A stretch of DNA of 64,000 nucleotides, from positions 1 to 64,000 of the forward strand of contig QWPW01000012.1 in NCBI GenBank assembly GCA_003671025.1, in the 5' to 3' direction. Every line of letters starts with the position of its first letter. Positions within the stretch are counted from its first letter, which is position 1. The notes beneath the pieces are model-generated. The model worked only from the letters and a program-made list of their open reading frames with translations. It was not told the DNA's origin and searched no databases. Made by a program: the position numbers and the translations under genes. This document shows positions 1 to 64,000 of this stretch, piece by piece. The DNA is from Planctomycetota bacterium. Lineage in GTDB: Bacteria; Planctomycetota; Phycisphaerae; Phycisphaerales; SM1A02.

Positions 1-948
1 TTTTTCGCTGTGTTGATGAGACGAGTTCCGTGCGAGGAGTTGTGATTGGTTCAAGCGCGCGCCACCAAACAATGGATCGTCAAAGCGAGCAAGTTTCCAA
101 TCGTTGCGTTGAGCCACCTCGGCCCAAGGATCCTCAAGCAAACTGCGGAGTTCGGGTTCCCACAACTGTTGAACCCTGATCCTACCCATCGACGATGGAA
201 GCGCCGGATCTGAGCGATGAAGGCGACCGGGATGACAGACGATTTCGATCACGCCATCACTCACGCCGCGAAATGCTCGCGCGCAATTCTGAGCCGAGAA
301 GGACGCGCCCTGTTGCGCGATGCCCCACACCGAGTCTGTCATTCGCACTGCGCTCATGAGTTGTGGATTGCGCATCACGCGCGATTGCGCTTCACGACAC
401 AGCGCGTGGAGGCAGGCGCGTCGAAGCCATGGCGTGCCAAACGGTGCAACGCCGTGACGCTCAGTACTAAGTCGCACCCAAGGAATCGCATGCTCCTGCG
501 CGAGTTCGCACGCAAGCTCGAAGAGCGCGGGAAAGCAGTGTGTGTGCTTCTCACCATCGATGTGAGAGAGCGTGAGTCCCGCGTCTTGCAGCGCGACGAT
601 TTGTCGTGACCACTCCAAGCGCACTTCGTTCAAGCGCAGCGCTCCTCGCATCCAACGTTGCGCGAATGTGGCCCAATTGCCCACGAAATTGCCTTGTTCG
701 TTGAGGAGTGATCGCACTTCATGTGTGGGCGAGAGCGGTGTACCTCGCAAGATGTTGAGGTGCGCGCCCAGAGAAACGCCCGCGATCATGCCCACGTTGG
801 CGATGTCGGGACCATTGGCCATCACGCTGGCACTAGAAATGGTGCCGTGTGCCGCGCACTCTTCCACCGCGCGACGAACTGCGGGGTGCAATCCGAGATC
901 ATCGGCATTGATGATGATCGCAAGCTGCTGATGAGCGTGTGGACTCAC
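1..948 (-). CDS. YdjC/ChbG/HpnK-family carbohydrate deacetylase (3' end cut by window edge)
   Basis: The frame starts at GTG 948 and stays open to position 1, giving 316 codons, so the C-terminus lies outside the window. The N-terminus reads IIINADDLG, the metal-binding Asp-Asp motif of YdjC/ChbG deacetylases. It is followed by GAHLNI, then SHIDGEKHTH (the usual SHIDxHxHxH-type metal motif) and IEIVCHPG near residue 240, all in family order. These enzymes remove acetyl groups from N-acetylated sugars or lipid-linked sugars; the substrate here cannot be read. The GTG start overlaps the stop of the upstream transglutaminase-like gene (GTGA), which implies translational coupling. The family is normally 250-300 residues, so little is probably missing. 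Confidence 0.85.
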   Translation of the reverse strand, partial: MSPHAHQQLAIIINADDLGLHPAVRRAVEECAAHGTISSASVMANGPDIANVGMIAGVSLGAHLNILRGTPLSPTHEVRSLLNEQGNFVGNWATFAQRWMRGALRLNEVRLEWSRQIVALQDAGLTLSHIDGEKHTHCFPALFELACELAQEHAIPWVRLSTERHGVAPFGTPWLRRACLHALCREAQSRVMRNPQLMSAVRMTDSVWGIAQQGASFSAQNCARAFRGVSDGVIEIVCHPGRLHRSDPALPSSMGRIRVQQLWEPELRSLLEDPWAEVAQRNDWKLARFDDPLFGGARLNQSQLLARNSSHQHSEK

Positions 949-2465
949 CAAAAAACCTGGCGCCCATCTTCGACGGTGAAGATGCGTTCAAGTTTCTCAG
1001 AGCCATCTTCGACGAGCCAGTACAAGCCATCACCGACGATGCCTGTGAATGCATGAGTCGATTGACTGTTCTCGATGCGGCCACACGAAGTCCATCCATC
1101 CTTCCACACAAACAATTCGTAGGCAGTGGCTGGCTTCACCGTCGTCTGCGCGAAGTGAGCGCCGGTGTCCGCATCCGCGGTGGTTGGTTTGGTGATGGAA
1201 GCAGTCAGCGTTGTCGCGTGCGTTTCTTTCGCCGCGAGCGGATGCACACCTCCATCCTTGTCGAGCACGAATGGCGCGCCAGCAGGAAGGTCGTGTTCAC
1301 CCACGTGCACCATCGGTAAGTAACAAATGTCTCGGCCCATGCCAGTGAACCGTGCGTGGTGTTCGCTCAGTCGCGTCCATTGAATCGGTCGCCAAACTCC
1401 TCCGTTGAATACGGCGAGATACGCAAAGCGCTGGTTTTCAGGCACGTTTGTGAGATCAATCGCGACATCACTCACGGGCAAGTATTGACTGGTGACGTCG
1501 CGAAAATGCGATGAGGACAACCAAGACGGAACAGTTTCGTCCTCGCGCTTAGCCAATGCGAGGCTGTCTGCTTGAATGGCGAACGTCTTGCGATACACCT
1601 TGGCGCAGCGGTTCGAAAGTCCTGCTCGTCCGCGCCCCTGCGCATCAAGCACCACTTCCCACGCGTGGTTGTTGTCGCGATCCGCCCACCATGGTGTGTA
1701 GTCGCTGGCGCACATCGCTGCCACTGAGCGCATGCCGAACGAGATCATGTTGGTGATGTCTTCGCAGCGACCAAGTTTGCGCTCACACATTTGCGCGTAG
1801 CTCTGATCAGTGGGATGAAGATAAAACAGATCGGAAAATCCAACCCATCCATGCACGGACTTGCGTGCCTGTTCGCCAAACGCGACGACGTCAGTCACGG
1901 ATGAGTTGTCGGCGACAAGCGTGGCCAGTCGCTCGCGCGCGGGAGCTCGCCACATTCCCAACGGCTCGTTGCTGCCGCGATAGGGAAGAATGAAGTCACA
2001 AAAGACTTCGAAGTGAATCGATTTCGACCAAGGCATCGTGCGCCATGTGTGCAACGCCTCGCGCAGGTGGGTGGTGAGAAAGTCCGCGGTCGCGTGCTGA
2101 AGGTCGCTGTCAAAGCGCGCCTTCTTGAAATCTGCGTTGGGATGCTTTGCTTCGATCTGGCCCAACGCGTGCTTGGCTTGGTCAAGACTCTTGTAATCAA
2201 GCGCGTCAAACGGGAGCGTGGCGCCGTCACTCGCCGTCAACGCGAATTCAGTGAACCCATGACCATCCATGTTGGCCACGATCCAGCGCGCGGCTTGATT
2301 CTCTTCTGTGTCTCCTGACTTCGAGGCCCGCGCGAGAAACTCCTCGATTTGCCCGCGATTTTGCTGCGCTTTCGTGAGCGCTGCCTCGATGCGCGTGCTC
2401 AAACCGTCGTCGTGGGATGAATGCAATGAAGTGAGCACAGTGAGTGCAAGCGCGAGGTGGTGCAT
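945..2465 (-). CDS. Transglutaminase-like superfamily protein
   Basis: A protein of about 506 residues. The centre carries a transglutaminase-like core: GRCEDITNM supplies the candidate catalytic Cys, and NNHAWEVVLD supplies the His and a following Asp in the order expected for a papain-like triad. The C-terminal 180 residues look beta-rich and are probably accessory. I chose ATG 2465; the frame is open to a TTG at 2531, but that start would overlap the preceding PilZ gene by 26 bp. There is no convincing signal peptide. Its stop overlaps the GTG of the deacetylase gene, so the two are probably co-expressed. Whether it is a peptidase, a transamidase or inactive cannot be decided from sequence. 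Confidence 0.7.
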   Translation of the reverse strand: MHHLALALTVLTSLHSSHDDGLSTRIEAALTKAQQNRGQIEEFLARASKSGDTEENQAARWIVANMDGHGFTEFALTASDGATLPFDALDYKSLDQAKHALGQIEAKHPNADFKKARFDSDLQHATADFLTTHLREALHTWRTMPWSKSIHFEVFCDFILPYRGSNEPLGMWRAPARERLATLVADNSSVTDVVAFGEQARKSVHGWVGFSDLFYLHPTDQSYAQMCERKLGRCEDITNMISFGMRSVAAMCASDYTPWWADRDNNHAWEVVLDAQGRGRAGLSNRCAKVYRKTFAIQADSLALAKREDETVPSWLSSSHFRDVTSQYLPVSDVAIDLTNVPENQRFAYLAVFNGGVWRPIQWTRLSEHHARFTGMGRDICYLPMVHVGEHDLPAGAPFVLDKDGGVHPLAAKETHATTLTASITKPTTADADTGAHFAQTTVKPATAYELFVWKDGWTSCGRIENSQSTHAFTGIVGDGLYWLVEDGSEKLERIFTVEDGRQVFW

Positions 2466-2505
2466 GGCGCGATTGTCGCCCTCCAGCGCGATCACCGCAA
2501 CGTGC

Positions 2506-2862
2506 TCAACCGTCCGTGTATCGGAGGCCAAACTCGTAGCAGTGATTCCACTTGGCCAGGACCCACACCACAGTCATGTCGAGGTGGACGTGTGTTCCTT
2601 CGGGCAAGATGCACCACGCGTGGCACACCGCTCCCACGGACACGCGCTTCTCACTCACGAGACGGAAACCGGTCAACGACGCGTCCAACACCGAGCAAGT
2701 GACTGGTTTAGGGTCGTGATCACGCCAGCTGAGCAACAGTTGCGCGGGAAATGCGGCGCGAGGAAAGCGTCGGCGCTCCCCTGTCGAACTCGTCGAACCA
2801 CTGTGGGTATCGCCCGCAACTCGACGGGAATCTTCCTCGCGCGCACCTGAATCGATGTTCAT
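2506..2862 (-). CDS. PilZ domain protein (likely c-di-GMP binding)
   Basis: A protein of 118 residues. After a polar tail of about 30 residues comes ERRRFPRAAF, which holds the RxxxR c-di-GMP motif. About 30 residues later is DASLTGFRL, the (D/N)xSxxG motif. Both halves of a PilZ binding site are therefore present, and the length suits a stand-alone PilZ domain. PilZ proteins act as c-di-GMP receptors controlling motility or surface polysaccharide. Two GGDEF-domain proteins, fliD/fliS and a polysaccharide locus occur in the same window, but a specific partner is not visible. It is the first gene of a leftward group of three. Confidence 0.8.
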   Translation of the reverse strand: MNIDSGAREEDSRRVAGDTHSGSTSSTGERRRFPRAAFPAQLLLSWRDHDPKPVTCSVLDASLTGFRLVSEKRVSVGAVCHAWCILPEGTHVHLDMTVVWVLAKWNHCYEFGLRYTDG

Positions 2863-3051
2863 GGGGTAGTTCCGAGATCGCTTCTGACCACCAAAGTCGA
2901 GTGAAGTGTTTACACCAATTCACACCTTGTTCAGGCGGAAATGCGAGCAAACCCCGCGCCTTGTGTGGTTTCAGGGGTTCACCCCATGCTTGCACTTCGA
3001 CTCTGCGTTTTGGGTCGAGTCCGTGTCAGCCTTTGTCGATAACAGGACACA

Positions 3052-4647
3052 ATGGATTACGACGCGACTTCAACCAAGCCCAGCACATCGCCCCAAGACG
3101 TGGCGAGCGAAAAGGGAGCAGTAGAGCGTCCGTCGGAGCAGCGCACTAGTGAGGTCGCTTCGTGCGTCACTGAGCAATCGTCAATACTCACCAATGATGC
3201 GGGACAGATTGATGTCGCCCAGATTCTCGCAGAGGTTGAAGCGCTTGCCTCACTTGCGGGGCGCGCCGCAGACCCTAGCGGTGATCTTGGAACAACGGCA
3301 GGACTGGGTGCGCTCGAGCGTGAGATTGAAGCACTGCTTCGTGGTGCATCAAGTTCCAGCGCGACGACTCCAATCCCTGCCGCAACGGCTCCGCGTGAAC
3401 AAGCGCTGACTGAATCAACATCAAGTGAACCATTCGTATCGATCGCTCCCGCTGCGAGCGAAAGCACCAACGATTTTCAGGAACTCATGGATGCGCTTGA
3501 TCAGCCCGTCAACCCGACGAATGAGACAGTGCATGAGATTGCGCATGAACCCGCGATCACCAAAGTCGCTGTGCCTCCGACGCAGGCGTTTGAAGAACAA
3601 TCGCTCGACCCGATGTTGCACGAGATTGATGAGTTTCTCTCTGAAAGTTTCGAAGCGCAGTTCGCACGTGCCGATGGCGATGTGGATCGTGTCCTTCACT
3701 CTGTCTTTGATCCGCGCGCACTCGCGGGGCAAGAAGATGATGTCAATCGCGCACTGATCGAGGCGTTTGGTTCATCACGCATTGATCCCGAACTGTGGGG
3801 CAACGCGGTCATCAGCAACCCATCACCCCGCTTTGACGGTGTGGTGCGCGCAATTCCGCCCGAAGTGCCACGACATGAACTCGACCGCGTGGCCAAAGAC
3901 GCTGAACTTGATGCAGTTGTCGCGAAGCCGATGGCGATGACGCCACCGCCCGTGGTGGCGCCCGCACGAAAGTTTGAGGAGATCGCCGCAGAATCGATGG
4001 CGCGAAAGCCCTCTGAGTATGCGGGCGAATCGCCGTTTGTGCCTGCGTTTCCAGTGGCTTCGACGCCTGAGCCAGACGCGCGCACGACGGTCATCCCTGC
4101 GATGGCCACGAGTACCGCCTCACTCTCGACGACGACTCCGGCCACTGATGCTGAAGCGATCAACAGTCCAACGATCGCGCTCGCGACGGTGGTCGCCAGC
4201 GTCGCTGCCAGTTCAACCACAACCATCAATGCTGCTGTTGTTGCGGCGCAAAACGACTCTGTCTCCCCAACAAGCGTGACACCGATTGTGGTCGCTTCGA
4301 AAGGACCATCGTTCGTGATGCGAATGTGGAGCGCGATCGTCGCTGCGTGTTCCCGCACCACGCGGGTTGTCGCAATGGCACCTCTGCGCGCGCTCTCGTT
4401 CCCCGTCAACATTCTTCCCGACAGCGCACGCACGTTGGTGAGTGTTGCCGCAGTCACCATGGTGTTGTGGGTTCCTGTCGCTTGGTGGTTTGCGCAGAAG
4501 GCCACGCAGCAGCCAGGTGTTGGACCAGTCGTGCTCGTGGAACGCGCGCCCACACCAGTCGTCGAAGATGGCTCGAATGGTGAGAAGACTGAAGCTGGTC
4601 ACCCCGAGAAACCTGCGGAGGCTGCCGCGCATGGCGCTGCGCATTGA
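3052..4647 (+). CDS. Hypothetical low-complexity protein with one C-terminal membrane helix
   Basis: A 531-residue protein that I do not recognise. Most of it is Ala/Ser/Thr/Pro-rich and probably disordered, with short acidic helical patches (for example around QLMDALDQP-type segments and the LHEIDEFLSESFEAQF stretch near residue 200). A single hydrophobic helix near residues 462-485 (VSVAAVTMVLWVPVAWWFA) is followed by a polar Glu-rich tail. The architecture suggests a large cytoplasmic disordered region anchored by one helix. Codon use resembles the neighbours, and the long antisense frame over its 3' half (3696-4553) looks like a shadow. It converges on lipA with a 41-bp gap filled by a decamer repeat. 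Confidence 0.6.
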   Translation: MDYDATSTKPSTSPQDVASEKGAVERPSEQRTSEVASCVTEQSSILTNDAGQIDVAQILAEVEALASLAGRAADPSGDLGTTAGLGALEREIEALLRGASSSSATTPIPAATAPREQALTESTSSEPFVSIAPAASESTNDFQELMDALDQPVNPTNETVHEIAHEPAITKVAVPPTQAFEEQSLDPMLHEIDEFLSESFEAQFARADGDVDRVLHSVFDPRALAGQEDDVNRALIEAFGSSRIDPELWGNAVISNPSPRFDGVVRAIPPEVPRHELDRVAKDAELDAVVAKPMAMTPPPVVAPARKFEEIAAESMARKPSEYAGESPFVPAFPVASTPEPDARTTVIPAMATSTASLSTTTPATDAEAINSPTIALATVVASVAASSTTTINAAVVAAQNDSVSPTSVTPIVVASKGPSFVMRMWSAIVAACSRTTRVVAMAPLRALSFPVNILPDSARTLVSVAAVTMVLWVPVAWWFAQKATQQPGVGPVVLVERAPTPVVEDGSNGEKTEAGHPEKPAEAAAHGAAH

Positions 4648-4650
4648 CAC

Positions 4651-4690
4651 AGTGTTGATCAGGTTTGATCAGTCTTGATCAGTCTTGATC
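4651..4690. repeat. Four tandem 10-bp repeats (AGTSTTGATC-like)
   Basis: Four near-identical decamers (AGTGTTGATC, AGGTTTGATC, AGTCTTGATC, AGTCTTGATC) occupy the gap between the convergent hypothetical gene (stop at 4647) and lipA (stop at 4689). Each contains TTGATC followed by A, so the palindrome TGATCA recurs every 10 bp, about one helical turn. No function is assigned; it could be a protein-binding array or replication slippage. Confidence 0.7.
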
Positions 4691-5855
4691 ACGCGCGCGC
4701 TTCGCGACCTTGTTCAATCAACGCACTCATTCCATCACGCGTCTCTTGTGCCGCGGTGGAAAGCATCGCAGCCTGTTCTTCGGCGTGATAGCTCGAGCGC
4801 ACTAGTGGTCCACTCTCACACACTTTGAATCCGCGCGTCAACGCCTCGCGACGAAACATCGCGAACTGGTCGGGATGCACCCAACGATTAATGGGCAGAT
4901 GATTGCGTGTTGGTTGCAGGTATTGGCCGATGGTGATGATGTCGGCATCCGAAGCTGCGCGCACATCGCTCAGCAACTCGAGCACTTCATCATCGTGCTC
5001 GCCGATGCCCACCATGATTCCAGTTTTAGTCACCAAGCCGCTGGCTTTGAATTGCTGCAAAACCGCGAGTGAACGCTGGTATTTTGCCTGCGGCCTCACC
5101 ACGCCATGCATGCGCCGCACCGTCTCCATGTTGTGCGCGATGATCTCTGGCCGCGCGTCGCACACTGTGGCAATCGCGCGTTCATCGCCTTGAAAATCGC
5201 CCACTAACACTTCGACAGACATCTGCGGGCACGACTCGTGCACACGTCGAATCGTCTCCGCCCAAATCTCCGCGCCGCCATCGGCGAGTTCGTCGCGATT
5301 AACGCTGGTGATCACGACGTGTTTGAGTTTCATCAGCGCCAACGATGCTGCGACACGACGTGGTTCGTCGAGATCAAGCGTTGCTGGTTTGCCAGTCTTG
5401 ACGTTGCAAAACCCACACGCGCGCGTGCAGGTGTCGCCCAGAATCATGATCGTCGCGGTGCCTCGGCTCCAACATTCGCCCATGTTGGGGCACGACGCTT
5501 CTTGACACACAGTGTGAAGACGATGCTCATCAATGATGCCTTTGAGCCGCTCATATCCCTCGCCTCCGGGAACTCGCGCGCGCAGCCAATCAGGCTTGCG
5601 TTGCACCTTGAGATGATGCGCTGCAGCATCACGGTTGTTGATCACTTGCGCGGTGAGGTCGAGCAGTGATGCACCAGTTGCGCGTTGTGTGTCACCGCCA
5701 AGAGGACGAGGATGACGCGCAACAGTGCGTGCCACCGCGTGCGCTGATGGAGCGTGCGAGGGCGCGTCGGAAGGTGCGCTAGACGGCGCAGGTGAAGGAG
5801 CGCCGAGTGCCGTTTCTGTCGGCAAAATCTCGGGCTTTGCGTGCGAGTGAGACAT
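4689..5855 (-). CDS. lipA: Lipoyl synthase LipA
   Basis: Radical-SAM enzyme that inserts two sulfurs into octanoyl groups on carrier domains, completing lipoate on 2-oxoacid dehydrogenases and GcvH. Both clusters are visible: the auxiliary-cluster cysteines in CQEASCPNMGECW (CxxxxCxxxxxC) and the radical-SAM CTRACGFCNV (CxxxCxxC). The C-terminus carries SGPLVRSSYHAE, the conserved RSSY motif whose Ser ligates the auxiliary cluster. ATG 5855 gives 388 residues. The extra length over the usual 300-320 is an Ala/Pro/Ser-rich N-terminal tail of about 60 residues. An upstream extension to 6380 is open but lies over the divergent peptidase gene, so I rejected it. The two genes share a 48-bp divergent promoter region. 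Confidence 0.95.
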   Translation of the reverse strand: MSHSHAKPEILPTETALGAPSPAPSSAPSDAPSHAPSAHAVARTVARHPRPLGGDTQRATGASLLDLTAQVINNRDAAAHHLKVQRKPDWLRARVPGGEGYERLKGIIDEHRLHTVCQEASCPNMGECWSRGTATIMILGDTCTRACGFCNVKTGKPATLDLDEPRRVAASLALMKLKHVVITSVNRDELADGGAEIWAETIRRVHESCPQMSVEVLVGDFQGDERAIATVCDARPEIIAHNMETVRRMHGVVRPQAKYQRSLAVLQQFKASGLVTKTGIMVGIGEHDDEVLELLSDVRAASDADIITIGQYLQPTRNHLPINRWVHPDQFAMFRREALTRGFKVCESGPLVRSSYHAEEQAAMLSTAAQETRDGMSALIEQGREARA

Positions 5856-5903
5856 GAAGCGGTGAGTGTAGAGCATCGCCTTGCTCGTTACTATCGCCGC
5901 TCT

Positions 5904-7190
5904 ATGCACACGAGCTCCATCGTTCATCGTCGCGCGCGATTGGCCAACGGCCTTGAGATTCAGGCGGAAGTTGATTCGCTCGCGCACACGACTGCGATCG
6001 GATTTTTCGTAAAGACTGGCGCACGCGACGAGCCCATACAACTTATGGGCGTTTCGCATTTTCTTGAGCACATGATGTTCAAGGGCAGCAGTCGCCGCGA
6101 CGCGCTGCAAGTCAATCGCGACTTCGATGAACTCGGCGCCAGCCACAACGCGTTCACCACCAGTGAGCTCACTGCGTATTACGCTCACGTGTTGCCTGAG
6201 CGCATGCACGCGACGCTGGAAATCCTCGCGGATCTGCTTCGACCTTCGCTGCGGGTTGCTGATTTCGATGAGGAAAAGGGCGTGATTCTCGAGGAAATCG
6301 CCATGTATTCCGATCAGCCTTCGTGGGTGGGTTACGAGTCGATGATGGAGCATCTCTATCTGGGACATCCATTGGCGCACCGCGTCTTAGGAACGACCGC
6401 GAGCGTCACCGATCTCACGCGCGATCAGATGGCGAGCTACTTTGAGTCGCGCTATACGCCCGACAACGCGGTGCTGGTTGCGGCGGGAAACATCGACTTC
6501 GATGCATTGGTTGCGCAAGCAACAGAATTGTGTGGACCGTGGACACCGACACAGCCGACGCGTGCGCACCCAAGTTGGATGCCTGTCGCCGCGGATGTGC
6601 AGTTGAAACTCAAAAACACAGCGCGCGCGTATCTCATGCTCGCGATGGCTGCGCCTTCGGTGCAAGATCCGCGCCGATACGCGATGAGTGTGTTGATGCA
6701 CATTCTCGGTGGCGGTGATGGATCACGATTGCACTGGGCGTTGGTCGAGACTGGTATCGCCGAAGAAGCGAGTTCCACCTACGACGGTCACGATGGCCTC
6801 GGTGACTCGACCATCTTTGCGGTGTGTGATCCCGAGAAGGTCGACGAGATTGAAGCGATTCTGCGCAGTGAACTCGCGGCGCTGCTCGACTCGCTCACTG
6901 AAGACGATCTCTTGCGCGCGCGCAGTCGAATTGCCACCGGTGCCGCTGCTGCGGGTGAACGACCAAATGGCCGCATGTTTCGCTTAGGAACGTTGTGGTG
7001 CTACGGCTCTGAGTATCTCACGCTCGAGGCCGAAGTCGAACAGATCTCCGCAGTGACGCTCGCAGATATGCGTGCGTGTTGCGAGAGTTTTCCTTTGCTG
7101 CCAACTGTTCGGGTGGTGGTGTTGCCTGAAGATGAAGCAGCAGATGATGCTGCCGATGCAAGTGAAGATGAAGTCGAGTCGCTGGGTTGA
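5904..7190 (+). CDS. M16-family (pitrilysin/processing-peptidase-like) zinc peptidase
   Basis: A 428-residue protein. SHFLEHMMFKGS holds the inverted zinc motif HxxEH, with the third ligand Glu in EEIAMYSDQP about 75 residues later, as in active M16 subunits. This is the length of a two-domain half such as the mitochondrial processing peptidase beta subunit or bacterial PqqL/YmxG-type enzymes. Family members degrade peptides or process precursors in the cytoplasm or periplasm; no signal peptide is seen. I chose ATG 5904 because MHTSSIVHRRARLANG matches the usual N-terminal strand, while a GTG at 5841 would overlap lipA. The tail ends in an acidic Asp/Ala/Glu stretch. Confidence 0.9.
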   Translation: MHTSSIVHRRARLANGLEIQAEVDSLAHTTAIGFFVKTGARDEPIQLMGVSHFLEHMMFKGSSRRDALQVNRDFDELGASHNAFTTSELTAYYAHVLPERMHATLEILADLLRPSLRVADFDEEKGVILEEIAMYSDQPSWVGYESMMEHLYLGHPLAHRVLGTTASVTDLTRDQMASYFESRYTPDNAVLVAAGNIDFDALVAQATELCGPWTPTQPTRAHPSWMPVAADVQLKLKNTARAYLMLAMAAPSVQDPRRYAMSVLMHILGGGDGSRLHWALVETGIAEEASSTYDGHDGLGDSTIFAVCDPEKVDEIEAILRSELAALLDSLTEDDLLRARSRIATGAAAAGERPNGRMFRLGTLWCYGSEYLTLEAEVEQISAVTLADMRACCESFPLLPTVRVVVLPEDEAADDAADASEDEVESLG

Positions 7191-7224
7191 TCCATCGATG
7201 CAGCCACCAGTGGCTGCGCGCGAC

Positions 7225-8736
7225 TCAACCCGCTTCTTGCTCAACTTTGAGATCGTTGTGAAACACGACGACGCGATTGCGTTCACGACGACCCGCCGCA
7301 AGAGCGAACATCGCTGCGCGCACGAGTTGGTCGGGTGTTTCGATGCATGTTCCCGCGCGCAACTCGGCGAGTGACTCGTAGATCGCCGCACCAATCGAGA
7401 CAGTCACCGGGAATCCTTTGCTGGAACTCGACTCGCTACCCACGCGATTTTCTGCACAACCACGACGGATCAATTCTCCGACACGACAAAGATCTTCGAT
7501 ATCGGTGTCGGGTACGAGCACTGCGAGCTCCGCTCCGACAAAGCGATAGAGACGAGTTGTCTTCCCCGCGACGGCGCGTCCGATGTTGAGTGCGTGCGTC
7601 ATCGCATCTTCGAGTCCGCGCATGCCGAATGATTCTTGGATGAGTTTGGCGCGATCAACGCCGATGAGCAAGATTCCGATTCCACTGCGGCGAGTGTTGT
7701 CGGTGAAGGTTTGTTCGAGATCACTTCCAAACGCGCGCGCATCGGGAATTGCGGTAAATGAAAGCGAAGCGTGATCGATGAGATCGCAGTGATCCGCGTC
7801 GGGAACTGGCTCCACCAATTTCTGCTCACGACGGATGCGGCTGGCGGTCGCGAGAATCGCGTCGACATCCACGCTGGCACCAGCTTCAAGTCCAAAGGCG
7901 CGAGAGAGTTCGGCGGCTTGATCGGCGATCTTTTTCAGGAGTAACGTCATTGGCGCGGGCCGAATATCAAACCACTCTTGTCCATCGCGACGAAGGCGAA
8001 CCAACTCTGCTTCAGGATCACGCGCGGCCAACACCGATGCTGCTGTTCCCGCAAGTTCGACAGTGCGAGCCAGTTGCAGCGCAGTGCTATCGGCATCGTG
8101 CGAACGATGATGGCAACGCACCGCGGTCACGATCGAATCCGGGAAACGCCAACGTGACACCATCTCGGCACTGATGATTGTGTGATCGGTTTCGAGCGAT
8201 CGCTGCTCGATCGCACACAACTTCCGGTGATCACCCTTGGTCAAATCAAGTGCTTGGAGATAGCGATCACCAAAGGCGCGCCACAGCGCGACTGTGCCGA
8301 GATCTTGCACTAACGCAGTAACAAACGCCTCATCGGGATCACAGCGACGGGTGATCAACGCGATCTCGCGCGCAGCGGCGGCGGAGAATAGAGAGCGACG
8401 CCAGTAGTCGAGAAAGTCAAAGCTCACTTCATCGTCGCCGCCACCGTTGATCGAACGCGACAGGCTGAATCCCAGCACAAGCGCCTTCACCGATTGCAGT
8501 CCCAAGAATGCGAGTGCTTGTTGAATCGAGCCGCAGCGACGTGAGAGCGAATAAAAACTTGAGTTGATTGTGCGCAGCACTTTGCTGGCGATCGCGGGAT
8601 CGTTCTCGATCACTGCGGCGATTTGGCTCAATGAAACTTCGGGTATCGCCGCAAGTTCCAGCACGCGCATGGCCACCGCTGGCAACGTTGGAAGATTGGG
8701 ACAAGAGAGGACTCGGTCGATGGATGCCTGCGACAT
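7225..8736 (-). CDS. HDOD domain protein with degenerate GGDEF domain
   Basis: A 503-residue protein. Residues 10-210 form an HDOD domain: LPTLPAVAMRVLELA at the start, then DPAIASKVLRTINSSFY, with the HD-like catalytic residues missing as usual for HDOD. Residues 340-495 are a GGDEF fold (GIGILLIGVDRAKLIQESFG, then VTVSIGAAIY), but the signature is RFVGAELAVL in place of GG(D/E)EF. It is therefore unlikely to make c-di-GMP and may bind GTP or act as a scaffold. HDOD proteins usually relay signals to motility, biofilm or the cell cycle. A weak AGG ribosome site lies about 6 nt before the ATG. Confidence 0.85.
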   Translation of the reverse strand: MSQASIDRVLSCPNLPTLPAVAMRVLELAAIPEVSLSQIAAVIENDPAIASKVLRTINSSFYSLSRRCGSIQQALAFLGLQSVKALVLGFSLSRSINGGGDDEVSFDFLDYWRRSLFSAAAAREIALITRRCDPDEAFVTALVQDLGTVALWRAFGDRYLQALDLTKGDHRKLCAIEQRSLETDHTIISAEMVSRWRFPDSIVTAVRCHHRSHDADSTALQLARTVELAGTAASVLAARDPEAELVRLRRDGQEWFDIRPAPMTLLLKKIADQAAELSRAFGLEAGASVDVDAILATASRIRREQKLVEPVPDADHCDLIDHASLSFTAIPDARAFGSDLEQTFTDNTRRSGIGILLIGVDRAKLIQESFGMRGLEDAMTHALNIGRAVAGKTTRLYRFVGAELAVLVPDTDIEDLCRVGELIRRGCAENRVGSESSSSKGFPVTVSIGAAIYESLAELRAGTCIETPDQLVRAAMFALAAGRRERNRVVVFHNDLKVEQEAG

Positions 8737-8923
8737 AACAACCTGCGCAATCTGGTGTCTAACGTGAACTGGGACTCGGACCTTTGGAACTTCAACTGCT
8801 CGCCATCACTCGCACGCGATGACTTCGCAAGGGAGATCGACCGCCACAAGTGCGATGTTGAGTGCCATGTTGAGGGCTTCCGAGAATCCGCCACAAGTAG
8901 GTGAAACCTGCGTGAATAACGGC

Positions 8924-9661
8924 TTACGCGGGCGGCGCACGCCGCACGGTTGCGGGTTCCACCGCGAAACGCAGCGTCATAAATCCGTGATCGACCAACG
9001 CGCGCGCATACGCGGTGAGGAGTCGATTGGCTCGATCGACCGAATCGGGTTCGCACAACTCTGGTGGCTCGCCGCGCGCCACTTGCGCGAGCACATCAAC
9101 TGTTGCGGCACGCATGCGCCACGCGTGAGGATGTGTTGCGAGATCCACAACGCCGCCTGCTGCTGCGTCAAACGCGAGACGCGCGTCGGGAATTCCTTCG
9201 GCATCAAACCGTGGTTCATGGCCGGTTTCACGCAAGAGTTTGACGAAAAACCGCAGGAATTCAGGGGCGGGACGCTCGCCGGCTTCGAGGTGTTCGAGCG
9301 ATGAGAGCATCGCGTCGTACAGCACTTCGTGTGGCGCCGCGATGGGTAAGAATCGATGAACCAGTTCCGCCATCGACAATGCGTACAGGTTTGTTTCGAG
9401 TTCATCGTGAGGCCGACGAAACATCTGCAGCAACGTCCATTGCGTGAGTGTTTGCAATTCGCGATCTGGCTTCACCACCGCGATCACTTCGCCGCGTGCA
9501 AGCAAATCAATGCCGCCAGAAAAACTTCCGCGCTCACGTCGCGCGCCTTTGGCCAACCCGCGCATGATTCCTTGAGCACGACAAAACAGACTCACGGTCT
9601 GACTCGTCTCAGACCAGTCCCACTGGCGAATACATATGGCGTGATCAACAAGATTGGGCAC
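8924..9661 (-). CDS. recO: DNA repair protein RecO
   Basis: A 245-residue protein starting at GTG 9661. The N-terminal OB-fold is recognisable from DHAICIRQWDWSETSQTV and the basic G-x-AKGARRERGSFSGG loop, followed by the helical bundle typical of RecO (YALSMAELVHRF, LLRETGHEPRFD). RecO loads RecA on SSB-coated single strands in the RecFOR gap-repair pathway. The cysteine pairs that form a zinc site in some RecO proteins are absent. It lies between two signalling genes on the same strand, with 85 bp before it and 187 bp after it in which I see no other gene. Confidence 0.88.
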   Translation of the reverse strand: MPNLVDHAICIRQWDWSETSQTVSLFCRAQGIMRGLAKGARRERGSFSGGIDLLARGEVIAVVKPDRELQTLTQWTLLQMFRRPHDELETNLYALSMAELVHRFLPIAAPHEVLYDAMLSSLEHLEAGERPAPEFLRFFVKLLRETGHEPRFDAEGIPDARLAFDAAAGGVVDLATHPHAWRMRAATVDVLAQVARGEPPELCEPDSVDRANRLLTAYARALVDHGFMTLRFAVEPATVRRAPPA

Positions 9662-9746
9662 GATGCGATTGTGCCATGGCGCGCGTCAACCTGCCGTGAC
9701 ATTCGCGGCGCGCCTAAGTTGGCTTCATCACTCCACACGCACGCGA

Positions 9747-10685
9747 TCACGCGGCAAGTGGAAAGGTTGTCGCAGAAACTCGATTGCGTCCCAAGCGTTT
9801 CGATGTGTACATAGCCGAGTCGGCCAACTGCAAGAGCACGTCTTGTGCTTCCGACGCGTCCACCGCACGCAGCTCCGCCACACCAAAGCTCGCACTCAAA
9901 CACAGGTCGGGATGACGGCGCCACGTATGCGATTCAAACGCGTGCCGAAACCGCTCTGCGACTTCGGTGGCGTCGGCAAGTGAGGTGTTGGGCAGAATGA
10001 CCCCGAACTCTTCACCGCCGTATCGACATGGAATATCGCTGGCGCGTCCTCCCATGAGAATCGCAGCGAACTGGGCCAAAACCTCGTCACCAAACGGATG
10101 TCCGTAGCGATCGTTGACACTCTTGAAGTGATCAATGTCACATAGCACCAAGGAGAGTTCTCGTCGGTGCCGACGCGCTTCGGAGAACTCCGCAGCGAGT
10201 CGCTGGTCGAAGTACGCGCGGTTCCACAGTGTGGTGAGACCGTCGAGTTGCGCCCGTTGCGAGAGCATGCGCATGAGTTGTTGAATGCGAATTGCGGAAC
10301 GCACTCGTGCCTTCAACTCAGCCATTTCAAATGGTTTTTGGACATAGTCAATCGCACCGAGATCGAGACAACGCACGCGATTCATGGTCTCACGATTCGC
10401 GCTGATAAAGATCACCGCGATGTCGCGAGTCACTGGATCTTCTTTGAGCGCATGTAAGACTTCGAAACCGTCCATGTCCGACAGTTCAATGTCGAGCAAG
10501 ATGACTTCGGGGCGCAACTCGCGCGCCATGCGTAATCCATCCTTGCCGGTGCTGGCACAATGAATCTCCACTTGCTCCAACTGCAGTCGTGTGCGCAGGA
10601 GTCTGTGCATCAACTCTGAGTCGTCGATCTCGAGCACACGTGGTGTGTGCGGACGAAGTTCTGTTTTCGGCGCGCCTGTATTCAT
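9747..10685 (-). CDS. Response regulator with receiver and GGDEF domains (PleD/WspR-like diguanylate cyclase)
   Basis: A 312-residue protein. Residues 15-130 form a receiver: EIDDSE supplies the acidic pair, LLDIELSD the phospho-acceptor Asp, ISAN the Thr/Ser position and QKPFE the Lys-Pro. Residues 150-310 form an intact diguanylate cyclase domain with DGLTTLWNRAYFD, DIDHFKSVND and the catalytic RYGGEEF. It should make c-di-GMP when phosphorylated. Its ATG overlaps the stop of the upstream HPt gene (ATGA), so the phosphotransfer protein and this regulator are translationally coupled and probably paired. No histidine kinase is encoded nearby. Confidence 0.92.
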   Translation of the reverse strand: MNTGAPKTELRPHTPRVLEIDDSELMHRLLRTRLQLEQVEIHCASTGKDGLRMARELRPEVILLDIELSDMDGFEVLHALKEDPVTRDIAVIFISANRETMNRVRCLDLGAIDYVQKPFEMAELKARVRSAIRIQQLMRMLSQRAQLDGLTTLWNRAYFDQRLAAEFSEARRHRRELSLVLCDIDHFKSVNDRYGHPFGDEVLAQFAAILMGGRASDIPCRYGGEEFGVILPNTSLADATEVAERFRHAFESHTWRRHPDLCLSASFGVAELRAVDASEAQDVLLQLADSAMYTSKRLGRNRVSATTFPLAA

Positions 10686-11068
10686 GGGCACGACTCCCTG
10701 CTCGCCAGCGCGCGAGCACACAGCGTGAGCAAATCCTCGACCTTTTCGCTCAGCGTGGAAAGTTCCATTTCGCTTTCAAGTTCGTCATCGCTCTCTTGCA
10801 AGAAGCGTGCTTTGTCTTCGAGCTCGCGAGCCACATCACCAATCGGTGCGAACCCATAACCCGCCGCGACTCCGGAAAGTTCGTGGGCAATGGCGCGCAA
10901 TCGCTCGACCTCATTGGCATCAAGCGCGGCCCGAATTGCCTGCATGCGCGGCGTGAGATCGTCGATGAAATAGGCCACAAGCTCCTGCATCTCGCGATCG
11001 TTGCAGTACGAACTCCGCAATGGGACGAGTGCTTGGTGGTCTGATCTCGAAGGGACGGGGTCTCGCAT
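10682..11068 (-). CDS. HPt (histidine phosphotransfer) domain protein
   Basis: About 128 residues. The central helix reads AIAHELSGVAAGYGFAPIGD, in which His of AHELSG is the expected phosphorylated residue, within a four-helix HPt domain. Unlike kinase-fused HPts it stands alone. I chose ATG 11068 (MRDPVPS); in-frame ATG 11080 and longer starts up to 11152 are possible and there is no strong ribosome site to decide. The stop overlaps the start of the receiver-GGDEF gene, strong evidence that it delivers or removes phosphate from that regulator. The source kinase must be encoded elsewhere. Confidence 0.82.
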   Translation of the reverse strand: MRDPVPSRSDHQALVPLRSSYCNDREMQELVAYFIDDLTPRMQAIRAALDANEVERLRAIAHELSGVAAGYGFAPIGDVARELEDKARFLQESDDELESEMELSTLSEKVEDLLTLCARALASRESCP

Positions 11069-11271
11069 GACGCAACTCATCGACGATCGAACGCACTCAC
11101 TTTCCGCCGCCTTGTTTATTGTTGACCTTCGATACCGCCACCGCCCATCCATTCGCTACAGAGCATCCTCCCCTCTGTTGTTGTGATGATTGACCGCGCG
11201 CGGTGCTGCGTTTACCTTGTGCGATCCCAAACCACGTCCGCGCGAAAGTGTGGACGAAGGAGTTCTCGCAG

Positions 11272-12411
11272 ATGCTTCCGACCCCACCTTCACGCGAAGG
11301 CCAACTTGGCTTCCTTTATGTGCCCCCGTACCGAGTACAGGGCATCAGCGTCGCGGGCGAACAAACCGTCATTCAGATTCCCGAGCTTGACCTCGTGTTT
11401 GACATGGGGCAATGCACGCGCGCGTCGTTGAGTTCCCCCACGGTCGCGCTCTCGCACGCACACATGGATCACTTGGGCGGCTTGCCCTACTGGTTCAGCC
11501 AGCGTTACTTCCAGAAGATTGGTGGCGAGACACATATGCCCGATCGCGCGGATGGCAAGCCGCGCGTTCCTGTTGGTCGATGTGTGTGTCATCCGGAACT
11601 TGAGCCGCATCTGCGCGCGATGATGCGTGCATGGGAGCCACTCGAGCGTCAACGCACTCCGTTTGAGATTGTCGCGTTGGCTCCTGAGAGTGATCTTGAA
11701 ATCAAGAACAACATTCTTCTGCGCGCCGTTGCGACCAAGCACACTGTTCCCAGTTTGGGATTTGCGGTGCTCGAGCGACGAAGCAAACTGAAAGAGGAAT
11801 ACCGCGATTTACCGCAGGAAATGCTGCGTGATCTGCGTTCGCGCGGCACCGAAATCACGCGCATGGTGGACATTCCACTCATCGCCTACACCGGTGACAC
11901 AGCGCCGGGCGAGTACCTCGTGCGTGACGAGTTTGCTGACGCGAAGATCATGATTGCTGAGTGCACGTTCTTTGAACCAGATCATGGCGATCGCGCGCGC
12001 ACGGGCATGCATTTGCATATCGACGACATCATTCGCATGTTGCCGGTTTGGAAGGCGGAGGCAATTGTGTTGGTGCATGCATCGCGACGCACGACCATTC
12101 ATTACGCGCGCGAACGCATTGAAGCGCTGGCCGGCGCGGATGCGGCGCGTATCCATCTACTGATGGATCATCGCACCAATCGCATGCGCTACGAACAGCA
12201 AGTTGCTGTGGCGCAGGCGACTGCGGATGAAACCGCGCGGCGTAAGAGCGGCATCGTCAACCCTGAAGTCGATCCGTCCACGGCGCAGACCAATGAAGCG
12301 CTGCATCAACCGAGTGAAGCGCTGTCGCAACCGAGTGAAGCGCTGTCCGCACCAACACACGAGACAGACGAAAGTCAGGTTTCGGCCGATGTTGAATCAC
12401 CTTCATCGTGA
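11272..12411 (+). CDS. Metallo-beta-lactamase fold hydrolase, RNase Z-like
   Basis: A 379-residue protein. ALSHAHMDHLGGLPYW holds the HxHxDH zinc motif; later metal ligands are AYTGDTAP (Asp) and VLVHASRR (His), the order found in tRNase Z and related nucleases. tRNA 3'-end maturation is the most likely role but other RNase Z-like hydrolases cannot be excluded. The ATG at 11272 has an AAGGAG ribosome site at 11257-11262. The last 45 residues are a polar tail with three tandem copies of a PSEALSQ-like heptamer, mirrored in the DNA as repeats near 12290-12350. It is the gene just upstream of dnaA. Confidence 0.8.
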   Translation: MLPTPPSREGQLGFLYVPPYRVQGISVAGEQTVIQIPELDLVFDMGQCTRASLSSPTVALSHAHMDHLGGLPYWFSQRYFQKIGGETHMPDRADGKPRVPVGRCVCHPELEPHLRAMMRAWEPLERQRTPFEIVALAPESDLEIKNNILLRAVATKHTVPSLGFAVLERRSKLKEEYRDLPQEMLRDLRSRGTEITRMVDIPLIAYTGDTAPGEYLVRDEFADAKIMIAECTFFEPDHGDRARTGMHLHIDDIIRMLPVWKAEAIVLVHASRRTTIHYARERIEALAGADAARIHLLMDHRTNRMRYEQQVAVAQATADETARRKSGIVNPEVDPSTAQTNEALHQPSEALSQPSEALSAPTHETDESQVSADVESPSS

Positions 12412-12662
12412 TGCGCACTGGCACTCTTGAAACGTTGATGGCAGAGCGTTGCTGCGCGGTGTAGTCGGTTGCGTCATACCGGCTCTCGTCGGAGGCAACT
12501 CCGTTGACGCGTTGTGTCGGTTTCTCTATCGTTCGTCGCTTCGCATCGGCGAGGCGTTGCTTGGCGCGCGATCAACATCGCGCCTAGCTCATCGACGGGT
12601 CAACTCCTTCTCTTCCACTGCGTCTTCCACAGCGTTTATTCCGCGGCAGCACGAAAGGTTCT
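12412..12662 (+). promoter_or_regulatory. dnaA upstream region with two DnaA-box-like motifs
   Basis: A 251-bp non-coding leader before dnaA. TCTTCCACT (12611-12619) and TCTTCCACA (12623-12631) lie 12 bp apart about 40 bp before the start codon. They share the CCAC core of the DnaA box TTATCCACA and may mediate autoregulation. An AAAGG ribosome site precedes ATG 12663. No -10/-35 pair is convincing. The motif match is partial, so the regulatory reading is inference. Confidence 0.35.
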
Positions 12663-14024
12663 ATGGCAAAGTTTGAACCTGGGTTCCGCGACGCGCTCCT
12701 GGACTATTTACGAAAACACCACGCTGACATCTGTCGGCACTGGTTCGATGACGTTGAACCCTCAGAGATACGTGACGGTGTGTTGCGGTTGATCGTCCGC
12801 GAGCCCGTGCAACTGCGCTATCTGCAACGAAGCTGTGTCACGCAGTTCACCGAGGCGGCGCAGAGTGTGACTTCGCGCTTGCTGGTGGTTCGGTTTGTCA
12901 GCCCTGAAGAGGATCTCAAAGTCACCGCGCGCGGTGCGCTTCCGGCGAGCGCTGACTCGGAGTCGACCGAACGCGCGTCATGGCTCGATGAGCAAATGCT
13001 CTTGAGCCCTGACTACACCTTCGACACGTTTGTCATGGGTCCAGGAAACCGACTCGCGCATGCCGCGGCGCACGCAGTCGTGGCGCAACCCGGCCGCGCC
13101 TACAACCCATTCTTCATTCATGGCGGCGTCGGCTTGGGCAAGACCCATCTCTTGCACGCGATCTGCCAAGGAATGCTGCGCAATCAACCCACGTTGCGCC
13201 TGTGCTACATCTCGTGCAACGCGTTCATGGATCTCTTTCACGAAGCCGTTCGTGCTGGGCGGATGACTGATTTCCGCAATCGATTTCGCACCGCGGATGT
13301 CATGGTCATCGATGACATCCACTTTCTCTCGCGACACGAGCAAACCCAAGAGGAGTTCTTCCACACCTTCAACGCGCTCTCGCAGTTGGGCAAGCAAATC
13401 ATCCTGAGTTCGGATGCCGCGCCGAGCGAAATTCCAGATTTGGAAGAGCGACTCACCAGTCGATTCTCTGCGGGTCTTGTGGCACTCATCGAGCGACCGA
13501 GTTTCGAGACGCGGATCTCGATCATCAAGTCGAAGGCGCTGATGCACGGCATCGACCTGCCCGAGGAGATTCCCTCGTACGTCGCCGCCAAGATCGACAC
13601 CAACATTCGCGAGCTCGAGGGCGCGCTGACGCGGATTCGCGGGTACTCGATGGCGCACAACCTTCCGATTTCGCTCGAGTTAGCCAAGATGGCGCTCGAA
13701 GGCGAGCCGCCTGCCCGTGGCGGCAATGCGCCGAGCCTGCAGGCGATCATCGAATGCGTCACCCGCTTTTACGACGTCAAACTTGCGGCGCTGCTCTCGA
13801 AGAAGCGACACAAGTCAATCGCCATGCCGAGGCAGATTTGCATGTATCTCGCGCGCCGTCACACCCGCTTCTCCCTCGAGGAGATCGGTGGTTACTTCGG
13901 TGGCCGCGATCACACAACGGTGATGCACGCCGTCAAAATGATCGACGAGAAGGTGCGCGCAGACGCAAAACTGCAGTCGGAAGTCCAGCACATCGAACAA
14001 GATCTGTTGGGTCGCGGAAAGTGA
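12663..14024 (+). CDS. dnaA: Chromosomal replication initiator DnaA
   Basis: A 453-residue protein with all DnaA landmarks. There is a short N-terminal domain I-like segment (residues 8-85), a variable linker, then the AAA+ core beginning TFDTFVMGPGN. Walker A is GGVGLGKT (about residues 154-161), Walker B is VMVIDDIHFL, and ELEGAL with an Arg-rich sensor segment follows. The C-terminal helix-turn-helix ends in the signature GGRDHTTVMHA. DnaA binds oriC boxes and melts the origin. It is not followed by dnaN; the flanking genes are an RNase Z-like hydrolase and fpg. A 500-bp non-coding region directly downstream is a candidate origin. Confidence 0.97.
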   Translation: MAKFEPGFRDALLDYLRKHHADICRHWFDDVEPSEIRDGVLRLIVREPVQLRYLQRSCVTQFTEAAQSVTSRLLVVRFVSPEEDLKVTARGALPASADSESTERASWLDEQMLLSPDYTFDTFVMGPGNRLAHAAAHAVVAQPGRAYNPFFIHGGVGLGKTHLLHAICQGMLRNQPTLRLCYISCNAFMDLFHEAVRAGRMTDFRNRFRTADVMVIDDIHFLSRHEQTQEEFFHTFNALSQLGKQIILSSDAAPSEIPDLEERLTSRFSAGLVALIERPSFETRISIIKSKALMHGIDLPEEIPSYVAAKIDTNIRELEGALTRIRGYSMAHNLPISLELAKMALEGEPPARGGNAPSLQAIIECVTRFYDVKLAALLSKKRHKSIAMPRQICMYLARRHTRFSLEEIGGYFGGRDHTTVMHAVKMIDEKVRADAKLQSEVQHIEQDLLGRGK

Positions 14025-14524
14025 CTCGCGAGACAGGATCGCGCCCGCCGATTGCAGCCGACAAATCTGCCGCTACGGAACACAGAATCCACAGTCGACC
14101 GTTGTGGAGATCTTGTTGGTGAATGTCTGTATCGCCTGATTTGCAAACACCCCATCTGGTCACCTATGGGATGGGTTCGGTGGGATTGCCCCCCAACATA
14201 AAGATCCTGTCAGCAAGCGGCGACAAGTGACAGACAGATGTCAGGATTCCACATGGTGCTTGTTGTTGTAAGTTGCTGCAAAAACTAGTGTTGCGACGGA
14301 CATCCCAGGGTTGTCCACGAATGGACAGGGTCTCTTACTAGGTAAGAAGAGATACTTCTCTTTGAAGGTGTTTCCAGAATACACGGACGCAACAGCGTGT
14401 TACGCGGTCGTAAACTTGTTACGTTTGCGTACAGATTTGACACATTCTCCGTAGCGTTGGCACGTGATTTGTCGGGCACGTGATTGGCCCGTGGGAATGT
14501 GAATAAGTCCCGAATCTGCAGTGG
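14025..14524. other. Candidate chromosomal replication origin (oriC) downstream of dnaA
   Basis: A 500-bp non-coding gap between the dnaA stop and the convergent fpg stop. I see four DnaA-box-like motifs sharing TCCAC: GAATCCACA (14085-14093), TTGTGGAGA (14102-14110, reverse), GATTCCACA (14245-14253) and TTGTCCACG (14311-14319). The first two form an inverted pair. The last sits in a perfect inverted repeat TGTCCA-cgaa-TGGACA (14312-14327). A lower-GC stretch at about 14255-14440 includes an inverted AAGAGA/TCTCTT. No exact TTATCCACA is present, so the assignment rests on position, gene absence and motif clustering. Confidence 0.5.
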
Positions 14525-15418
14525 TTAGAGACAGCCGCGTGTTGGCTGACAAACAGGGCAGAACACTGTGGTTCGCGCTTGCACAACAAGACCTTCAAGC
14601 GTGGTTCGACACCGAACACACGGTTGCCCAGCGCGGCCATACACCCGATGGTCGGCCGCGGCGGTTCCGGCTTGCCCAAGCCCATCTCGATAGTCGCGGA
14701 TCGTGGAACCACCCGCTTTGACTGCGCGGCTCAGGATTGCGCGGATTGAGCACGCAAGCTCGCTCACCGCCGCAGGATCGAGCAGATTCGCAGGCGTCTC
14801 AGGATGCACGCGCGCCGCGAACAGCGCCTCGTCGGCGTAGATGTTGCCCACCCCAGCCACGAGCGCCTGATCGAGCAGTGCCGCCTTCACGGCACGCTTC
14901 GATCGCCTCAGCGCCGCGCGCAACGCCTCGGCGCGGACAGTAAGCGCGTCTGGCCCCAGGTTCGCCCACGCGGTGCGTAGTTGGTCCATGGATGCGAACG
15001 CGGTCAGCCCTCCAAATCGGCGCGGGTCTCGGAACGACATGTGCACGCTTTCGCGCGTGGCCGCCGGCGAGTCTGCCCCGATCAACGAACTCAGCGTCCA
15101 GACCACGTGGCGGTGCTTCCCCGCCATCCCGCTCGGGGGCGGGCCGTGCTCGATGATCACGCTGCCAGACATCCCAAGTTGAATCACCAAGACGCGACCA
15201 TCAACGCCCTCAAGCGCAAACTGTTTGCCGTGTCGATGCGTCGCAACAATGTTTGTTCCCACTAACAATCCCTGCTCCAACGTGGCAACGGTGTGCTTGA
15301 CTCCTGCGGGCAATCGCACCATGTCACGACGATGAATGGCCACGTGGCCCACCGCGGCCTGCAGGATGGATGGCTCGAGGGAACGGCGGAGATGTTCAAC
15401 TTCTGGAAGCTCGGGCAT
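14525..15418 (-). CDS. mutM: Formamidopyrimidine-DNA glycosylase (Fpg/MutM)
   Basis: A 297-residue protein beginning MPELPEVEHLRRSL. The second codon Pro is the catalytic nucleophile, so ATG 15418 (not the GTG just before it) must be the start. A further conserved Lys lies in HRHGKQFAL, the H2TH region is AGVGNIYADEALF, and the C-terminal zinc finger has two CxxC pairs (CVRC and CPVC). The enzyme removes oxidised purines such as 8-oxoguanine and nicks the strand. The gene converges on dnaA across the candidate origin, with its stop at the far end of that gap. Confidence 0.95.
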   Translation of the reverse strand: MPELPEVEHLRRSLEPSILQAAVGHVAIHRRDMVRLPAGVKHTVATLEQGLLVGTNIVATHRHGKQFALEGVDGRVLVIQLGMSGSVIIEHGPPPSGMAGKHRHVVWTLSSLIGADSPAATRESVHMSFRDPRRFGGLTAFASMDQLRTAWANLGPDALTVRAEALRAALRRSKRAVKAALLDQALVAGVGNIYADEALFAARVHPETPANLLDPAAVSELACSIRAILSRAVKAGGSTIRDYRDGLGQAGTAAADHRVYGRAGQPCVRCRTTLEGLVVQARTTVFCPVCQPTRGCL

Positions 15419-15431
15419 CACATTTCTCGCA

Positions 15432-15617
15432 GTGCGTTTGAAACAAGTTCCACTCGGCGACGATCGTCCTTGTGTCGCGTGCGCTCAACGATTCCACGCC
15501 GACCAAGCGCGTGAGCAACTCACGCAGGCACGATACGGATGGTTCGTATACTCACGCGAGTTCGCGTGGGAGTTTCTTCACGCTCCCCTTTGGCCGTGGT
15601 TGATGCACGGAGGGTGA
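15432..15617 (+). CDS. Small hypothetical protein with a CxxC motif
   Basis: A 61-residue frame from GTG 15432, divergent from fpg and ending 18 bp before the MoxR ATPase gene. The protein has a natural-looking composition: a PCVACAQRFH segment with a CxxC pair (a possible half zinc site), a helical AREQLTQARYGWFVYS stretch and a Trp-rich C-terminus (EFLHAPLWPWLMHGG). I do not recognise a family. It may be the first gene of the operon that follows. The only evidence is composition and spacing, so it could be chance. Confidence 0.4.
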   Translation: MRLKQVPLGDDRPCVACAQRFHADQAREQLTQARYGWFVYSREFAWEFLHAPLWPWLMHGG

Positions 15618-15635
15618 TCACACTTTGGTTGCCCT

Positions 15636-16805
15636 ATGTCCGATTCCACTCCGCGTGACGCGCATCAAGTATTGAGTTCCGCACAACCACGCAACCCATG
15701 GTCGACCAGCGATGGACTCGACTCTTCCCAAGGATCATCGATGTCGCAACCAGTGTTCTCTGCGCAATGGACCGACCCCGTGGCCGCAGTCGCGGAAGTA
15801 CGTCGTGCGATCGAACTCGTGCGTATCGAATTGCGCAAGGCAATCGTGGGGCAGGATGAGGTCATCGAGCAAGCGCTGCTGGCGATTCTTTGCGGTGGGC
15901 ACGCGGTCGTCGAAGGTGTGCCCGGTCTTGCGAAAACGTTGCTTGTGTCGAGTTTGGCTAAGACTCTTAGCTTGCAGTTCTCACGCATTCAATTCACGCC
16001 CGACCTCATGCCCAGCGACATGACCGGCACCGAAGTCATCCAAGAAGACAAGGCCACTGGCACACGCTCGCTGCGATTTGTGAAAGGGCCGATCTTCGCC
16101 AACATCGTGCTTGCAGACGAGATCAATCGCACGCCGCCCAAGACGCAGGCTGCGCTTCTCGAAGCGATGCAAGAGCGACAAGTCACCACAGGTGGCGTGC
16201 AATACACGTTGCCGAATCCGTTCTTTGTGCTCGCCACACAAAACCCGATTGAACAAGAAGGCACCTATCCCTTGCCCGAAGCGCAACTCGATCGCTTCAT
16301 GTTCAACATCCATGTGAGTTACCCCACCGAACGCGACGAACTCGAGATCGTGGCGCGCACGACTTCGACTGGTCTCGCCGAACCATTGCCCACGCTTTCG
16401 GGCGAAGACATCGTGCGCATGCAAGCGTTGGTGCGCACCGTTCCCGTTGCCGAGCATGTCATGCGTTACGCCATTCGCATTGTGCGCGCGACGCGTGTGC
16501 GTGAAGAAGGTCAGGCGCTCAAGGTGTGCAGCGACTATCTCGCTTGGGGAGCTGGTCCGCGTGCGAGTCAATTCTTAGTGCTCGCCGCGAAAGCGAAAGC
16601 GCTGCTTGAAGGCGCGACTCACGCAACCACTGATCATGTGCGCGCGATTGCACTTCCGGTCATGCGTCACCGCATCGTGACCAACTTCAATGCCGAGGCG
16701 GATGGCGTGAAGGCGGACGATGTTGTGCGTCTCATTCTGGAATCAGTCCCAGCGAATGTTTCGCACGATGGTCCTTCGCGATCACTCGATGCCGTCACGC
16801 GCTGA
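15636..16805 (+). CDS. MoxR-family AAA+ ATPase
   Basis: A 389-residue protein. Walker A appears as GVPGLAKT, the characteristic MoxR form, and Walker B as VLADEINRTPPKTQ. The segment ATQNPIEQEGTYPLPEAQLDRF is diagnostic for the family. MoxR ATPases act as chaperone-like remodellers together with VWA-domain partners, and such partners are encoded directly downstream. The first 45 residues are a polar Ser-rich tail not found in most homologues; ATG 15741 (MSQPVF) is an alternative start. It heads a eight-gene forward operon reaching 30.3 kb; 28 bp separate it from the DUF58 gene. Confidence 0.93.
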   Translation: MSDSTPRDAHQVLSSAQPRNPWSTSDGLDSSQGSSMSQPVFSAQWTDPVAAVAEVRRAIELVRIELRKAIVGQDEVIEQALLAILCGGHAVVEGVPGLAKTLLVSSLAKTLSLQFSRIQFTPDLMPSDMTGTEVIQEDKATGTRSLRFVKGPIFANIVLADEINRTPPKTQAALLEAMQERQVTTGGVQYTLPNPFFVLATQNPIEQEGTYPLPEAQLDRFMFNIHVSYPTERDELEIVARTTSTGLAEPLPTLSGEDIVRMQALVRTVPVAEHVMRYAIRIVRATRVREEGQALKVCSDYLAWGAGPRASQFLVLAAKAKALLEGATHATTDHVRAIALPVMRHRIVTNFNAEADGVKADDVVRLILESVPANVSHDGPSRSLDAVTR

Positions 16806-16833
16806 GAACGCCGCGGCGTACTAAGGAGTTTCT

Positions 16834-17802
16834 GTGGCCGATGGAGCGATGCGCGCGGAACAGTATCTCGCCCCCGAAACACTCGGGCAATTGGCTTCAT
16901 TTGAGCTGCGCGCGCGCATGATTGTGGAAGGCGTGATGAGCGGAATGCATCGCTCGCCCTATCACGGTCTCGCAGTCGAGTTCGCCGAGCATCGCCAATA
17001 CACACCAGGCGACAGCATTCGCCAGATGGACTGGAAAGTCTTTGCGCGCACCGACAAGTTGTATGTCAAGCGTTACGTGCAAGAGACGAATCTCGATGTG
17101 TTGGTGTTGGTTGATTGTTCCAACTCAATGCGCTTTGGAACACTCGCAGTCAAACAAGGTTGGGGCGGCACCGATGCCAGTCGTCCGCGCGGCTTGTGGA
17201 CGAAGTTTGATCACGCAACCGCGATTGCCGCAGCGTTGGCCTACATGTGCTTGCAGCAAGGCGATCGCGTGGGACTCGCGTTGTTTGACGAAGAGATTCG
17301 CGCGCAAGTCAAGCGTTCAAGTCAACGCGATCAATGGCGCGCCATCGTCGGAGCACTCAGCGGCGAAACTGTCTCTGGTCGTGCGCGCATCGGTCGCGCG
17401 GTGGATCAGATGTTGTCACGAGTCACCAATCGCGCGCTGTTTGTGATTGTGTCGGACTTCCTCATGCCCACCGACGAGATTCGCGGCGCGATTGCGCGTC
17501 TCACTCACAGTGGGCACGACGCGATGTTGCTGCAGACACTCGATCGACAAGAGTTGCGCTTTCAAATCGAATCACCATCGCGCTTCGAAGGTCTGGAAGG
17601 CGGCATGTCGCTTGAGACCGATCCACGCGCAGTTCGTGCGGCGTATCTCGAGTTGCTGCGCGAACACATTGAAGCCGTGAATCGCATCGCGCGTGGATTT
17701 GGCGCCGACGCGTTGGTCTTCGATACTCATGAGTCGGTTGGCCCTGTGCTCGGCGCGTTGCTTGATCGACGCGCGGGATCCACGGGAAGGACTGGCGGAT
17801 GA
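16834..17802 (+). CDS. DUF58 domain protein
   Basis: A 322-residue protein starting at GTG 16834 behind an AAGGAG ribosome site. It carries the DUF58 core: SPYHGLAVEFAEHRQYTPGD, IRQMDWKVFARTDKLYVKRY, then a VWA-like segment LVDCSNSMRFG with a DxSxS metal-binding motif. DUF58 proteins are the standard partner of MoxR ATPases and are thought to bind protein or metal ligands. There is no membrane helix. Its stop overlaps the next start (ATGA at 17799), showing coupling with the BatA-like protein. Confidence 0.92.
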   Translation: MADGAMRAEQYLAPETLGQLASFELRARMIVEGVMSGMHRSPYHGLAVEFAEHRQYTPGDSIRQMDWKVFARTDKLYVKRYVQETNLDVLVLVDCSNSMRFGTLAVKQGWGGTDASRPRGLWTKFDHATAIAAALAYMCLQQGDRVGLALFDEEIRAQVKRSSQRDQWRAIVGALSGETVSGRARIGRAVDQMLSRVTNRALFVIVSDFLMPTDEIRGAIARLTHSGHDAMLLQTLDRQELRFQIESPSRFEGLEGGMSLETDPRAVRAAYLELLREHIEAVNRIARGFGADALVFDTHESVGPVLGALLDRRAGSTGRTGG

Positions 17803-20090
17803 ATTTTCTTCACCCAGGTCTTGCACTCGCCGCTGTCGCCGCGATAGCGCTTCCGATTGTGATTCACTTGTTGTTTCGTCGTCGCCGCATTCCACTTGAT
17901 TGGGCGGCGATGGAAATTCTGCGCGAAGCGATGCGTCGTACCAATCGACGCCTGCGCGCGGAACAGTGGCTTGTGCTGGTGCTGCGTTGCTTGGCTGTGC
18001 TCGCGTTGGGATTAGCCATCGCGGTTCCAGTGATGAGCTCAGTGTTGATGAGCGCGACCGAGCCACGCACATGGATGGTGGTGATCGACGACGGCGTCAC
18101 CAGTGCGCTGCGTACTGGAGTGAACGCGGAGTTAGCACGCGTGTGCGATGACGCGCGTCAAGCGGTTTCGCAGCGCCGTCAAGGAGATCGCGTCGGGATT
18201 GTGTTGGCCTCGGTGCCACCACGCATCGTGCTCGCCGCTACCGCCGATAGTGGTCGAATCGAAGAAGGATTCGCGCGCATCACCGCGGCGCAGACTCCTA
18301 GTGATCTCTCGGGCGCGCTCACGCTCGCGCGCGGCTTCATCAGCAACGAGTCGATGTCATCTTCCACGAATGGACCGACGACCATCATCGTCGCCAGCGC
18401 GTTTCGTGAAGCGAGTCTTCCTGACGGAGTGACGCTCGGCAACAGCAGTGATGCCGTTGATCGCGCGACGACACTCGCGAGTGAAACAGAATTCGTCGCG
18501 CTCACGCCGGCGCAAGAGTCGCCAGTCGATGTGCGCCTGACCAGTATCGAAGCGCGCAACGCCGCTGTCGGTGACGGCGTGTCACTGCGCGCACAACTGA
18601 TGCGCGCGGGATTGTCGCTCCCCGCGGCAGAGACCCGCGTTAACGCGCTCGGTGATGGTTTGATGACATCGCCGGTACGCATCGTCACTTGGGAGGCAGG
18701 GCAATCAGAAGCGAGTGTTGAGTTTCAATTGCCCGCGACAGTGTCGTCCTCGCGTGAAATGCGCCAGCGCGCCGTCGAGGTTCGTCTCAACGATGACGCG
18801 CTTTCTGCAGGAAACTCGATGTTTGCGGTGATTCAACGGCGCAACGAGATTGAGGTCGCGATTCTCGGTCGACGTGGTGCGCTCGACGCATCAGACCTCG
18901 AACGAGTTCCGGCCTCACTGTGGATTTCGCGCGCGCTCAATCCTTCGACGAACTCAGGCATGCGCGTGCGCGACCTCGATCCATCTGCGTGTGACGATCA
19001 AGCACTGCTTGGGTTTGACGCGGTCATCGTCGCGCGACCCGATCTTGTGGCACCGAGTAGTTGCGATGCGTTGGGACGATTCGTGTTGCGCGGTGGACTC
19101 GTCGTGATTGTTCCTGCGGCAGAAACATTGGCGCAGTCATGGAGCGCAACCCTACTGCCCAAACTCAGCGTGCGCGTGCGCACCGCCGCCGAAGCAACCG
19201 TGGCCACCGAGCCACTGCGGCTTGCAGAAGAGCAACCAACTTCCGCTCTGCTCTATGCCATTAGGCCAGAGATCGCGTCGCTGGTGGCACCACTTGAAGT
19301 GTCGCGTTCACTCGCACTCGAAGGATTTGCGGGCAACGAGGTCGTACTCACACTAGCCAACAACGCGCCGTTTGTCGTGGCGGTGACGCCGACCAATGTC
19401 GATGGAACCAGCGCGGGACTCGTGGTGCTATTCGCGGCGACACCAGAACTCACGTGGACCAACTTGCCGGTGAAGCCATTGATGGTTCCCCTGTTTCAAG
19501 AGATTGTGCGCGCGGGCTTAGGACTTGCATCAGGACACACAGGTGCAAATGTGGGTGAGCGCGTCAAAGGCGCATCATTCACAGTGTTGCGCGCAGACGA
19601 CGGAACAACACTCACTCTCGGCGAAGATGGTCGTTCGCGCGAAGTAGTCGCGCGCGCGGGCGTGCTTCGTGGTGATGATGGTTCGATGGTGGCTGCAAAC
19701 ATCAGCGCGGCGACACTGGGCATCGCGCCCTCATCGCTCGAAAAGGTGCGCGCCGCGTTTGCGCCGCTCGGCGGTGTGCGCATCGCAGCGAGCAATCAAA
19801 GTGAATCAGAGATCTCTTCGGAGTCAACACGGAGCACGTGGTCGTTCGTATTGCTCGCGCTCGCGTTGACCACATTGCTTATCGAAGGCGTACTCAGTCG
19901 CGCGTTCTCACGCGCATCACTGGTGCGCGCGGGTCGCAACGATCAGGGGATCAGCACTGTTGGACGCGTGCGCGGACGAAACACTGCGCGCGTTAATGTG
20001 AGCTTGGGTAACCCTTCCGCGAGCGGCATCGATGCAAACACATACGCGGTGAAGACGCGCGACCTTCATCTGAAGGAGCGCGCGCAATGA
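17799..20090 (+). CDS. BatA-like membrane protein (aerotolerance N-terminal domain)
   Basis: A 763-residue protein. The N-terminus, with two membrane helices (about residues 5-25 and 58-82) separated by FRRRRIPLDWAAMEILREA, is the BatA/aerotolerance N-terminal module. The large middle part is predicted periplasmic, contains a VWA-like alpha/beta portion and beta-rich segments, and ends with a membrane helix near residue 700 and a basic cytoplasmic tail. In planctomycetes such proteins accompany MoxR and DUF58. The start overlaps the DUF58 stop and its own stop overlaps the next start. Function in envelope stress is only inferred from the BatA name. Confidence 0.8.
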   Translation: MNFLHPGLALAAVAAIALPIVIHLLFRRRRIPLDWAAMEILREAMRRTNRRLRAEQWLVLVLRCLAVLALGLAIAVPVMSSVLMSATEPRTWMVVIDDGVTSALRTGVNAELARVCDDARQAVSQRRQGDRVGIVLASVPPRIVLAATADSGRIEEGFARITAAQTPSDLSGALTLARGFISNESMSSSTNGPTTIIVASAFREASLPDGVTLGNSSDAVDRATTLASETEFVALTPAQESPVDVRLTSIEARNAAVGDGVSLRAQLMRAGLSLPAAETRVNALGDGLMTSPVRIVTWEAGQSEASVEFQLPATVSSSREMRQRAVEVRLNDDALSAGNSMFAVIQRRNEIEVAILGRRGALDASDLERVPASLWISRALNPSTNSGMRVRDLDPSACDDQALLGFDAVIVARPDLVAPSSCDALGRFVLRGGLVVIVPAAETLAQSWSATLLPKLSVRVRTAAEATVATEPLRLAEEQPTSALLYAIRPEIASLVAPLEVSRSLALEGFAGNEVVLTLANNAPFVVAVTPTNVDGTSAGLVVLFAATPELTWTNLPVKPLMVPLFQEIVRAGLGLASGHTGANVGERVKGASFTVLRADDGTTLTLGEDGRSREVVARAGVLRGDDGSMVAANISAATLGIAPSSLEKVRAAFAPLGGVRIAASNQSESEISSESTRSTWSFVLLALALTTLLIEGVLSRAFSRASLVRAGRNDQGISTVGRVRGRNTARVNVSLGNPSASGIDANTYAVKTRDLHLKERAQ

Positions 20091-22468
20091 ACCTTGATCT
20101 TCCAAACTGGATGATCGAGGCACTGACGGGCGTCGATGTTCCCGTCGACAGTTCGGCGACGACATTGGTGTTCGACACACCACTTCCGTTGTGGGTGTGG
20201 TTGTTGATCTTGAGCGCAGCGCTGACCATCGCATGGTGGAGCTATCGCCGCCTCTCTGGAACATCAAACACATCGACACGATCGATGCGCGGCGTGCTCG
20301 TCGTCTTGCGGACCTGCTCACTGCTCTTGGTCACGGTGTTGTTGACGGGACCATCGATTCGATTTGCGCGCGAGCGTGTCGAACACGATCGCGTGGTGGT
20401 GTTGATCGATCGAAGTCGATCACTCAGCATCGCGGATGCGCCTGGTGCAATCACTCGTGATGCGCAGGCGACTGCGATTTTGCTTGCAGCAGAGAGTGCG
20501 CTGGGAGAGATCAGTCGCGGTGGCGCAACACCAGATGTGAATGCGAGTGCTCTGACGAAGCAAGAACTCAAGCCTGCGACACTGACGTTCAAAGACCTCT
20601 CGTTCATGGGCTTTGCGGAAAGCAGTTACGCACTCACAGCGGCCCCTGGCGCGCTATTGCCCGACCTCGGCCTGGCACAAGGAGAGCGCACAGATTTGGA
20701 CAGTGCGATTCGCCAAGCTTTGGCGAACAACGCTGGTCGACCATTGAGTGGCATCGTGTTGCTTTCGGATGGTCGCTCGCTGGTGCCTGTTTCCGCAGAA
20801 ACAATGCGCGCGCTCGAGCGCGATGCGGTGCCCGTGTTTCCTGTCGCGCTTGGTTCGCGTGAACGCGTTGGTGATGCGGCGATTATCTCCGCGACGATTC
20901 CTCCGCGCGCGTTTGTGCGCGATCGCGTGCCAGTCGAAGTGCGGGTTGATCGCGGTGCGCTGCAAGGCGAGATTGCAGTGCGCCTGATTGATGTCGCATC
21001 CGGCAGCGAGATTGCGCGACGCGTGTTGAGCGAAACCTCAACCGGCAGCGAAGAGACCGTCATGCTCGATGCGTCAGCAGACGCCGCGGGCTCGAGGTCA
21101 TGGCGCGTGGAGTTGGTGACAGAGCGACGAGATCTCGTGCGCGAAAATGACACACGCGATCTCGCAGTTGAGTTTGTGGATCGTCCCGTGCGCGTGCTCT
21201 ACATCGAGGGATCGTCGCGTTGGGAGTACCGCTACTTCAAGAATCTCCTCTTGCGCGAGAAGGATGTGGACAGCTCGATCATGCTGCTTTCGGCCGATCG
21301 CGATTTTGCGCAAGAAGGCAACATGGCAATCTCTCGTTTGCCTCGGAGCAAAGAAGAGTTTTCCAAGTACGACTTGTTTGTGATTGGCGATGTGCCCAGT
21401 GGTTTCTTTTCACCAGAGCAACTCACGATTCTGCGTAGCGAGGTGAGCGAGCGTGGTGCCGGTCTCATGTGGATTGGTGGCGAGCGTTCCACACCATCGT
21501 CATGGGAGGGCACAGCGTTGGCTGATTTGTTTCCCTTCCGCGCGCCACTCACACTGGAGCCACGCGTGGGTGCGAGTGTGATGAAGCCAACAACTGCAGC
21601 GACTCGTCTGGGCGTGTTGACGCTGGCGGATGACGAAGACGGATGGCCTGATGTGTTCGCTGACAGCGCGCTCTCATGGCCACGATTGCGCTATGCACAA
21701 GAAGTTCCGCGCGCACGCGTGAAGCCCACAGCAGAAGTACTCGCAGAATTTATTGCTGCGGGAGGCGCGACCGAAGAGCCGAGCGCCGCAGTGCTGCGCA
21801 TGCGCTTTGGTGCGGGCGAAGTCGTGTTCGTGGCCACCGACGAAATCTGGCGCTGGCGCTACGGTCAAGGCGAGCGGTACCCCGAGCGATTCTGGATTCC
21901 CTTGGTTCGACTGCTCGCGCGCGAATCGTTGGTGCAAGGCGACGCGCGTGCCGCGCTTGAGGCGAACCCCTCACAGTTGTCGCCTGGAGAAAGCGCAGTG
22001 CTCACGCTTCGATTGACTGATGAAGAAACCACCGAGCGTGTTGGTGCAGTCATCCCTGTCGACATCGTGGACAGCGCGGGTGCGGTGATTGCGCGTGTAG
22101 AACTTTCGCGCGATGGAGCCGAAGCCTCCGCGTTGTTTCCTGCCGAGCGCGTGGGTCGATTCACTGCTGTTGCAAACGATCCCGTGTTTGGTCGCGTCAC
22201 CGCGCTCATCGAAGTGGTGCGCCGCGATGATGAGTTGCGTCACGGTGATGCCGATCACGAAGCATTGGAAGAACTCGCGCGTCGCACTGGTGGACAGATG
22301 CTCGACGCAACCACGTTGAACGAGCTCACTCAACTCTTGCCTGATCGCGCGCGCACGACCGACGAAAGTGTGACGCGTTCGATTTGGGACAGCGCGCTCG
22401 CACTGATCGCAGTGCTCATCCTCCTCGGCGCAGAGTGGACTGGAAGGAGGATGCTGCGACTGGTGTGA
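20087..22468 (+). CDS. VWA-like / glutamine-amidotransferase-like membrane protein
   Basis: A 793-residue protein. Two N-terminal helices (about 32-54 and 66-88) precede a VWA domain with LIDRSRSLSIAD (DxSxS metal motif) and GIVLLSDGRS. A second domain begins VRVLYIEGSSRWEYRYFKNLL, which together with GLMWIGGE resembles the class I glutamine-amidotransferase-like domain found behind VWA in planctomycete proteins; a catalytic Cys is not evident. A membrane helix closes the C-terminus. It probably forms a membrane complex with the DUF58 and BatA-like neighbours. It is coupled to the preceding gene by ATGA. Confidence 0.78.
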   Translation: MNLDLPNWMIEALTGVDVPVDSSATTLVFDTPLPLWVWLLILSAALTIAWWSYRRLSGTSNTSTRSMRGVLVVLRTCSLLLVTVLLTGPSIRFARERVEHDRVVVLIDRSRSLSIADAPGAITRDAQATAILLAAESALGEISRGGATPDVNASALTKQELKPATLTFKDLSFMGFAESSYALTAAPGALLPDLGLAQGERTDLDSAIRQALANNAGRPLSGIVLLSDGRSLVPVSAETMRALERDAVPVFPVALGSRERVGDAAIISATIPPRAFVRDRVPVEVRVDRGALQGEIAVRLIDVASGSEIARRVLSETSTGSEETVMLDASADAAGSRSWRVELVTERRDLVRENDTRDLAVEFVDRPVRVLYIEGSSRWEYRYFKNLLLREKDVDSSIMLLSADRDFAQEGNMAISRLPRSKEEFSKYDLFVIGDVPSGFFSPEQLTILRSEVSERGAGLMWIGGERSTPSSWEGTALADLFPFRAPLTLEPRVGASVMKPTTAATRLGVLTLADDEDGWPDVFADSALSWPRLRYAQEVPRARVKPTAEVLAEFIAAGGATEEPSAAVLRMRFGAGEVVFVATDEIWRWRYGQGERYPERFWIPLVRLLARESLVQGDARAALEANPSQLSPGESAVLTLRLTDEETTERVGAVIPVDIVDSAGAVIARVELSRDGAEASALFPAERVGRFTAVANDPVFGRVTALIEVVRRDDELRHGDADHEALEELARRTGGQMLDATTLNELTQLLPDRARTTDESVTRSIWDSALALIAVLILLGAEWTGRRMLRLV

Positions 22469-22508
22469 ATTGGTTGCGCCCTTGAGTGCGCAACATTCGT
22501 ATTCACTG

Positions 22509-25500
22509 ATGAGCCACCGACGAGCAGTCGCAGCCGCAACGATCACGATGACCACAAGCAATACGACCACCACCATCACGCCGACGAACAGCGAAGTACC
22601 ACCACTCGCGGCAATGTCTGCGCCGACTCAAGCAGTCGTTCGATTGGCACACGCGGCGCGACGACTCACCATCGTTGCGGCGATTGCCTCATTGATCGCA
22701 CTGACGATCGCCATGCTTGCCGTCGAAGGATTGCTCGACGCGCTTGCTCGATTTCCCATGCTTCTACGCATGGCGTTGCTGGTGGGCATGATCGCCTTGA
22801 TCACTCTTGATGTGCGCAAAGTGTTGTTGCCCGCGCTGCGTTGGCGCGTACGCCCAGTTGATATCGCGCTGCGCATCGAACGCGCGCGTCCCGAGTTGCG
22901 CGGCCGACTTGCGTCAGTGTTGGAGTTTGAACTCTCTGGAACATCGCACACGAGTGCGCTTGCGGCGCGTGCTGTGGTGGATCTTGTTGATCGCGCGCAA
23001 GGCGCTGATCTTGGCACCATCATTCGGCGTAAGCCCGCGCTCCTGCGCGTTGCTGCCGCGCTTCTCGCCATCATTGGTGTCTTTCTGTTTGCGTGGAATG
23101 ATCCGCACTCAACTTCGATTGCACTCCGTCGCGCGTTGACACCGTGGAGCGCCGCGGTCTGGCCTGCGCGCACGATGGTTGAAAGCCTGTTGCTCTCTGA
23201 TTCAGTTGCGGCGCGTGGACGACCACTTCCGCTGCGCGCTCGTCTCATCAAGGGAGACGCCGAGAACGAACGAGTGCGCGCGGAGTATCGATTGCACAAC
23301 GATGGAGTTGTGGGCGCGTGGGTGGAAGTCGTGCTCGCACGTCAACCAGACGGAGACTTCGAGCGCTTGATCGATACCGACGGCGAGGCGATCGATGTTC
23401 GCTTTCTCAGTAGCGACGCTGCGACAGAGACGATGCGCGTGCAATTGATCGAGCCACCATCGATCACAGGCGCGGTGGCTTCGATTCAACCACCGCTCTA
23501 CGCCGAGCGAGTGATTGCCACACGCAGCGAGGATCTCGGCAGCGGGCGCGATGGGCGAGCGACGGTGCAAGATGCACTTCTTGCAGGAAGTCGCGTCACC
23601 GTGGATTTGCAACTCAATCGCGCGATTGCTCTGCGCAACGAGTATCAACCACTCGCGTTCACGGCGACGACAGACAGCGTCATCGACGGGGTTGAGCGCG
23701 TGCTCGAGCAACCGACGTTGCTCATCGATCCTACGGACGCATCTCATTGGACAATCACCTTCACCGCACGCGAGCCTGTGCGTGTTGCGGTCGAACTCAT
23801 CGACGCGAATGGCATCACACAGGATGAGCCGACCGTGTTTGCGTTTGATGTGTCGCTTGATCGTGCGCCGAGCGCAACTATTTCGCAGCCGGAACAAGAC
23901 GAGTCCGTGGTCATCGACGCCACGATCGGGTTGCGTTCCGAGGCGCGCGATGATTTCGAGTTACGCGGCGCGGGCGTGGAGATCGCCACACGGATTGGCA
24001 CCGCGTCGATGGACAGTTTGGTGTTTGAGGAATCAGCAGTGGTGAGCGCGGGCGCGACTGAGGCGTCAGTAGAGTCCACTCTCGAACTCGCCCGTCTGCG
24101 TTTGTCGCCTGGAGACAGCGTGACGTTGCGTGCCTTCGCCGAAGATTTTTTCGATGGCACTGATGCCAATGGAACCATTGGTCACGGGCGAGTGCGCAGC
24201 GCGCCGCGCGTTCTTCGGGTGGTTGCGGAGGAAGAATTCGAGCGACAGATTCGCTCAGCGCTTGCTGGCGTGCGCCGCGATGCGATGCGTATCGATGAAC
24301 GACAAGCGCGTGCACGCGATGTTCTTGAGCGTGATGCGACCGACGCGACACTCGCGCAGTCGCAAGGCGCAGTGACTGAGGGAATCGCACTCACTCGTGA
24401 ATCCGTGGAGCGCGCGCTCGATCGGCTCGCACGCAATGGTCGCGATCAAGGCGTCCTTGCAGAACTCACCGAGCAAGCGCGTGAGTTGACCGAGGTCGCC
24501 GAGCAACGCAGCGCGCAAGCGAACGACGCCATTACTCAAGCGCAACGCACGCAAGATCCAGCGCAACGCGCGCAAGCGGTCACGGACGCGGCGAAGCATC
24601 AAGAGGAAGTGCGCAAAGAACTCGAAGATCTGGTTGGACTGCTTGATCGCGACGAGGATTCATGGGTCGCGCGCCGTCGTCTCGATGCGTTGGCGGAGCG
24701 CATTCGCCAACTCGCGCGTGAAACGCAACAAGCAGCGCAACGATCAAACGGTGAAACACGCGATGAACTTTCGCCTGAAGCACGCGCGGAGCTTGATCAA
24801 CTCGCAGCCAAACAAGACAAGGCTGCCGAAGAGGCGGAGCAAGTGATCGCTGAATTGCACGAGCGATCAAAGGCGTTGCAAGAGGCGGATGCGCCGCAAG
24901 CGCGCGCACTCGATGAAGCGGCCAAAGCAGCAGAAGACGGGCGCGTGCGCCAAGAGATGGAGCAAGCGGCAGACGACGCGCAGGAGAATCGCCTCGCGCA
25001 ATCGAAGGACGCGCAAGATCGTGCAGCGGCCGCGCTGGGCAAAGCATCCGCGGCCCTCGCGCAAGATCGCAAAGTGCGAGCAGAAGAGTTGGAGCGCTTG
25101 TTCGAGACGTTGATCAAGTCGATCGGTCGACTGATTGAGCAAACCAAAGAGCGACAAGCCGAACTTCCTGCCGCGGCGATTGATGAAGTGCTGCGCGAGG
25201 GACTGGCCATGAGTGTGGGCAAGCTCTCGCAGAACACCCGTGGTATTGCCGCGGACGCGCGCAGCAATGGACGCGAAGCGGCGCGCATCGCACGTCTGCT
25301 TGACGCGGCCGCTGGCAGTCACGCCGCGGTGTCGAGTGCGCTGCGACAAGTGGTGTTCGAAGCCAATGACGCGCAGCTCGCCATCGAGTCAGCACTGAAA
25401 TCGCTCCACGATGCGCTGGCGCAAGCTGAAGAAGCAGAGCAGCGCGCGCAAGATCGAGCGGAAGAAGAGAAGCGCGATGAGTTGGTCGCGAAGTACCGCG

Positions 25501-26312
25501 ATCTTCTTGAGCGTGAAGCGGCAGTGCGTAGTGCAGCGGAGAAAATTGTTCCTCTGAACAACGCACCGCTTGGTCGTCGTGAACAGATCGAGAGTCGTCG
25601 CTTGGGCACGGTGCAAGAAGAGTTACGCATCGCCATGGATGCACTGCGCGCTTCCGAAGAGGACATCAAATCATCGGACGCGTTTGTGGAAATGCACGAG
25701 GTCATCGATCTCGCGCTGATTGACGCCAAAGCAAATCTCTCGGGCGGTCAACCAGCAGAGGCGATGCCTCATCTGAGTGAAGCGCTCGAAGGAATCGCAG
25801 CAATGGTGAGCGCGCTCGACGATGACGCGGGCGCTGAGGATGAAGATCCATTCGGCGAACAGCAAGGCGGCGAGCAAGGTGGCGAGGGTGGTTCGGGCGG
25901 AAATCCTGCGGGAGCCGTGCCTCCGGCGGCGGAGATCAAGTTGTTGCGTGCGATGCAAGAGTCGGTGGGGCGGCGCACTCGCGCGCTTGATGATGCGAGC
26001 AGCACGCTCGACGCGATCACTCGTGCGCAGAGATTGGGTGAGATCGCCGCGAAGCAACAACGCATTTTGGAATTGGGATCCAAGATCGCCCAGAAGCTCG
26101 CGCCGGAGAAGGATGGCGCCGCGACATTGCCCAGCACGTCGCCCACAACAACGCCTACCGACAAGCCAAAACCAAGCGAAAACAACACGCCTTCGAATGG
26201 ATCGGTTGATTCGAGGCCATCTCTCAGCAGCAGTGGTCAACAGTTGTCGATGTCACATCGGCGTAGCGCGGCATTCCCAACGGAACCCATCGCAAGGAAT
26301 CACAGCTCATGA
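22509..26312 (+). CDS. Very large coiled-coil membrane protein (DUF4175-like)
   Basis: About 1267 residues. Two to three N-terminal membrane helices (LTIVAAIASLIALTIAML, then an ALLVGMIALITLDV helix, and one near residue 195) are followed by a beta-rich region. Then come some 500 residues of Gln/Ala/Glu/Arg-rich coiled coil, an acidic Gly-rich linker and a last helical segment. The layout matches DUF4175-like proteins next to MoxR/VWA operons. I took ATG 22509; in-frame starts at 22470 (TTG), 22548 and 22614 are possible and no ribosome site decides. Its stop overlaps the next start (ATGA at 26309). The coiled coil suggests a scaffold across the periplasm. Confidence 0.75.
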   Translation: MSHRRAVAAATITMTTSNTTTTITPTNSEVPPLAAMSAPTQAVVRLAHAARRLTIVAAIASLIALTIAMLAVEGLLDALARFPMLLRMALLVGMIALITLDVRKVLLPALRWRVRPVDIALRIERARPELRGRLASVLEFELSGTSHTSALAARAVVDLVDRAQGADLGTIIRRKPALLRVAAALLAIIGVFLFAWNDPHSTSIALRRALTPWSAAVWPARTMVESLLLSDSVAARGRPLPLRARLIKGDAENERVRAEYRLHNDGVVGAWVEVVLARQPDGDFERLIDTDGEAIDVRFLSSDAATETMRVQLIEPPSITGAVASIQPPLYAERVIATRSEDLGSGRDGRATVQDALLAGSRVTVDLQLNRAIALRNEYQPLAFTATTDSVIDGVERVLEQPTLLIDPTDASHWTITFTAREPVRVAVELIDANGITQDEPTVFAFDVSLDRAPSATISQPEQDESVVIDATIGLRSEARDDFELRGAGVEIATRIGTASMDSLVFEESAVVSAGATEASVESTLELARLRLSPGDSVTLRAFAEDFFDGTDANGTIGHGRVRSAPRVLRVVAEEEFERQIRSALAGVRRDAMRIDERQARARDVLERDATDATLAQSQGAVTEGIALTRESVERALDRLARNGRDQGVLAELTEQARELTEVAEQRSAQANDAITQAQRTQDPAQRAQAVTDAAKHQEEVRKELEDLVGLLDRDEDSWVARRRLDALAERIRQLARETQQAAQRSNGETRDELSPEARAELDQLAAKQDKAAEEAEQVIAELHERSKALQEADAPQARALDEAAKAAEDGRVRQEMEQAADDAQENRLAQSKDAQDRAAAALGKASAALAQDRKVRAEELERLFETLIKSIGRLIEQTKERQAELPAAAIDEVLREGLAMSVGKLSQNTRGIAADARSNGREAARIARLLDAAAGSHAAVSSALRQVVFEANDAQLAIESALKSLHDALAQAEEAEQRAQDRAEEEKRDELVAKYRDLLEREAAVRSAAEKIVPLNNAPLGRREQIESRRLGTVQEELRIAMDALRASEEDIKSSDAFVEMHEVIDLALIDAKANLSGGQPAEAMPHLSEALEGIAAMVSALDDDAGAEDEDPFGEQQGGEQGGEGGSGGNPAGAVPPAAEIKLLRAMQESVGRRTRALDDASSTLDAITRAQRLGEIAAKQQRILELGSKIAQKLAPEKDGAATLPSTSPTTTPTDKPKPSENNTPSNGSVDSRPSLSSSGQQLSMSHRRSAAFPTEPIARNHSS

Positions 26313-27241
26313 CGACGCACGAATCGACGCACGAAGCGACACACGAAGCGACACACACGCGATCAACACGTGGACGCGTTCCACTCGCCTTAGTCGTTGC
26401 ATTCATCGCGGCGCCAACTGTGGCATTGTGCGTGACGACTATGTCGGCTGCGGCAAGCGTTGATCTCAACGCGATGGCTTTGAACCCATCGATGAGTGCA
26501 ACGAATCTCATCGTCCACACTCATGATGATCCGCCGTCAACTCCGAGCACAGCACCAATCGCGCCATCGACTCCCGTGCCGCCAAAGTCAGCAGACAAAC
26601 TCGCTCCGAGATCATTGGATGAACTGCTTGGTGTTCCCGAGGCCGCGAACAACCAGTCCGATGACGCGAGTGTTGCGGGAAGCGCGGACGACGCAGCCAC
26701 GCGCGAACAGAAGAAGCGGCTCCAACGCGCACTCGATGAAGCAACGCTGCAAGACTTGGTGGCGCGCGCCATCGAGGGAATGCGCACTGCTTCAACGCAA
26801 TTGACTGACGCGAAAGATCCCGGCATCGCCACGCAGCGTGTTCAGGAAGATGTGGTGCGCACACTTGATCGCCTGTTGGAAGAGGCGAAGAAGCAGCAGA
26901 AGAAAGGGAGTAAGAGTTCGTCGCAGTCGAAGTCGGGAAAGCCGCAAGGCAAGTCTGATGATCCCGCGGAGCAGAACGGTCAACAGAGCAGCTCCAAGAA
27001 AAGTGGCGAGCAGAAGAATTCTGCATCGGGTCCCGGCGCGGGCGAGAGTTCGAATGAGAGCTCGCGCGGTGACGAGTCGGTCGCAGGAATTGAGCTCACT
27101 GAATCACGCATCGAATGGGGACAACTGCCCGAGCGCGTGCGCGAACTTGTGTTGCAAGGCCGGCGCGATCGCGTGTCCAGCATCTACGAGCGCTTAACAC
27201 GTGAGTACTACCGTCGTCTTGCTGAGGAGGCATCGAAGTGA
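26309..27241 (+). CDS. Hypothetical secreted or anchored low-complexity protein
   Basis: A 310-residue protein that I do not recognise. The N-terminus repeats THEATHEATH-like residues before a hydrophobic segment (PLALVVAFIAAPTVALCV), either a long signal peptide or an anchor. After a Pro/Ser/Thr linker comes a helical part (about 130-190), a Lys/Ser/Gln-rich stretch, and a conserved-looking C-terminus: WGQLPERVRELVLQGRRD, then YERLTREYYRRLAEE. That C-terminal pattern is common in planctomycete proteins encoded between the coiled-coil gene and the cyclase-repeat gene. Starts and stops overlap both neighbours (ATGA and GTGA), so dosage is tightly linked. Confidence 0.65.
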   Translation: MTTHESTHEATHEATHTRSTRGRVPLALVVAFIAAPTVALCVTTMSAAASVDLNAMALNPSMSATNLIVHTHDDPPSTPSTAPIAPSTPVPPKSADKLAPRSLDELLGVPEAANNQSDDASVAGSADDAATREQKKRLQRALDEATLQDLVARAIEGMRTASTQLTDAKDPGIATQRVQEDVVRTLDRLLEEAKKQQKKGSKSSSQSKSGKPQGKSDDPAEQNGQQSSSKKSGEQKNSASGPGAGESSNESSRGDESVAGIELTESRIEWGQLPERVRELVLQGRRDRVSSIYERLTREYYRRLAEEASK

Positions 27242-28557
27242 GTGACAATCATGCATCTGACATTCAATCACGCACCACGTTTGTGCGCAGCGTCATGATT
27301 GGGTTGGCAATGACGACCGTTGGAACGGCGATGAACGTCGTGCAGTCCACAGCACACGCGGAGTCAGTGATCGATCACGCGCGCATCGCGTCAACTCTGG
27401 TTATCCAAGATGCGACGCCTTCGACAACAGCGCCACCGATCGCGCCGGCAACCGCGCCGACAACTGCGCCGTTGACAACAGCACCGCTGACGACGACGCC
27501 TTCAACAAAACCACCACCGACAGATGCACCAACGCCAGCAGCAACAGAGCCGAGCACGGCAGCAAATCCATCGACAGAATCGCGTGGCGCGGAGAACGCA
27601 CCTGCCGACGAAGAGATCACACCAAAGCTCGAAGAGGCAGTGCGGCGTGGATTCGAATATCTGCGTCGTCAACAGAAGGGTGATGGGTCATTTGGCCAAG
27701 GTCGGTACGGCGAACACATTGGTGTGACGAGTCTCAGTGCGATCGCGCTGATGGCGGACGGCAATGTGCCTGGCCGCGGCGACTTCGCAGACTGCGTGCA
27801 CAAAGCGATGGAGTTTGTTCTCGATCACTCCACTGAAACTGGACTGCTCGTTTCGGACGACACTCATGGTCCGATGTATGGCCACGGGTTTGCCACGCTG
27901 TTTCTCGGCGAGATCTACGGCATGAACGCCGACGATGATCGTGTGCGTGATGCGTTGGTGCGCGCCGTGCAACTCATCGTTGGTTCGCAGAATGACGAAG
28001 GCGGCTGGCGCTACAACCCAGTGCCCAACGACGCCGACATCTCGGTGACGATTTGCGAAGTGATGGCGCTGCGCAGCGCGCGCAATGCGGGGATCAAAGT
28101 GCCCAAGTCGACCATTGACGATGCGATTCGCTACGTGCGCCAATGTCAGAACACTGATGGTGGGTTTCGCTACATGAAAGACATGGGCGGCTCTGCGTGG
28201 CCGCGCACTGCTGCGGGCATCGCGAGTTTGTTTTACGCCGGCGTGCACGAAGACCAGTCCATCGAGCGCGGGCTCGATTACCTGGTGAAGAACGCATTTC
28301 CCAAGCAAGGCGCGCTCGGTGGAACCATGTCGCAGGCTCACTACTACTACGGCCACTACTACGCCGTGCAAGCGATGTATCTCGCGGGCGGTGAACGCTG
28401 GAAAGTTTGGTGGCCCGCGGTGCGTGATGAGATCTTGAACCGGCAAAACGCCGATGGATCATGGTCAGACGGTCAAGCAGGCGACGCGTACGGAACAGCA
28501 ATGGCACTGATCGTGCTTCAGATGCCTAAACGGTATCTCCCGATTTTCCAGCGATAA
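27238..28557 (+). CDS. Squalene-cyclase/prenyltransferase-repeat protein, secreted
   Basis: A 439-residue protein from a GTG start that overlaps the preceding stop. An N-terminal hydrophobic segment ending in AHA looks like a signal peptide; a Thr/Pro-rich linker follows to about residue 125. The rest is an alpha/alpha toroid made of QxxDGGW-like repeats: QKGDGSFG, QNDEGGWRY, QNTDGGFRY, QNADGSWSD. The catalytic DXDD of true squalene-hopene cyclases is not seen, so it is probably a binding or scaffold toroid, as for many planctomycete homologues, rather than a cyclase. Confidence 0.82.
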   Translation: MSDNHASDIQSRTTFVRSVMIGLAMTTVGTAMNVVQSTAHAESVIDHARIASTLVIQDATPSTTAPPIAPATAPTTAPLTTAPLTTTPSTKPPPTDAPTPAATEPSTAANPSTESRGAENAPADEEITPKLEEAVRRGFEYLRRQQKGDGSFGQGRYGEHIGVTSLSAIALMADGNVPGRGDFADCVHKAMEFVLDHSTETGLLVSDDTHGPMYGHGFATLFLGEIYGMNADDDRVRDALVRAVQLIVGSQNDEGGWRYNPVPNDADISVTICEVMALRSARNAGIKVPKSTIDDAIRYVRQCQNTDGGFRYMKDMGGSAWPRTAAGIASLFYAGVHEDQSIERGLDYLVKNAFPKQGALGGTMSQAHYYYGHYYAVQAMYLAGGERWKVWWPAVRDEILNRQNADGSWSDGQAGDAYGTAMALIVLQMPKRYLPIFQR

Positions 28558-28568
28558 CGGTGTTACGA

Positions 28569-30290
28569 ATGGATCGACGACTGCTCTCTTCTTGTGTGCA
28601 TTTCAAGCGTTGTGCGCCGTTACGTGATGAACACGCGTCATCGTTGCGATGGATCGCAGTGGTGTCGAGCGCGAGTGTGATGACTGCGTCGATCTTGTGC
28701 ACTCCAACTTCGTATGCCCGTGATGGTGTGATTGATGGCGTCTCAACCGTCGCGTTGACCTCATTGCCAACCGCATCGCCGACGATTCTGCTGTCGAGTC
28801 CGCAGTTGATGCCTGATGTCGCGAAGGCACTTGCTTCCGATGCACCGCGCAGCTTCGTGAAACTGCTGTGCGCCGACGGCACTTGGCGCGCGGGCGAAGT
28901 GCGCGCACTCAACGAACGTGAGTGGACGATCATGGAGCGATCCAACGCCGCGGACCCTGCGACTGGATTGCTCGCGGTGATTCCCCGCGCAGCGGTCATC
29001 GCCGGTGTCGTGCAACGTTGGGCGATGGAACCAGTGCCCGCGACTTGTTACGACCGCGACGGACAAATCAACAGCATCTCGACACCGCTTTCCGCAGGCT
29101 TGTTGGAACTCGACGATGGGCAACGGCTGCCTGGCCTCTATCAATCGACGTCGCTCGGCGCCGCATGGGAGCATCGCTGGATTGGAACGATCGCACTCGA
29201 CCCTATGCGCATCGCGTGCATCTCGATGCTCGCGGCGCGTGAGGTCGCACGTCGCGCGGACACCGATGTCGTGCTGCTGCTCAATGGTGATGTGGTCACC
29301 GGTTTCGTGGAGTCACTCGGGAGCGACGTTGTGCTTTCTGTGTTGAATGGCGTTGGGACGACGCCTAATGCAGCGCCGACATCAACGCCAGCAAGCTCGA
29401 GCGATCAAGCCACTGAGGCCGGAAGCGATGCCAACAAGAACACGAATAGTGAGAACGCAAACGACGTGGCCAAGCGCGACTCCGTTGCTGAAGCGGACAC
29501 CACTTCGCTGGCCACGCCTCCGGTGACTGTCGATGCGGTGCGAAGAATTCCTGTCGATCGCGTTGGCGCTGTCGCGTTCACGCAGATCGATGTTGCTCCC
29601 TCGTCAGGCGCGCTGGTGTGGACGATGGATGGATCTCTCGTGCGTGGTCGCGGTCTTGGATTTTCGACAGAGGCTGGTTGGTCGTTCGAGCTCGTTGATC
29701 CACTTCTGCTCAAAGCGCGTCCCAACTCCACAGCTGACAACCTCGCTGCCGATCCGGTTGGGTTTGTCGTTGATGCAACGCGTTGGCTTCCGCTTGTCTC
29801 ATGCGTGGCGCCAGTGCTGCGCATTCCTGATGGCGCGTTCCAATATGGAGTTGATCGTGCCGTGCGCATCGGGTCGCGTGCCGAAAGCGCGCTTGGCCTT
29901 GCAACGATCGAGCTCACTGGAAGCGCCGAGGCATCGTTTGCGATTCCAGCGTCGATGCGTGCGTCAGGCGCGCAGACAGTATTTTCCGCAACCGTCGTGC
30001 TTGCCGAGCCCGCCCCCGCTGATGTGCGTGTCGAGATCACCGTGTCGCTGCAGATGCATGGAACAGGCGCACCGACGTCGACCATGTCATCAATCACAAC
30101 CCAAACCATTCTGCTCGACGCCACGCATCGACGCGCATCAATTGTGTTGTCGGGCAACGCTGCCGACGCATCGGCACTCGTCGTGCGTGTGAGTGATGGC
30201 GGTAATGGTTCCGTCGGTGATCGCGTGTTGGTCGAGCGCGCAGTGTTGCTCGCGGCGCCCGGCGCGTCGTCGTACGACTCGAATCGATAG
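28569..30290 (+). CDS. Hypothetical secreted protein, last gene of the MoxR operon
   Basis: About 573 residues, family unknown. A signal peptide is likely (WIAVVSSASVMTASILC, cleavage near SYA). The body has three parts: a beta-rich N-terminal domain, a Ser/Asn/Ala-rich linker around residues 270-310, and a C-terminal beta domain that resembles carbohydrate-binding NPCBM-like sandwiches (a weak impression only). GTG 28560 is an equally possible start. The gene begins within a few bases of the cyclase-repeat stop, so it belongs to the operon. Its 3' half is overlapped on the opposite strand by the open comEC frame for 886 bp, which is unusual. Confidence 0.65.
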   Translation: MDRRLLSSCVHFKRCAPLRDEHASSLRWIAVVSSASVMTASILCTPTSYARDGVIDGVSTVALTSLPTASPTILLSSPQLMPDVAKALASDAPRSFVKLLCADGTWRAGEVRALNEREWTIMERSNAADPATGLLAVIPRAAVIAGVVQRWAMEPVPATCYDRDGQINSISTPLSAGLLELDDGQRLPGLYQSTSLGAAWEHRWIGTIALDPMRIACISMLAAREVARRADTDVVLLLNGDVVTGFVESLGSDVVLSVLNGVGTTPNAAPTSTPASSSDQATEAGSDANKNTNSENANDVAKRDSVAEADTTSLATPPVTVDAVRRIPVDRVGAVAFTQIDVAPSSGALVWTMDGSLVRGRGLGFSTEAGWSFELVDPLLLKARPNSTADNLAADPVGFVVDATRWLPLVSCVAPVLRIPDGAFQYGVDRAVRIGSRAESALGLATIELTGSAEASFAIPASMRASGAQTVFSATVVLAEPAPADVRVEITVSLQMHGTGAPTSTMSSITTQTILLDATHRRASIVLSGNAADASALVVRVSDGGNGSVGDRVLVERAVLLAAPGASSYDSNR

Positions 30291-33200
30291 CCAGGCGACG
30301 ATCGATTCGATGGAACGCTGCGTTTGTGATGTTCCTTCGTTGATTGATGGGGTTCTCGATCGGACTCTCGATCGGACTCGTGATCCCACTCATAAACCTC
30401 CGCTGCGTCATGGACGCGCGAAGGATCTGTGCGCGTCATCGCTGAAGCAATGCGAGCTCCTGCCATACGCCAATGTTCGAGTGCAGCTGGATCGAACTGT
30501 TCACAGCGAATGCAACCGTCATCGATCACGCGAACGCGCACTGAGCCATCGCGAGAGGTGACGAAGCGCAACGTGTCACGATCGATGTGTGGTGCGAACG
30601 AATCAGCGGCAAATCTCCGTGCGGCAGTCGATTGCAAGATCACACTGGGCGACGCGGCGGCGATCAAGTCAACGACCGCGGGACGCCAACTTCCGTGATG
30701 GGGAAGTTCGAAGATGTCACAGTCGAGATCGACCACTCCAGCTTTGGCTTGTGCACTCAAGCGCGCGGCTGGCTCGGTCTCGATGTCACCACAGAAGAGG
30801 ATGCGCGCGCGAGGTTGGATGAGGTCACAATCAATCTCACGCTCGACCGTTCGTGTCTCGTCACTCGCCATCTGACCCTGAACACGCGGCACTCCCATGA
30901 CATCGACGCGGATGACCAGCGAGAGATCGTTCTCACGCTTCGAGCGAAATCCTGGCGGCGGCCACAACACATTCCAGCGCGCGCCGGCGACATCAAGCGT
31001 GTCGCCCGCTGCGACCGTGATGATTTCAGTACCGCAGTTTCGCGCGCCCGCGAGTAACTCGGCAACTGCGGGCATCGTGGCGGCGGCGGCGAGGAACGAG
31101 TCATGCACGACAATGCGGCGCACGCGCGTTTGCCGCACCACATCGAGAAGCGCGCTGTAGTGATCAAGATTGGGATGCGATATGAAGACGGTGTCGATGC
31201 TGCCGCCGCGCGATTCGATGGCGGGAATCAAACCGCGCGCGGCGATACTTCCGTGCGTGCTTGAACCACAGTCATAGAGCGCGGTACTCGACGCGCCATC
31301 AACGAGGTACACCGATCCGTCGCCGATGGCGAGCATGGTGATCACGAATTCGTTGGGTGATGCGTGAGTGACAGCGCTCGTTCGTGTTAATCCAATCGAC
31401 GAAAGCGGCAGCGCGATGAACGCAAGCCACGCAGTGCTGCGCGACACTCGTCGCGGCAATGTGAACGCGCACACCAACAACAGCACCATGACTAGCGCGA
31501 CGATGGCACTGATCGCACCAACGTTGAGCGCGCCTCCAACTCCAAGGCCAAGGTCAAACAGAGAACACTCAACCAGTTGAATCTGCATCCACGCAGGAAG
31601 CCACACAATCGGTCCGAGCCACGACAGGATTGGAGAGATGGCGTCGGGACACACACTGCCAAGAATCGCTTTGGGATACGCGATGAGCAGAGTCGCGGTG
31701 GCCAGCGGCGTGCATAGAAATGTCAGCAGTGTTCCCATCGGATGCAGCGTGCCGAAGTGCGCGAGCACGATGGGAGTGCTCGCGAGAAACGCCGCGAGGC
31801 CCGCCGCGATTGCGCGCGAGGAGAACTCGCCCATCAGCCCAATCCACGGTGAACGTCCTCGTCGATATTCGTCGCGTGCAAACATGATGAGCCAGCGTTC
31901 ACGCAACAGTGGTGCGAGATGACGCAGCGCGAGCACGCAGCCAAAGCTCAGTTGAAAGCCCGCATTGGTCGCGATGCAAGGATCGTGCACCAACATGATG
32001 ATGGCGGCGATGGCGATCACGCCGTCACCATTCCACTCTCGCGATCGAATGGCGGCGCATGCACCAACGATCGCCATCAGTGCAGCACGCATCGCGCTCG
32101 CGGCGGGCGCCATCACGATGAGTGCCGCAAGCGCGACCAGTGCGACAGGAATCGCGCGATGTCGATCATGACGCAAGATCAGACTCGATGTTGCAGCAAC
32201 GATCCATCCCAGCACCGCGAGGTTGAAGCCGCTGATCGCGAGAATGTGCGAGATCCCTACCGCTCGAAATGCATTCTCGACTGCTCGATATCCGTCCTCT
32301 GAGTCACCGAGCACGAGCGCGACCAACATCGATGGCACGGCGTTGCGATCATCTTCGGGCACGCCACACAAGAGTCCACGACGCAGATTCGCGCGAGTGG
32401 TTGCGCGCGATCGCTCGAGCGCATCAGCGAACGGCGTGCTCGAGCGATGCTCCTCCATCACCGCGCCCAACGCTGGCGATTCGAGGGCGATCGATCCGAC
32501 CACGCCAAAGCGCAGCGCTGCATCACGGTTCTGTGCGCGCGTTGGAATCGATTCGTCACGTTCTCCGCGCAATACTCCAACGAGTCGTACACGTTCAGTC
32601 ACGCGCCATTGCGGAGCTTCTCCCATTACTGAGATCGAGAGCATGGCGCGCCCATCACCGTCGAGTCGTTGGCGCGCGCCATCGTCATCGATCAAGACGA
32701 TGTCGCGCAGCAAGCCTTGAAAGCGCGGCGGCTTATCGAAGTGCCGCGCAAGGATGTCGCTGCCAAACGAGCGCCGCGTGAACTCCGACGCAATCGTCCC
32801 CTCCATCATGACCAAGACGCCTTCTGGTGCGACATCAAGCACGGGAAGTCGGTTGCGTTGAAGCGTCTGATTGAATCGCAGACCTCCACCGAGCCCAGTC
32901 ATCGCAACGAGAAGCAACGCACACGCGACGATGCACGTGGTTGAGCGGCGTGACTCTCCTCCACGCTCTCGAGAATGTTTCCATCCGATAGCGAGCAACG
33001 CCAGTGCCGAGAGCGCAAGCATGAGCGTTGCGTAAAGGAGCGGCGTGGTCAGCTCGCGCGCTCCTGCGGCATCGGCAACACAACCGAATCGCGTGGCATC
33101 CGCGAGGGCGCATCCCAACCACAACGCCACCGCGCATAAACAGGTCACGAACGGAACCAATGGACGCAACGGCGCAAATTCGGCGTCGAATGGCGCGCGC

Positions 33201-33376
33201 GGAGTCGTCACAACACGCGGACCACCTTCATCACCGTCATCACTGTCGTTCGCCGTGTCATCGTTCACATCGGCAGACGGCACATTGATTGAGCCACCAA
33301 GCACTTGGTCGGTTTGTTCATCAGCCCGCTCATCATCTTGTTCACCGCTCTGATCTCGGCGCCGATCATCACTCAC
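29405..33376 (-). CDS. comEC: ComEC/Rec2-family DNA uptake channel protein
   Basis: A polytopic membrane protein expected to translocate single-stranded DNA. After an acidic polar N-terminus come hydrophobic helices, the Competence domain (ISHILAISGFNLAVLGWIVA with the conserved HxxAxSGxH-like core) and a C-terminal metallo-beta-lactamase domain (GDGSVYLVDG, FISHPNLDHYSALLD, FCGDIETE, LPHHGSW). I chose GTG 33376; the frame is open to 33553. Recognisable homology ends near 30430, after about 980 residues, already longer than the usual 700-850. The frame then runs on for about 340 low-complexity residues, antisense to the convergent secreted-protein gene, before a stop at 29405. Confidence 0.85.
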   Translation of the reverse strand: MSDDRRRDQSGEQDDERADEQTDQVLGGSINVPSADVNDDTANDSDDGDEGGPRVVTTPRAPFDAEFAPLRPLVPFVTCLCAVALWLGCALADATRFGCVADAAGARELTTPLLYATLMLALSALALLAIGWKHSRERGGESRRSTTCIVACALLLVAMTGLGGGLRFNQTLQRNRLPVLDVAPEGVLVMMEGTIASEFTRRSFGSDILARHFDKPPRFQGLLRDIVLIDDDGARQRLDGDGRAMLSISVMGEAPQWRVTERVRLVGVLRGERDESIPTRAQNRDAALRFGVVGSIALESPALGAVMEEHRSSTPFADALERSRATTRANLRRGLLCGVPEDDRNAVPSMLVALVLGDSEDGYRAVENAFRAVGISHILAISGFNLAVLGWIVAATSSLILRHDRHRAIPVALVALAALIVMAPAASAMRAALMAIVGACAAIRSREWNGDGVIAIAAIIMLVHDPCIATNAGFQLSFGCVLALRHLAPLLRERWLIMFARDEYRRGRSPWIGLMGEFSSRAIAAGLAAFLASTPIVLAHFGTLHPMGTLLTFLCTPLATATLLIAYPKAILGSVCPDAISPILSWLGPIVWLPAWMQIQLVECSLFDLGLGVGGALNVGAISAIVALVMVLLLVCAFTLPRRVSRSTAWLAFIALPLSSIGLTRTSAVTHASPNEFVITMLAIGDGSVYLVDGASSTALYDCGSSTHGSIAARGLIPAIESRGGSIDTVFISHPNLDHYSALLDVVRQTRVRRIVVHDSFLAAAATMPAVAELLAGARNCGTEIITVAAGDTLDVAGARWNVLWPPPGFRSKRENDLSLVIRVDVMGVPRVQGQMASDETRTVEREIDCDLIQPRARILFCGDIETEPAARLSAQAKAGVVDLDCDIFELPHHGSWRPAVVDLIAAASPSVILQSTAARRFAADSFAPHIDRDTLRFVTSRDGSVRVRVIDDGCIRCEQFDPAALEHWRMAGARIASAMTRTDPSRVHDAAEVYEWDHESDRESDREPHQSTKEHHKRSVPSNRSSPGYRFESYDDAPGAASNTARSTNTRSPTEPLPPSLTRTTSADASAALPDNTIDARRCVASSRMVWVVIDDMVDVGAPVPCICSDTVISTRTSAGAGSASTTVAENTVCAPDARIDAGIANDASALPVSSIVARPSALSARDPMRTARSTPYWNAPSGMRSTGATHETSGSQRVASTTNPTGSAARLSAVELGRALSRSGSTSSNDQPASVENPRPRPRTRDPSIVHTSAPDEGATSICVNATAPTRSTGILRTASTVTGGVASEVVSASATESRLATSFAFSLFVFLLASLPASVA

Positions 33377-33778
33377 GTCACAACGCCGCGCGTTGTTGGT
33401 GTTTAAGCACACCGAGCACGCGCATGACGGCGATCTAAGACGCGTCTGCGAGTCACCTCGCCCTTCTGTCGAAGACTTCAGGTCTGAAGCAGATTCACTG
33501 CATGGAACAACCACAGCCAACTGGTGGCGTGTCTCTTCTCTTCCCAATGGCATCTCCTTGTTTTCCCGCGTCTTCCCACGTCTTCGCGAGCTCTGTGCGC
33601 AACTTTACCGACGAAAAAACGCGACTCTGCTTTTCACCACACTTTTACTTGACGGATTTTTTTCATCTACTCATCAATGTGCGGCGACTCGACGCGCGAT
33701 CACACACGCGTGAGCGAACGGTTGACGTCGCACCACGGTGAACATCGCATCGCATGACATCGCAGAGACACGTCGTCA
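33377..33778. other. Non-coding gap between trpD and comEC
   Basis: About 400 bp between the trpD stop and the chosen comEC start. It contains a T-rich patch (about 33600-33670) and no frame that I believe. Part of the right-hand end could be coding if comEC starts further upstream at 33553. It probably holds the comEC promoter. Confidence 0.4.
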
Positions 33779-34846
33779 TCACGCCGATGCATGCGACGCC
33801 ACGCGCAACGCTTCGAGCGTCGCGAGCCCGTGGCCGAAATCGATCGCCTCCGCAGCAGCGCCGATGCCATCTTCAATCGAGCCGACTTGTCCCGCGACAT
33901 AGAGCGCAGCGGCTGCGTTCACCAACACAATGGCGCGGCGCGCTCCACGCTCTTCGCCGGCGAGCACATCGGTGAAAATCTTCGCGGCCTCATCGAGCGA
34001 GCTCGGCGCGAGGTCAGCAGCGTCGGCACGCTCGAGACCAAGCGCACGTGGATCGATGACCCATTCACGCACGCGTCCATCGCGCACTTCGGCGACACGC
34101 GTGCACGCGCCGATGGAAATCTCATCGAGTCCATCATCCGAATGCAGCACGAGTGCGTGCGTCGAACCCAATCGCACCAACGCGTCGGCAACCGGACGAA
34201 CGAAGTGTCCCGCATACACACCCATCACTTGACGACCAGCGCCCGCGGGATTGGTGAGCGGACCAAGGAGATTGAACAGCGTGGGCACACCAAGCGCTTT
34301 GCGCACGGGCATTACGTGAAGCGCGGCAGGATGATGATGAATCGCAAAGCAGAAACACAATCGTGTTTCATCAAGGCAACGCGCTTGCACGGTTGGACTC
34401 GCGTTGACATTGACGCCGAGTTTTTCCATGACCTCAGCGGAGCCGCGTCCGGTGCGCGAACGGTTTCCGTGCTTGGCAACTTTCGCGCCCGCGCTGGCCG
34501 CGACTACTGCCGCGAGTGTGGAGACGTTGAATGTTTTCGGCGCGCCACCAGTGCCGGCGGTGTCGACGATTTCACTCGGCGCGGTGCGGCACGGCACGCG
34601 TTCGACGCGCGCACGCATCATTGATGCTGCGCCGACAATCTCATCGACCGTGGGCATGCGTGTGGCGAGAAGTGCGAGAAACGCGCCGATTTCCGCGTCA
34701 TGCGATTGTCCCGAGGCGATCTCTTCGAACGCCGCACGCGCTTGTGCTTCCGTGAGTGTCGCGCCCTTGAGCAAGATGCGCAGATACGGCGTGAGTTCAC
34801 CGGGACGATCGGACTTGGCAAACTCGGCAGGTGCATCGTGCGACAT
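33779..34846 (-). CDS. trpD: Anthranilate phosphoribosyltransferase
   Basis: A 355-residue protein catalysing anthranilate plus PRPP to phosphoribosyl-anthranilate in tryptophan synthesis. The diagnostic PRPP loop is DTAGTGGAPKTFNVST, followed by KHGNRSRTGRGSAEVME (usually KHGNRxxSSxxGSADxLE, so two Ser positions have diverged here), then LGPLTNPA and HSDDGLDEIS. The N-terminal helical domain LRILLKGATLTEAQA is also typical. It is not in a trp operon: comEC lies downstream on the same strand and lgt is divergent upstream. Start ATG 34846. Confidence 0.95.
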   Translation of the reverse strand: MSHDAPAEFAKSDRPGELTPYLRILLKGATLTEAQARAAFEEIASGQSHDAEIGAFLALLATRMPTVDEIVGAASMMRARVERVPCRTAPSEIVDTAGTGGAPKTFNVSTLAAVVAASAGAKVAKHGNRSRTGRGSAEVMEKLGVNVNASPTVQARCLDETRLCFCFAIHHHPAALHVMPVRKALGVPTLFNLLGPLTNPAGAGRQVMGVYAGHFVRPVADALVRLGSTHALVLHSDDGLDEISIGACTRVAEVRDGRVREWVIDPRALGLERADAADLAPSSLDEAAKIFTDVLAGEERGARRAIVLVNAAAALYVAGQVGSIEDGIGAAAEAIDFGHGLATLEALRVASHASA

Positions 34847-34957
34847 AGAGCGAAGCGTAACGCACGAGGCGATTGCGTTCCTGCCGCGGATTCATGTGCA
34901 AGGCGAACAAGAGTGATGGCGTCGAAGTTGATGCGTGATGATCGACGCGACTGCGCG

Positions 34958-34971
34958 CGTGGCTAGCCACG
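34958..34971. promoter_or_regulatory. Perfect 14-bp palindrome in the trpD/lgt divergent region
   Basis: CGTGGCTAGCCACG is a perfect palindrome located in the 205-bp gap between the divergent trpD and lgt starts. It could be an operator for a dimeric regulator. No known regulator motif was recognised. Confidence 0.35.
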
Positions 34972-35014
34972 AAGCACGCACACGCGTCTCCCCATGCAGC
35001 GCAGGTTCCTCGCC

Positions 35015-35027
35015 AATCACGGTGATT
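35015..35027. promoter_or_regulatory. Inverted repeat just upstream of lgt
   Basis: AATCAC-G-GTGATT is a perfect 6-1-6 inverted repeat ending 24 bp before the lgt ATG. Its position would let a bound dimer block transcription or start-site access. This is a positional inference only. Confidence 0.35.
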
Positions 35028-35051
35028 CATCTCGAGAGGTAGGATGCGTTG

Positions 35052-36128
35052 ATGCCATCGGTCATCGCATCCGCCGTCACATCGAACATCGAATCTGCGA
35101 TCGTCGCGCCCATCATTCTTGGTGACGCGTTGCTGCACACACTCGATCCGTTCATCTTTGAATTCTCGCCAGGCGTCGGACCGCGTTGGTATGGAACTGC
35201 GTATCTCAGCGGGTTTTTGCTGGGTTGGATCATCTTGCGTTGGCTTGCGACGAGCGGGCGCTTGCCCATGTCGGCGCGCCAAGTTGGCGACCTCGTCACT
35301 GGTGCGGTGGTGGGAGTCATCGTCGGTGGACGACTCGGCCACTGCATCTTCTACGAACCACATCTGCTGGTGCAATTCGCGAGCACGTTTCCATTTTGGG
35401 GCGTACTCGAGTTGCACAAAGGCGGCATGGCCAGTCACGGCGGAGTCATCGGCGTCACCATCGCGGTGCTGATGTTTGCGCGTCGCGAGAAGATTGCGTT
35501 TCTCACACTCGCCGATGGAATTGCGTTCGTCGTGCCATGGGGACTGATGTTTGGACGACTCGCGAATTGGGTGAACGGCGAACTTTGGGGTCGCATGCTT
35601 CCCGCAGAAATGCAAGCGAATTCGCCATGGTGGAGCGTGAAGTATCCGCGTGAGTTGGAGTTGTTCACGACGTTGCCCGCATCGTTCGAACCACTGCGCG
35701 AGCTCGCGCCCGGCACTGAGCGTGGCAGCGATTACGCCTTCATCGAATGGACCATTGCGACTGCGTACGACCACGCGCATGCGAGTCACGATGAAGTGGT
35801 GCGCGTGATCACTCCGGTGTTGACCGCGTATTACCCGAGTCAGTTTTTCCAAGCGATTGCGGAGGGACCCGCGTTGCTCTTGCTCATGTCGTTGGTGTGG
35901 TTGAAGCCGCGCCGCGCAGGCGTGATCGGCGCGGTGTTTCTCGCGGGATACGGCGCGCTGCGATTTGCGACCGAGCAGTTTCGCGAGCCAGACAATGGTG
36001 TCGCGATGGTTGGTTCACTCACGTTGCCGATGTTGTTGTCGATCTCGATGATCGTTGCCGGCGCAGGGTTTTTCGCGATGAGTCGAAGGTCGCCACTCAT
36101 CGGTGGATTGCTGCGCAAGACGGAGTGA
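35052..36128 (+). CDS. lgt: Prolipoprotein diacylglyceryl transferase
   Basis: A 358-residue polytopic inner-membrane enzyme that transfers diacylglycerol from phosphatidylglycerol to the lipobox Cys of prolipoproteins. The family signature GRLANWVNGELWGR (GRxxNFxNxExxGR type) is present, along with SHGGVIGV (essential His-Gly-Gly) and GGRLGHCIFYEP. There are about seven hydrophobic helices. The periplasmic insert between residues 190 and 260 is longer than in E. coli Lgt. I chose ATG 35052; an adjacent TTG 35049 is in frame. Ends in a short basic tail. Confidence 0.95.
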   Translation: MPSVIASAVTSNIESAIVAPIILGDALLHTLDPFIFEFSPGVGPRWYGTAYLSGFLLGWIILRWLATSGRLPMSARQVGDLVTGAVVGVIVGGRLGHCIFYEPHLLVQFASTFPFWGVLELHKGGMASHGGVIGVTIAVLMFARREKIAFLTLADGIAFVVPWGLMFGRLANWVNGELWGRMLPAEMQANSPWWSVKYPRELELFTTLPASFEPLRELAPGTERGSDYAFIEWTIATAYDHAHASHDEVVRVITPVLTAYYPSQFFQAIAEGPALLLLMSLVWLKPRRAGVIGAVFLAGYGALRFATEQFREPDNGVAMVGSLTLPMLLSISMIVAGAGFFAMSRRSPLIGGLLRKTE

Positions 36129-36264
36129 GCGTGACGCGCGATGAGCTGAGTGATGCGACTCAGCGCGCATTGACGGCACGACCATCGATCACTCGATCGG
36201 TCATTCACCCGACGATTCAATGCACAATTTCGCGCCGTCGTTCGACCCGTTGTAATCTTCACGC

Positions 36265-36903
36265 GTGTCGAACGCGATCACGCAACCTCCGATCAATTGC
36301 CCCGCGTGCGGATACAACCGCAAAGGCATCGCGATGAAATCGTGTTGCCCCGAGTGTTCCGCCGAGGGATTCGATGGCGTGCTCGTGCTCGCGGGAACAC
36401 ACGCGTTGCCTGGCTGCGCGGTCTTTGTGGTGGCCGCACTTGTTCTGTGCTCACTCGGCCTTTCGATTCCGCTGATCATGAGAATGCTCGATACGACGCC
36501 GAAGGTGGCTGGCTTGAGTCCTGAGTTGGTTTGGATCGACATCTTTTATTCCGCGTGTCCATTCGTAAGCATGATCTTCATGCTGTTCACCACGCGTCAT
36601 CTCACAGGGCTGCAGCGCTTGTGGGGAAACCGTCGCGCGTCGGTGGTGTGGAGTGTTCACATAGGCGGCATCGAGCTGCGCGATGGCGCGTCGCGTCATT
36701 GGGTCGCACGCGAAGTCATCAAAGGCATTGGATGCAGGGACGTGATGTTCGCGAATGCATCCATCCTCGAACTTGAATGGATGCCGACGTTCATTGGCGG
36801 ATCATCGGTAGCCAAGCGTTCGATCTGCATCCGTGGCGGCAGGGAAAGTCGTCGTGAACAGTGGCGAGCAGCGCGACGTGTCTTGGGATTGCTGCCGAGC
36901 TAG
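36265..36903 (+). CDS. Hypothetical zinc-ribbon membrane protein
   Basis: A 212-residue protein from GTG 36265. The N-terminus has two cysteine pairs (CPACGYN and CPECSAEG), a compact zinc ribbon. Two membrane helices follow (about 50-72 and 92-110), then a cytoplasmic part of about 100 residues with a PH-like feel (IGGIELRDGASRHWVAREVIKGI). No family was recognised. Zinc-ribbon plus helix proteins of this sort recur in planctomycete genomes; a second one lies at 41139-42323. Confidence 0.65.
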   Translation: MSNAITQPPINCPACGYNRKGIAMKSCCPECSAEGFDGVLVLAGTHALPGCAVFVVAALVLCSLGLSIPLIMRMLDTTPKVAGLSPELVWIDIFYSACPFVSMIFMLFTTRHLTGLQRLWGNRRASVVWSVHIGGIELRDGASRHWVAREVIKGIGCRDVMFANASILELEWMPTFIGGSSVAKRSICIRGGRESRREQWRAARRVLGLLPS

Positions 36904-37196
36904 CGCGAGTCAAACGGGCACGTGTTCTCGCGAGGATCTCCACGAACGCCGCGCAAAAAAATTCCGAGCAGAATTACTGTGGTGAATTGGAGAGGCGCTC
37001 GTTTCGTGGATTAGATTTCCCTGCGAGGCGAAGGCGCCACTTGATCAGCAACACATCAATGAGGGAGATCACTCGATGACTGGAAACAGCACGTTGCTGG
37101 TCAGAAGGGATGGGCATGTCACATGCATGTCACGTGCATGTGACGTGCAACAAAGGCGCCGTGAGTATTGCCATGATCGACAAGAAACACGGAATT
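36904..37196. other. Non-coding DNA with a palindromic CATGTCAC cluster
   Basis: No believable gene. At about 37114-37148 the octamer CATGTCAC and its variants repeat three to four times in both orientations (GCATGTCACATG, GCATGTCACGTG, GCATGTGACGTG), giving an imperfect palindrome of about 35 bp. It adjoins the two-copy repeat that begins at 37197. Confidence 0.5.
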
Positions 37197-37565
37197 GCAC
37201 GCGTGCGTGGAAGTCACAAACAATGGAACGGCACGCCGCGCGCACGCCGCGCGCACGCAGTGAAGTGTGGGATGAGGTGCGTCCAACGAGGAGTACGTAG
37301 CTCTCGTGAGGTGACGAGAGACACGCGTACCGAACAGGTTGCGCTTGGATGAATTGCATTGATCACGCGCATTGATCACGTGCATTGATCGCGTACGCCG
37401 GTCGAGCACGTCGGCCACGTGCGTCGATCACGTGCGTCGATCACACGCATCGATCACATGCATCGATCACATGCATCGATCACATGCATCGATCACATGT
37501 CGTGACGATCACACCTCGCGGCCAACACGTCACACATTGCTCATGCACTGCGTGACGCGGGACTC
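37197..37565 (+). repeat. Nested repeat unit, copy A (369 bp)
   Basis: First of two adjacent near-identical units. Order: a conserved 160-bp block with hairpin CTCTCGT-gaggtg-ACGAGAG (37301-37320), an array of 11 tandem 13-bp repeats (37356-37498), and a conserved 67-bp end block (37499-37565). It differs from copy B by one extra 11-bp CGCGCGCACGC-like unit near 37240, five extra 13-mers and a few substitutions. No credible protein is encoded. Confidence 0.9.
37356..37498 (+). repeat. 13-bp tandem array in copy A (11 units)
   Basis: Consensus GCATCGATCACAT. The last four units are identical and the first seven degenerate, so the array appears to have grown from its right end. Each good unit contains ATCGAT and GATC. 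There are no unique spacers, so it is not a CRISPR array. Confidence 0.9.
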
Positions 37566-37859
37566 GCACGCGTGCGTGGAAGTCACAAACAATGGAACAG
37601 CACGCCGCGCGCACGCAGTGAAGCGTGGGATGAGGTGCGTCCAACGAGGAGTACGTAGCTCTCGTGAGGTGACGAGAGACACGCGTACCGAACAGGTTGC
37701 GCTTGGATGAATTGCATTGATCGCGTACGTCGGTCGAGCAAGTCGGCCACGTGCATCGATCACATGCATCGATCACATGCATCGATCACATGTCGTGACG
37801 ATCACACCTCGCGGCCAACACGTCACACATTGCTCATGCACTGCGTGACGCGGGACTCA
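37566..37859 (+). repeat. Nested repeat unit, copy B (294 bp)
   Basis: Second copy, directly abutting copy A. It has the same block order: conserved block with the hairpin at 37659-37678, six tandem 13-mers (37714-37791) and the 67-bp end block (37792-37858). It ends 31 bp before the stop of the RuvB-like gene on the opposite strand. Confidence 0.9.
37714..37791 (+). repeat. 13-bp tandem array in copy B (6 units)
   Basis: Six units of the same 13-mer as in copy A. The last three are exact GCATCGATCACAT and the first three are degenerate and match the degenerate units of copy A, showing that the arrays share ancestry and changed by whole-unit gain or loss. Confidence 0.9.
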
Positions 37860-37889
37860 CGCAGTGTGCACGCGGTGTGCACACCGTGT

Positions 37890-39539
37890 TCACATGATGC
37901 TCGGGCCATTTTTCGCGGCTCGGTCTTCGCGCAACATGGCAACGATGGCGCCGCGGGTGGCGCACGCACCCCAACCGGTTTCGTTGGAGATGCGTGTCAC
38001 TTCATCAGACGTGGCTTCGTTGATGACTCGTCCACCAAGATGTTCGCGCAGAGACACCGCGTACTGCTCGTTCGAGACACGATTCGCGAGGTCTTCTTCG
38101 ATGGTGGAACGAACTGCATCGACATCCAGCACGCGCGTGCCTTCGAGTTCGGCACGCACGATCATCGCTTTGACCAACGGTTCGGCGCCGTCGAGCAACG
38201 AGCCGAGGAGACGCTGCATATCTGTGATGGCTTCAGGCACGACAGACACGCCATGAGTCGCGAGTGCGCGACAACAGGCCGTGCACAGAGCCTTGGGATC
38301 ACTGCGCAAGTGAATGAGGTGATCGAACTGAGTGCGCAACTGGTATCCGAGCCGACCCATGATGTGGGCGGTACCCACGAGCGTGAACGAGGGGATCTGT
38401 CGAGGCGACTCCGCGGGTTTATCCGCGCGAGCGGAGTCGGCGATGGCTCGGTCGAGCGGAGTCTCGAGCAACGGATGAACCGGGCGCGCGCGACGCACCG
38501 TCACATCTATCGATCCATCTGTCGCTGTGCCGGGCTTTGCGGGACACATGCACGCCTCTAAGAAGGAGTCACACTCATGATCGAGCACTTCGATGTGTCG
38601 AATGAAGAGCACTCCCCCGTTGCCCACGCGCTCGATGGCGCGTTGCAGCCGCTGGGGATCGCAACCCTTGAGCGCATCGAGTTCGATCACACGCTTGGGC
38701 GCGAAGTCGCGAATCAAGGCACGTGCCAAGAGCGTCGTTCCCGAACCAGCGCGGCCGTGAATCAAAATGTGATCGAGTCGGCGATTCTCGCGCAGTGCTC
38801 GCAGGATGTAGCTCTCGAGAATCTGCGGCGTGCGTGACGAGGTCGCGAAGTGCTTGAGTGTCGGCGCGTGAAAGATGGGATTGTTCGCGCGCTTGCTTGA
38901 AGCGGTTGAGACGGTGTCGAGGGGCGACCGAGTAGGCGCGCGCTCAGGTGGTGTGTTGTGTAAAGGAGCGCCTGGCGGCGGGACGCCCTCAGACGAAGGC
39001 GACTTCGGCGAATCAGTTTTGCTCGCGGATGATTTACGTCCACTCGAGCGTTTACGCGGAGCGGCGGCATCAAGCGCGGCATCAACTTTCGCGATGGCTG
39101 CATCGGGCGAGTTGTCGTCCGCAGTCTTCGCGTGAGCTTCGTGTGCAGCAGGCGGTGCGTCGAGCGACGGTTCTTTGGCGTGAGGCTGTGCGCAAGTTTG
39201 GTCGCTCACGCTCATGCCTTCGACAGTGGATGAGGGGTCTGGCGAAGCCGTCGGCCGTGCCGGAAGAATTGCATGTGTCTCAATCACGATGTCGGCGATC
39301 GCGCGAATCGCTGCGACCGTCGTCGAATGCGGATGATGCGCGGTCGGCGCATCGATAGTGCCGCTCGCGATGTTCGTCTTCGCCTGCGCTGGGTCGCTCG
39401 CAACAGTCTCACTGGTGCCGGGCTTCACGCCCGCGTCGGCTCCTATGTTGCCACTGATGGCATCACCCGTAATTGCATTGACCGACACATCGTGGTTTGC
39501 GTTGTTTTTGACATCATCATTCTTCGCCTCATCCATCAT
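37890..39539 (-). CDS. Degenerate RuvB-like AAA+ protein with long disordered N-terminus
   Basis: A 549-residue protein. The first 220 residues are Ala/Pro/Ser/Asp-rich and probably disordered. The rest follows RuvB order: RRLDHILIHGRAGSGTTLLARAL matches the RuvB Walker A region, GGVLFIRHIEVL the Walker B region (RuvB: DVLFIDEIHRL), and FTLVGTAHIMGRLGYQLRTQF the sensor segment (RuvB: FTLIGATTRAG). The Walker A Lys is Thr and the Walker B Asp-Glu is Arg-His, so ATP hydrolysis is unlikely. The RuvB winged-helix end is not recognisable. ATG 39539 has an AGAGGAG ribosome site; ATG 39590 is a weaker alternative. It may be a structural paralogue or DNA-junction binder. Confidence 0.7.
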   Translation of the reverse strand: MMDEAKNDDVKNNANHDVSVNAITGDAISGNIGADAGVKPGTSETVASDPAQAKTNIASGTIDAPTAHHPHSTTVAAIRAIADIVIETHAILPARPTASPDPSSTVEGMSVSDQTCAQPHAKEPSLDAPPAAHEAHAKTADDNSPDAAIAKVDAALDAAAPRKRSSGRKSSASKTDSPKSPSSEGVPPPGAPLHNTPPERAPTRSPLDTVSTASSKRANNPIFHAPTLKHFATSSRTPQILESYILRALRENRRLDHILIHGRAGSGTTLLARALIRDFAPKRVIELDALKGCDPQRLQRAIERVGNGGVLFIRHIEVLDHECDSFLEACMCPAKPGTATDGSIDVTVRRARPVHPLLETPLDRAIADSARADKPAESPRQIPSFTLVGTAHIMGRLGYQLRTQFDHLIHLRSDPKALCTACCRALATHGVSVVPEAITDMQRLLGSLLDGAEPLVKAMIVRAELEGTRVLDVDAVRSTIEEDLANRVSNEQYAVSLREHLGGRVINEATSDEVTRISNETGWGACATRGAIVAMLREDRAAKNGPSIM

Positions 39540-39603
39540 GCTGTGTCTCCTCTGCCACTGTTGTGGCGGTTCCCAATCTTTCGCTGCCATGCCTCATCGC
39601 GAA

Positions 39604-39637
39604 TCGTCAGCTGTCGTCAGCTGTCGTCAGTTGTCGT
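39604..39637. repeat. Three 10-bp direct repeats upstream of the RuvB-like gene
   Basis: TCGTCAGCTG occurs twice, then TCGTCAGTTG, then a partial TCGTCG. The 10-bp phase and position 65-100 bp before the start codon suggest an operator or promoter-proximal binding array. Not recognised. Confidence 0.6.
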
Positions 39638-40078
39638 CGTTTCTCATCGCGTGTTCATCGTGCGCATCGTCGATCACGCGTCTGTTACTAACCCGCGTTT
39701 GTGCGCGGCCACAGAAATCGCCGCGTTTGGGCAACGCTTCTGTTTTTCGATTACCCCAAAATGTGCTGTGTCGCTAATGCGCCATCCCTGTCGGCCATGC
39801 AATTCGTTGCGCGCGGATCCTTCCGCAATCGAAGGAGGATAGTAGGCGCACGGGGCGCAAACGCAAGTGTGCTCCCAACAGATTTTTCGAGACGACGCAG
39901 AGGTGGAATTCGCGCTTATGCGGCGGCTATTCGCGCAGTATCCGAGAGTCATATCTGAGCCACATATGGCTCGTATGCGAGCAGTTCATGAACCATGAAG
40001 CAGTTATGCACGGACTACAGATGTCCTGTGCATGACCTGATCTTTGTCTGTTCAGCGAGCAGGACCCAGAAACTGACA
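39638..40078. other. Non-coding gap upstream of the RuvB-like gene
   Basis: About 440 bp in which I find no convincing gene. Short frames on both strands are Arg/Cys/Ser-rich and look random. An inverted TCCTTC/GAAGGA occurs near 39813-39832 and a TATG-rich patch near 39960. Presumably it carries the promoter of the RuvB-like gene. Confidence 0.4.
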
Positions 40079-40118
40079 CGCCCGCCAGAGTCCACAAGAA
40101 GTCGGACTCTGGCGGGCG
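40079..40118. terminator. Strong hairpin, probable terminator for the YceI-family gene
   Basis: A perfect 15-bp stem (CGCCCGCCAGAGTCC and its complement at 40104-40118) with a 10-nt loop, lying 105 bp past the YceI stop. The T-tract after it is weak on both strands, so efficiency is uncertain. Confidence 0.55.
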
Positions 40119-40222
40119 GTCGCGTCTCAAACATCTCGACGCTCACTCGAGGTTTCACAACTCACCTCAACAGTCTGTCCGTTGCACGCCGCGCGTTGGT
40201 TGCGTGGATTCATGCAACTCGA

Positions 40223-40891
40223 TTACTTCGCTTGCACACCTTCGATGTTCACAAGGATTCTTACTGAATCACCGAGCATTCCCTTGGCGACTCCATAGTT
40301 CATGCCGAAATCGCTGCGCTTGATGGTGAACACCACCTCAACGCCCGCACGCGCGGTGCCGCTCATGTCAGACACGCCGGTGATTTCACCGACCGCAGTG
40401 ACCGGCTTGGTCACACCATGCAATGTGAGGTCGCCCGAGATTTCAAGCACCCCAGTGCTGCTGCTGGTTGTGCTCCTCGAACTGAACGACATCGTGGGAA
40501 ACTCTGCGACGTTGAAAAAGTCAGCGCCCTTGAGATGTCCGTCGAGCTGGTCGACGCTCGTATCAACGCTTGCGACATCAACCGTGATGGAGAACGCCGA
40601 CTTGGACGCGTCATCCGCGAGCGTGAAGGTTCCAGCGATTCCGTTGAAGCGCCCCCAGAACTGACCAGCACCCGCGTGCAGGACGCGGAACATCGCGGAC
40701 GAGTGGATGTCGTCGACGTTGTACGCACGAACACCTTCAGCACTCGCGGTCGGCGTGGCGACGACCGCGGGCGCAGTCGCGGGCTTGGGCGCAGGTTTCG
40801 TGTCTTGTGTTGCCGCGAGGCCAGCCAGCGAAATCGCGGTAAGTGCGGTGAGGGATGCGATGGACGTGATCGAGAATAAGTGACGATTCAT
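40223..40891 (-). CDS. YceI-family protein, secreted
   Basis: A 222-residue protein from ATG 40891 with a GGAG ribosome site 7 nt upstream. Signal peptide: hydrophobic LTALTAISLAGLAA. An Ala/Pro linker follows, then the YceI lipocalin-like barrel: YNVDDIHSSAMFRVLHAGAG, VDTSVDQLDGHLKGADFFNVAEFP and SGDLTLHGVTKPV are characteristic. YceI proteins bind isoprenoid chains in the periplasm and are linked to stress or lipid handling; the ligand here is unknown. An in-frame extension to 41212 is rejected because the signal peptide sits at the chosen start. Confidence 0.93.
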   Translation of the reverse strand: MNRHLFSITSIASLTALTAISLAGLAATQDTKPAPKPATAPAVVATPTASAEGVRAYNVDDIHSSAMFRVLHAGAGQFWGRFNGIAGTFTLADDASKSAFSITVDVASVDTSVDQLDGHLKGADFFNVAEFPTMSFSSRSTTSSSTGVLEISGDLTLHGVTKPVTAVGEITGVSDMSGTARAGVEVVFTIKRSDFGMNYGVAKGMLGDSVRILVNIEGVQAK

Positions 40892-41138
40892 GACTGACTC
40901 CGGAATGGAAAGAGGGTTTGCGTTGCTCGCAGTTGTGGATTGAAACGGGACCGTCATACCGATGACGCGGCATCGGGCTTCGCATCTTCGCGTGTCATGG
41001 GCGTGCGGGAGCGATCGCCGCTCCCACAATTTCGATGTGCCTGGCACTTGCAATTTGTTCGAGGCGGGAGAGCGGTCGAACTGTCGACAAATTCGCCTGC
41101 TGCGCCCGCGTGACCGTGTTCGCCGATAGGGCGGCACG

Positions 41139-42323
41139 ATGTCTGATTCCATTGTCATCGCACTCGGCTGGGTTACGGTCGTCGCGGGCGCGGGCTTGGT
41201 TGTGCTGGGCAATCGTGGCCTGCGCGCGGCGCAACCGTTCTGCGCGCGCTGTTGGCACCCGATTCATCCCGGTGGAGCCGTGGTCGGCCAGGTCTGCGTC
41301 GAATGCGGCACCGCCTTCGGACGCGCGACAGACATCGCAACTAGGTATCGGCGTCCGATGTTCAAGTGGATTGGACTCATTCTGACACTCGTTGGAGCCA
41401 CACTCTGCATCGGTCTCGAGCGCCGAATCGCCATTTTGAAGCGAATACTGCCACTAACTAAAGTTGAATCAACTCAAACTCTAGGTTTATGCGAAGTCAC
41501 GATCTACGCGCCATGTTGGCCAAGCGATGCCTCTGAGCGTCGCATCGAGGTTCGACTTGATGGCAATGTCGTGTATGCGACCAACGCGTTTTACCCCAGC
41601 GCGGGACTCGCCTCGTTCGAGAGTGTGCTGACGGAGGGGAATTCTTTCGACGACGGGCAACTAAGAGACTTGCTGTGGGTGCGCTTCGATTCAGGAGGCT
41701 CGGGCGGCTTCAGCGATACCTATTTCTTCGAAGCCGAGCCCGGAGGGGAGTTTCTCCCAGCGGCGATTACCCACAACGGTTCGCTAGAGGGTGCCCGGTC
41801 GGACGATTGGTTCGACGGGAGCGTGTGGCGGCAAACCGATCTTTCGTACCGCTACCGCTGGACTTCGGGCTTCGCGGGACCACAACCCACACTGCGGGGG
41901 ATTCCTGGCGACGACGGATTGATGTTTCTCACTCCCCTGCCAGCCGAGGCGCCCACGGCAGAGCAGCTCGCGCAATTGCGCGCGACCGTTGCGAACGCGC
42001 CTCTTGATGCCGGCGCACGTGACACGATTCTTGGCGCGACGTTGTCCGGCTTCTTCGACCTCGTGTACTCCGGCCGCGCCGTTGATGCATGGGTCTTCTT
42101 TCGCGGGTGCTTCAACGATGGAATTGCGCGATTGATCGCCGATGCAAAACCTGAGGGAGAAGACAGCGGAGGCTTCCGTGAGGAGCAACTTCCGCGCACG
42201 CGCGAAGCGTGGGAAGCGATGTTGCTCGAGGCGATGCTCGAGAGCGAGTTCATCGTCGAGTTGCAGGGGCGCAACGGCGGATCGATCGCGCCGCCTTCCA
42301 CGGAGCCATCCACGCGCGAGTGA
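41139..42323 (+). CDS. Hypothetical membrane protein with a zinc ribbon
   Basis: A 394-residue protein, family not recognised. An N-terminal membrane helix (about 5-25) is followed by two cysteine pairs (CARCWHPIHPGG and CVECGTAFG), a second helix (about 76-94) and a soluble domain of about 290 residues, rich in aromatic residues (YFFEAEPGGEFLP, RQTDLSYRYRW), probably on the periplasmic side. The design resembles the protein at 36265-36903. The next gene starts 26 bp downstream on the same strand, so the two may be co-transcribed. Confidence 0.6.
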   Translation: MSDSIVIALGWVTVVAGAGLVVLGNRGLRAAQPFCARCWHPIHPGGAVVGQVCVECGTAFGRATDIATRYRRPMFKWIGLILTLVGATLCIGLERRIAILKRILPLTKVESTQTLGLCEVTIYAPCWPSDASERRIEVRLDGNVVYATNAFYPSAGLASFESVLTEGNSFDDGQLRDLLWVRFDSGGSGGFSDTYFFEAEPGGEFLPAAITHNGSLEGARSDDWFDGSVWRQTDLSYRYRWTSGFAGPQPTLRGIPGDDGLMFLTPLPAEAPTAEQLAQLRATVANAPLDAGARDTILGATLSGFFDLVYSGRAVDAWVFFRGCFNDGIARLIADAKPEGEDSGGFREEQLPRTREAWEAMLLEAMLESEFIVELQGRNGGSIAPPSTEPSTRE

Positions 42324-42349
42324 CGAAGGTGCAGCGGTAGGATGGCAAG

Positions 42350-45300
42350 ATGTTTGCTTCGCTTGCGCCTCGTGTTGCGTTTGTTCCGGTTGCTCTCGTG
42401 GTGATGTGTGCGCCAGCGCACGGGTGGGCACTCGTTGTCCCGCCGACGACGCACGGCGAGAGTACGGCTGCACCTCCGTCCCCCACTGCTGTTGTTGATG
42501 CGTGCAAGATCAAGCCAGTCGAAGGTCTCGCGAAATCAACCGTCGCGACCTATCCACTCATCGATGACCCCGTTGCGTTTTGCATCGATGAGCAAGGGCG
42601 TTTCTATTTCGCCGAGAGCGATCGACAAGAGCGAGGCATCGAAGACAATCGCTCGAGCTCGTGGTGGTTGCTCGATGACATCGCTTCAGAGACGGTGGAA
42701 GATCGTCTCGCGATGTATCGCAAGTGGGAGGCGAAGCGCGAAGGCGGCATGGCCTACTACTCGAAGTGGAGTGATCGCATCGCGCAACTCCGTGATGCCG
42801 ATGGCAACGGAACATTCGAGCATCGCAGTGATTTCGCGGGACCGTTCAACGAGCCACTCGATGGATCCGGTGCAGGACTGCTCGCGTTTGATGGCGACAT
42901 CTTCTACACCAACATTCCCAATCTCTGGCGCATGCGCGATGCTGACGGTGATGGTGTCGCCGAGTTCACGCTGAAGGATTCAACGGGATACGGCGTGCGT
43001 GTTGCACTGCGTGGACATGACATGCACGGTCTCACGATTGGATACGACGGCAAGGTGTACTGGTCGATTGGTGATCGCGGCTATCACGTGAAAACTCCCG
43101 ACGGCGCGCTCTTGCATGATCCGCGCGCAGGTGCTGTTTTCCGCATGAATCCCGACGGAAGCGAACTCGAGCTCTACTACACAGGCCTGCGCAATCCGCA
43201 AGAGTTAGCGTTTGATGCGGAGGGAAATCTTTTCACCGGGGACAACAACTCCGATGGCGGCGACAAGGCGCGCATCGTCTATTGCATGGAGGGCGGCGAG
43301 ACCGGTTGGTCGATGGACTATCAAACGCTCGAAGGCGCGAACCAGCGTGGTCCGTGGAATCAAGAAGGCATCTGGCATCTGCGTCCCGATCTCGCGCCGC
43401 ACAAGGTGACTGCGTATTCGCCGTTGCAACCAGCGTGGACGTTGCCGCCGCTTGATCATGTCAGCAGTGGTCCATCGGGCCTCGTCTTCTATCCCGGCCT
43501 TGGACTCTCGTCGCGCTACGACAACCATTTTTTCTTGTGCGACTTTCTCGGCGGCGATAGTTACTCACAGGTGTTGTCGTTTGCGCTTGAGCCTGTTGGC
43601 GCGGGATTCAAAGTCGTCGATGAGCATCCCTTCGTCGAAAATGTGTTGCCCACCGATGTCGACTTTGGTTACGACGGAAAGATGTACATCACCGATTGGG
43701 GCGGCGGATGGGAGAGCGGCGAGAAGGGTGAGCTCTATGCCGTGTGGGATGCAACGCGTGTTGCGGATCCGCGTGTTGCGCAAGTGACGCAACTGTTTGC
43801 CGAGGGATTTGCGCAGCGTGATAGCGATGAACTCGCGGCGCTGTTGGCGCACGCGGATCGGCGTGTGCGGCAGCGAGCACAATTTGCGCTGGCCGCGCGC
43901 GGAAATATCACCACTGCGTTGCTTGGTGATGTCGCGCAACACGGCACCGATCACTTCGCACGCGTGCATGCCATCTGGGCGCTGGGTCAACAGGCCTCGA
44001 GAAATCTGCGTAATTCAAGCAATCTGGAAGCAGGTTCATTGAGCGACGCAACAAGCGCGATCGATTTCGTGCTGCCACTTCTTCACGATCGTGACGCACT
44101 CGTGCGTGCGCAGGCTGCGCGCATGCTCGGCGAGGCGCGTGCTACCGCGGCAGTCACCACGCTGAGCGATCTCTGCGCCGACGACAACGTACGCGTGCGC
44201 GCATTCGCGGCGATGGCGCTGGGCAAGATTGGCGCGCGTGAAGCAGTGCCTGCGATTGTCTCGATGGTTGCGGAGAACGCGGATCGTGATCCGTTTCTGC
44301 GTCACGCTGGCGTGCAAGCGTTGGCATGGATCAACGACAGCGCGCTTCTGGGCGAACTCAGCGCCGACCCGTTGCCCGCGACACGCATGGCCGCGATGTT
44401 GGCGATGCGCAAGTTGCGCGATGTGCGTCTGGCGAAGTTTCTCAATGATCCCGAGCGCACCATTCGTCTCGAAGCTGCGCGCGCGATCAACGACATCCCG
44501 ATGCCGTCACTGCGCGCGCAGCTCGCGGATTCGATCACGCGATTCACGAGTGCGCCCTCGCCAACGACAACAAGCAACGCGGCCGCAGTCGCCAGCCGCA
44601 ATCACTCCTTCACGCGCGAGGTGTGGAAGCTGACACGCGCAGGAACAGTCGCGGACCTTAGCGACACCGCGCTGTTCGCCAAGACTCCCGATGAATCGAA
44701 AGAATTGCCAGTGGCGGCTGCTCCGCGCAACGCGGGCAATCAATACATCGCGCGCATTCGCGGCGTGGTTGAGGCGCCGCTCACCGGCGAGTACACCTTC
44801 GCGATCGCGAGTGACGACGATTCGATTCTCCTCGTTGGCACAAGCGATGATCCGTCGACGTTGCGCGCGATTGCGCACGTCGATGGCTACTCGGAGCCTG
44901 GTGATTACCAAGGTCAACCAGGGCAACGTTCCCAACCGATTCGGCTCGAGCAAGGAAAGCGCTACGCCATCACTGCTCTACATGCAGAGGGCGGCGGCGG
45001 CGATCATTGCTCGATCGCATGGACCATGCCTGATGGACGCGTTGAGCAACCGATCGGCGTTGCCGCCGTGGACCAAAGCGAGTTCCCTCACATGCGTCGA
45101 GCGATTGAAGCGTGTCTCGCCGAAGGAACTCCAGCGACGGCCACGTTGTTGTGCGACTTCGCGTTGACCGCATCGAATCCGATGCCCATGCGCATCGAAG
45201 CACTCGACGCACTCGGCGCGTGGACTACCGCGTCGCCGCGCAATCGAGTGAATGGCATGTATCGCGTCATCGATGGGAAGGCGCGCGATGTTGCAATGCT

Positions 45301-46159
45301 CAACGCAGTGTTGGCGCGCAAACTCGCGCCTCTGGCCGAAAATCCCGACGCACTCTTGCGTTCGACCGCGCGCGATGTCGCAGTGAAGTTTGGTGTTTCG
45401 CTTGATCCCGATGCGTCACTGCGTGCAGTAAGCGACAGCACACTCTCCAGCGCAGAGCGCGTGTCGAGTTTGCGTTCACTTGCTGGTGACACGGGAGGTC
45501 GACTGACAGTGGGGCTCGATGCAGCGCTTGTTTCCGACGCACCACTTCTGCGCGCGGAAGCACGGACGATGTTGTTACGCAACAACGATGCACGCGCACT
45601 CGCGTTGCTCAGCGACGCGTCAGCGAGCGGAACCATCATTGAGCGCCAACGCGCGATTCAAGATCTCGCATCGCTCGGTGGCAGTAGCGGCGACGCAGCT
45701 CTTACTCCGCTCGTGCAGCAACTCGCCGATGGCACGCTTGATGCTGCGTTGTGTTTGGATGTGGTCGAAGCGAGCACGTCGCGCAATGAGGGCGCGATGC
45801 ACACAGCACTTGAGCGTTGGAAGATCTCTCTGAACGACTCGGCGATCAATCGGTACGAGGCCATCGCGCTCGAAGGTGGCGACGCGGTGAATGGGCGCAC
45901 GATCGTGCTCTATCACACCAGCGCGGTGTGCATGAAGTGTCACGCCATTCAAGGCTCAGGAGGCAACGCGGCCCCTGCTCTTGATGGCGTCGCGACGCGC
46001 GGCGATGCGCGCTATCTCCTCCACTCCCTGATCGAGCCGAACGAGAAAGTCGCCGAGGGCTACGTGAATGCCGGCGCGAGCGCGATGCCTTCGATGCAAA
46101 CAGTGTTGACTGACCGTGAGGTGCGCGACGCAGTGGCGTACTTGAAGACGCTCCAGTGA
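42350..46159 (+). CDS. PVC-type heme-binding CxxCH protein (propeller, HEAT, PA14, cytochrome c)
   Basis: A 1269-residue secreted protein. After a signal peptide (ending near AHGWA) comes a six-bladed propeller of the soluble glucose-dehydrogenase type (GDNNSDGGDKARIVY is typical; about residues 50-470). HEAT-like repeats follow (about 480-740; RVRAFAAMALGKIGAREAVP), then a PA14 domain (about 790-900; LTGEYTFAIASDDDSILLVG), then more helical repeats. The end is a cytochrome c module with CMKCH as the heme site and an SAMPSMQTVLTDREV segment offering the Met ligand. This fusion is characteristic of Planctomycetes and is presumed to oxidise sugars or polysaccharides outside the cytoplasmic membrane. 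Confidence 0.93.
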   Translation: MFASLAPRVAFVPVALVVMCAPAHGWALVVPPTTHGESTAAPPSPTAVVDACKIKPVEGLAKSTVATYPLIDDPVAFCIDEQGRFYFAESDRQERGIEDNRSSSWWLLDDIASETVEDRLAMYRKWEAKREGGMAYYSKWSDRIAQLRDADGNGTFEHRSDFAGPFNEPLDGSGAGLLAFDGDIFYTNIPNLWRMRDADGDGVAEFTLKDSTGYGVRVALRGHDMHGLTIGYDGKVYWSIGDRGYHVKTPDGALLHDPRAGAVFRMNPDGSELELYYTGLRNPQELAFDAEGNLFTGDNNSDGGDKARIVYCMEGGETGWSMDYQTLEGANQRGPWNQEGIWHLRPDLAPHKVTAYSPLQPAWTLPPLDHVSSGPSGLVFYPGLGLSSRYDNHFFLCDFLGGDSYSQVLSFALEPVGAGFKVVDEHPFVENVLPTDVDFGYDGKMYITDWGGGWESGEKGELYAVWDATRVADPRVAQVTQLFAEGFAQRDSDELAALLAHADRRVRQRAQFALAARGNITTALLGDVAQHGTDHFARVHAIWALGQQASRNLRNSSNLEAGSLSDATSAIDFVLPLLHDRDALVRAQAARMLGEARATAAVTTLSDLCADDNVRVRAFAAMALGKIGAREAVPAIVSMVAENADRDPFLRHAGVQALAWINDSALLGELSADPLPATRMAAMLAMRKLRDVRLAKFLNDPERTIRLEAARAINDIPMPSLRAQLADSITRFTSAPSPTTTSNAAAVASRNHSFTREVWKLTRAGTVADLSDTALFAKTPDESKELPVAAAPRNAGNQYIARIRGVVEAPLTGEYTFAIASDDDSILLVGTSDDPSTLRAIAHVDGYSEPGDYQGQPGQRSQPIRLEQGKRYAITALHAEGGGGDHCSIAWTMPDGRVEQPIGVAAVDQSEFPHMRRAIEACLAEGTPATATLLCDFALTASNPMPMRIEALDALGAWTTASPRNRVNGMYRVIDGKARDVAMLNAVLARKLAPLAENPDALLRSTARDVAVKFGVSLDPDASLRAVSDSTLSSAERVSSLRSLAGDTGGRLTVGLDAALVSDAPLLRAEARTMLLRNNDARALALLSDASASGTIIERQRAIQDLASLGGSSGDAALTPLVQQLADGTLDAALCLDVVEASTSRNEGAMHTALERWKISLNDSAINRYEAIALEGGDAVNGRTIVLYHTSAVCMKCHAIQGSGGNAAPALDGVATRGDARYLLHSLIEPNEKVAEGYVNAGASAMPSMQTVLTDREVRDAVAYLKTLQ

Positions 46160-46219
46160 TTGTTCATCTGTGACTAACACGCACGATGACAGTCACAGCA
46201 ATTCGCACGACAAAACAAG

Positions 46220-46249
46220 CAACAGGCGCACCACGCGGTGCGCCTGTTG
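46220..46249. terminator. Bidirectional hairpin terminator
   Basis: CAACAGGCGCACC and its exact complement form a 13-bp stem around a 4-nt loop, 60 bp past the cytochrome stop and 38 bp before the convergent PEP-CTERM-like gene's stop. A-rich sequence precedes it and T/G-rich sequence follows, so it can serve both genes. Confidence 0.75.
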
Positions 46250-46287
46250 TGTTTAGTGTGGGAGATGTGCGTTGCCTGTGATGAAAC

Positions 46288-46815
46288 TCAACGACGTCGA
46301 CGTCGTGTGAGCAGCATGGATGCGATCACCACGCACGCGCTCGGTGTTGGCACAGATGTTGGTGCGCTGTTCGAACCGAACACCCATCCATCATTCATGC
46401 CATTCGAGTGCGCGCGATCAGCGAAGCCGACCCACGATTCACTCCATGCAGCGAGCGCATCGTCGCGCGTCCAGTAGTGCCAGTAGTCGAGATACTCCGG
46501 CGGTGTTCCGAAGCCCTCGTTGCTGTCGCTGCCGATACTGATGCCGACGATCGCGTCACCGAAGCTGTACGAAATCGTTTGATACGCGAAGTAACTTGGT
46601 TGCGCCGCCGCGATGATGGTGATGAGATCGTCACCAAACACCGCGCCGTCGTAACGCACCTCGTAGAGATACGTATTGTTGTTCGCGAATTGGAATTGGA
46701 GATAGCTACTGCTCGCTCCACTGCCAACCACAAACGAATCGACGATGTCTGCGTGAGACACTGTCGCGCTGAATGCAATCGTGCTGACGATCATCAAACT
46801 GTTGACGCACTTCAT
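46288..46815 (-). CDS. PEP-CTERM-like surface protein
   Basis: A 175-residue protein from ATG 46815. Signal peptide: MKCVNSLMIVSTIAFSA, cleavage near SHA. The mature part is rich in Tyr, Ser, Asn and Trp (YLDYWHYWTRDDALAAW), with no known domain. The C-terminus, VPTPSACVVIASMLLTRRRRR, has the Pro-containing motif, hydrophobic helix and Arg cluster of exosortase-sorted PEP-CTERM proteins. No exosortase gene is in this window. The longer frame to 46950 lacks a secretion signal at its start and is rejected. Confidence 0.72.
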   Translation of the reverse strand: MKCVNSLMIVSTIAFSATVSHADIVDSFVVGSGASSSYLQFQFANNNTYLYEVRYDGAVFGDDLITIIAAAQPSYFAYQTISYSFGDAIVGISIGSDSNEGFGTPPEYLDYWHYWTRDDALAAWSESWVGFADRAHSNGMNDGWVFGSNSAPTSVPTPSACVVIASMLLTRRRRR

Positions 46816-46911
46816 GTGCGTGCTCTCTTTCTCGCAGCATGAGCGGCTGCGATCAACCGCGTATCCATTGCGGCGACCAACGAGCCCGGCTCCGAGGAAA
46901 GTTCTCGCTGT

Positions 46912-46953
46912 GATGTGGTTGGAACGCGGCGTCGCCGTGTGGCGAACCACATC
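46912..46953 (-). other. Stem-loop upstream of the PEP-CTERM-like gene
   Basis: GATGTGGTT (46912-46920) and AACCACATC (46945-46953) are exact complements around a 24-nt GC-rich loop that can pair further. It lies about 97-138 bp before the start codon, so it could be part of the 5' leader. It is not a recognised riboswitch. Confidence 0.35.
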
Positions 46954-47244
46954 AAGCAGAAAGCGCGAGCAACCAACCCCAGGGAGCGGAGGCGGGAAGT
47001 TTGACGCGCGCAGAACTCGACCCGACTACCCAACCGCACGGATTGGTTCACGGTGACGCCTTCGTAGCGGATTCGTACCGCTTTCGGCCCTTGACGCGCG
47101 TGCCCGAAGCACTCGAGCGCGCGGATGCTAACGAGCGGCGCGTCGCCTGACCCGAGTGTTGACGGAGATTGCCGGGCAACTCGGCGCTGCACCACCGCAC
47201 CACACAGCGTCGAGGCCCCTTGCTTTATTATAGTCTTATAACTA

Positions 47245-47260
47245 TGTTCCACGTGGAAAC
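47245..47260. promoter_or_regulatory. parS-like centromere site 1
   Basis: The 12-bp perfect palindrome TTCCACGTGGAA lies inside a 16-bp match to the parS consensus TGTTYCACGTGRAACA (the last two bases differ). It is about 105 bp before the parB start and just after an AT-rich promoter-like stretch (TATAGT, TATAAC). Confidence 0.7.
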
Positions 47261-47318
47261 AGCAAACGCGCGCTTCCTCGACCTTGACAGTGCGGCTTTC
47301 CAAGGCGATAACACAAAC

Positions 47319-47334
47319 TGTTCCCCGTGGAACA
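47319..47334. promoter_or_regulatory. parS-like centromere site 2
   Basis: TGTTCCCCGTGGAACA matches the parS consensus at 15 of 16 positions, with one change near the centre. It lies 31 bp before the parB ATG; a GTG inside it is in frame with parB but is an unlikely start. A weaker third match (13 of 16) occurs inside parB at 47703-47718. Confidence 0.65.
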
Positions 47335-47365
47335 TCTCACAGAATCGAATATCGCGGAGATTGCC

Positions 47366-48508
47366 ATGACACCGATCGATCAGCATGGAAAAAACACCGT
47401 TCGCAAACTCGGCCGCGGGCTTAGCGCCCTGTTGGGCAATCCTGTTCAGATTCAGATAACACAGATGCCGAGCGTCCAGGAGATCGCGACCACGCCCCCG
47501 CTCGTCGCTTCGGCTGTGGCACCTACAACGGGAGTTAGTCCGGAAGCGCTAGCTCCGACGGTGCCATTTGAGGTTCCGCCGTTTGTGACCAAACCTGGAC
47601 CAGTTCCAAGTTCGGTTCCTCCCGCTTCGAGTGCCACCACATCCCTCGCGGTGCAAACCATCTCCGCCGCCGTTCCGCACGCTCGCCACTCCGGTCTGCG
47701 CGAGCTCCCCGTGGAACAAATCGTTCCCAATCGCCGGCAGCCACGCACAGATTTCGACGAAGCATCCTTGATGACGCTTGCGGAGTCGATCAAGAAGGCG
47801 GGCGTCATGCAGCCAATCATGGTGCGCCCGACCGAAACAGGCTTTGAATTGGTGGCTGGCGAACGTCGTTGGCGCGCGGCGAAACTCATCGGACTCGCCA
47901 CCATTCCGGCAATGGTCAAGGATCTCGATGATCAGACAGCCGCGGAACTGGCGCTCATCGAGAACATCCAGCGCGAAGATCTCAATCCGATGGAGCGCGC
48001 CATCGCACTGCGTCGTCTGGCCATGGACTTCGGGCTGACGCATCAAGTCATCGCCGATCGTGTTGGTCTCGATCGGGCGACGGTAAGCAATCTGCTTCGC
48101 CTGAGCGAACTCGATCCGACCACCGCTGACCTGATCCGTACAGGCAAACTTTCGCAAGGTCACGCCAAGGCGTTGCTCGGGATCACGGATGTTGGGCTAC
48201 GAGCCGAACTCGCCAGTCTGGCCATCGCAGGTGACTGGTCAGTCCGAGAACTTGAGCGTTCTGTACAAAAAAAGCAACATCAGGCCAAGAGCGTGGAGTC
48301 GAGGCCGACAGATTCGACGACCGAGCCCAACGCCCGTGACGCAAACGTCGCCGACCTCGAGCGTCAGTTGGCCGAGCACCTCGGTACCCGGGTGAATCTC
48401 CAGCTGGGCCGCAAGAAAGGGTCTGGAAGACTCGTAGTTGAGTTCTACAACCTCGACCAGTTCGATGGGCTCATGCAAAAAATGGGCTTTGGAGCGTCAA
48501 AACGCTGA
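47366..48508 (+). CDS. parB: Chromosome-partitioning protein ParB
   Basis: A 380-residue protein. The N-terminal KLGRGLSALLG is the usual start of chromosomal ParB. After a Pro/Ala/Ser-rich linker of about 90 residues come the ParB/Srx core (LPVEQIVPNRRQPRTDFDE, and the CTP-binding GERRWRAAK box), the helix-turn-helix region (ERAIALRRLAMDFGLTHQ, GLDRATVSNLLRL) and the C-terminal dimerisation part. ATG 47366 has a GGAG ribosome site. Two parS-like palindromes lie just upstream, so ParB probably loads at its own promoter. No parA is adjacent, which is unusual for chromosomal loci. Confidence 0.95.
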   Translation: MTPIDQHGKNTVRKLGRGLSALLGNPVQIQITQMPSVQEIATTPPLVASAVAPTTGVSPEALAPTVPFEVPPFVTKPGPVPSSVPPASSATTSLAVQTISAAVPHARHSGLRELPVEQIVPNRRQPRTDFDEASLMTLAESIKKAGVMQPIMVRPTETGFELVAGERRWRAAKLIGLATIPAMVKDLDDQTAAELALIENIQREDLNPMERAIALRRLAMDFGLTHQVIADRVGLDRATVSNLLRLSELDPTTADLIRTGKLSQGHAKALLGITDVGLRAELASLAIAGDWSVRELERSVQKKQHQAKSVESRPTDSTTEPNARDANVADLERQLAEHLGTRVNLQLGRKKGSGRLVVEFYNLDQFDGLMQKMGFGASKR

Positions 48509-48571
48509 TTGGGCGCGGGGCGATCTAGGCACGGCGGCGGGGGAGACCTCTTCTCGAGCCAGGCACCGACC

Positions 48572-48718
48572 GATGTGCCTGTCCCTGAAACCTGCTTAAA
48601 AATGTGCCTGTCCCTGAAAATCTCACGGGCGGACGCAGATGTGCCTGTCCCCGAAACCCTGCCGAGAAACCTGGCACTGGGCATCGTGCGGCACTTAGAA
48701 ATGTGCCTGTCCCTGAAA
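48572..48718 (+). repeat. Four copies of an 18-bp dispersed repeat
   Basis: RATGTGCCTGTCCCTGAA occurs at 48572, 48601, 48638 (one C for T) and 48700, all in the same orientation, spaced 29, 37 and 62 bp. The intervening sequence is unrelated, and 48509-48854 contains no gene. The family resembles the dispersed repeats that often accumulate in GC-rich bacterial intergenic regions; no transposase is present here. Confidence 0.85.
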
Positions 48719-48854
48719 CTGCCCGCGGCCGGGCGGTTTCTCGTCGCATTTTCTCAGTCTCGCTTGAGTGATCCAACCTCTTCGACGATGGCGAGTGTGC
48801 CGCTAGGTGTTTACACCACCAGCGGCGTGTCTCCGCAACGCTGCGGAGCCTCGC

Positions 48855-49112
48855 ATGAGCTCGTCAATCGAAGACATGGAACTCACTCGCATGCCCACGC
48901 TCGAACCCACCGATCCGCGCGCCATGGAACTCATCGTGGCCCAGGCCCGCGCGCGTTTCGTGCGCGTCCTCTCGAATTGGACGATTGACGCGTTTGAACT
49001 GCGCCGTCGCCAGCAATCGACACCAACGTGGGAACCCACCCCGTCTGCCCTTGGTTGCCAAGGTGACGCCCTGATCGAGCCGATGAACCGCGTGTTCAAG
49101 CGCGCGGCGTGA
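48855..49112 (+). CDS. Small hypothetical protein upstream of fliD
   Basis: An 85-residue frame from ATG 48855 (MSSSIEDMELTRMP). The middle is an amphipathic helix (DPRAMELIVAQARARFVRVL) followed by SNWTIDAFELRRRQQ. The composition looks like a real small soluble protein and the position, 94 bp before fliD on the same strand, suggests a flagellar link. No known chaperone motif was seen. The upstream frame to 48807 has no better start. Confidence 0.45.
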   Translation: MSSSIEDMELTRMPTLEPTDPRAMELIVAQARARFVRVLSNWTIDAFELRRRQQSTPTWEPTPSALGCQGDALIEPMNRVFKRAA

Positions 49113-49206
49113 CGCGTGTGCGAGCAGACGGCTGAACGCTCAACGCAGACCGAAGTGCGCGAGGCACACGGATTGCAATGGAGCAGCGCTTCAGTGGAGG
49201 TTGCAT

Positions 49207-52200
49207 ATGTCTGGCATCAGTTCTGGCGTCGGGCTCGTCAGCGGTATCAATTCTTCCGCTCTCATCGAGCAACTTTTAGCCCTTGAAGGTCAAGGCAAGA
49301 TTCCGATTCAGCGACGACTCAGCTCGTTGCAGAATTCGCGGACGGCGTTGCTCGATGTCAATGCGCGATTGCTGAACCTTCGCAACTCGTCCACTAAATT
49401 TCGTTTGGGAAAAGTATTCGACGCGATGACGGCGACGTCGGGTGATGACACCGCGCTCGCCGCGCGTGCGTCCACAACGACACCGCCAGGCAGCTACCGC
49501 TTCACCGTGGGTCGCCTCGCGTCATCAAGCCAAATGCTCTCGCGCGGATTCGCTTCGAAAGATCAATCACCACTCGGTCTCGATGCACTCACGGTCGAGT
49601 GGGGCGACGCGGGAATCTCGCGCGACAGTGCGCTTGCTGATCTCAATGGTGGTGCTGGTGTTGGTCGCGGATCGATTCGCATTCAAGATCGTTTGTTTCG
49701 CAACGTGACCATCGATCTCACCACCGCGGTTTCGTTGCGTGATGTGGTGGACAAGATCAACTCCACCGATGGCATCGGTGTTGACGCGTCGATTGAAGAT
49801 GAGCGTCTCGTCTTGCGTGATACCAGCGGTGGTGGCGGGAGTCTCAGTGTCGAAGACGTGGGCACTGGCACGATGGCCAGCACGTTGGGCATCAATGGCT
49901 CATTCTTTGCGAGCAGCATCACTGGAGCGCAAATCAATTCGCTCGGTGTTGGCAGTGCGCTCAACGCGTTCAACGATGGCGCGGGTGTGTTGGTGCGCGA
50001 TGGTGTTGTGGACATGCGCATTCGCGTGGACGCAACGACCTACGACATCTCGCTTGGTCGCGTCGATCAACCGATCACCAACGACACCAAACTCTCTGAT
50101 CTCAACAACGGCGTTGGTGTGCGCATCAACACGACGGATGCAGATGACTTCACCGTCGTGAGTTCCACCGGCGTTTCCGTGGGCATCAATCTCGGCGCAA
50201 TTTTGGTCGACGGCGTCGCGCAAGATCCCGCAGTGAAGACCGTCACGGAGATGTTGGCACGCGTCAACGCGGAGCTTGCGGAAGTGCACGGCGCGGGCAA
50301 AGTCACGATGTCGTTGCGTGGTGATGGCAAAGGATTCGTGCTCACCGACACACTCGCGGGCACTGGTCCCGTCAAAGTGCTTGGCGCGGGACCCAACAGT
50401 GATCGCTCGGCGAAAGACCTCGGCCTGTACACCGGCGCGATTGATACTGGCCCAACCACACTCACAGGAAGCATCATTCGCAACAAGGTCGCCACCGCGC
50501 GCGCGAGCACGCTTGACGACATCATCACGCGCATCGCTGCGCAAACATCAGGCGCAGTGACTGCGACAGTCAATGGAAGCGGAACAGGAATCTCGTTGAG
50601 CACGACTGCGGGCGCCGCCATCGAAGTGCTCGCAGGATCGACCGATGGTTCGAGTTTCGGCACAGCGCTTGGTCAACGCACCGCGCGTGATCTTGGCCTC
50701 TTTGGCTTGACGGGCACGACTTCTGTATCAGGCTCGCGCGTTGCGTCGGTGATCGGCAGCGTGCGCACTGCGAACCTCAATGGCGGCGCAGGATTGGGAG
50801 CGCCCGCGGGCATCACCATCGCCGATCGATCGGGCGCGTCGTTCACGTTTTCTAGTTTTGCATCGCATGACACATTCGGCTCATTGATCACCGCGATCAA
50901 CAGCGCCGCGGTCACCGCAGGTGTTGATGTCGCACTCAAGCTCTCCGATAGTGGCCGCAGTGTCGTCGCTACCGACAGCAGTGGTGGTGGTGGCGCGCTC
51001 ACGTTGTCTGGTGATGGCGCGACTTCACTGGGACTCGCGTCGACGACGAACTCGAACAGCCTGCGCGGAACTGATCTCGAACGACAATACATTTCGCTCG
51101 GCACTACGCTCGGCTCACTCAACTTTGGCAAGGGCGTAGGAACAGGATCATTCAAGATCGTTGATTCCGCCGGTGAAAGCGCAACAGTCGACATCGACGC
51201 CGACTCCGTCACCATGTATGACGTGATGAGTGAGATCAATTCACGCGGACTCCTCGTGGAAGCGCGACTCAATGACGATGGCGATGGCATCACGTTGTTT
51301 GACACGAACACCGGAACCGCGTTGAACGCGATGAAGATCACCGACAGCACGGGGTCGGTCGCGCGCAGCTTGGGAATCTTGGGCACGGCGACCGCAGCGG
51401 GGGAGGACGTCATTGGTTCCTTCGAACGCACGATCGATCTTTCGACCAGCGACACCTTGAACGATGTCGTAGGCAAGATCAACAGCGCAGGCTTCGCGCT
51501 CTCCGCATCGATCGTCAACAGTGGCTCCGGCGCGACGCCCTATCGCTTGAGCTTGACCTCATCGCGCGGTGGCGCGAGCGGACAGATCTTTGTTGACTCC
51601 GGTTCAGTTGATTTAGGAATGGTGCGCGCGATCGAAGGTCGCGATGCATCACTCTTTCTCGGAACCGGAAATGCCGAGACGAGCTTCCTCTTCACGAGCG
51701 CGACCAACACATTCAAGGACATTGTTTCGGGTCTCGAGGTTGATGCGAAGAAGGCTGGTGTCACGACACAGGTTGAAGTCACGCGCGACGTCGTCGGAAT
51801 TGTCGACAGCGTCAAACAACTGGTCACCACTGTGAACGACGCGCTGGGACGCATCGCGGCATACGACAGTTACGACGACGAAACCAAGAAGCGCGGTCCA
51901 TTGCTGGGCAACTCGACAGTTGCGCGCGTTCGTCAGCAGTTGATTCAGACCGCGCAAGGCGGAGCGAAAGGTGTGACCGGGCGCTATCGCTATCTCACAC
52001 AGATTGGCGTGCGCTTTGGCAAGGACGGTCAACTCAGCTTTGACGAAATGAAGTTTCGCACGGCGTATGACACCGATCCCGAAGCGGTGAAGGAACTCTT
52101 CACCGCGTATGAAGTTTCTTCGACCAATTCCAATTCACCAGTCGAAGGTGTGACCGTCGAGTCGACGACTACGACGTACGGCAAGTTGGGCATTGGCGAT

Positions 52201-52446
52201 CAGTTTGATCAGGTGCTCAAGAAACTCACCAACCCCGTCGACGGCGTGACCACCATCGCCGACAAGAATCTCCAAGAGCAACTCGATGGCCTCAACGAGC
52301 GCATCGAACGCTTCGATGCGCGCCTGTTGGTGCGACGTAAGCGTTACGAAACACAATTCGCCGCCATGGAAATAGCCTTGGCCAAGATGCAATCACAGCA
52401 GTCATCCTTGGGCGCGCTCACCGCGAACATGGGCATGTATCGCTAG
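49207..52446 (+). CDS. fliD: Flagellar hook-associated protein 2 (filament cap, FliD)
   Basis: A 1079-residue protein with a GGAGG ribosome site 7 nt before ATG 49207. The N-terminus (SGISSGVGLVSGINSSALIEQLLALE) and C-terminus (LNERIERFDARLLVRRKRYETQFAAMEIALAKMQSQQSSL) are diagnostic coiled-coil ends of FliD. The middle is greatly enlarged, about twice the common 450-700 residues. It is built from five or so repeated flagellin-hook-IN-like modules marked by LNGGAGVGRGSIRI, LNNGVGVRI, LNGGAGLGAPAGITI and LNFGKGVGTGSFKI. FliD caps the growing filament and folds flagellin. It is followed by fliS. Confidence 0.93.
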   Translation: MSGISSGVGLVSGINSSALIEQLLALEGQGKIPIQRRLSSLQNSRTALLDVNARLLNLRNSSTKFRLGKVFDAMTATSGDDTALAARASTTTPPGSYRFTVGRLASSSQMLSRGFASKDQSPLGLDALTVEWGDAGISRDSALADLNGGAGVGRGSIRIQDRLFRNVTIDLTTAVSLRDVVDKINSTDGIGVDASIEDERLVLRDTSGGGGSLSVEDVGTGTMASTLGINGSFFASSITGAQINSLGVGSALNAFNDGAGVLVRDGVVDMRIRVDATTYDISLGRVDQPITNDTKLSDLNNGVGVRINTTDADDFTVVSSTGVSVGINLGAILVDGVAQDPAVKTVTEMLARVNAELAEVHGAGKVTMSLRGDGKGFVLTDTLAGTGPVKVLGAGPNSDRSAKDLGLYTGAIDTGPTTLTGSIIRNKVATARASTLDDIITRIAAQTSGAVTATVNGSGTGISLSTTAGAAIEVLAGSTDGSSFGTALGQRTARDLGLFGLTGTTSVSGSRVASVIGSVRTANLNGGAGLGAPAGITIADRSGASFTFSSFASHDTFGSLITAINSAAVTAGVDVALKLSDSGRSVVATDSSGGGGALTLSGDGATSLGLASTTNSNSLRGTDLERQYISLGTTLGSLNFGKGVGTGSFKIVDSAGESATVDIDADSVTMYDVMSEINSRGLLVEARLNDDGDGITLFDTNTGTALNAMKITDSTGSVARSLGILGTATAAGEDVIGSFERTIDLSTSDTLNDVVGKINSAGFALSASIVNSGSGATPYRLSLTSSRGGASGQIFVDSGSVDLGMVRAIEGRDASLFLGTGNAETSFLFTSATNTFKDIVSGLEVDAKKAGVTTQVEVTRDVVGIVDSVKQLVTTVNDALGRIAAYDSYDDETKKRGPLLGNSTVARVRQQLIQTAQGGAKGVTGRYRYLTQIGVRFGKDGQLSFDEMKFRTAYDTDPEAVKELFTAYEVSSTNSNSPVEGVTVESTTTTYGKLGIGDQFDQVLKKLTNPVDGVTTIADKNLQEQLDGLNERIERFDARLLVRRKRYETQFAAMEIALAKMQSQQSSLGALTANMGMYR

Positions 52447-52536
52447 CACGATGTGATGCGCAAGAATGTCGTTCGTCGCAACCAGTCTTTGCGACGCCAC
52501 GAAAGTTGAAGCCCTCTCTTACCGATTGAAGCAGTG

Positions 52537-53019
52537 ATGTTCCCCCAGACCAATCTCGGCTCACAGGCGTATCTCAAGACCAAAGTGCTCACCGCTTCGC
52601 CGGCCGAGCTGCGGCTCATGCTCTTTGATGGCGCGATTCGTTTTACCGAACAGGCGCGTCGCGGCTACGAAGCCCGCGACTACGAAGCGGCCTACGACGG
52701 AACCAGTAAGACGCAAGCGATTCTCATGGAGCTCATCAACTCGCTGCGCACGGATCAGTCGCCCGAGTTGTGCCAACGGTTGGCCGCGTTGTACACCTAC
52801 ATGTACACCAACCTGATGACCGCGAGCTCGACCCGTGAACTCGCATTGGTGGATGAAGTCATCAAGCTGCTGCGTTATGAACGCGAGACCTGGTCGATGT
52901 GCATCGATGAACTCGCGCGCGAAAATCGCGATGCCAGCGCGATGCGCACACTTCCGTCCGCGCCTATTGCGCCGCAGACCGGAACCGCGGCGACACCACG
53001 TATCTCGTTTCGCGGTTGA
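52537..53019 (+). CDS. fliS: Flagellin export chaperone FliS
   Basis: A 160-residue protein. It starts with YLKTKVLTASPAELRLMLFDGAIRF, the conserved FliS N-terminal helix, followed by helices typical of the four-helix bundle (KTQAILMELINSLRTDQSPELCQRLAALYTYM; RELALVDEVIKLL). FliS keeps flagellin monomers unfolded for export. The last 30 residues are a Pro/Thr/Ala-rich tail longer than usual. It lies 90 bp downstream of fliD, the standard order. No flagellin gene is in the window. Confidence 0.93.
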   Translation: MFPQTNLGSQAYLKTKVLTASPAELRLMLFDGAIRFTEQARRGYEARDYEAAYDGTSKTQAILMELINSLRTDQSPELCQRLAALYTYMYTNLMTASSTRELALVDEVIKLLRYERETWSMCIDELARENRDASAMRTLPSAPIAPQTGTAATPRISFRG

Positions 53020-53132
53020 GACATGTCGAGACACCGCGCGCTCTCGTCACTGCGCATGAAGCACGCAGCGGTGTTCGCTAGACTACGCGGCTCGTTGTTG
53101 AGCATCACTTTTTGTATCACAGGGCAGAAGAC

Positions 53133-54479
53133 ATGACCACTCCAGCTTCAATTCTCCTTTCCCGCATCGAACGCTGCGAAGCGCGCATCGGCGTCATCGG
53201 CCTCGGCTACGTCGGACTTCCGCTCGCGCACGCGCTTCATCAGGGCGGTCTGCCCGTTCTCGGCTTTGACATCGATCAATCGAAGATCGATGCGATTGCC
53301 GCGGGCCGCAATTACTTGCAACATCTAGGCAACGATCTCGTGACGACGTTGCGCGACAGCGCGCGCTTCGAGGCGACCACAGATTTCGCACGCCTCGGTG
53401 AAGCCGATGTCATCATCATCTGCGTGCCCACTCCGCTGGGCCGACATTCGGAACCCGACATCTCCTACATCATCGACACCGCCAAAGCCATCGGTCGCAC
53501 TTTGCGCGCAGGGCAGTTGGTGATTCTCGAGTCGACCACGTATCCACGCACAACGCGCGACGACATGATGCCCGCGATCATGGCCGCCGCTGGTGATCGC
53601 GCGCAGTCACTCAAAGTTGGGCGCGATGTGTTTGGCGCGTTCAGTCCTGAACGTGAAGACCCCGGACGCAAGTCGCACTCGACCAGCTCTATTCCAAAGC
53701 TCGTGGGCGGACTCGACGCGATGTCCACGGAACTTGCGAGCGCGGTGTATCGCAAAGGTGTGACCACAGTGGTGTCAGTGTCGAGCGCCGAAGTCGCGGA
53801 GAGCGCGAAGCTGTTGGAGAACATTTTCCGCGCCGTCAACATTGCGTTGGTGAACGAGTTGAAGATCGTGCTCGACGCGATGGACATCGATGTGTGGGAA
53901 GTCGTGCGCGCTGCGAGCACCAAGCCGTTTGGCTTCATGCCTTTCTATCCCGGCCCTGGTCTGGGTGGACATTGCATTCCCATCGATCCCTTCTATCTCA
54001 CCTGGAAAGCGAAGGAATACGGCCTTTCCACGCGCTTCATCGAACTCGCGGGCGAGGTCAACACCTCGATGCCGCACTACGTCATCGATCGTTTGGCCGC
54101 GGCGCTCAATGATCACAGCAAGTCAGTGAAGGGCTCGCGCATTCTCGTCATCGGTCTTGCGTACAAGGCTGAGATCGATGATGTGCGCGAGAGTCCATCG
54201 TTTGAGCTGATCGAGTTGTGTCAGAACCGCGGTGCGCATGTCGACTACCACGATCCCCTGGTTCCTACTACGCGGGCTGGTCGAAAGCACGATCTCCAAA
54301 TGAGCTCAGTGGCGGTCGATGCCGCTTCCATCGCGAGTTACGACTGTGTACTCATTTCGACTGCGCACTCTTCGATCGATTACGCTGCGATTGCGCAGCA
54401 CGCGAAACTTGTGGTTGACACACGTGATGCAATGCGTGCGTTCGAAAGTTCGATGGGCACGCGACTCGTGCGTGCGTAA
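53133..54479 (+). CDS. Nucleotide-sugar dehydrogenase (WecC/UDP-N-acetylhexosamine dehydrogenase type)
   Basis: A 448-residue NAD-dependent enzyme that oxidises the C6 of a UDP-sugar to the uronic acid. The N-terminal Rossmann motif is GVIGLGYVGLPLA; the active-site loop GPGLGGHCIPIDPFYL contains the catalytic Cys; the C-terminal domain holds VIGLAYKAEIDDVRESP. The subtype that includes UDP-GlcNAc and UDP-ManNAc dehydrogenases fits best, but UDP-glucose cannot be excluded. It opens a polysaccharide locus that continues to the right edge. ATG 53133 was preferred over 53112 because it is preceded by a purine-rich GGGCAGAAG. Confidence 0.9.
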   Translation: MTTPASILLSRIERCEARIGVIGLGYVGLPLAHALHQGGLPVLGFDIDQSKIDAIAAGRNYLQHLGNDLVTTLRDSARFEATTDFARLGEADVIIICVPTPLGRHSEPDISYIIDTAKAIGRTLRAGQLVILESTTYPRTTRDDMMPAIMAAAGDRAQSLKVGRDVFGAFSPEREDPGRKSHSTSSIPKLVGGLDAMSTELASAVYRKGVTTVVSVSSAEVAESAKLLENIFRAVNIALVNELKIVLDAMDIDVWEVVRAASTKPFGFMPFYPGPGLGGHCIPIDPFYLTWKAKEYGLSTRFIELAGEVNTSMPHYVIDRLAAALNDHSKSVKGSRILVIGLAYKAEIDDVRESPSFELIELCQNRGAHVDYHDPLVPTTRAGRKHDLQMSSVAVDAASIASYDCVLISTAHSSIDYAAIAQHAKLVVDTRDAMRAFESSMGTRLVRA

Positions 54480-54525
54480 GTAGAGCGAGCACTTCCAGTA
54501 GCCTTGCGCGACAAATTTTGTAGCG

Positions 54526-55695
54526 ATGAGGATCGTCCACGCCATCACCTCTGTCGACCTGCGCCTCGGCGGAACCGCGCGCGCGGTGATCGATCTCGCT
54601 GAGGCGATGGCCGCGCGTGGGCATGAGGTGACGGTGATCACCGCGAATGATGTCAATGTCGAGCAGTGGGCTCAAGCGCAACCGAAGCGTCCGCGATCAC
54701 TCGTTGACAAAAACCTCAAGCCGATCTTTTCCGCGCGGCGTCCCTCAAGCGAGACGATGCGCACACTTCGCACCGCTGATGTGGTGCATGTCCACGCGAT
54801 GTGGGAGCCATTCAACCTGCGTGTGGCAGCGTGTTGTCGTGCTGTCGGTGTCCCCTATGTGGTGACACCTCATGGAATGTTGGATGACTGGTGTATGGCG
54901 CAGAAGCCGTGGAAAAAACGCCTTCACCTCGCCTTGCACGGACGTGCGTTTTTGGAAGGCGCCGCCTCTGTGCACTGCACTGCCGCTGCGGAGTTGCAGC
55001 AAAGCGCGAAGTGGTTTCCGCGCGGACGCGGACGCGTCGTGCCGAACTTGATGGATCTGAAGGCGTTCGAAGTATTGCCCGGTATTGAAGAGGCAGTGGC
55101 AGCGTTTCCTGAAATCTCGCAACACGCCGTACGCCTTTTGTTTCTCAGTCGTGTTTCGCCCAAGAAGGGTGTCCAGCACCTCGTGGATGCAGTGGCGCAA
55201 CTAGTTCACGATGGAGTGGATGCAGTCGCCTTGATCGCAGGAGGAGCTGATGCGGATTACCGCGTGGCACTCGATGCGCGCGCACAGAAACTCGGCATCA
55301 CTCATCGCATTGTGTATCTCGGTCATGTCGGCGGCACGTTGAAACTCTCGCTCATCCAAGCGTGCGACATGATGGTCATCCCATCAAGTCAGGAGAATTT
55401 CGGTTTCGTATTCTTCGAGTCACTCGCAGCGGGGACACCCGTAGTCACCACCGAGCTCGTCGATACACGCGACGAACTTCGTGGCAGCGGCGGCGCCGTG
55501 ATCGTGCAACAAAACGGCGCGGCGGTCAGTGCGGGTATTCGCGAGGTGATGCGCCGACGCGAGCCTCACGCTGCGGACCCCATGCGCATGGATGTTGCGC
55601 GCGCATGGGTTTTCCGCGAGCTTGCGCTCGACGTGGTGACTGCGCAGTTCGAGGCGATGTATCGCGACGCAGCTTCGATGCGCACCACGGCCTGA
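54526..55695 (+). CDS. Glycosyltransferase family 4 protein
   Basis: A 389-residue GT-B fold enzyme. The acceptor domain opens RIVHAITSVDLRLGGTARAV (Gly-rich loop). The donor domain contains LFLSRVSPKKGVQHLVDA and the GT4 motif PSSQENFGFVFFESLAAGTPVV, with the paired Glu residues of ExxxxxxxE. It should add a sugar from a nucleotide donor to a lipid-linked glycan; donor and acceptor cannot be read. It is 46 bp downstream of the dehydrogenase, probably in the same transcript. Confidence 0.92.
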   Translation: MRIVHAITSVDLRLGGTARAVIDLAEAMAARGHEVTVITANDVNVEQWAQAQPKRPRSLVDKNLKPIFSARRPSSETMRTLRTADVVHVHAMWEPFNLRVAACCRAVGVPYVVTPHGMLDDWCMAQKPWKKRLHLALHGRAFLEGAASVHCTAAAELQQSAKWFPRGRGRVVPNLMDLKAFEVLPGIEEAVAAFPEISQHAVRLLFLSRVSPKKGVQHLVDAVAQLVHDGVDAVALIAGGADADYRVALDARAQKLGITHRIVYLGHVGGTLKLSLIQACDMMVIPSSQENFGFVFFESLAAGTPVVTTELVDTRDELRGSGGAVIVQQNGAAVSAGIREVMRRREPHAADPMRMDVARAWVFRELALDVVTAQFEAMYRDAASMRTTA

Positions 55696-55823
55696 GAACA
55701 CCGCACAAAACCAAGCAGCCATGCCAGTCGATCCAACTGTCGGATCTCTCCTGTAGGTGATGTTTGGTTTTCTCGGTGGAACAAGATTGCACCGCGCGGA
55801 TGAGGTTGCATGATGAATGATCG

Positions 55824-57821
55824 ATGCGCTGCTGCTCCGAGTCATTCTCAATTCTCACAGCAGCGATCGCATCCCTCGCCTTTGTGATGTGCTCCCCGAA
55901 AGCACAGTGTGACGACCTGTTGGTGGAGTGGCCGGTCGCGTCGGGTGGCAACGGACATTGGTACGAGCTCGTCGATTTCGGTTCGGCGACTTCGCTGTCA
56001 ACGGCGGAGTTTGTCGCGCAGTCACGCGCAGGCGTGATCAGCTCCGTGGAGTCAGCTGCAGAATTGCAGTTCTTACGCAGCGTTCTCGACACGCAGTCAT
56101 TGCCCGCGGGATGTTGGTGTTCCGCATCGCGACATCCCGAGCGCGAACCACAGTTGCTTGATGCAACATCGAATGTGCTCGGTTGGATTCGCGACGCCCG
56201 CGTTGATCGCCTTGTCGACATCGTGCTCATCGGTGACAGCAACATTGGCTTCAGCGCGACGGGGTGGGATCACGGTGTGCAACACGCGTTGCACGCGGCG
56301 GGCATTCCTTGTGCGGCGATCGGTCCAACACCATTCAACGATGATGGCGGCACCATTGGTTGGCGTTGGAATAAGTTCATTGGACCATCGCAGCAGTGGC
56401 CAAGTTCGTTAGGCAATTACGACGACTCACGAATGCACGCGCCGTCCGCACTTGCTGCGTTGATGAATTTCCCCAACGGTTACCCCAACACCGGCACGGG
56501 CTATGCATGGCTCTCCGGCGGAAGCGCGATCATCGGCGGTGGATTGATCTTGCACACGAATCATCCATTCGTTGCAGACGCTGTTCCGCTCGAGTTCCGC
56601 TTGCGCTACGGCTTGCTTCCTGGTGGCGGGCATTTCACTCCAACCGCGTGGCGCAGTGGAACAATGTCTCGTGTCACCGGGCCGACGGTCGAGTGCAGTG
56701 CGAAGCGATTCACTTCCGCTGAATCTGTGTTGGCCATCCCTCCAGGCTTCGCAACCGGATCTTCACTTCGACTCGGCATTGACGACGGCAACGGCGTCGT
56801 GGCGCCGTTCTTCTTGGGATGGACCAGCGTCGAAAGAAGTGATCTTTCCCACGGCAGTTGCGTGAGTGTTCTTAATTGGCATGGTGGTGCGACCACCGAC
56901 GCCATCGCCTCCGATGTCGAGTCATTCACTTCAGAGAGCGCGACACTTTGGGTGCAAACAATTCGTGCGCGTCAGTTGCGTCATGGACCAAGTGCACGCG
57001 TGCTGTTTCTGATTTGCTCCGGTATGAACGACTTCGGTATCACCACCGAGCTGCATGAAGCAGCGCTGCGACGCATGATTTCCCATCTTTCGCTGCGCTG
57101 GAATGTCGGTGGGGGATCGGCGAGCGAAATCGGATTCGTGTTGATGACATCACACGATCCATCCATGACTGATCCCACTGATCGCTTCCTTGAGTTTCGC
57201 GCCGTCGGTCGCGCGATTGCTGCGGAGCGCAGCGACACCGCGGCGATTGATCTCGGCGCCATTCCGATGCAACAAATTTTTTATGCGGGCTCGTCGACCA
57301 GTTCGCCACACCTCACGCCTGTTGGGTATGAGCGCATGAGTGAACTCGTCATTGCCGCACTCGACGGTTCACAAGGATCGCAATGCGACTGGCACTGGTC
57401 GACTGGCGCGCCGTTGAACGACGTGTCGATCAACGATTCAAATTTGCAGCCGTGTCGGCGCGCGTTGGCAGTGCTTGATCAATCGCCGACACGCGGTCTC
57501 GAGTTACGCGGCGTTGCCGTGGACACCAGGATGGGTCTGGCATTGATTGAGTATGCGGTCGACTGCGATGGAGACGGACTGGTCGATCGTGGCGCCGTTG
57601 CCGCGGGCCTCACGGTGGACATCAATGGCAACTTCGTGCCAGACGCGTGTGAGTGCCTCAGCGATCTGAATCAGGACGGATCCATCGACAGCAGAGACCT
57701 CGCAGCGTTGCTCAATAGTTGGGGAGAGTCAGGCACTGGCGCAGACATCGATGGATCGGGCGTCGTTGATGCCGCGGACCTCACCATCATGTTGACCAAC
57801 TGGGGAGCGTGCAAACTCTAG
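55824..57821 (+). CDS. Secreted SGNH/GDSL-like hydrolase with C-terminal dockerin-like repeats
   Basis: A 665-residue protein with a signal peptide (ILTAAIASLAFVMCS). A SGNH-like domain starts at DIVLIGDSNIGFS, with the nucleophile Ser in GDS. The late block reads SSPHLTPVGYERM, where the His is present but the Asp of the usual DxxH is replaced by Ser, so activity is uncertain or uses another acid. The C-terminus has two calcium-loop repeats (DLNQDGSIDSRDLAALLNSWG; ADIDGSGVVDAADLTIMLTNWG), the planctomycete dockerin-like form. It may modify or bind the surface glycan made by this locus. Start support is weak. Confidence 0.72.
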   Translation: MRCCSESFSILTAAIASLAFVMCSPKAQCDDLLVEWPVASGGNGHWYELVDFGSATSLSTAEFVAQSRAGVISSVESAAELQFLRSVLDTQSLPAGCWCSASRHPEREPQLLDATSNVLGWIRDARVDRLVDIVLIGDSNIGFSATGWDHGVQHALHAAGIPCAAIGPTPFNDDGGTIGWRWNKFIGPSQQWPSSLGNYDDSRMHAPSALAALMNFPNGYPNTGTGYAWLSGGSAIIGGGLILHTNHPFVADAVPLEFRLRYGLLPGGGHFTPTAWRSGTMSRVTGPTVECSAKRFTSAESVLAIPPGFATGSSLRLGIDDGNGVVAPFFLGWTSVERSDLSHGSCVSVLNWHGGATTDAIASDVESFTSESATLWVQTIRARQLRHGPSARVLFLICSGMNDFGITTELHEAALRRMISHLSLRWNVGGGSASEIGFVLMTSHDPSMTDPTDRFLEFRAVGRAIAAERSDTAAIDLGAIPMQQIFYAGSSTSSPHLTPVGYERMSELVIAALDGSQGSQCDWHWSTGAPLNDVSINDSNLQPCRRALAVLDQSPTRGLELRGVAVDTRMGLALIEYAVDCDGDGLVDRGAVAAGLTVDINGNFVPDACECLSDLNQDGSIDSRDLAALLNSWGESGTGADIDGSGVVDAADLTIMLTNWGACKL

Positions 57822-57874
57822 TGTGCGTGACTCAATCGAACGTGCGCGCTGCGAATGAAGAAGCGGCGCGTCAA

Positions 57875-59257
57875 CTAGCCATGATCGCGCACCGCGACAC
57901 CGTCGCAATCATCTAGGTACGCATCGTCATCAGAGTGGTCCTCGTCGCTGTCCACTTCGGGTTCGACGCGGTACCAGAGCAGTGGACCGATGATGCGACA
58001 CGCCAACCATCCACCGATGATTCCAGTCATCATTTGAAACGCGAAGAGACCTAGTTCTCCACGAGGAATCGCAAGCACTTGCGAGAGCCCTGCACCCAAG
58101 GGCACGACCACGAAGGGATCACTGATCGCCGACTGCACTCTGGTATCGAAGTAGCGCAGGGCAAGACCAAGCAGGAATGCGTAGAGAGGGAGCGCGATCC
58201 ACGGGTTGTCATTGAACACATGTCCTATCAAACCGGGACCAACGTTGTATTCACTCGCCACCTTGGTGATGCCAGCGTCATGCACCATGCTCTGTCCGAG
58301 CGCGCTGAGTTTGTTCTCGTAAATTGCACGGGGCACTGGGAGCATCGCGAAGTACGCGAGCGAGTGCAAAGTGTCGAAGCGATACGCGGACGGATGTGTC
58401 TCCATTAACCACATGCTGAGCGACGCAGCTTGCTGTCCGCTGCCCAACGCGAACGCGCTCTCAACCAAGTCGTCGCCCGAAACATTGGTGAACGCGACCA
58501 CATACTCAGCGGCAGTTCGCTTGATTCCATCGCCCTCTCGCGAGGCGGTGAAGAACATCATGAACACCAGGCCGATCGAGCCGAACACCGCGGCGCGGAA
58601 CACGAGCAGTGACGGCGAGCTGAAACGCCATCGTGTGTAGTACAGACCCCACACAAACGTGATCATCACGCCCATCACTTCGCGCCGTCCGAACGTGAAC
58701 GTGAGCAGCGAAGCCACGCACACCAGCACGATGCAGACAGCACTGATGAAGATTGCAAAGTTCGCGGGACGCCGACCCCACGCCCATCCTGCGAGACCAC
58801 ACGAAACCGCGAACGCGCCAGACGCGAGTTGCATCGTGAGATTTCCCAGAATTGGGATCGGGCCGAGCACAAAGCGAAAGAGCAATCCGACCAAGATTGC
58901 GGAAAAGGCACATAGGAGAAGTCCTGCGTCTGACGCGTCATGCGCGGTGGTGACGCGCCGCGCGAAATTCGCGATCACAGGAGCTTTGTTGTAGGCGCCA
59001 AAGAAGAAGACAAGGAACAGCCCCAAGGACAGGCAAAGCCCGAGGCTTGTCAATGCGGGCGATTGAATGAAGACCTGACCCCAGTCGTCCGTAGCGAGGC
59101 TAAACACCGCGCTGATCGACTGGAATATCAAGATTCCAGCCAGAAAGACGTTTCGGTTACTGAAGAGTTCAACGCGCCTGGTCACGGCATCGCGAACCAT
59201 GATCGCGACGATCACGGCAGACATCAGTAGCAGGACAGCAATCGAAAAATAGACCAT
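57875..59257 (-). CDS. Polytopic membrane protein, O-antigen polymerase (Wzy)-like
   Basis: A 460-residue protein with about 10-12 hydrophobic helices and a large central loop (about residues 230-340) rich in polar residues, ending with an acidic cytoplasmic tail (DSDEDHSDDDAYLDD). The pattern and locus context fit a Wzy-type or oligosaccharide repeat-unit polymerase; sequence identity to known Wzy is always low, so the call is by architecture. It is encoded opposite to the SGNH gene and converges on it with a 53-bp gap. Confidence 0.65.
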   Translation of the reverse strand: MVYFSIAVLLLMSAVIVAIMVRDAVTRRVELFSNRNVFLAGILIFQSISAVFSLATDDWGQVFIQSPALTSLGLCLSLGLFLVFFFGAYNKAPVIANFARRVTTAHDASDAGLLLCAFSAILVGLLFRFVLGPIPILGNLTMQLASGAFAVSCGLAGWAWGRRPANFAIFISAVCIVLVCVASLLTFTFGRREVMGVMITFVWGLYYTRWRFSSPSLLVFRAAVFGSIGLVFMMFFTASREGDGIKRTAAEYVVAFTNVSGDDLVESAFALGSGQQAASLSMWLMETHPSAYRFDTLHSLAYFAMLPVPRAIYENKLSALGQSMVHDAGITKVASEYNVGPGLIGHVFNDNPWIALPLYAFLLGLALRYFDTRVQSAISDPFVVVPLGAGLSQVLAIPRGELGLFAFQMMTGIIGGWLACRIIGPLLWYRVEPEVDSDEDHSDDDAYLDDCDGVAVRDHG

Positions 59258-59473
59258 CAGCCCACGCTACATCGGTCAGTTACCAAAGAGAACGGGAACG
59301 AAACCGAGAGTCCGCAGACGATGGGTTTATCGCGCCTGCGCATCCGAACCAGATTCGCTTTGCACACATGTGTGGGCAGCCACAAAATCGTGCGCTCTGC
59401 CTTGAGCGAGTTCCTTCGCATCAGAGTGGCGCGCATCAGGTTGGCGTCCAACACGAAAATTGAAAACCCCAAC

Positions 59474-60694
<1,221 letters not shown>

Positions 60695-60738
60695 TCACCT
60701 CGCCCGTGAAGACGCCCGTGATCGCTCCTGTGATTGCC

Positions 60739-63700
60739 CTACTCCGCGAGCGGCTTCGCAGCGCGTTGGCGAACTTCGAAAAGAAGTGCTCGCACTTGAC
60801 CGTGCAAGCTGGGTGCGAGCACTCTGAGCACGCCGACGTAGACCGCAAATCCCAACAAACCAGCAACCACCTGCGCAGTCAACGCGCTCCAAGAATTGTC
60901 TCCTGTCCACTCGAGCATCAAAAATTGCGGAGTCATGGCGATGGCGCTCGCGATGATGGGCATCGCGTAGACATCTACGACGGTGCGCAATCGTCTGGTA
61001 TGACCCCCGAGCGAGACCACGATCGCGATGGGTCCGAAGAATGCCGAGACGATGAATACCGCGAAGGCGACATGACGAGCGACGCCGTACTTGGCGGCGA
61101 TGAACACGGCGATGGTCAGCACGATGGTGTGAAAAATCTGGAATCGCAGCAGGTGTTGAAATCGCCCGCGCGCGCGCATGAAGGCGGCGGCGATCTGGAT
61201 GGGGTTCATCGCCAATACTGCGACGGAGAGAATCGTCAGTGAGATCCACGCGAGTTCCCAGCGCTCAGGCAGCAACATCGTCACCAGCACCGGACTGGCA
61301 ATGGCCAACGAAACACAGATGGGTGCGGTGACCGCGAGCGTGAGTCGCAGGGTCGCGAGATAGGCGGCAAGCTTGCGTGCGGGATCGTGTTGTAATCGGC
61401 TGAAGATGGGCTGCGCGATGCCGGCAACAGTGTGCGAAATCACCGCATTTACCGTGTTTGCCAGTTGAAATGCAATGGTGTAACGACCAAGCACCTCCTC
61501 GGTGTGATAGATAGAAATGGCGAAGTAGTCGACGGTCTGCGTGACGCCGTTGAGGTAATGCTGAATGCCGCCCGCGCGGAAGTCTGACGCGAGTGAACCC
61601 ATGCGCCGCGCCAACCCTGGCCGGTACAGCGGGATTCCTGCGGCAATAGTGATGGCAGAAAAGCGCAGGCACGCCGCGACCAACATCGGTGCAAGCAGCG
61701 CCCACCCCGCAAATCCCAGCAAGCCCATCACCGCGGTGGCTACCAGTGTGATCACCGACAACACACTCTCGACGGTGGTCAAGTACCGAAAGCGCAAATC
61801 GAGTCGAAGCTTCGCCGCACCGACAATGCTCGCAGCGTCGAACAAAATGCGAATCGCCGCTCCGAGCACAAAGATGGGAATCAACGGATCGGGATAAAAC
61901 GCGCCCACGAATGGATACGCGATCGCGCACAACAGCAGCACCGAAAGTCCAGCGACGAGCGCGAGCCACAGACACGCAGTTTGCCACAAGGCGCGTTCGC
62001 GTTGGTGACGCATGAGCAAGTCGCCCGCGGCACCCGGAAACACAAAACTCAACAACGTCGCGATCGTGATCGCCGTCGTGACGGCGCCGACATCGGTTGG
62101 TTGCAGCGTCCACGCGGCGATGAGATACGCCAAGAACGAACAACCCTTTTGCACTGCTGCTTGCACTAATCCCCAGAATGTGCTGCCGGCAAATTCGCGT
62201 CGCGTCTGCGTGGCGCTTGTTTGCACATTGCTTTCGACCGAATCGTCGTCGCTGCGTCGATCCTCCCATACTGCCTGCACCACTTCGACTCCAAGCGCTG
62301 GCGCGACATCAAGACTCGACATCGCGTCCATGGGCGCCGCATCTGTATTCGTTGCGGAGAGTTCATCGAGGCGCACTTCTTCGTTGGGCTCGCTGTCGGC
62401 GCGATGCAGACTCGTCGCGATCGCAATCACGGCTTCTTCATCGAACGATGTGTTGGGCAGTTCACCGCCAGGACCCCATCGTTCGAGCCAGGTCTCGAAC
62501 ATCAAGCAGTTCCACAGTTCCCACTGCACCTGTGCGGCGCCTGATTGATGGTGCTCCCACAACGCGTTGACCGACTCTGGATCAAGGTAACCCTCGCGCG
62601 CGAGACGACCGCGATTGAGATGATCGCTGGCCCATTCACGCAACTCGTTGCGCAACCAACCATCGATAGGAACACCGAAGCCCATCTTGGGTCGCTCCAT
62701 GAGTTCGCGTGGAACGTAGCGATCGAGCACATCGCGCAGAATGATTTTGTTGCGGCCATTCGCGTACTTGAAACGCGCGGGTAAGCGCAACGCAAGTTCG
62801 AGCAGGCGATGATCAGTGAGCGGTTCGCGCGCTTCAAGACTGTGCGCCATGCTCACGCGATCCATCTTGGCCAGAATCTCGTCGGGCATATAGCTGGCCA
62901 TGTCACGCACACTCGCACGGGTGATGGCGCAAGGAATTGCCGCACTCCACGCGGGATCGGTCATAGGACAGAGCGGCTCGGTCGCGTCCACCAGGAGTAA
63001 CTCCGGCCGCTTCACTACCGACGCCAATCGTGCATAGACATCACCTTTGTCGCGAAGTTGCAACACTGCCGCCAACTTGCGCAGTCGATCGGCGGGGCGA
63101 TTGATGTGTGAGCCCGGAATCTTTCCGCGAAACGGATGCAGCAGCGCACCGGGAAGAAGACTCGCTCCGCGCGCTGCGACAGAAGCTCCGATGCGCATGG
63201 AATACGGCCAGCGGTCAACCAACTGCTCGATTCGTTGGGCGAACGGATAGCGTTCGTATCCGCCGAAGAGTTCGTCACCACCATCGCCACTCAGTGCAAC
63301 TGTGACATCGCGACGCGCGAGTTGACACACGATGTACGAAGGAATCGCCGAGCTGTCGGCGAAGGGCTCATCGTAAATATCCGCGAGCTTGGGGATGACC
63401 TCGAGCGTGTCATGCGCGTTGACATAGAGCTCAGTGTGTTGCGTTCCCAGATGTTCAGCGATGCGCCGTGCGTGTGGCGCTTCGTCGTAATGAGTCGCAT
63501 CAAAGCCGATGGTGTATGTGCGCAGCGGCGTGGCCGTGTGCGTCGCGGCAATCGCAGTGACCAGTGTTGAGTCAATGCCGCCCGAGAGAAACGAACCCAC
63601 CGGAACATCGGCGATCATGCGCAAGCGCACCGACTCCACCAATCGTTCATGGACGAGGTGACACGCTTCGGCGTAGTCTTCGATTTGGTTTTGTGCAGCG

Positions 63701-64000
63701 CGTTCTGCGGCTTCCTTCGCGCTCCAATACGCCCAATCGGTGTGACGCCCTGTGGCCGGATCGATTTCGATCACATGACCAGGAAGCACCTTGTGCATCC
63801 CCTTGAAGATGCAGTGCGGACTCGGCACATATCCAAATCGCATGTACAGCGCGAGCGCACCACGATCAATCTCAGGACATTGCAACGGCAGCGCGCGAAT
63901 CGCCTTCAGCTCACTGGCAAAAACGATCGTGCGTTCGCCGGGACCAATCTTGCCCCAGAACAACGGCTTCACGCCGAGGCGATCGCGCACCAGATACAAA
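60739..64000 (-). CDS. Fusion: asparagine synthetase B domain plus Wzx/MOP-type flippase (5' end cut by window edge)
   Basis: One uninterrupted frame of at least 1086 residues. In window numbering, residues 1-75 are the end of a class II glutaminase domain (VRDRLGVKPLFWG, FASELKAI). Residues 95-510 are a complete AsnB synthetase domain with SFLSGGIDSTLV and SGDGGDELFGGYERY, the ATP loop. Residues about 511-602 are a polar Asp/Glu/Ser linker. Residues about 603-1070 are a polysaccharide flippase with some 12-14 helices (FWGLVQAAVQKGCSFLAYL, LQPTDVGAVTTAITIATLL). The usual stop/start between two such genes is absent. The glutaminase start lies outside the window. AsnB-like enzymes amidate sugar uronates in surface glycans, which fits the dehydrogenase upstream. 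Confidence 0.85.
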   Translation of the reverse strand, partial: LYLVRDRLGVKPLFWGKIGPGERTIVFASELKAIRALPLQCPEIDRGALALYMRFGYVPSPHCIFKGMHKVLPGHVIEIDPATGRHTDWAYWSAKEAAERAAQNQIEDYAEACHLVHERLVESVRLRMIADVPVGSFLSGGIDSTLVTAIAATHTATPLRTYTIGFDATHYDEAPHARRIAEHLGTQHTELYVNAHDTLEVIPKLADIYDEPFADSSAIPSYIVCQLARRDVTVALSGDGGDELFGGYERYPFAQRIEQLVDRWPYSMRIGASVAARGASLLPGALLHPFRGKIPGSHINRPADRLRKLAAVLQLRDKGDVYARLASVVKRPELLLVDATEPLCPMTDPAWSAAIPCAITRASVRDMASYMPDEILAKMDRVSMAHSLEAREPLTDHRLLELALRLPARFKYANGRNKIILRDVLDRYVPRELMERPKMGFGVPIDGWLRNELREWASDHLNRGRLAREGYLDPESVNALWEHHQSGAAQVQWELWNCLMFETWLERWGPGGELPNTSFDEEAVIAIATSLHRADSEPNEEVRLDELSATNTDAAPMDAMSSLDVAPALGVEVVQAVWEDRRSDDDSVESNVQTSATQTRREFAGSTFWGLVQAAVQKGCSFLAYLIAAWTLQPTDVGAVTTAITIATLLSFVFPGAAGDLLMRHQRERALWQTACLWLALVAGLSVLLLCAIAYPFVGAFYPDPLIPIFVLGAAIRILFDAASIVGAAKLRLDLRFRYLTTVESVLSVITLVATAVMGLLGFAGWALLAPMLVAACLRFSAITIAAGIPLYRPGLARRMGSLASDFRAGGIQHYLNGVTQTVDYFAISIYHTEEVLGRYTIAFQLANTVNAVISHTVAGIAQPIFSRLQHDPARKLAAYLATLRLTLAVTAPICVSLAIASPVLVTMLLPERWELAWISLTILSVAVLAMNPIQIAAAFMRARGRFQHLLRFQIFHTIVLTIAVFIAAKYGVARHVAFAVFIVSAFFGPIAIVVSLGGHTRRLRTVVDVYAMPIIASAIAMTPQFLMLEWTGDNSWSALTAQVVAGLLGFAVYVGVLRVLAPSLHGQVRALLFEVRQRAAKPLAE

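Follow-up and report, generated by a model that had tools for sequence, protein, structure and literature searches.

An AsnB-type amidotransferase fused to a MOP-type flippase in a planctomycetal polysaccharide locus

The window, a stretch of 64,000 nucleotides from contig QWPW01000012.1 of a Planctomycetota genome, carries in its last part genes of a polysaccharide locus bounded by ugd and cysS (Table 1). Besides the tabulated genes, the locus holds a formyltransferase, a deacetylase and a GDP-fucose-synthase-like enzyme (288 bits, below the model cut-off of 500), as well as glycosyltransferases (WcaI-like and others) and an acetyltransferase of the WcaF kind, these two being below their cut-offs. 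The arrangement is similar to a colanic-acid-type system. Elsewhere in the genome, on other contigs, there is a single match to the initiating transferase family PF02397 and a single match to the exporter family PF02563. The GDP-mannose 4,6-dehydratase gene adjoins the fusion in four other genomes as well (G005, G031, G173 and G220). A 665-residue protein with a C-terminal dockerin-type domain, encoded within the locus at 55824-57821, also occurs in G005 (57%) and G220 (45%). Just past the window, at C4:65745-66171 (L005:5746-6172), what is left of an additional GDP-fucose-synthase-like gene (62%, 50 aa) and of an additional GT4 gene (57%, 97 aa) lies between the intact copies and probably represents a recombination scar.

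Table 1. Features of the fusion gene and its surroundings (window positions unless prefixed by C4 or L005)
Feature	Coordinates	Strand	Remarks
asnB-flippase fusion gene, window portion	60739..64000	-	single open frame reaching the window edge
whole asnB-flippase fusion gene	C4:60739-64413 (= L005:740-4414)	-	1224 aa
AsnB-type part, residues 1-646	62476..64000	-	residues 1 to ~138 are encoded past the window edge (C4:64001-64413)
acidic linker, residues 647-738	62200..62475	-	92 residues, predicted disordered
MOP-type flippase part, 486 residues	60742..62199	-	starts at residue 739; 14 membrane helices on the AlphaFold model
GDP-mannose 4,6-dehydratase	59474..60580	-	next gene downstream of the fusion
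candidate repeat-unit polymerase (Wzy-like), 460 aa	57875..59257	-	inferred from context; no family match
nucleotide-sugar dehydrogenase	53112..54479	+	TIGR03026, over cut-off
GT4-type glycosyltransferase, same locus	54526..55695	+

The initial annotation had read the end of the window as one frame encoding an AsnB enzyme, an acidic linker of about 90 residues and a flippase, and the complete gene has this organization. It starts at C4:64413, beyond the window edge on a contig of 81,593 bases, and its frame contains no stop codon. The protein begins with MCGIAGF, which places the catalytic cysteine directly after Met1, and its Pfam domains, all above cut-offs, follow one another as GATase_6 (residues 33-168), GATase_7 (51-173), Asn_synthase (254-644) and Polysacc_synt_3 (770-1053). 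The linker is acidic as described, with 20 Asp/Glu against 5 Lys/Arg in 92 residues. That the two parts form one single protein is close to certain.

Fusion of AsnB and flippase was found in 8 of the 181 genomes of the family, spread over three genera, in a search with a flippase profile that scored no more than 8 candidates in each genome. Seven fusions are intact and measure 1186-1224 residues: the present one (G000, genus g1), three in g17 (G031, G173 and G220) and three in g6 (G020, G194 and G354). The eighth, in the genus-mate G005, is fused through the linker, and its flippase lacks ~41 residues (~130 bases) and shows a frame change at L039 ~9530-9536, which may reflect decay or an assembly error. 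The fusion was not found in 14 of the 16 g1 genomes (six of these 14 being less than 90% complete), nor at E <=1e-40 in the g17 genome G254. Across the phylum (392 genomes, E <=1e-15, with scoring limited to 4 candidates in each) the only frames above 1,000 aa were two fusions already found, G999 having a candidate of 977 aa, and a strict search of the class (397 genomes, 1e-50) added none.

A stop, frameshift or assembly join in the linker had been named as what would undo the initial proposal. Neither stop nor frameshift is present, and the fusion is uninterrupted in six other genomes. An assembly join is rejected, since the fusion recurs in separate metagenome-assembled genomes and the linker evolves as coding sequence, loosely yet under constraint. 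Between G173 and G220 the linker has a dN of 0.40 and a dS of 1.41 (near saturation), with differences at 30% of codon positions 1 and 2 and at 59% of position 3; dN is 0.07 in both flanking parts. Across the fusions the linker varies from 54 to 92 residues, its frame is always open and close pairs show purifying selection. Comparison of the linkers of the two fused clades for homology, meant to tell two fusions from a fusion plus a fission, gave no clear signal above shuffles, and between G000 and genus g17 little signal (best z 2.4). An internal start yielding a separate flippase was also considered and rejected: the seven intact fusions share no linker position with an in-frame start codon, and a GTG within the first flippase helix, present in six of the seven, would cut that helix.

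The structure of residues 1-1200 of the 1224 was predicted with AlphaFold from an alignment (A3) of the 7 fusions, 25 of 31 other AsnB rows and 25 of 27 other flippase rows. The model shows two confident domains, and residues 654-662 and 665-734 have pLDDT values below 50. Given this and the pTM of 0.64, the relative placement of the domains is undefined, and the linker is to be seen as a tether and not as a rigid joint.

The flippase part, which had been described as a full Wzx/MOP-type transporter, matches that description by sequence family (PF13440, Polysacc_synt_3, 109 bits against a cut-off of 23) and by predicted fold. In the flippase model (pLDDT 89.5) it most resembles MurJ (Z 30.8; rmsd 3.3 over 443 residues) and WzxE (Z 28.6; rmsd 3.4 over 391 residues), at a structural-alignment identity of 12-16%. 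Fold search and model count agree with the 12-14 membrane helices of the MOP fold. A hydropathy scan alone gives 12 membrane peaks here and 11-13 across the flippase parts of the fusions, so the even number of helices depends on the predicted model. The sequence profile matched no solved structure at E <=0.1, and the MurJ sequence family was absent among 17 matches at E <=1; the PRK10459 and TuaB models matched below their cut-offs. With an even number of helices and the orientation of MurJ, the N-terminus, and hence the AsnB part, would presumably face the cytosol.

How the joined state arose was approached with trees of 38 AsnB and 34 flippase rows, from which near-duplicates and rows below 75% (AsnB) or 70% (flippase) coverage had been dropped, G005 being represented in the flippase tree by its longer piece only. 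Both trees have the same main splits, G321 with g6 on one side and g1 with g17 on the other, and the grouping of the eight fused proteins as a single clade is rejected in each (p-AU 0.0003 for AsnB and 0.0004 for the flippase); for the flippase, the branching among G321, G194 and G020+G354 lacks resolution. By these matching splits and the rejected single clade, AsnB and flippase were co-inherited, and they were either joined on two occasions or joined once and separated once. Two separate genes in all close relatives had likewise been named as what would undo the initial proposal. This arrangement holds for G321 (g18), where AsnB (52% identical) and flippase are separate genes overlapping at ATGAATGA with no linker, and fails for the fusion-bearing genomes of the family. 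Such an overlapping pair lends some credit to the notion that the fusion is a neutral by-product whose two parts function on their own, possibly once the linker has been cleaved, as do the low conservation of the linker, the least conserved portion of the protein, and the AU tests, by which the joined or separate state changed at least two times on the tree. We consider this improbable, as three genera keep the fusion even though the flippases of the two main fused clades are only 35-36% identical, and as the linker stays open under the purifying selection described above. The fusion being real and recurrent, there are good grounds for physically linking amidation with flipping.

The cassette may also have moved. 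In both trees G000 clusters with g17 (100/99 for AsnB, only 84/84 for the flippase) and not with G005 of its own genus, a sign that the fusion cassette may have been exchanged horizontally. Among genus-mates, the ugd-cysS site looks like a fixed site of cassette exchange: G013 (L127) and G014 (L128) have the same locus with a standalone flippase ~25% identical, and no AsnB match lies in the corresponding stretch of these two or of G004, whose flippase fell below the limit in the locus search, though it was matched in another search. Judged by coordinates, a flippase and the dehydrogenase are immediate neighbours in 11 of the 14 fusion-less g1 genomes. A flippase 31-32% identical occupies the same site in G147 and G308, adjoining the same divergently transcribed GT4 gene, and no AsnB match was found within 17.0 and 14.0 kb, respectively. 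This type of flippase therefore needs no adjacent amidase, and these two genomes are exceptions to the tendency of the AsnB part and the fusion-type flippase to travel together. Elsewhere the present genome encodes another AsnB-like amidotransferase (45% identical), which stands alone at L006:5805-7799 (G000:C11) among glycosyltransferase-like genes and with no flippase of the fusion type within 14 kb.

As to the enzyme, the initial annotation had noted a complete AsnB synthetase with intact motifs, and glutaminase and synthetase are indeed both whole. The glutaminase residues Cys2, Arg52, Asn78, Gly79, Glu80 and Asp103 and the synthetase residues S277, G279, D281, S282, D377, D380, E381 and K556 are invariant in the seven intact fusions. 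A Cys2 nucleophile with Arg, NGE and Asp motifs is what we take to be the hallmark of class II glutamine amidotransferases, to which the protein also belongs by its GATase_7 score (139.1 bits against a cut-off of 25). The best-scoring family of the AsnB part is TIGR03108 (eps_aminotran_1), at 559.6 bits (561.4 in a second search), which falls short of the curated cut-off of 816.9; the enzyme may work like eps_aminotran_1/WbpS, and family membership is not assigned. A DNA similarity search for E. coli WbqG gave zero matches. Two motifs, GDGGDE and an EPxADxS-like one, are common to the fusions and most other AsnB relatives. In alignment, T321, T322, R324 and E348 of E. coli AsnB, which presumably serve aspartate binding and catalysis, correspond to P350, F351, D353 and D377 in all seven intact fusions. 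With TIGR03108 as best family and these residues replaced, calling the enzyme an asparagine synthetase probably misstates its substrate.

The replaced residues count against aspartate as the acceptor, the substrate annotated, which is one form of a broader alternative whereby the enzyme would amidate some other carboxyl, whether of an amino acid, of a lactyl or pyruvyl substituent or of a protein. Such acceptors draw support from the broad family of glutamine-hydrolysing asparagine synthases (TIGR01536, 487.8 bits, over the cut-off of 267.1), from the promiscuity described for some AsnB-like enzymes (PMC8554201) and from the formyltransferase and deacetylase of the locus; no such pair was seen next to the fusion in G031 and G005, and the alternative as a whole seems very improbable. 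Amidation of a repeat-unit sugar is, in comparison, fairly probable.

The nucleotide-sugar dehydrogenase had been taken as a sign that uronic acids are the acceptors. The gene is present, and it scores higher with UDP-HexNAc dehydrogenase models than with UDP-glucose dehydrogenase models. As specific support for a uronate it is rejected: with a counterpart in 147 of 181 family genomes (E <=1e-100), including G147 and G308, it adds little, and in all three g6 fusion genomes it lies on contigs other than that of the fusion.

Literature on related enzymes bears on both the acceptor and the stage of amidation. WbpS and WbqG are placed in TIGR03108, with PGN_1234 near them, and tied to uronamide formation in PMC7468200, which also locates asnB of P. 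gingivalis immediately downstream of wbpE and wzx and describes the specificity and pathway position of WbpS as not known. In H. pullorum, a wbpS mutant makes a truncated glycan, whose last sugar is given as HexNAcAN in the Results and as HexNAcA in the Discussion of PMC6025236; its authors assume amidation of the UDP-sugar, and the HexNAcA reading would fit amidation at the lipid stage too. The AsnB-type LtsA, on the other hand, has lipids I and II as acceptors (PMC7920481).

On the published model of WbpS (PMC6025236), the AsnB part would amidate a soluble nucleotide sugar (UDP-HexNAcA to UDP-HexNAcAN), the flippase serving only as an anchor or to fix stoichiometry. The locus dehydrogenase, with its best specific scores against UDP-HexNAc dehydrogenase models, and a flexible linker that imposes no geometry both agree with this route. 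It leaves unexplained why the partner is a flippase and not a dehydrogenase or a glycosyltransferase, and an AsnB-type enzyme, LtsA, does work on lipid-linked units (PMC7920481); we regard the soluble route as unlikely, if less so than the other alternatives.

The preferred reading, to which we give a probability of roughly 0.5, is that the fusion amidates the carboxyl of a repeat-unit sugar at the membrane and then exports that unit, with acceptor and stage inferred. A WbpS/LtsA-like glutamine-dependent amidotransferase would be carried at the N-terminus, flexibly tethered by the acidic linker to a flippase of the MurJ/WzxE fold. Cys2 would hydrolyse glutamine and the ammonia would pass to the synthetase site, where the carboxylate of a sugar in the undecaprenyl-diphosphate-linked repeat unit, most likely a hexuronate or an N-acetylhexosaminuronate, would be activated as an acyl-AMP and amidated. 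The attached flippase would then carry the amidated unit across the membrane. The lipid-linked stage taken by itself stands at slightly less than even odds, and the coupling to flipping, like the acceptor, is a proposal. More tentative is the notion of a machine that amidates and then flips, in which the last cytosolic tailoring step is built into the flippase and amidated units are preferentially exported; on that view WbpS-type enzymes could work on the lipid-linked unit instead of the UDP-sugar. Of the initial idea that a uronate is amidated just before flipping, the physical link thus stands; the uronate is plausible from the TIGR03108 score and the lipid-linked stage from the LtsA precedent, and what falls away is the support from the dehydrogenase and the name asparagine synthetase.

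The pathway stage at which WbpS-type amidotransferases act is an open question, and a natural fusion to a flippase points to the lipid-linked stage, while offering a single construct on which the stage of amidation can be tested. If the preferred reading is true, the fusion would also plainly exemplify a Wzx-type flippase equipped with a modifying enzyme of its own, which touches on the question of how finished units are recognized by flippases.

Among the matches listed in searches of the open-access PMC literature, no report of an AsnB-flippase fusion was found. Comparison is with systems related to one half or the other. The flippase has the fold of MurJ and WzxE and sub-cut-off matches to PRK10459 and TuaB, at just 12-16% identity to MurJ and WzxE; we know of no enzyme domain in MurJ, WzxE or WzxC/TuaB flippases. 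Actinobacterial MviN/MurJ is a MOP flippase with an additional cytosolic domain, a pseudokinase, which, unlike the AsnB part, is C-terminal and regulatory and not a metabolic enzyme. LtsA and the AsnB-type diaminopimelate amidases share the AsnB type, a location at the membrane and lipid-linked wall precursors as acceptors (PMC7920481); LtsA is a separate protein whose acceptor carboxyl lies in a peptide. On the enzyme side there are also WbpS, WbqG and PGN_1234, with the same AsnB domain order, the same best-scoring family and a polysaccharide locus with a sugar dehydrogenase, from which the fusion differs in that they are separate proteins and in its score below the family cut-off. Enzyme type and transporter type are each already known, and it is for the architecture joining them that those searches listed no report.
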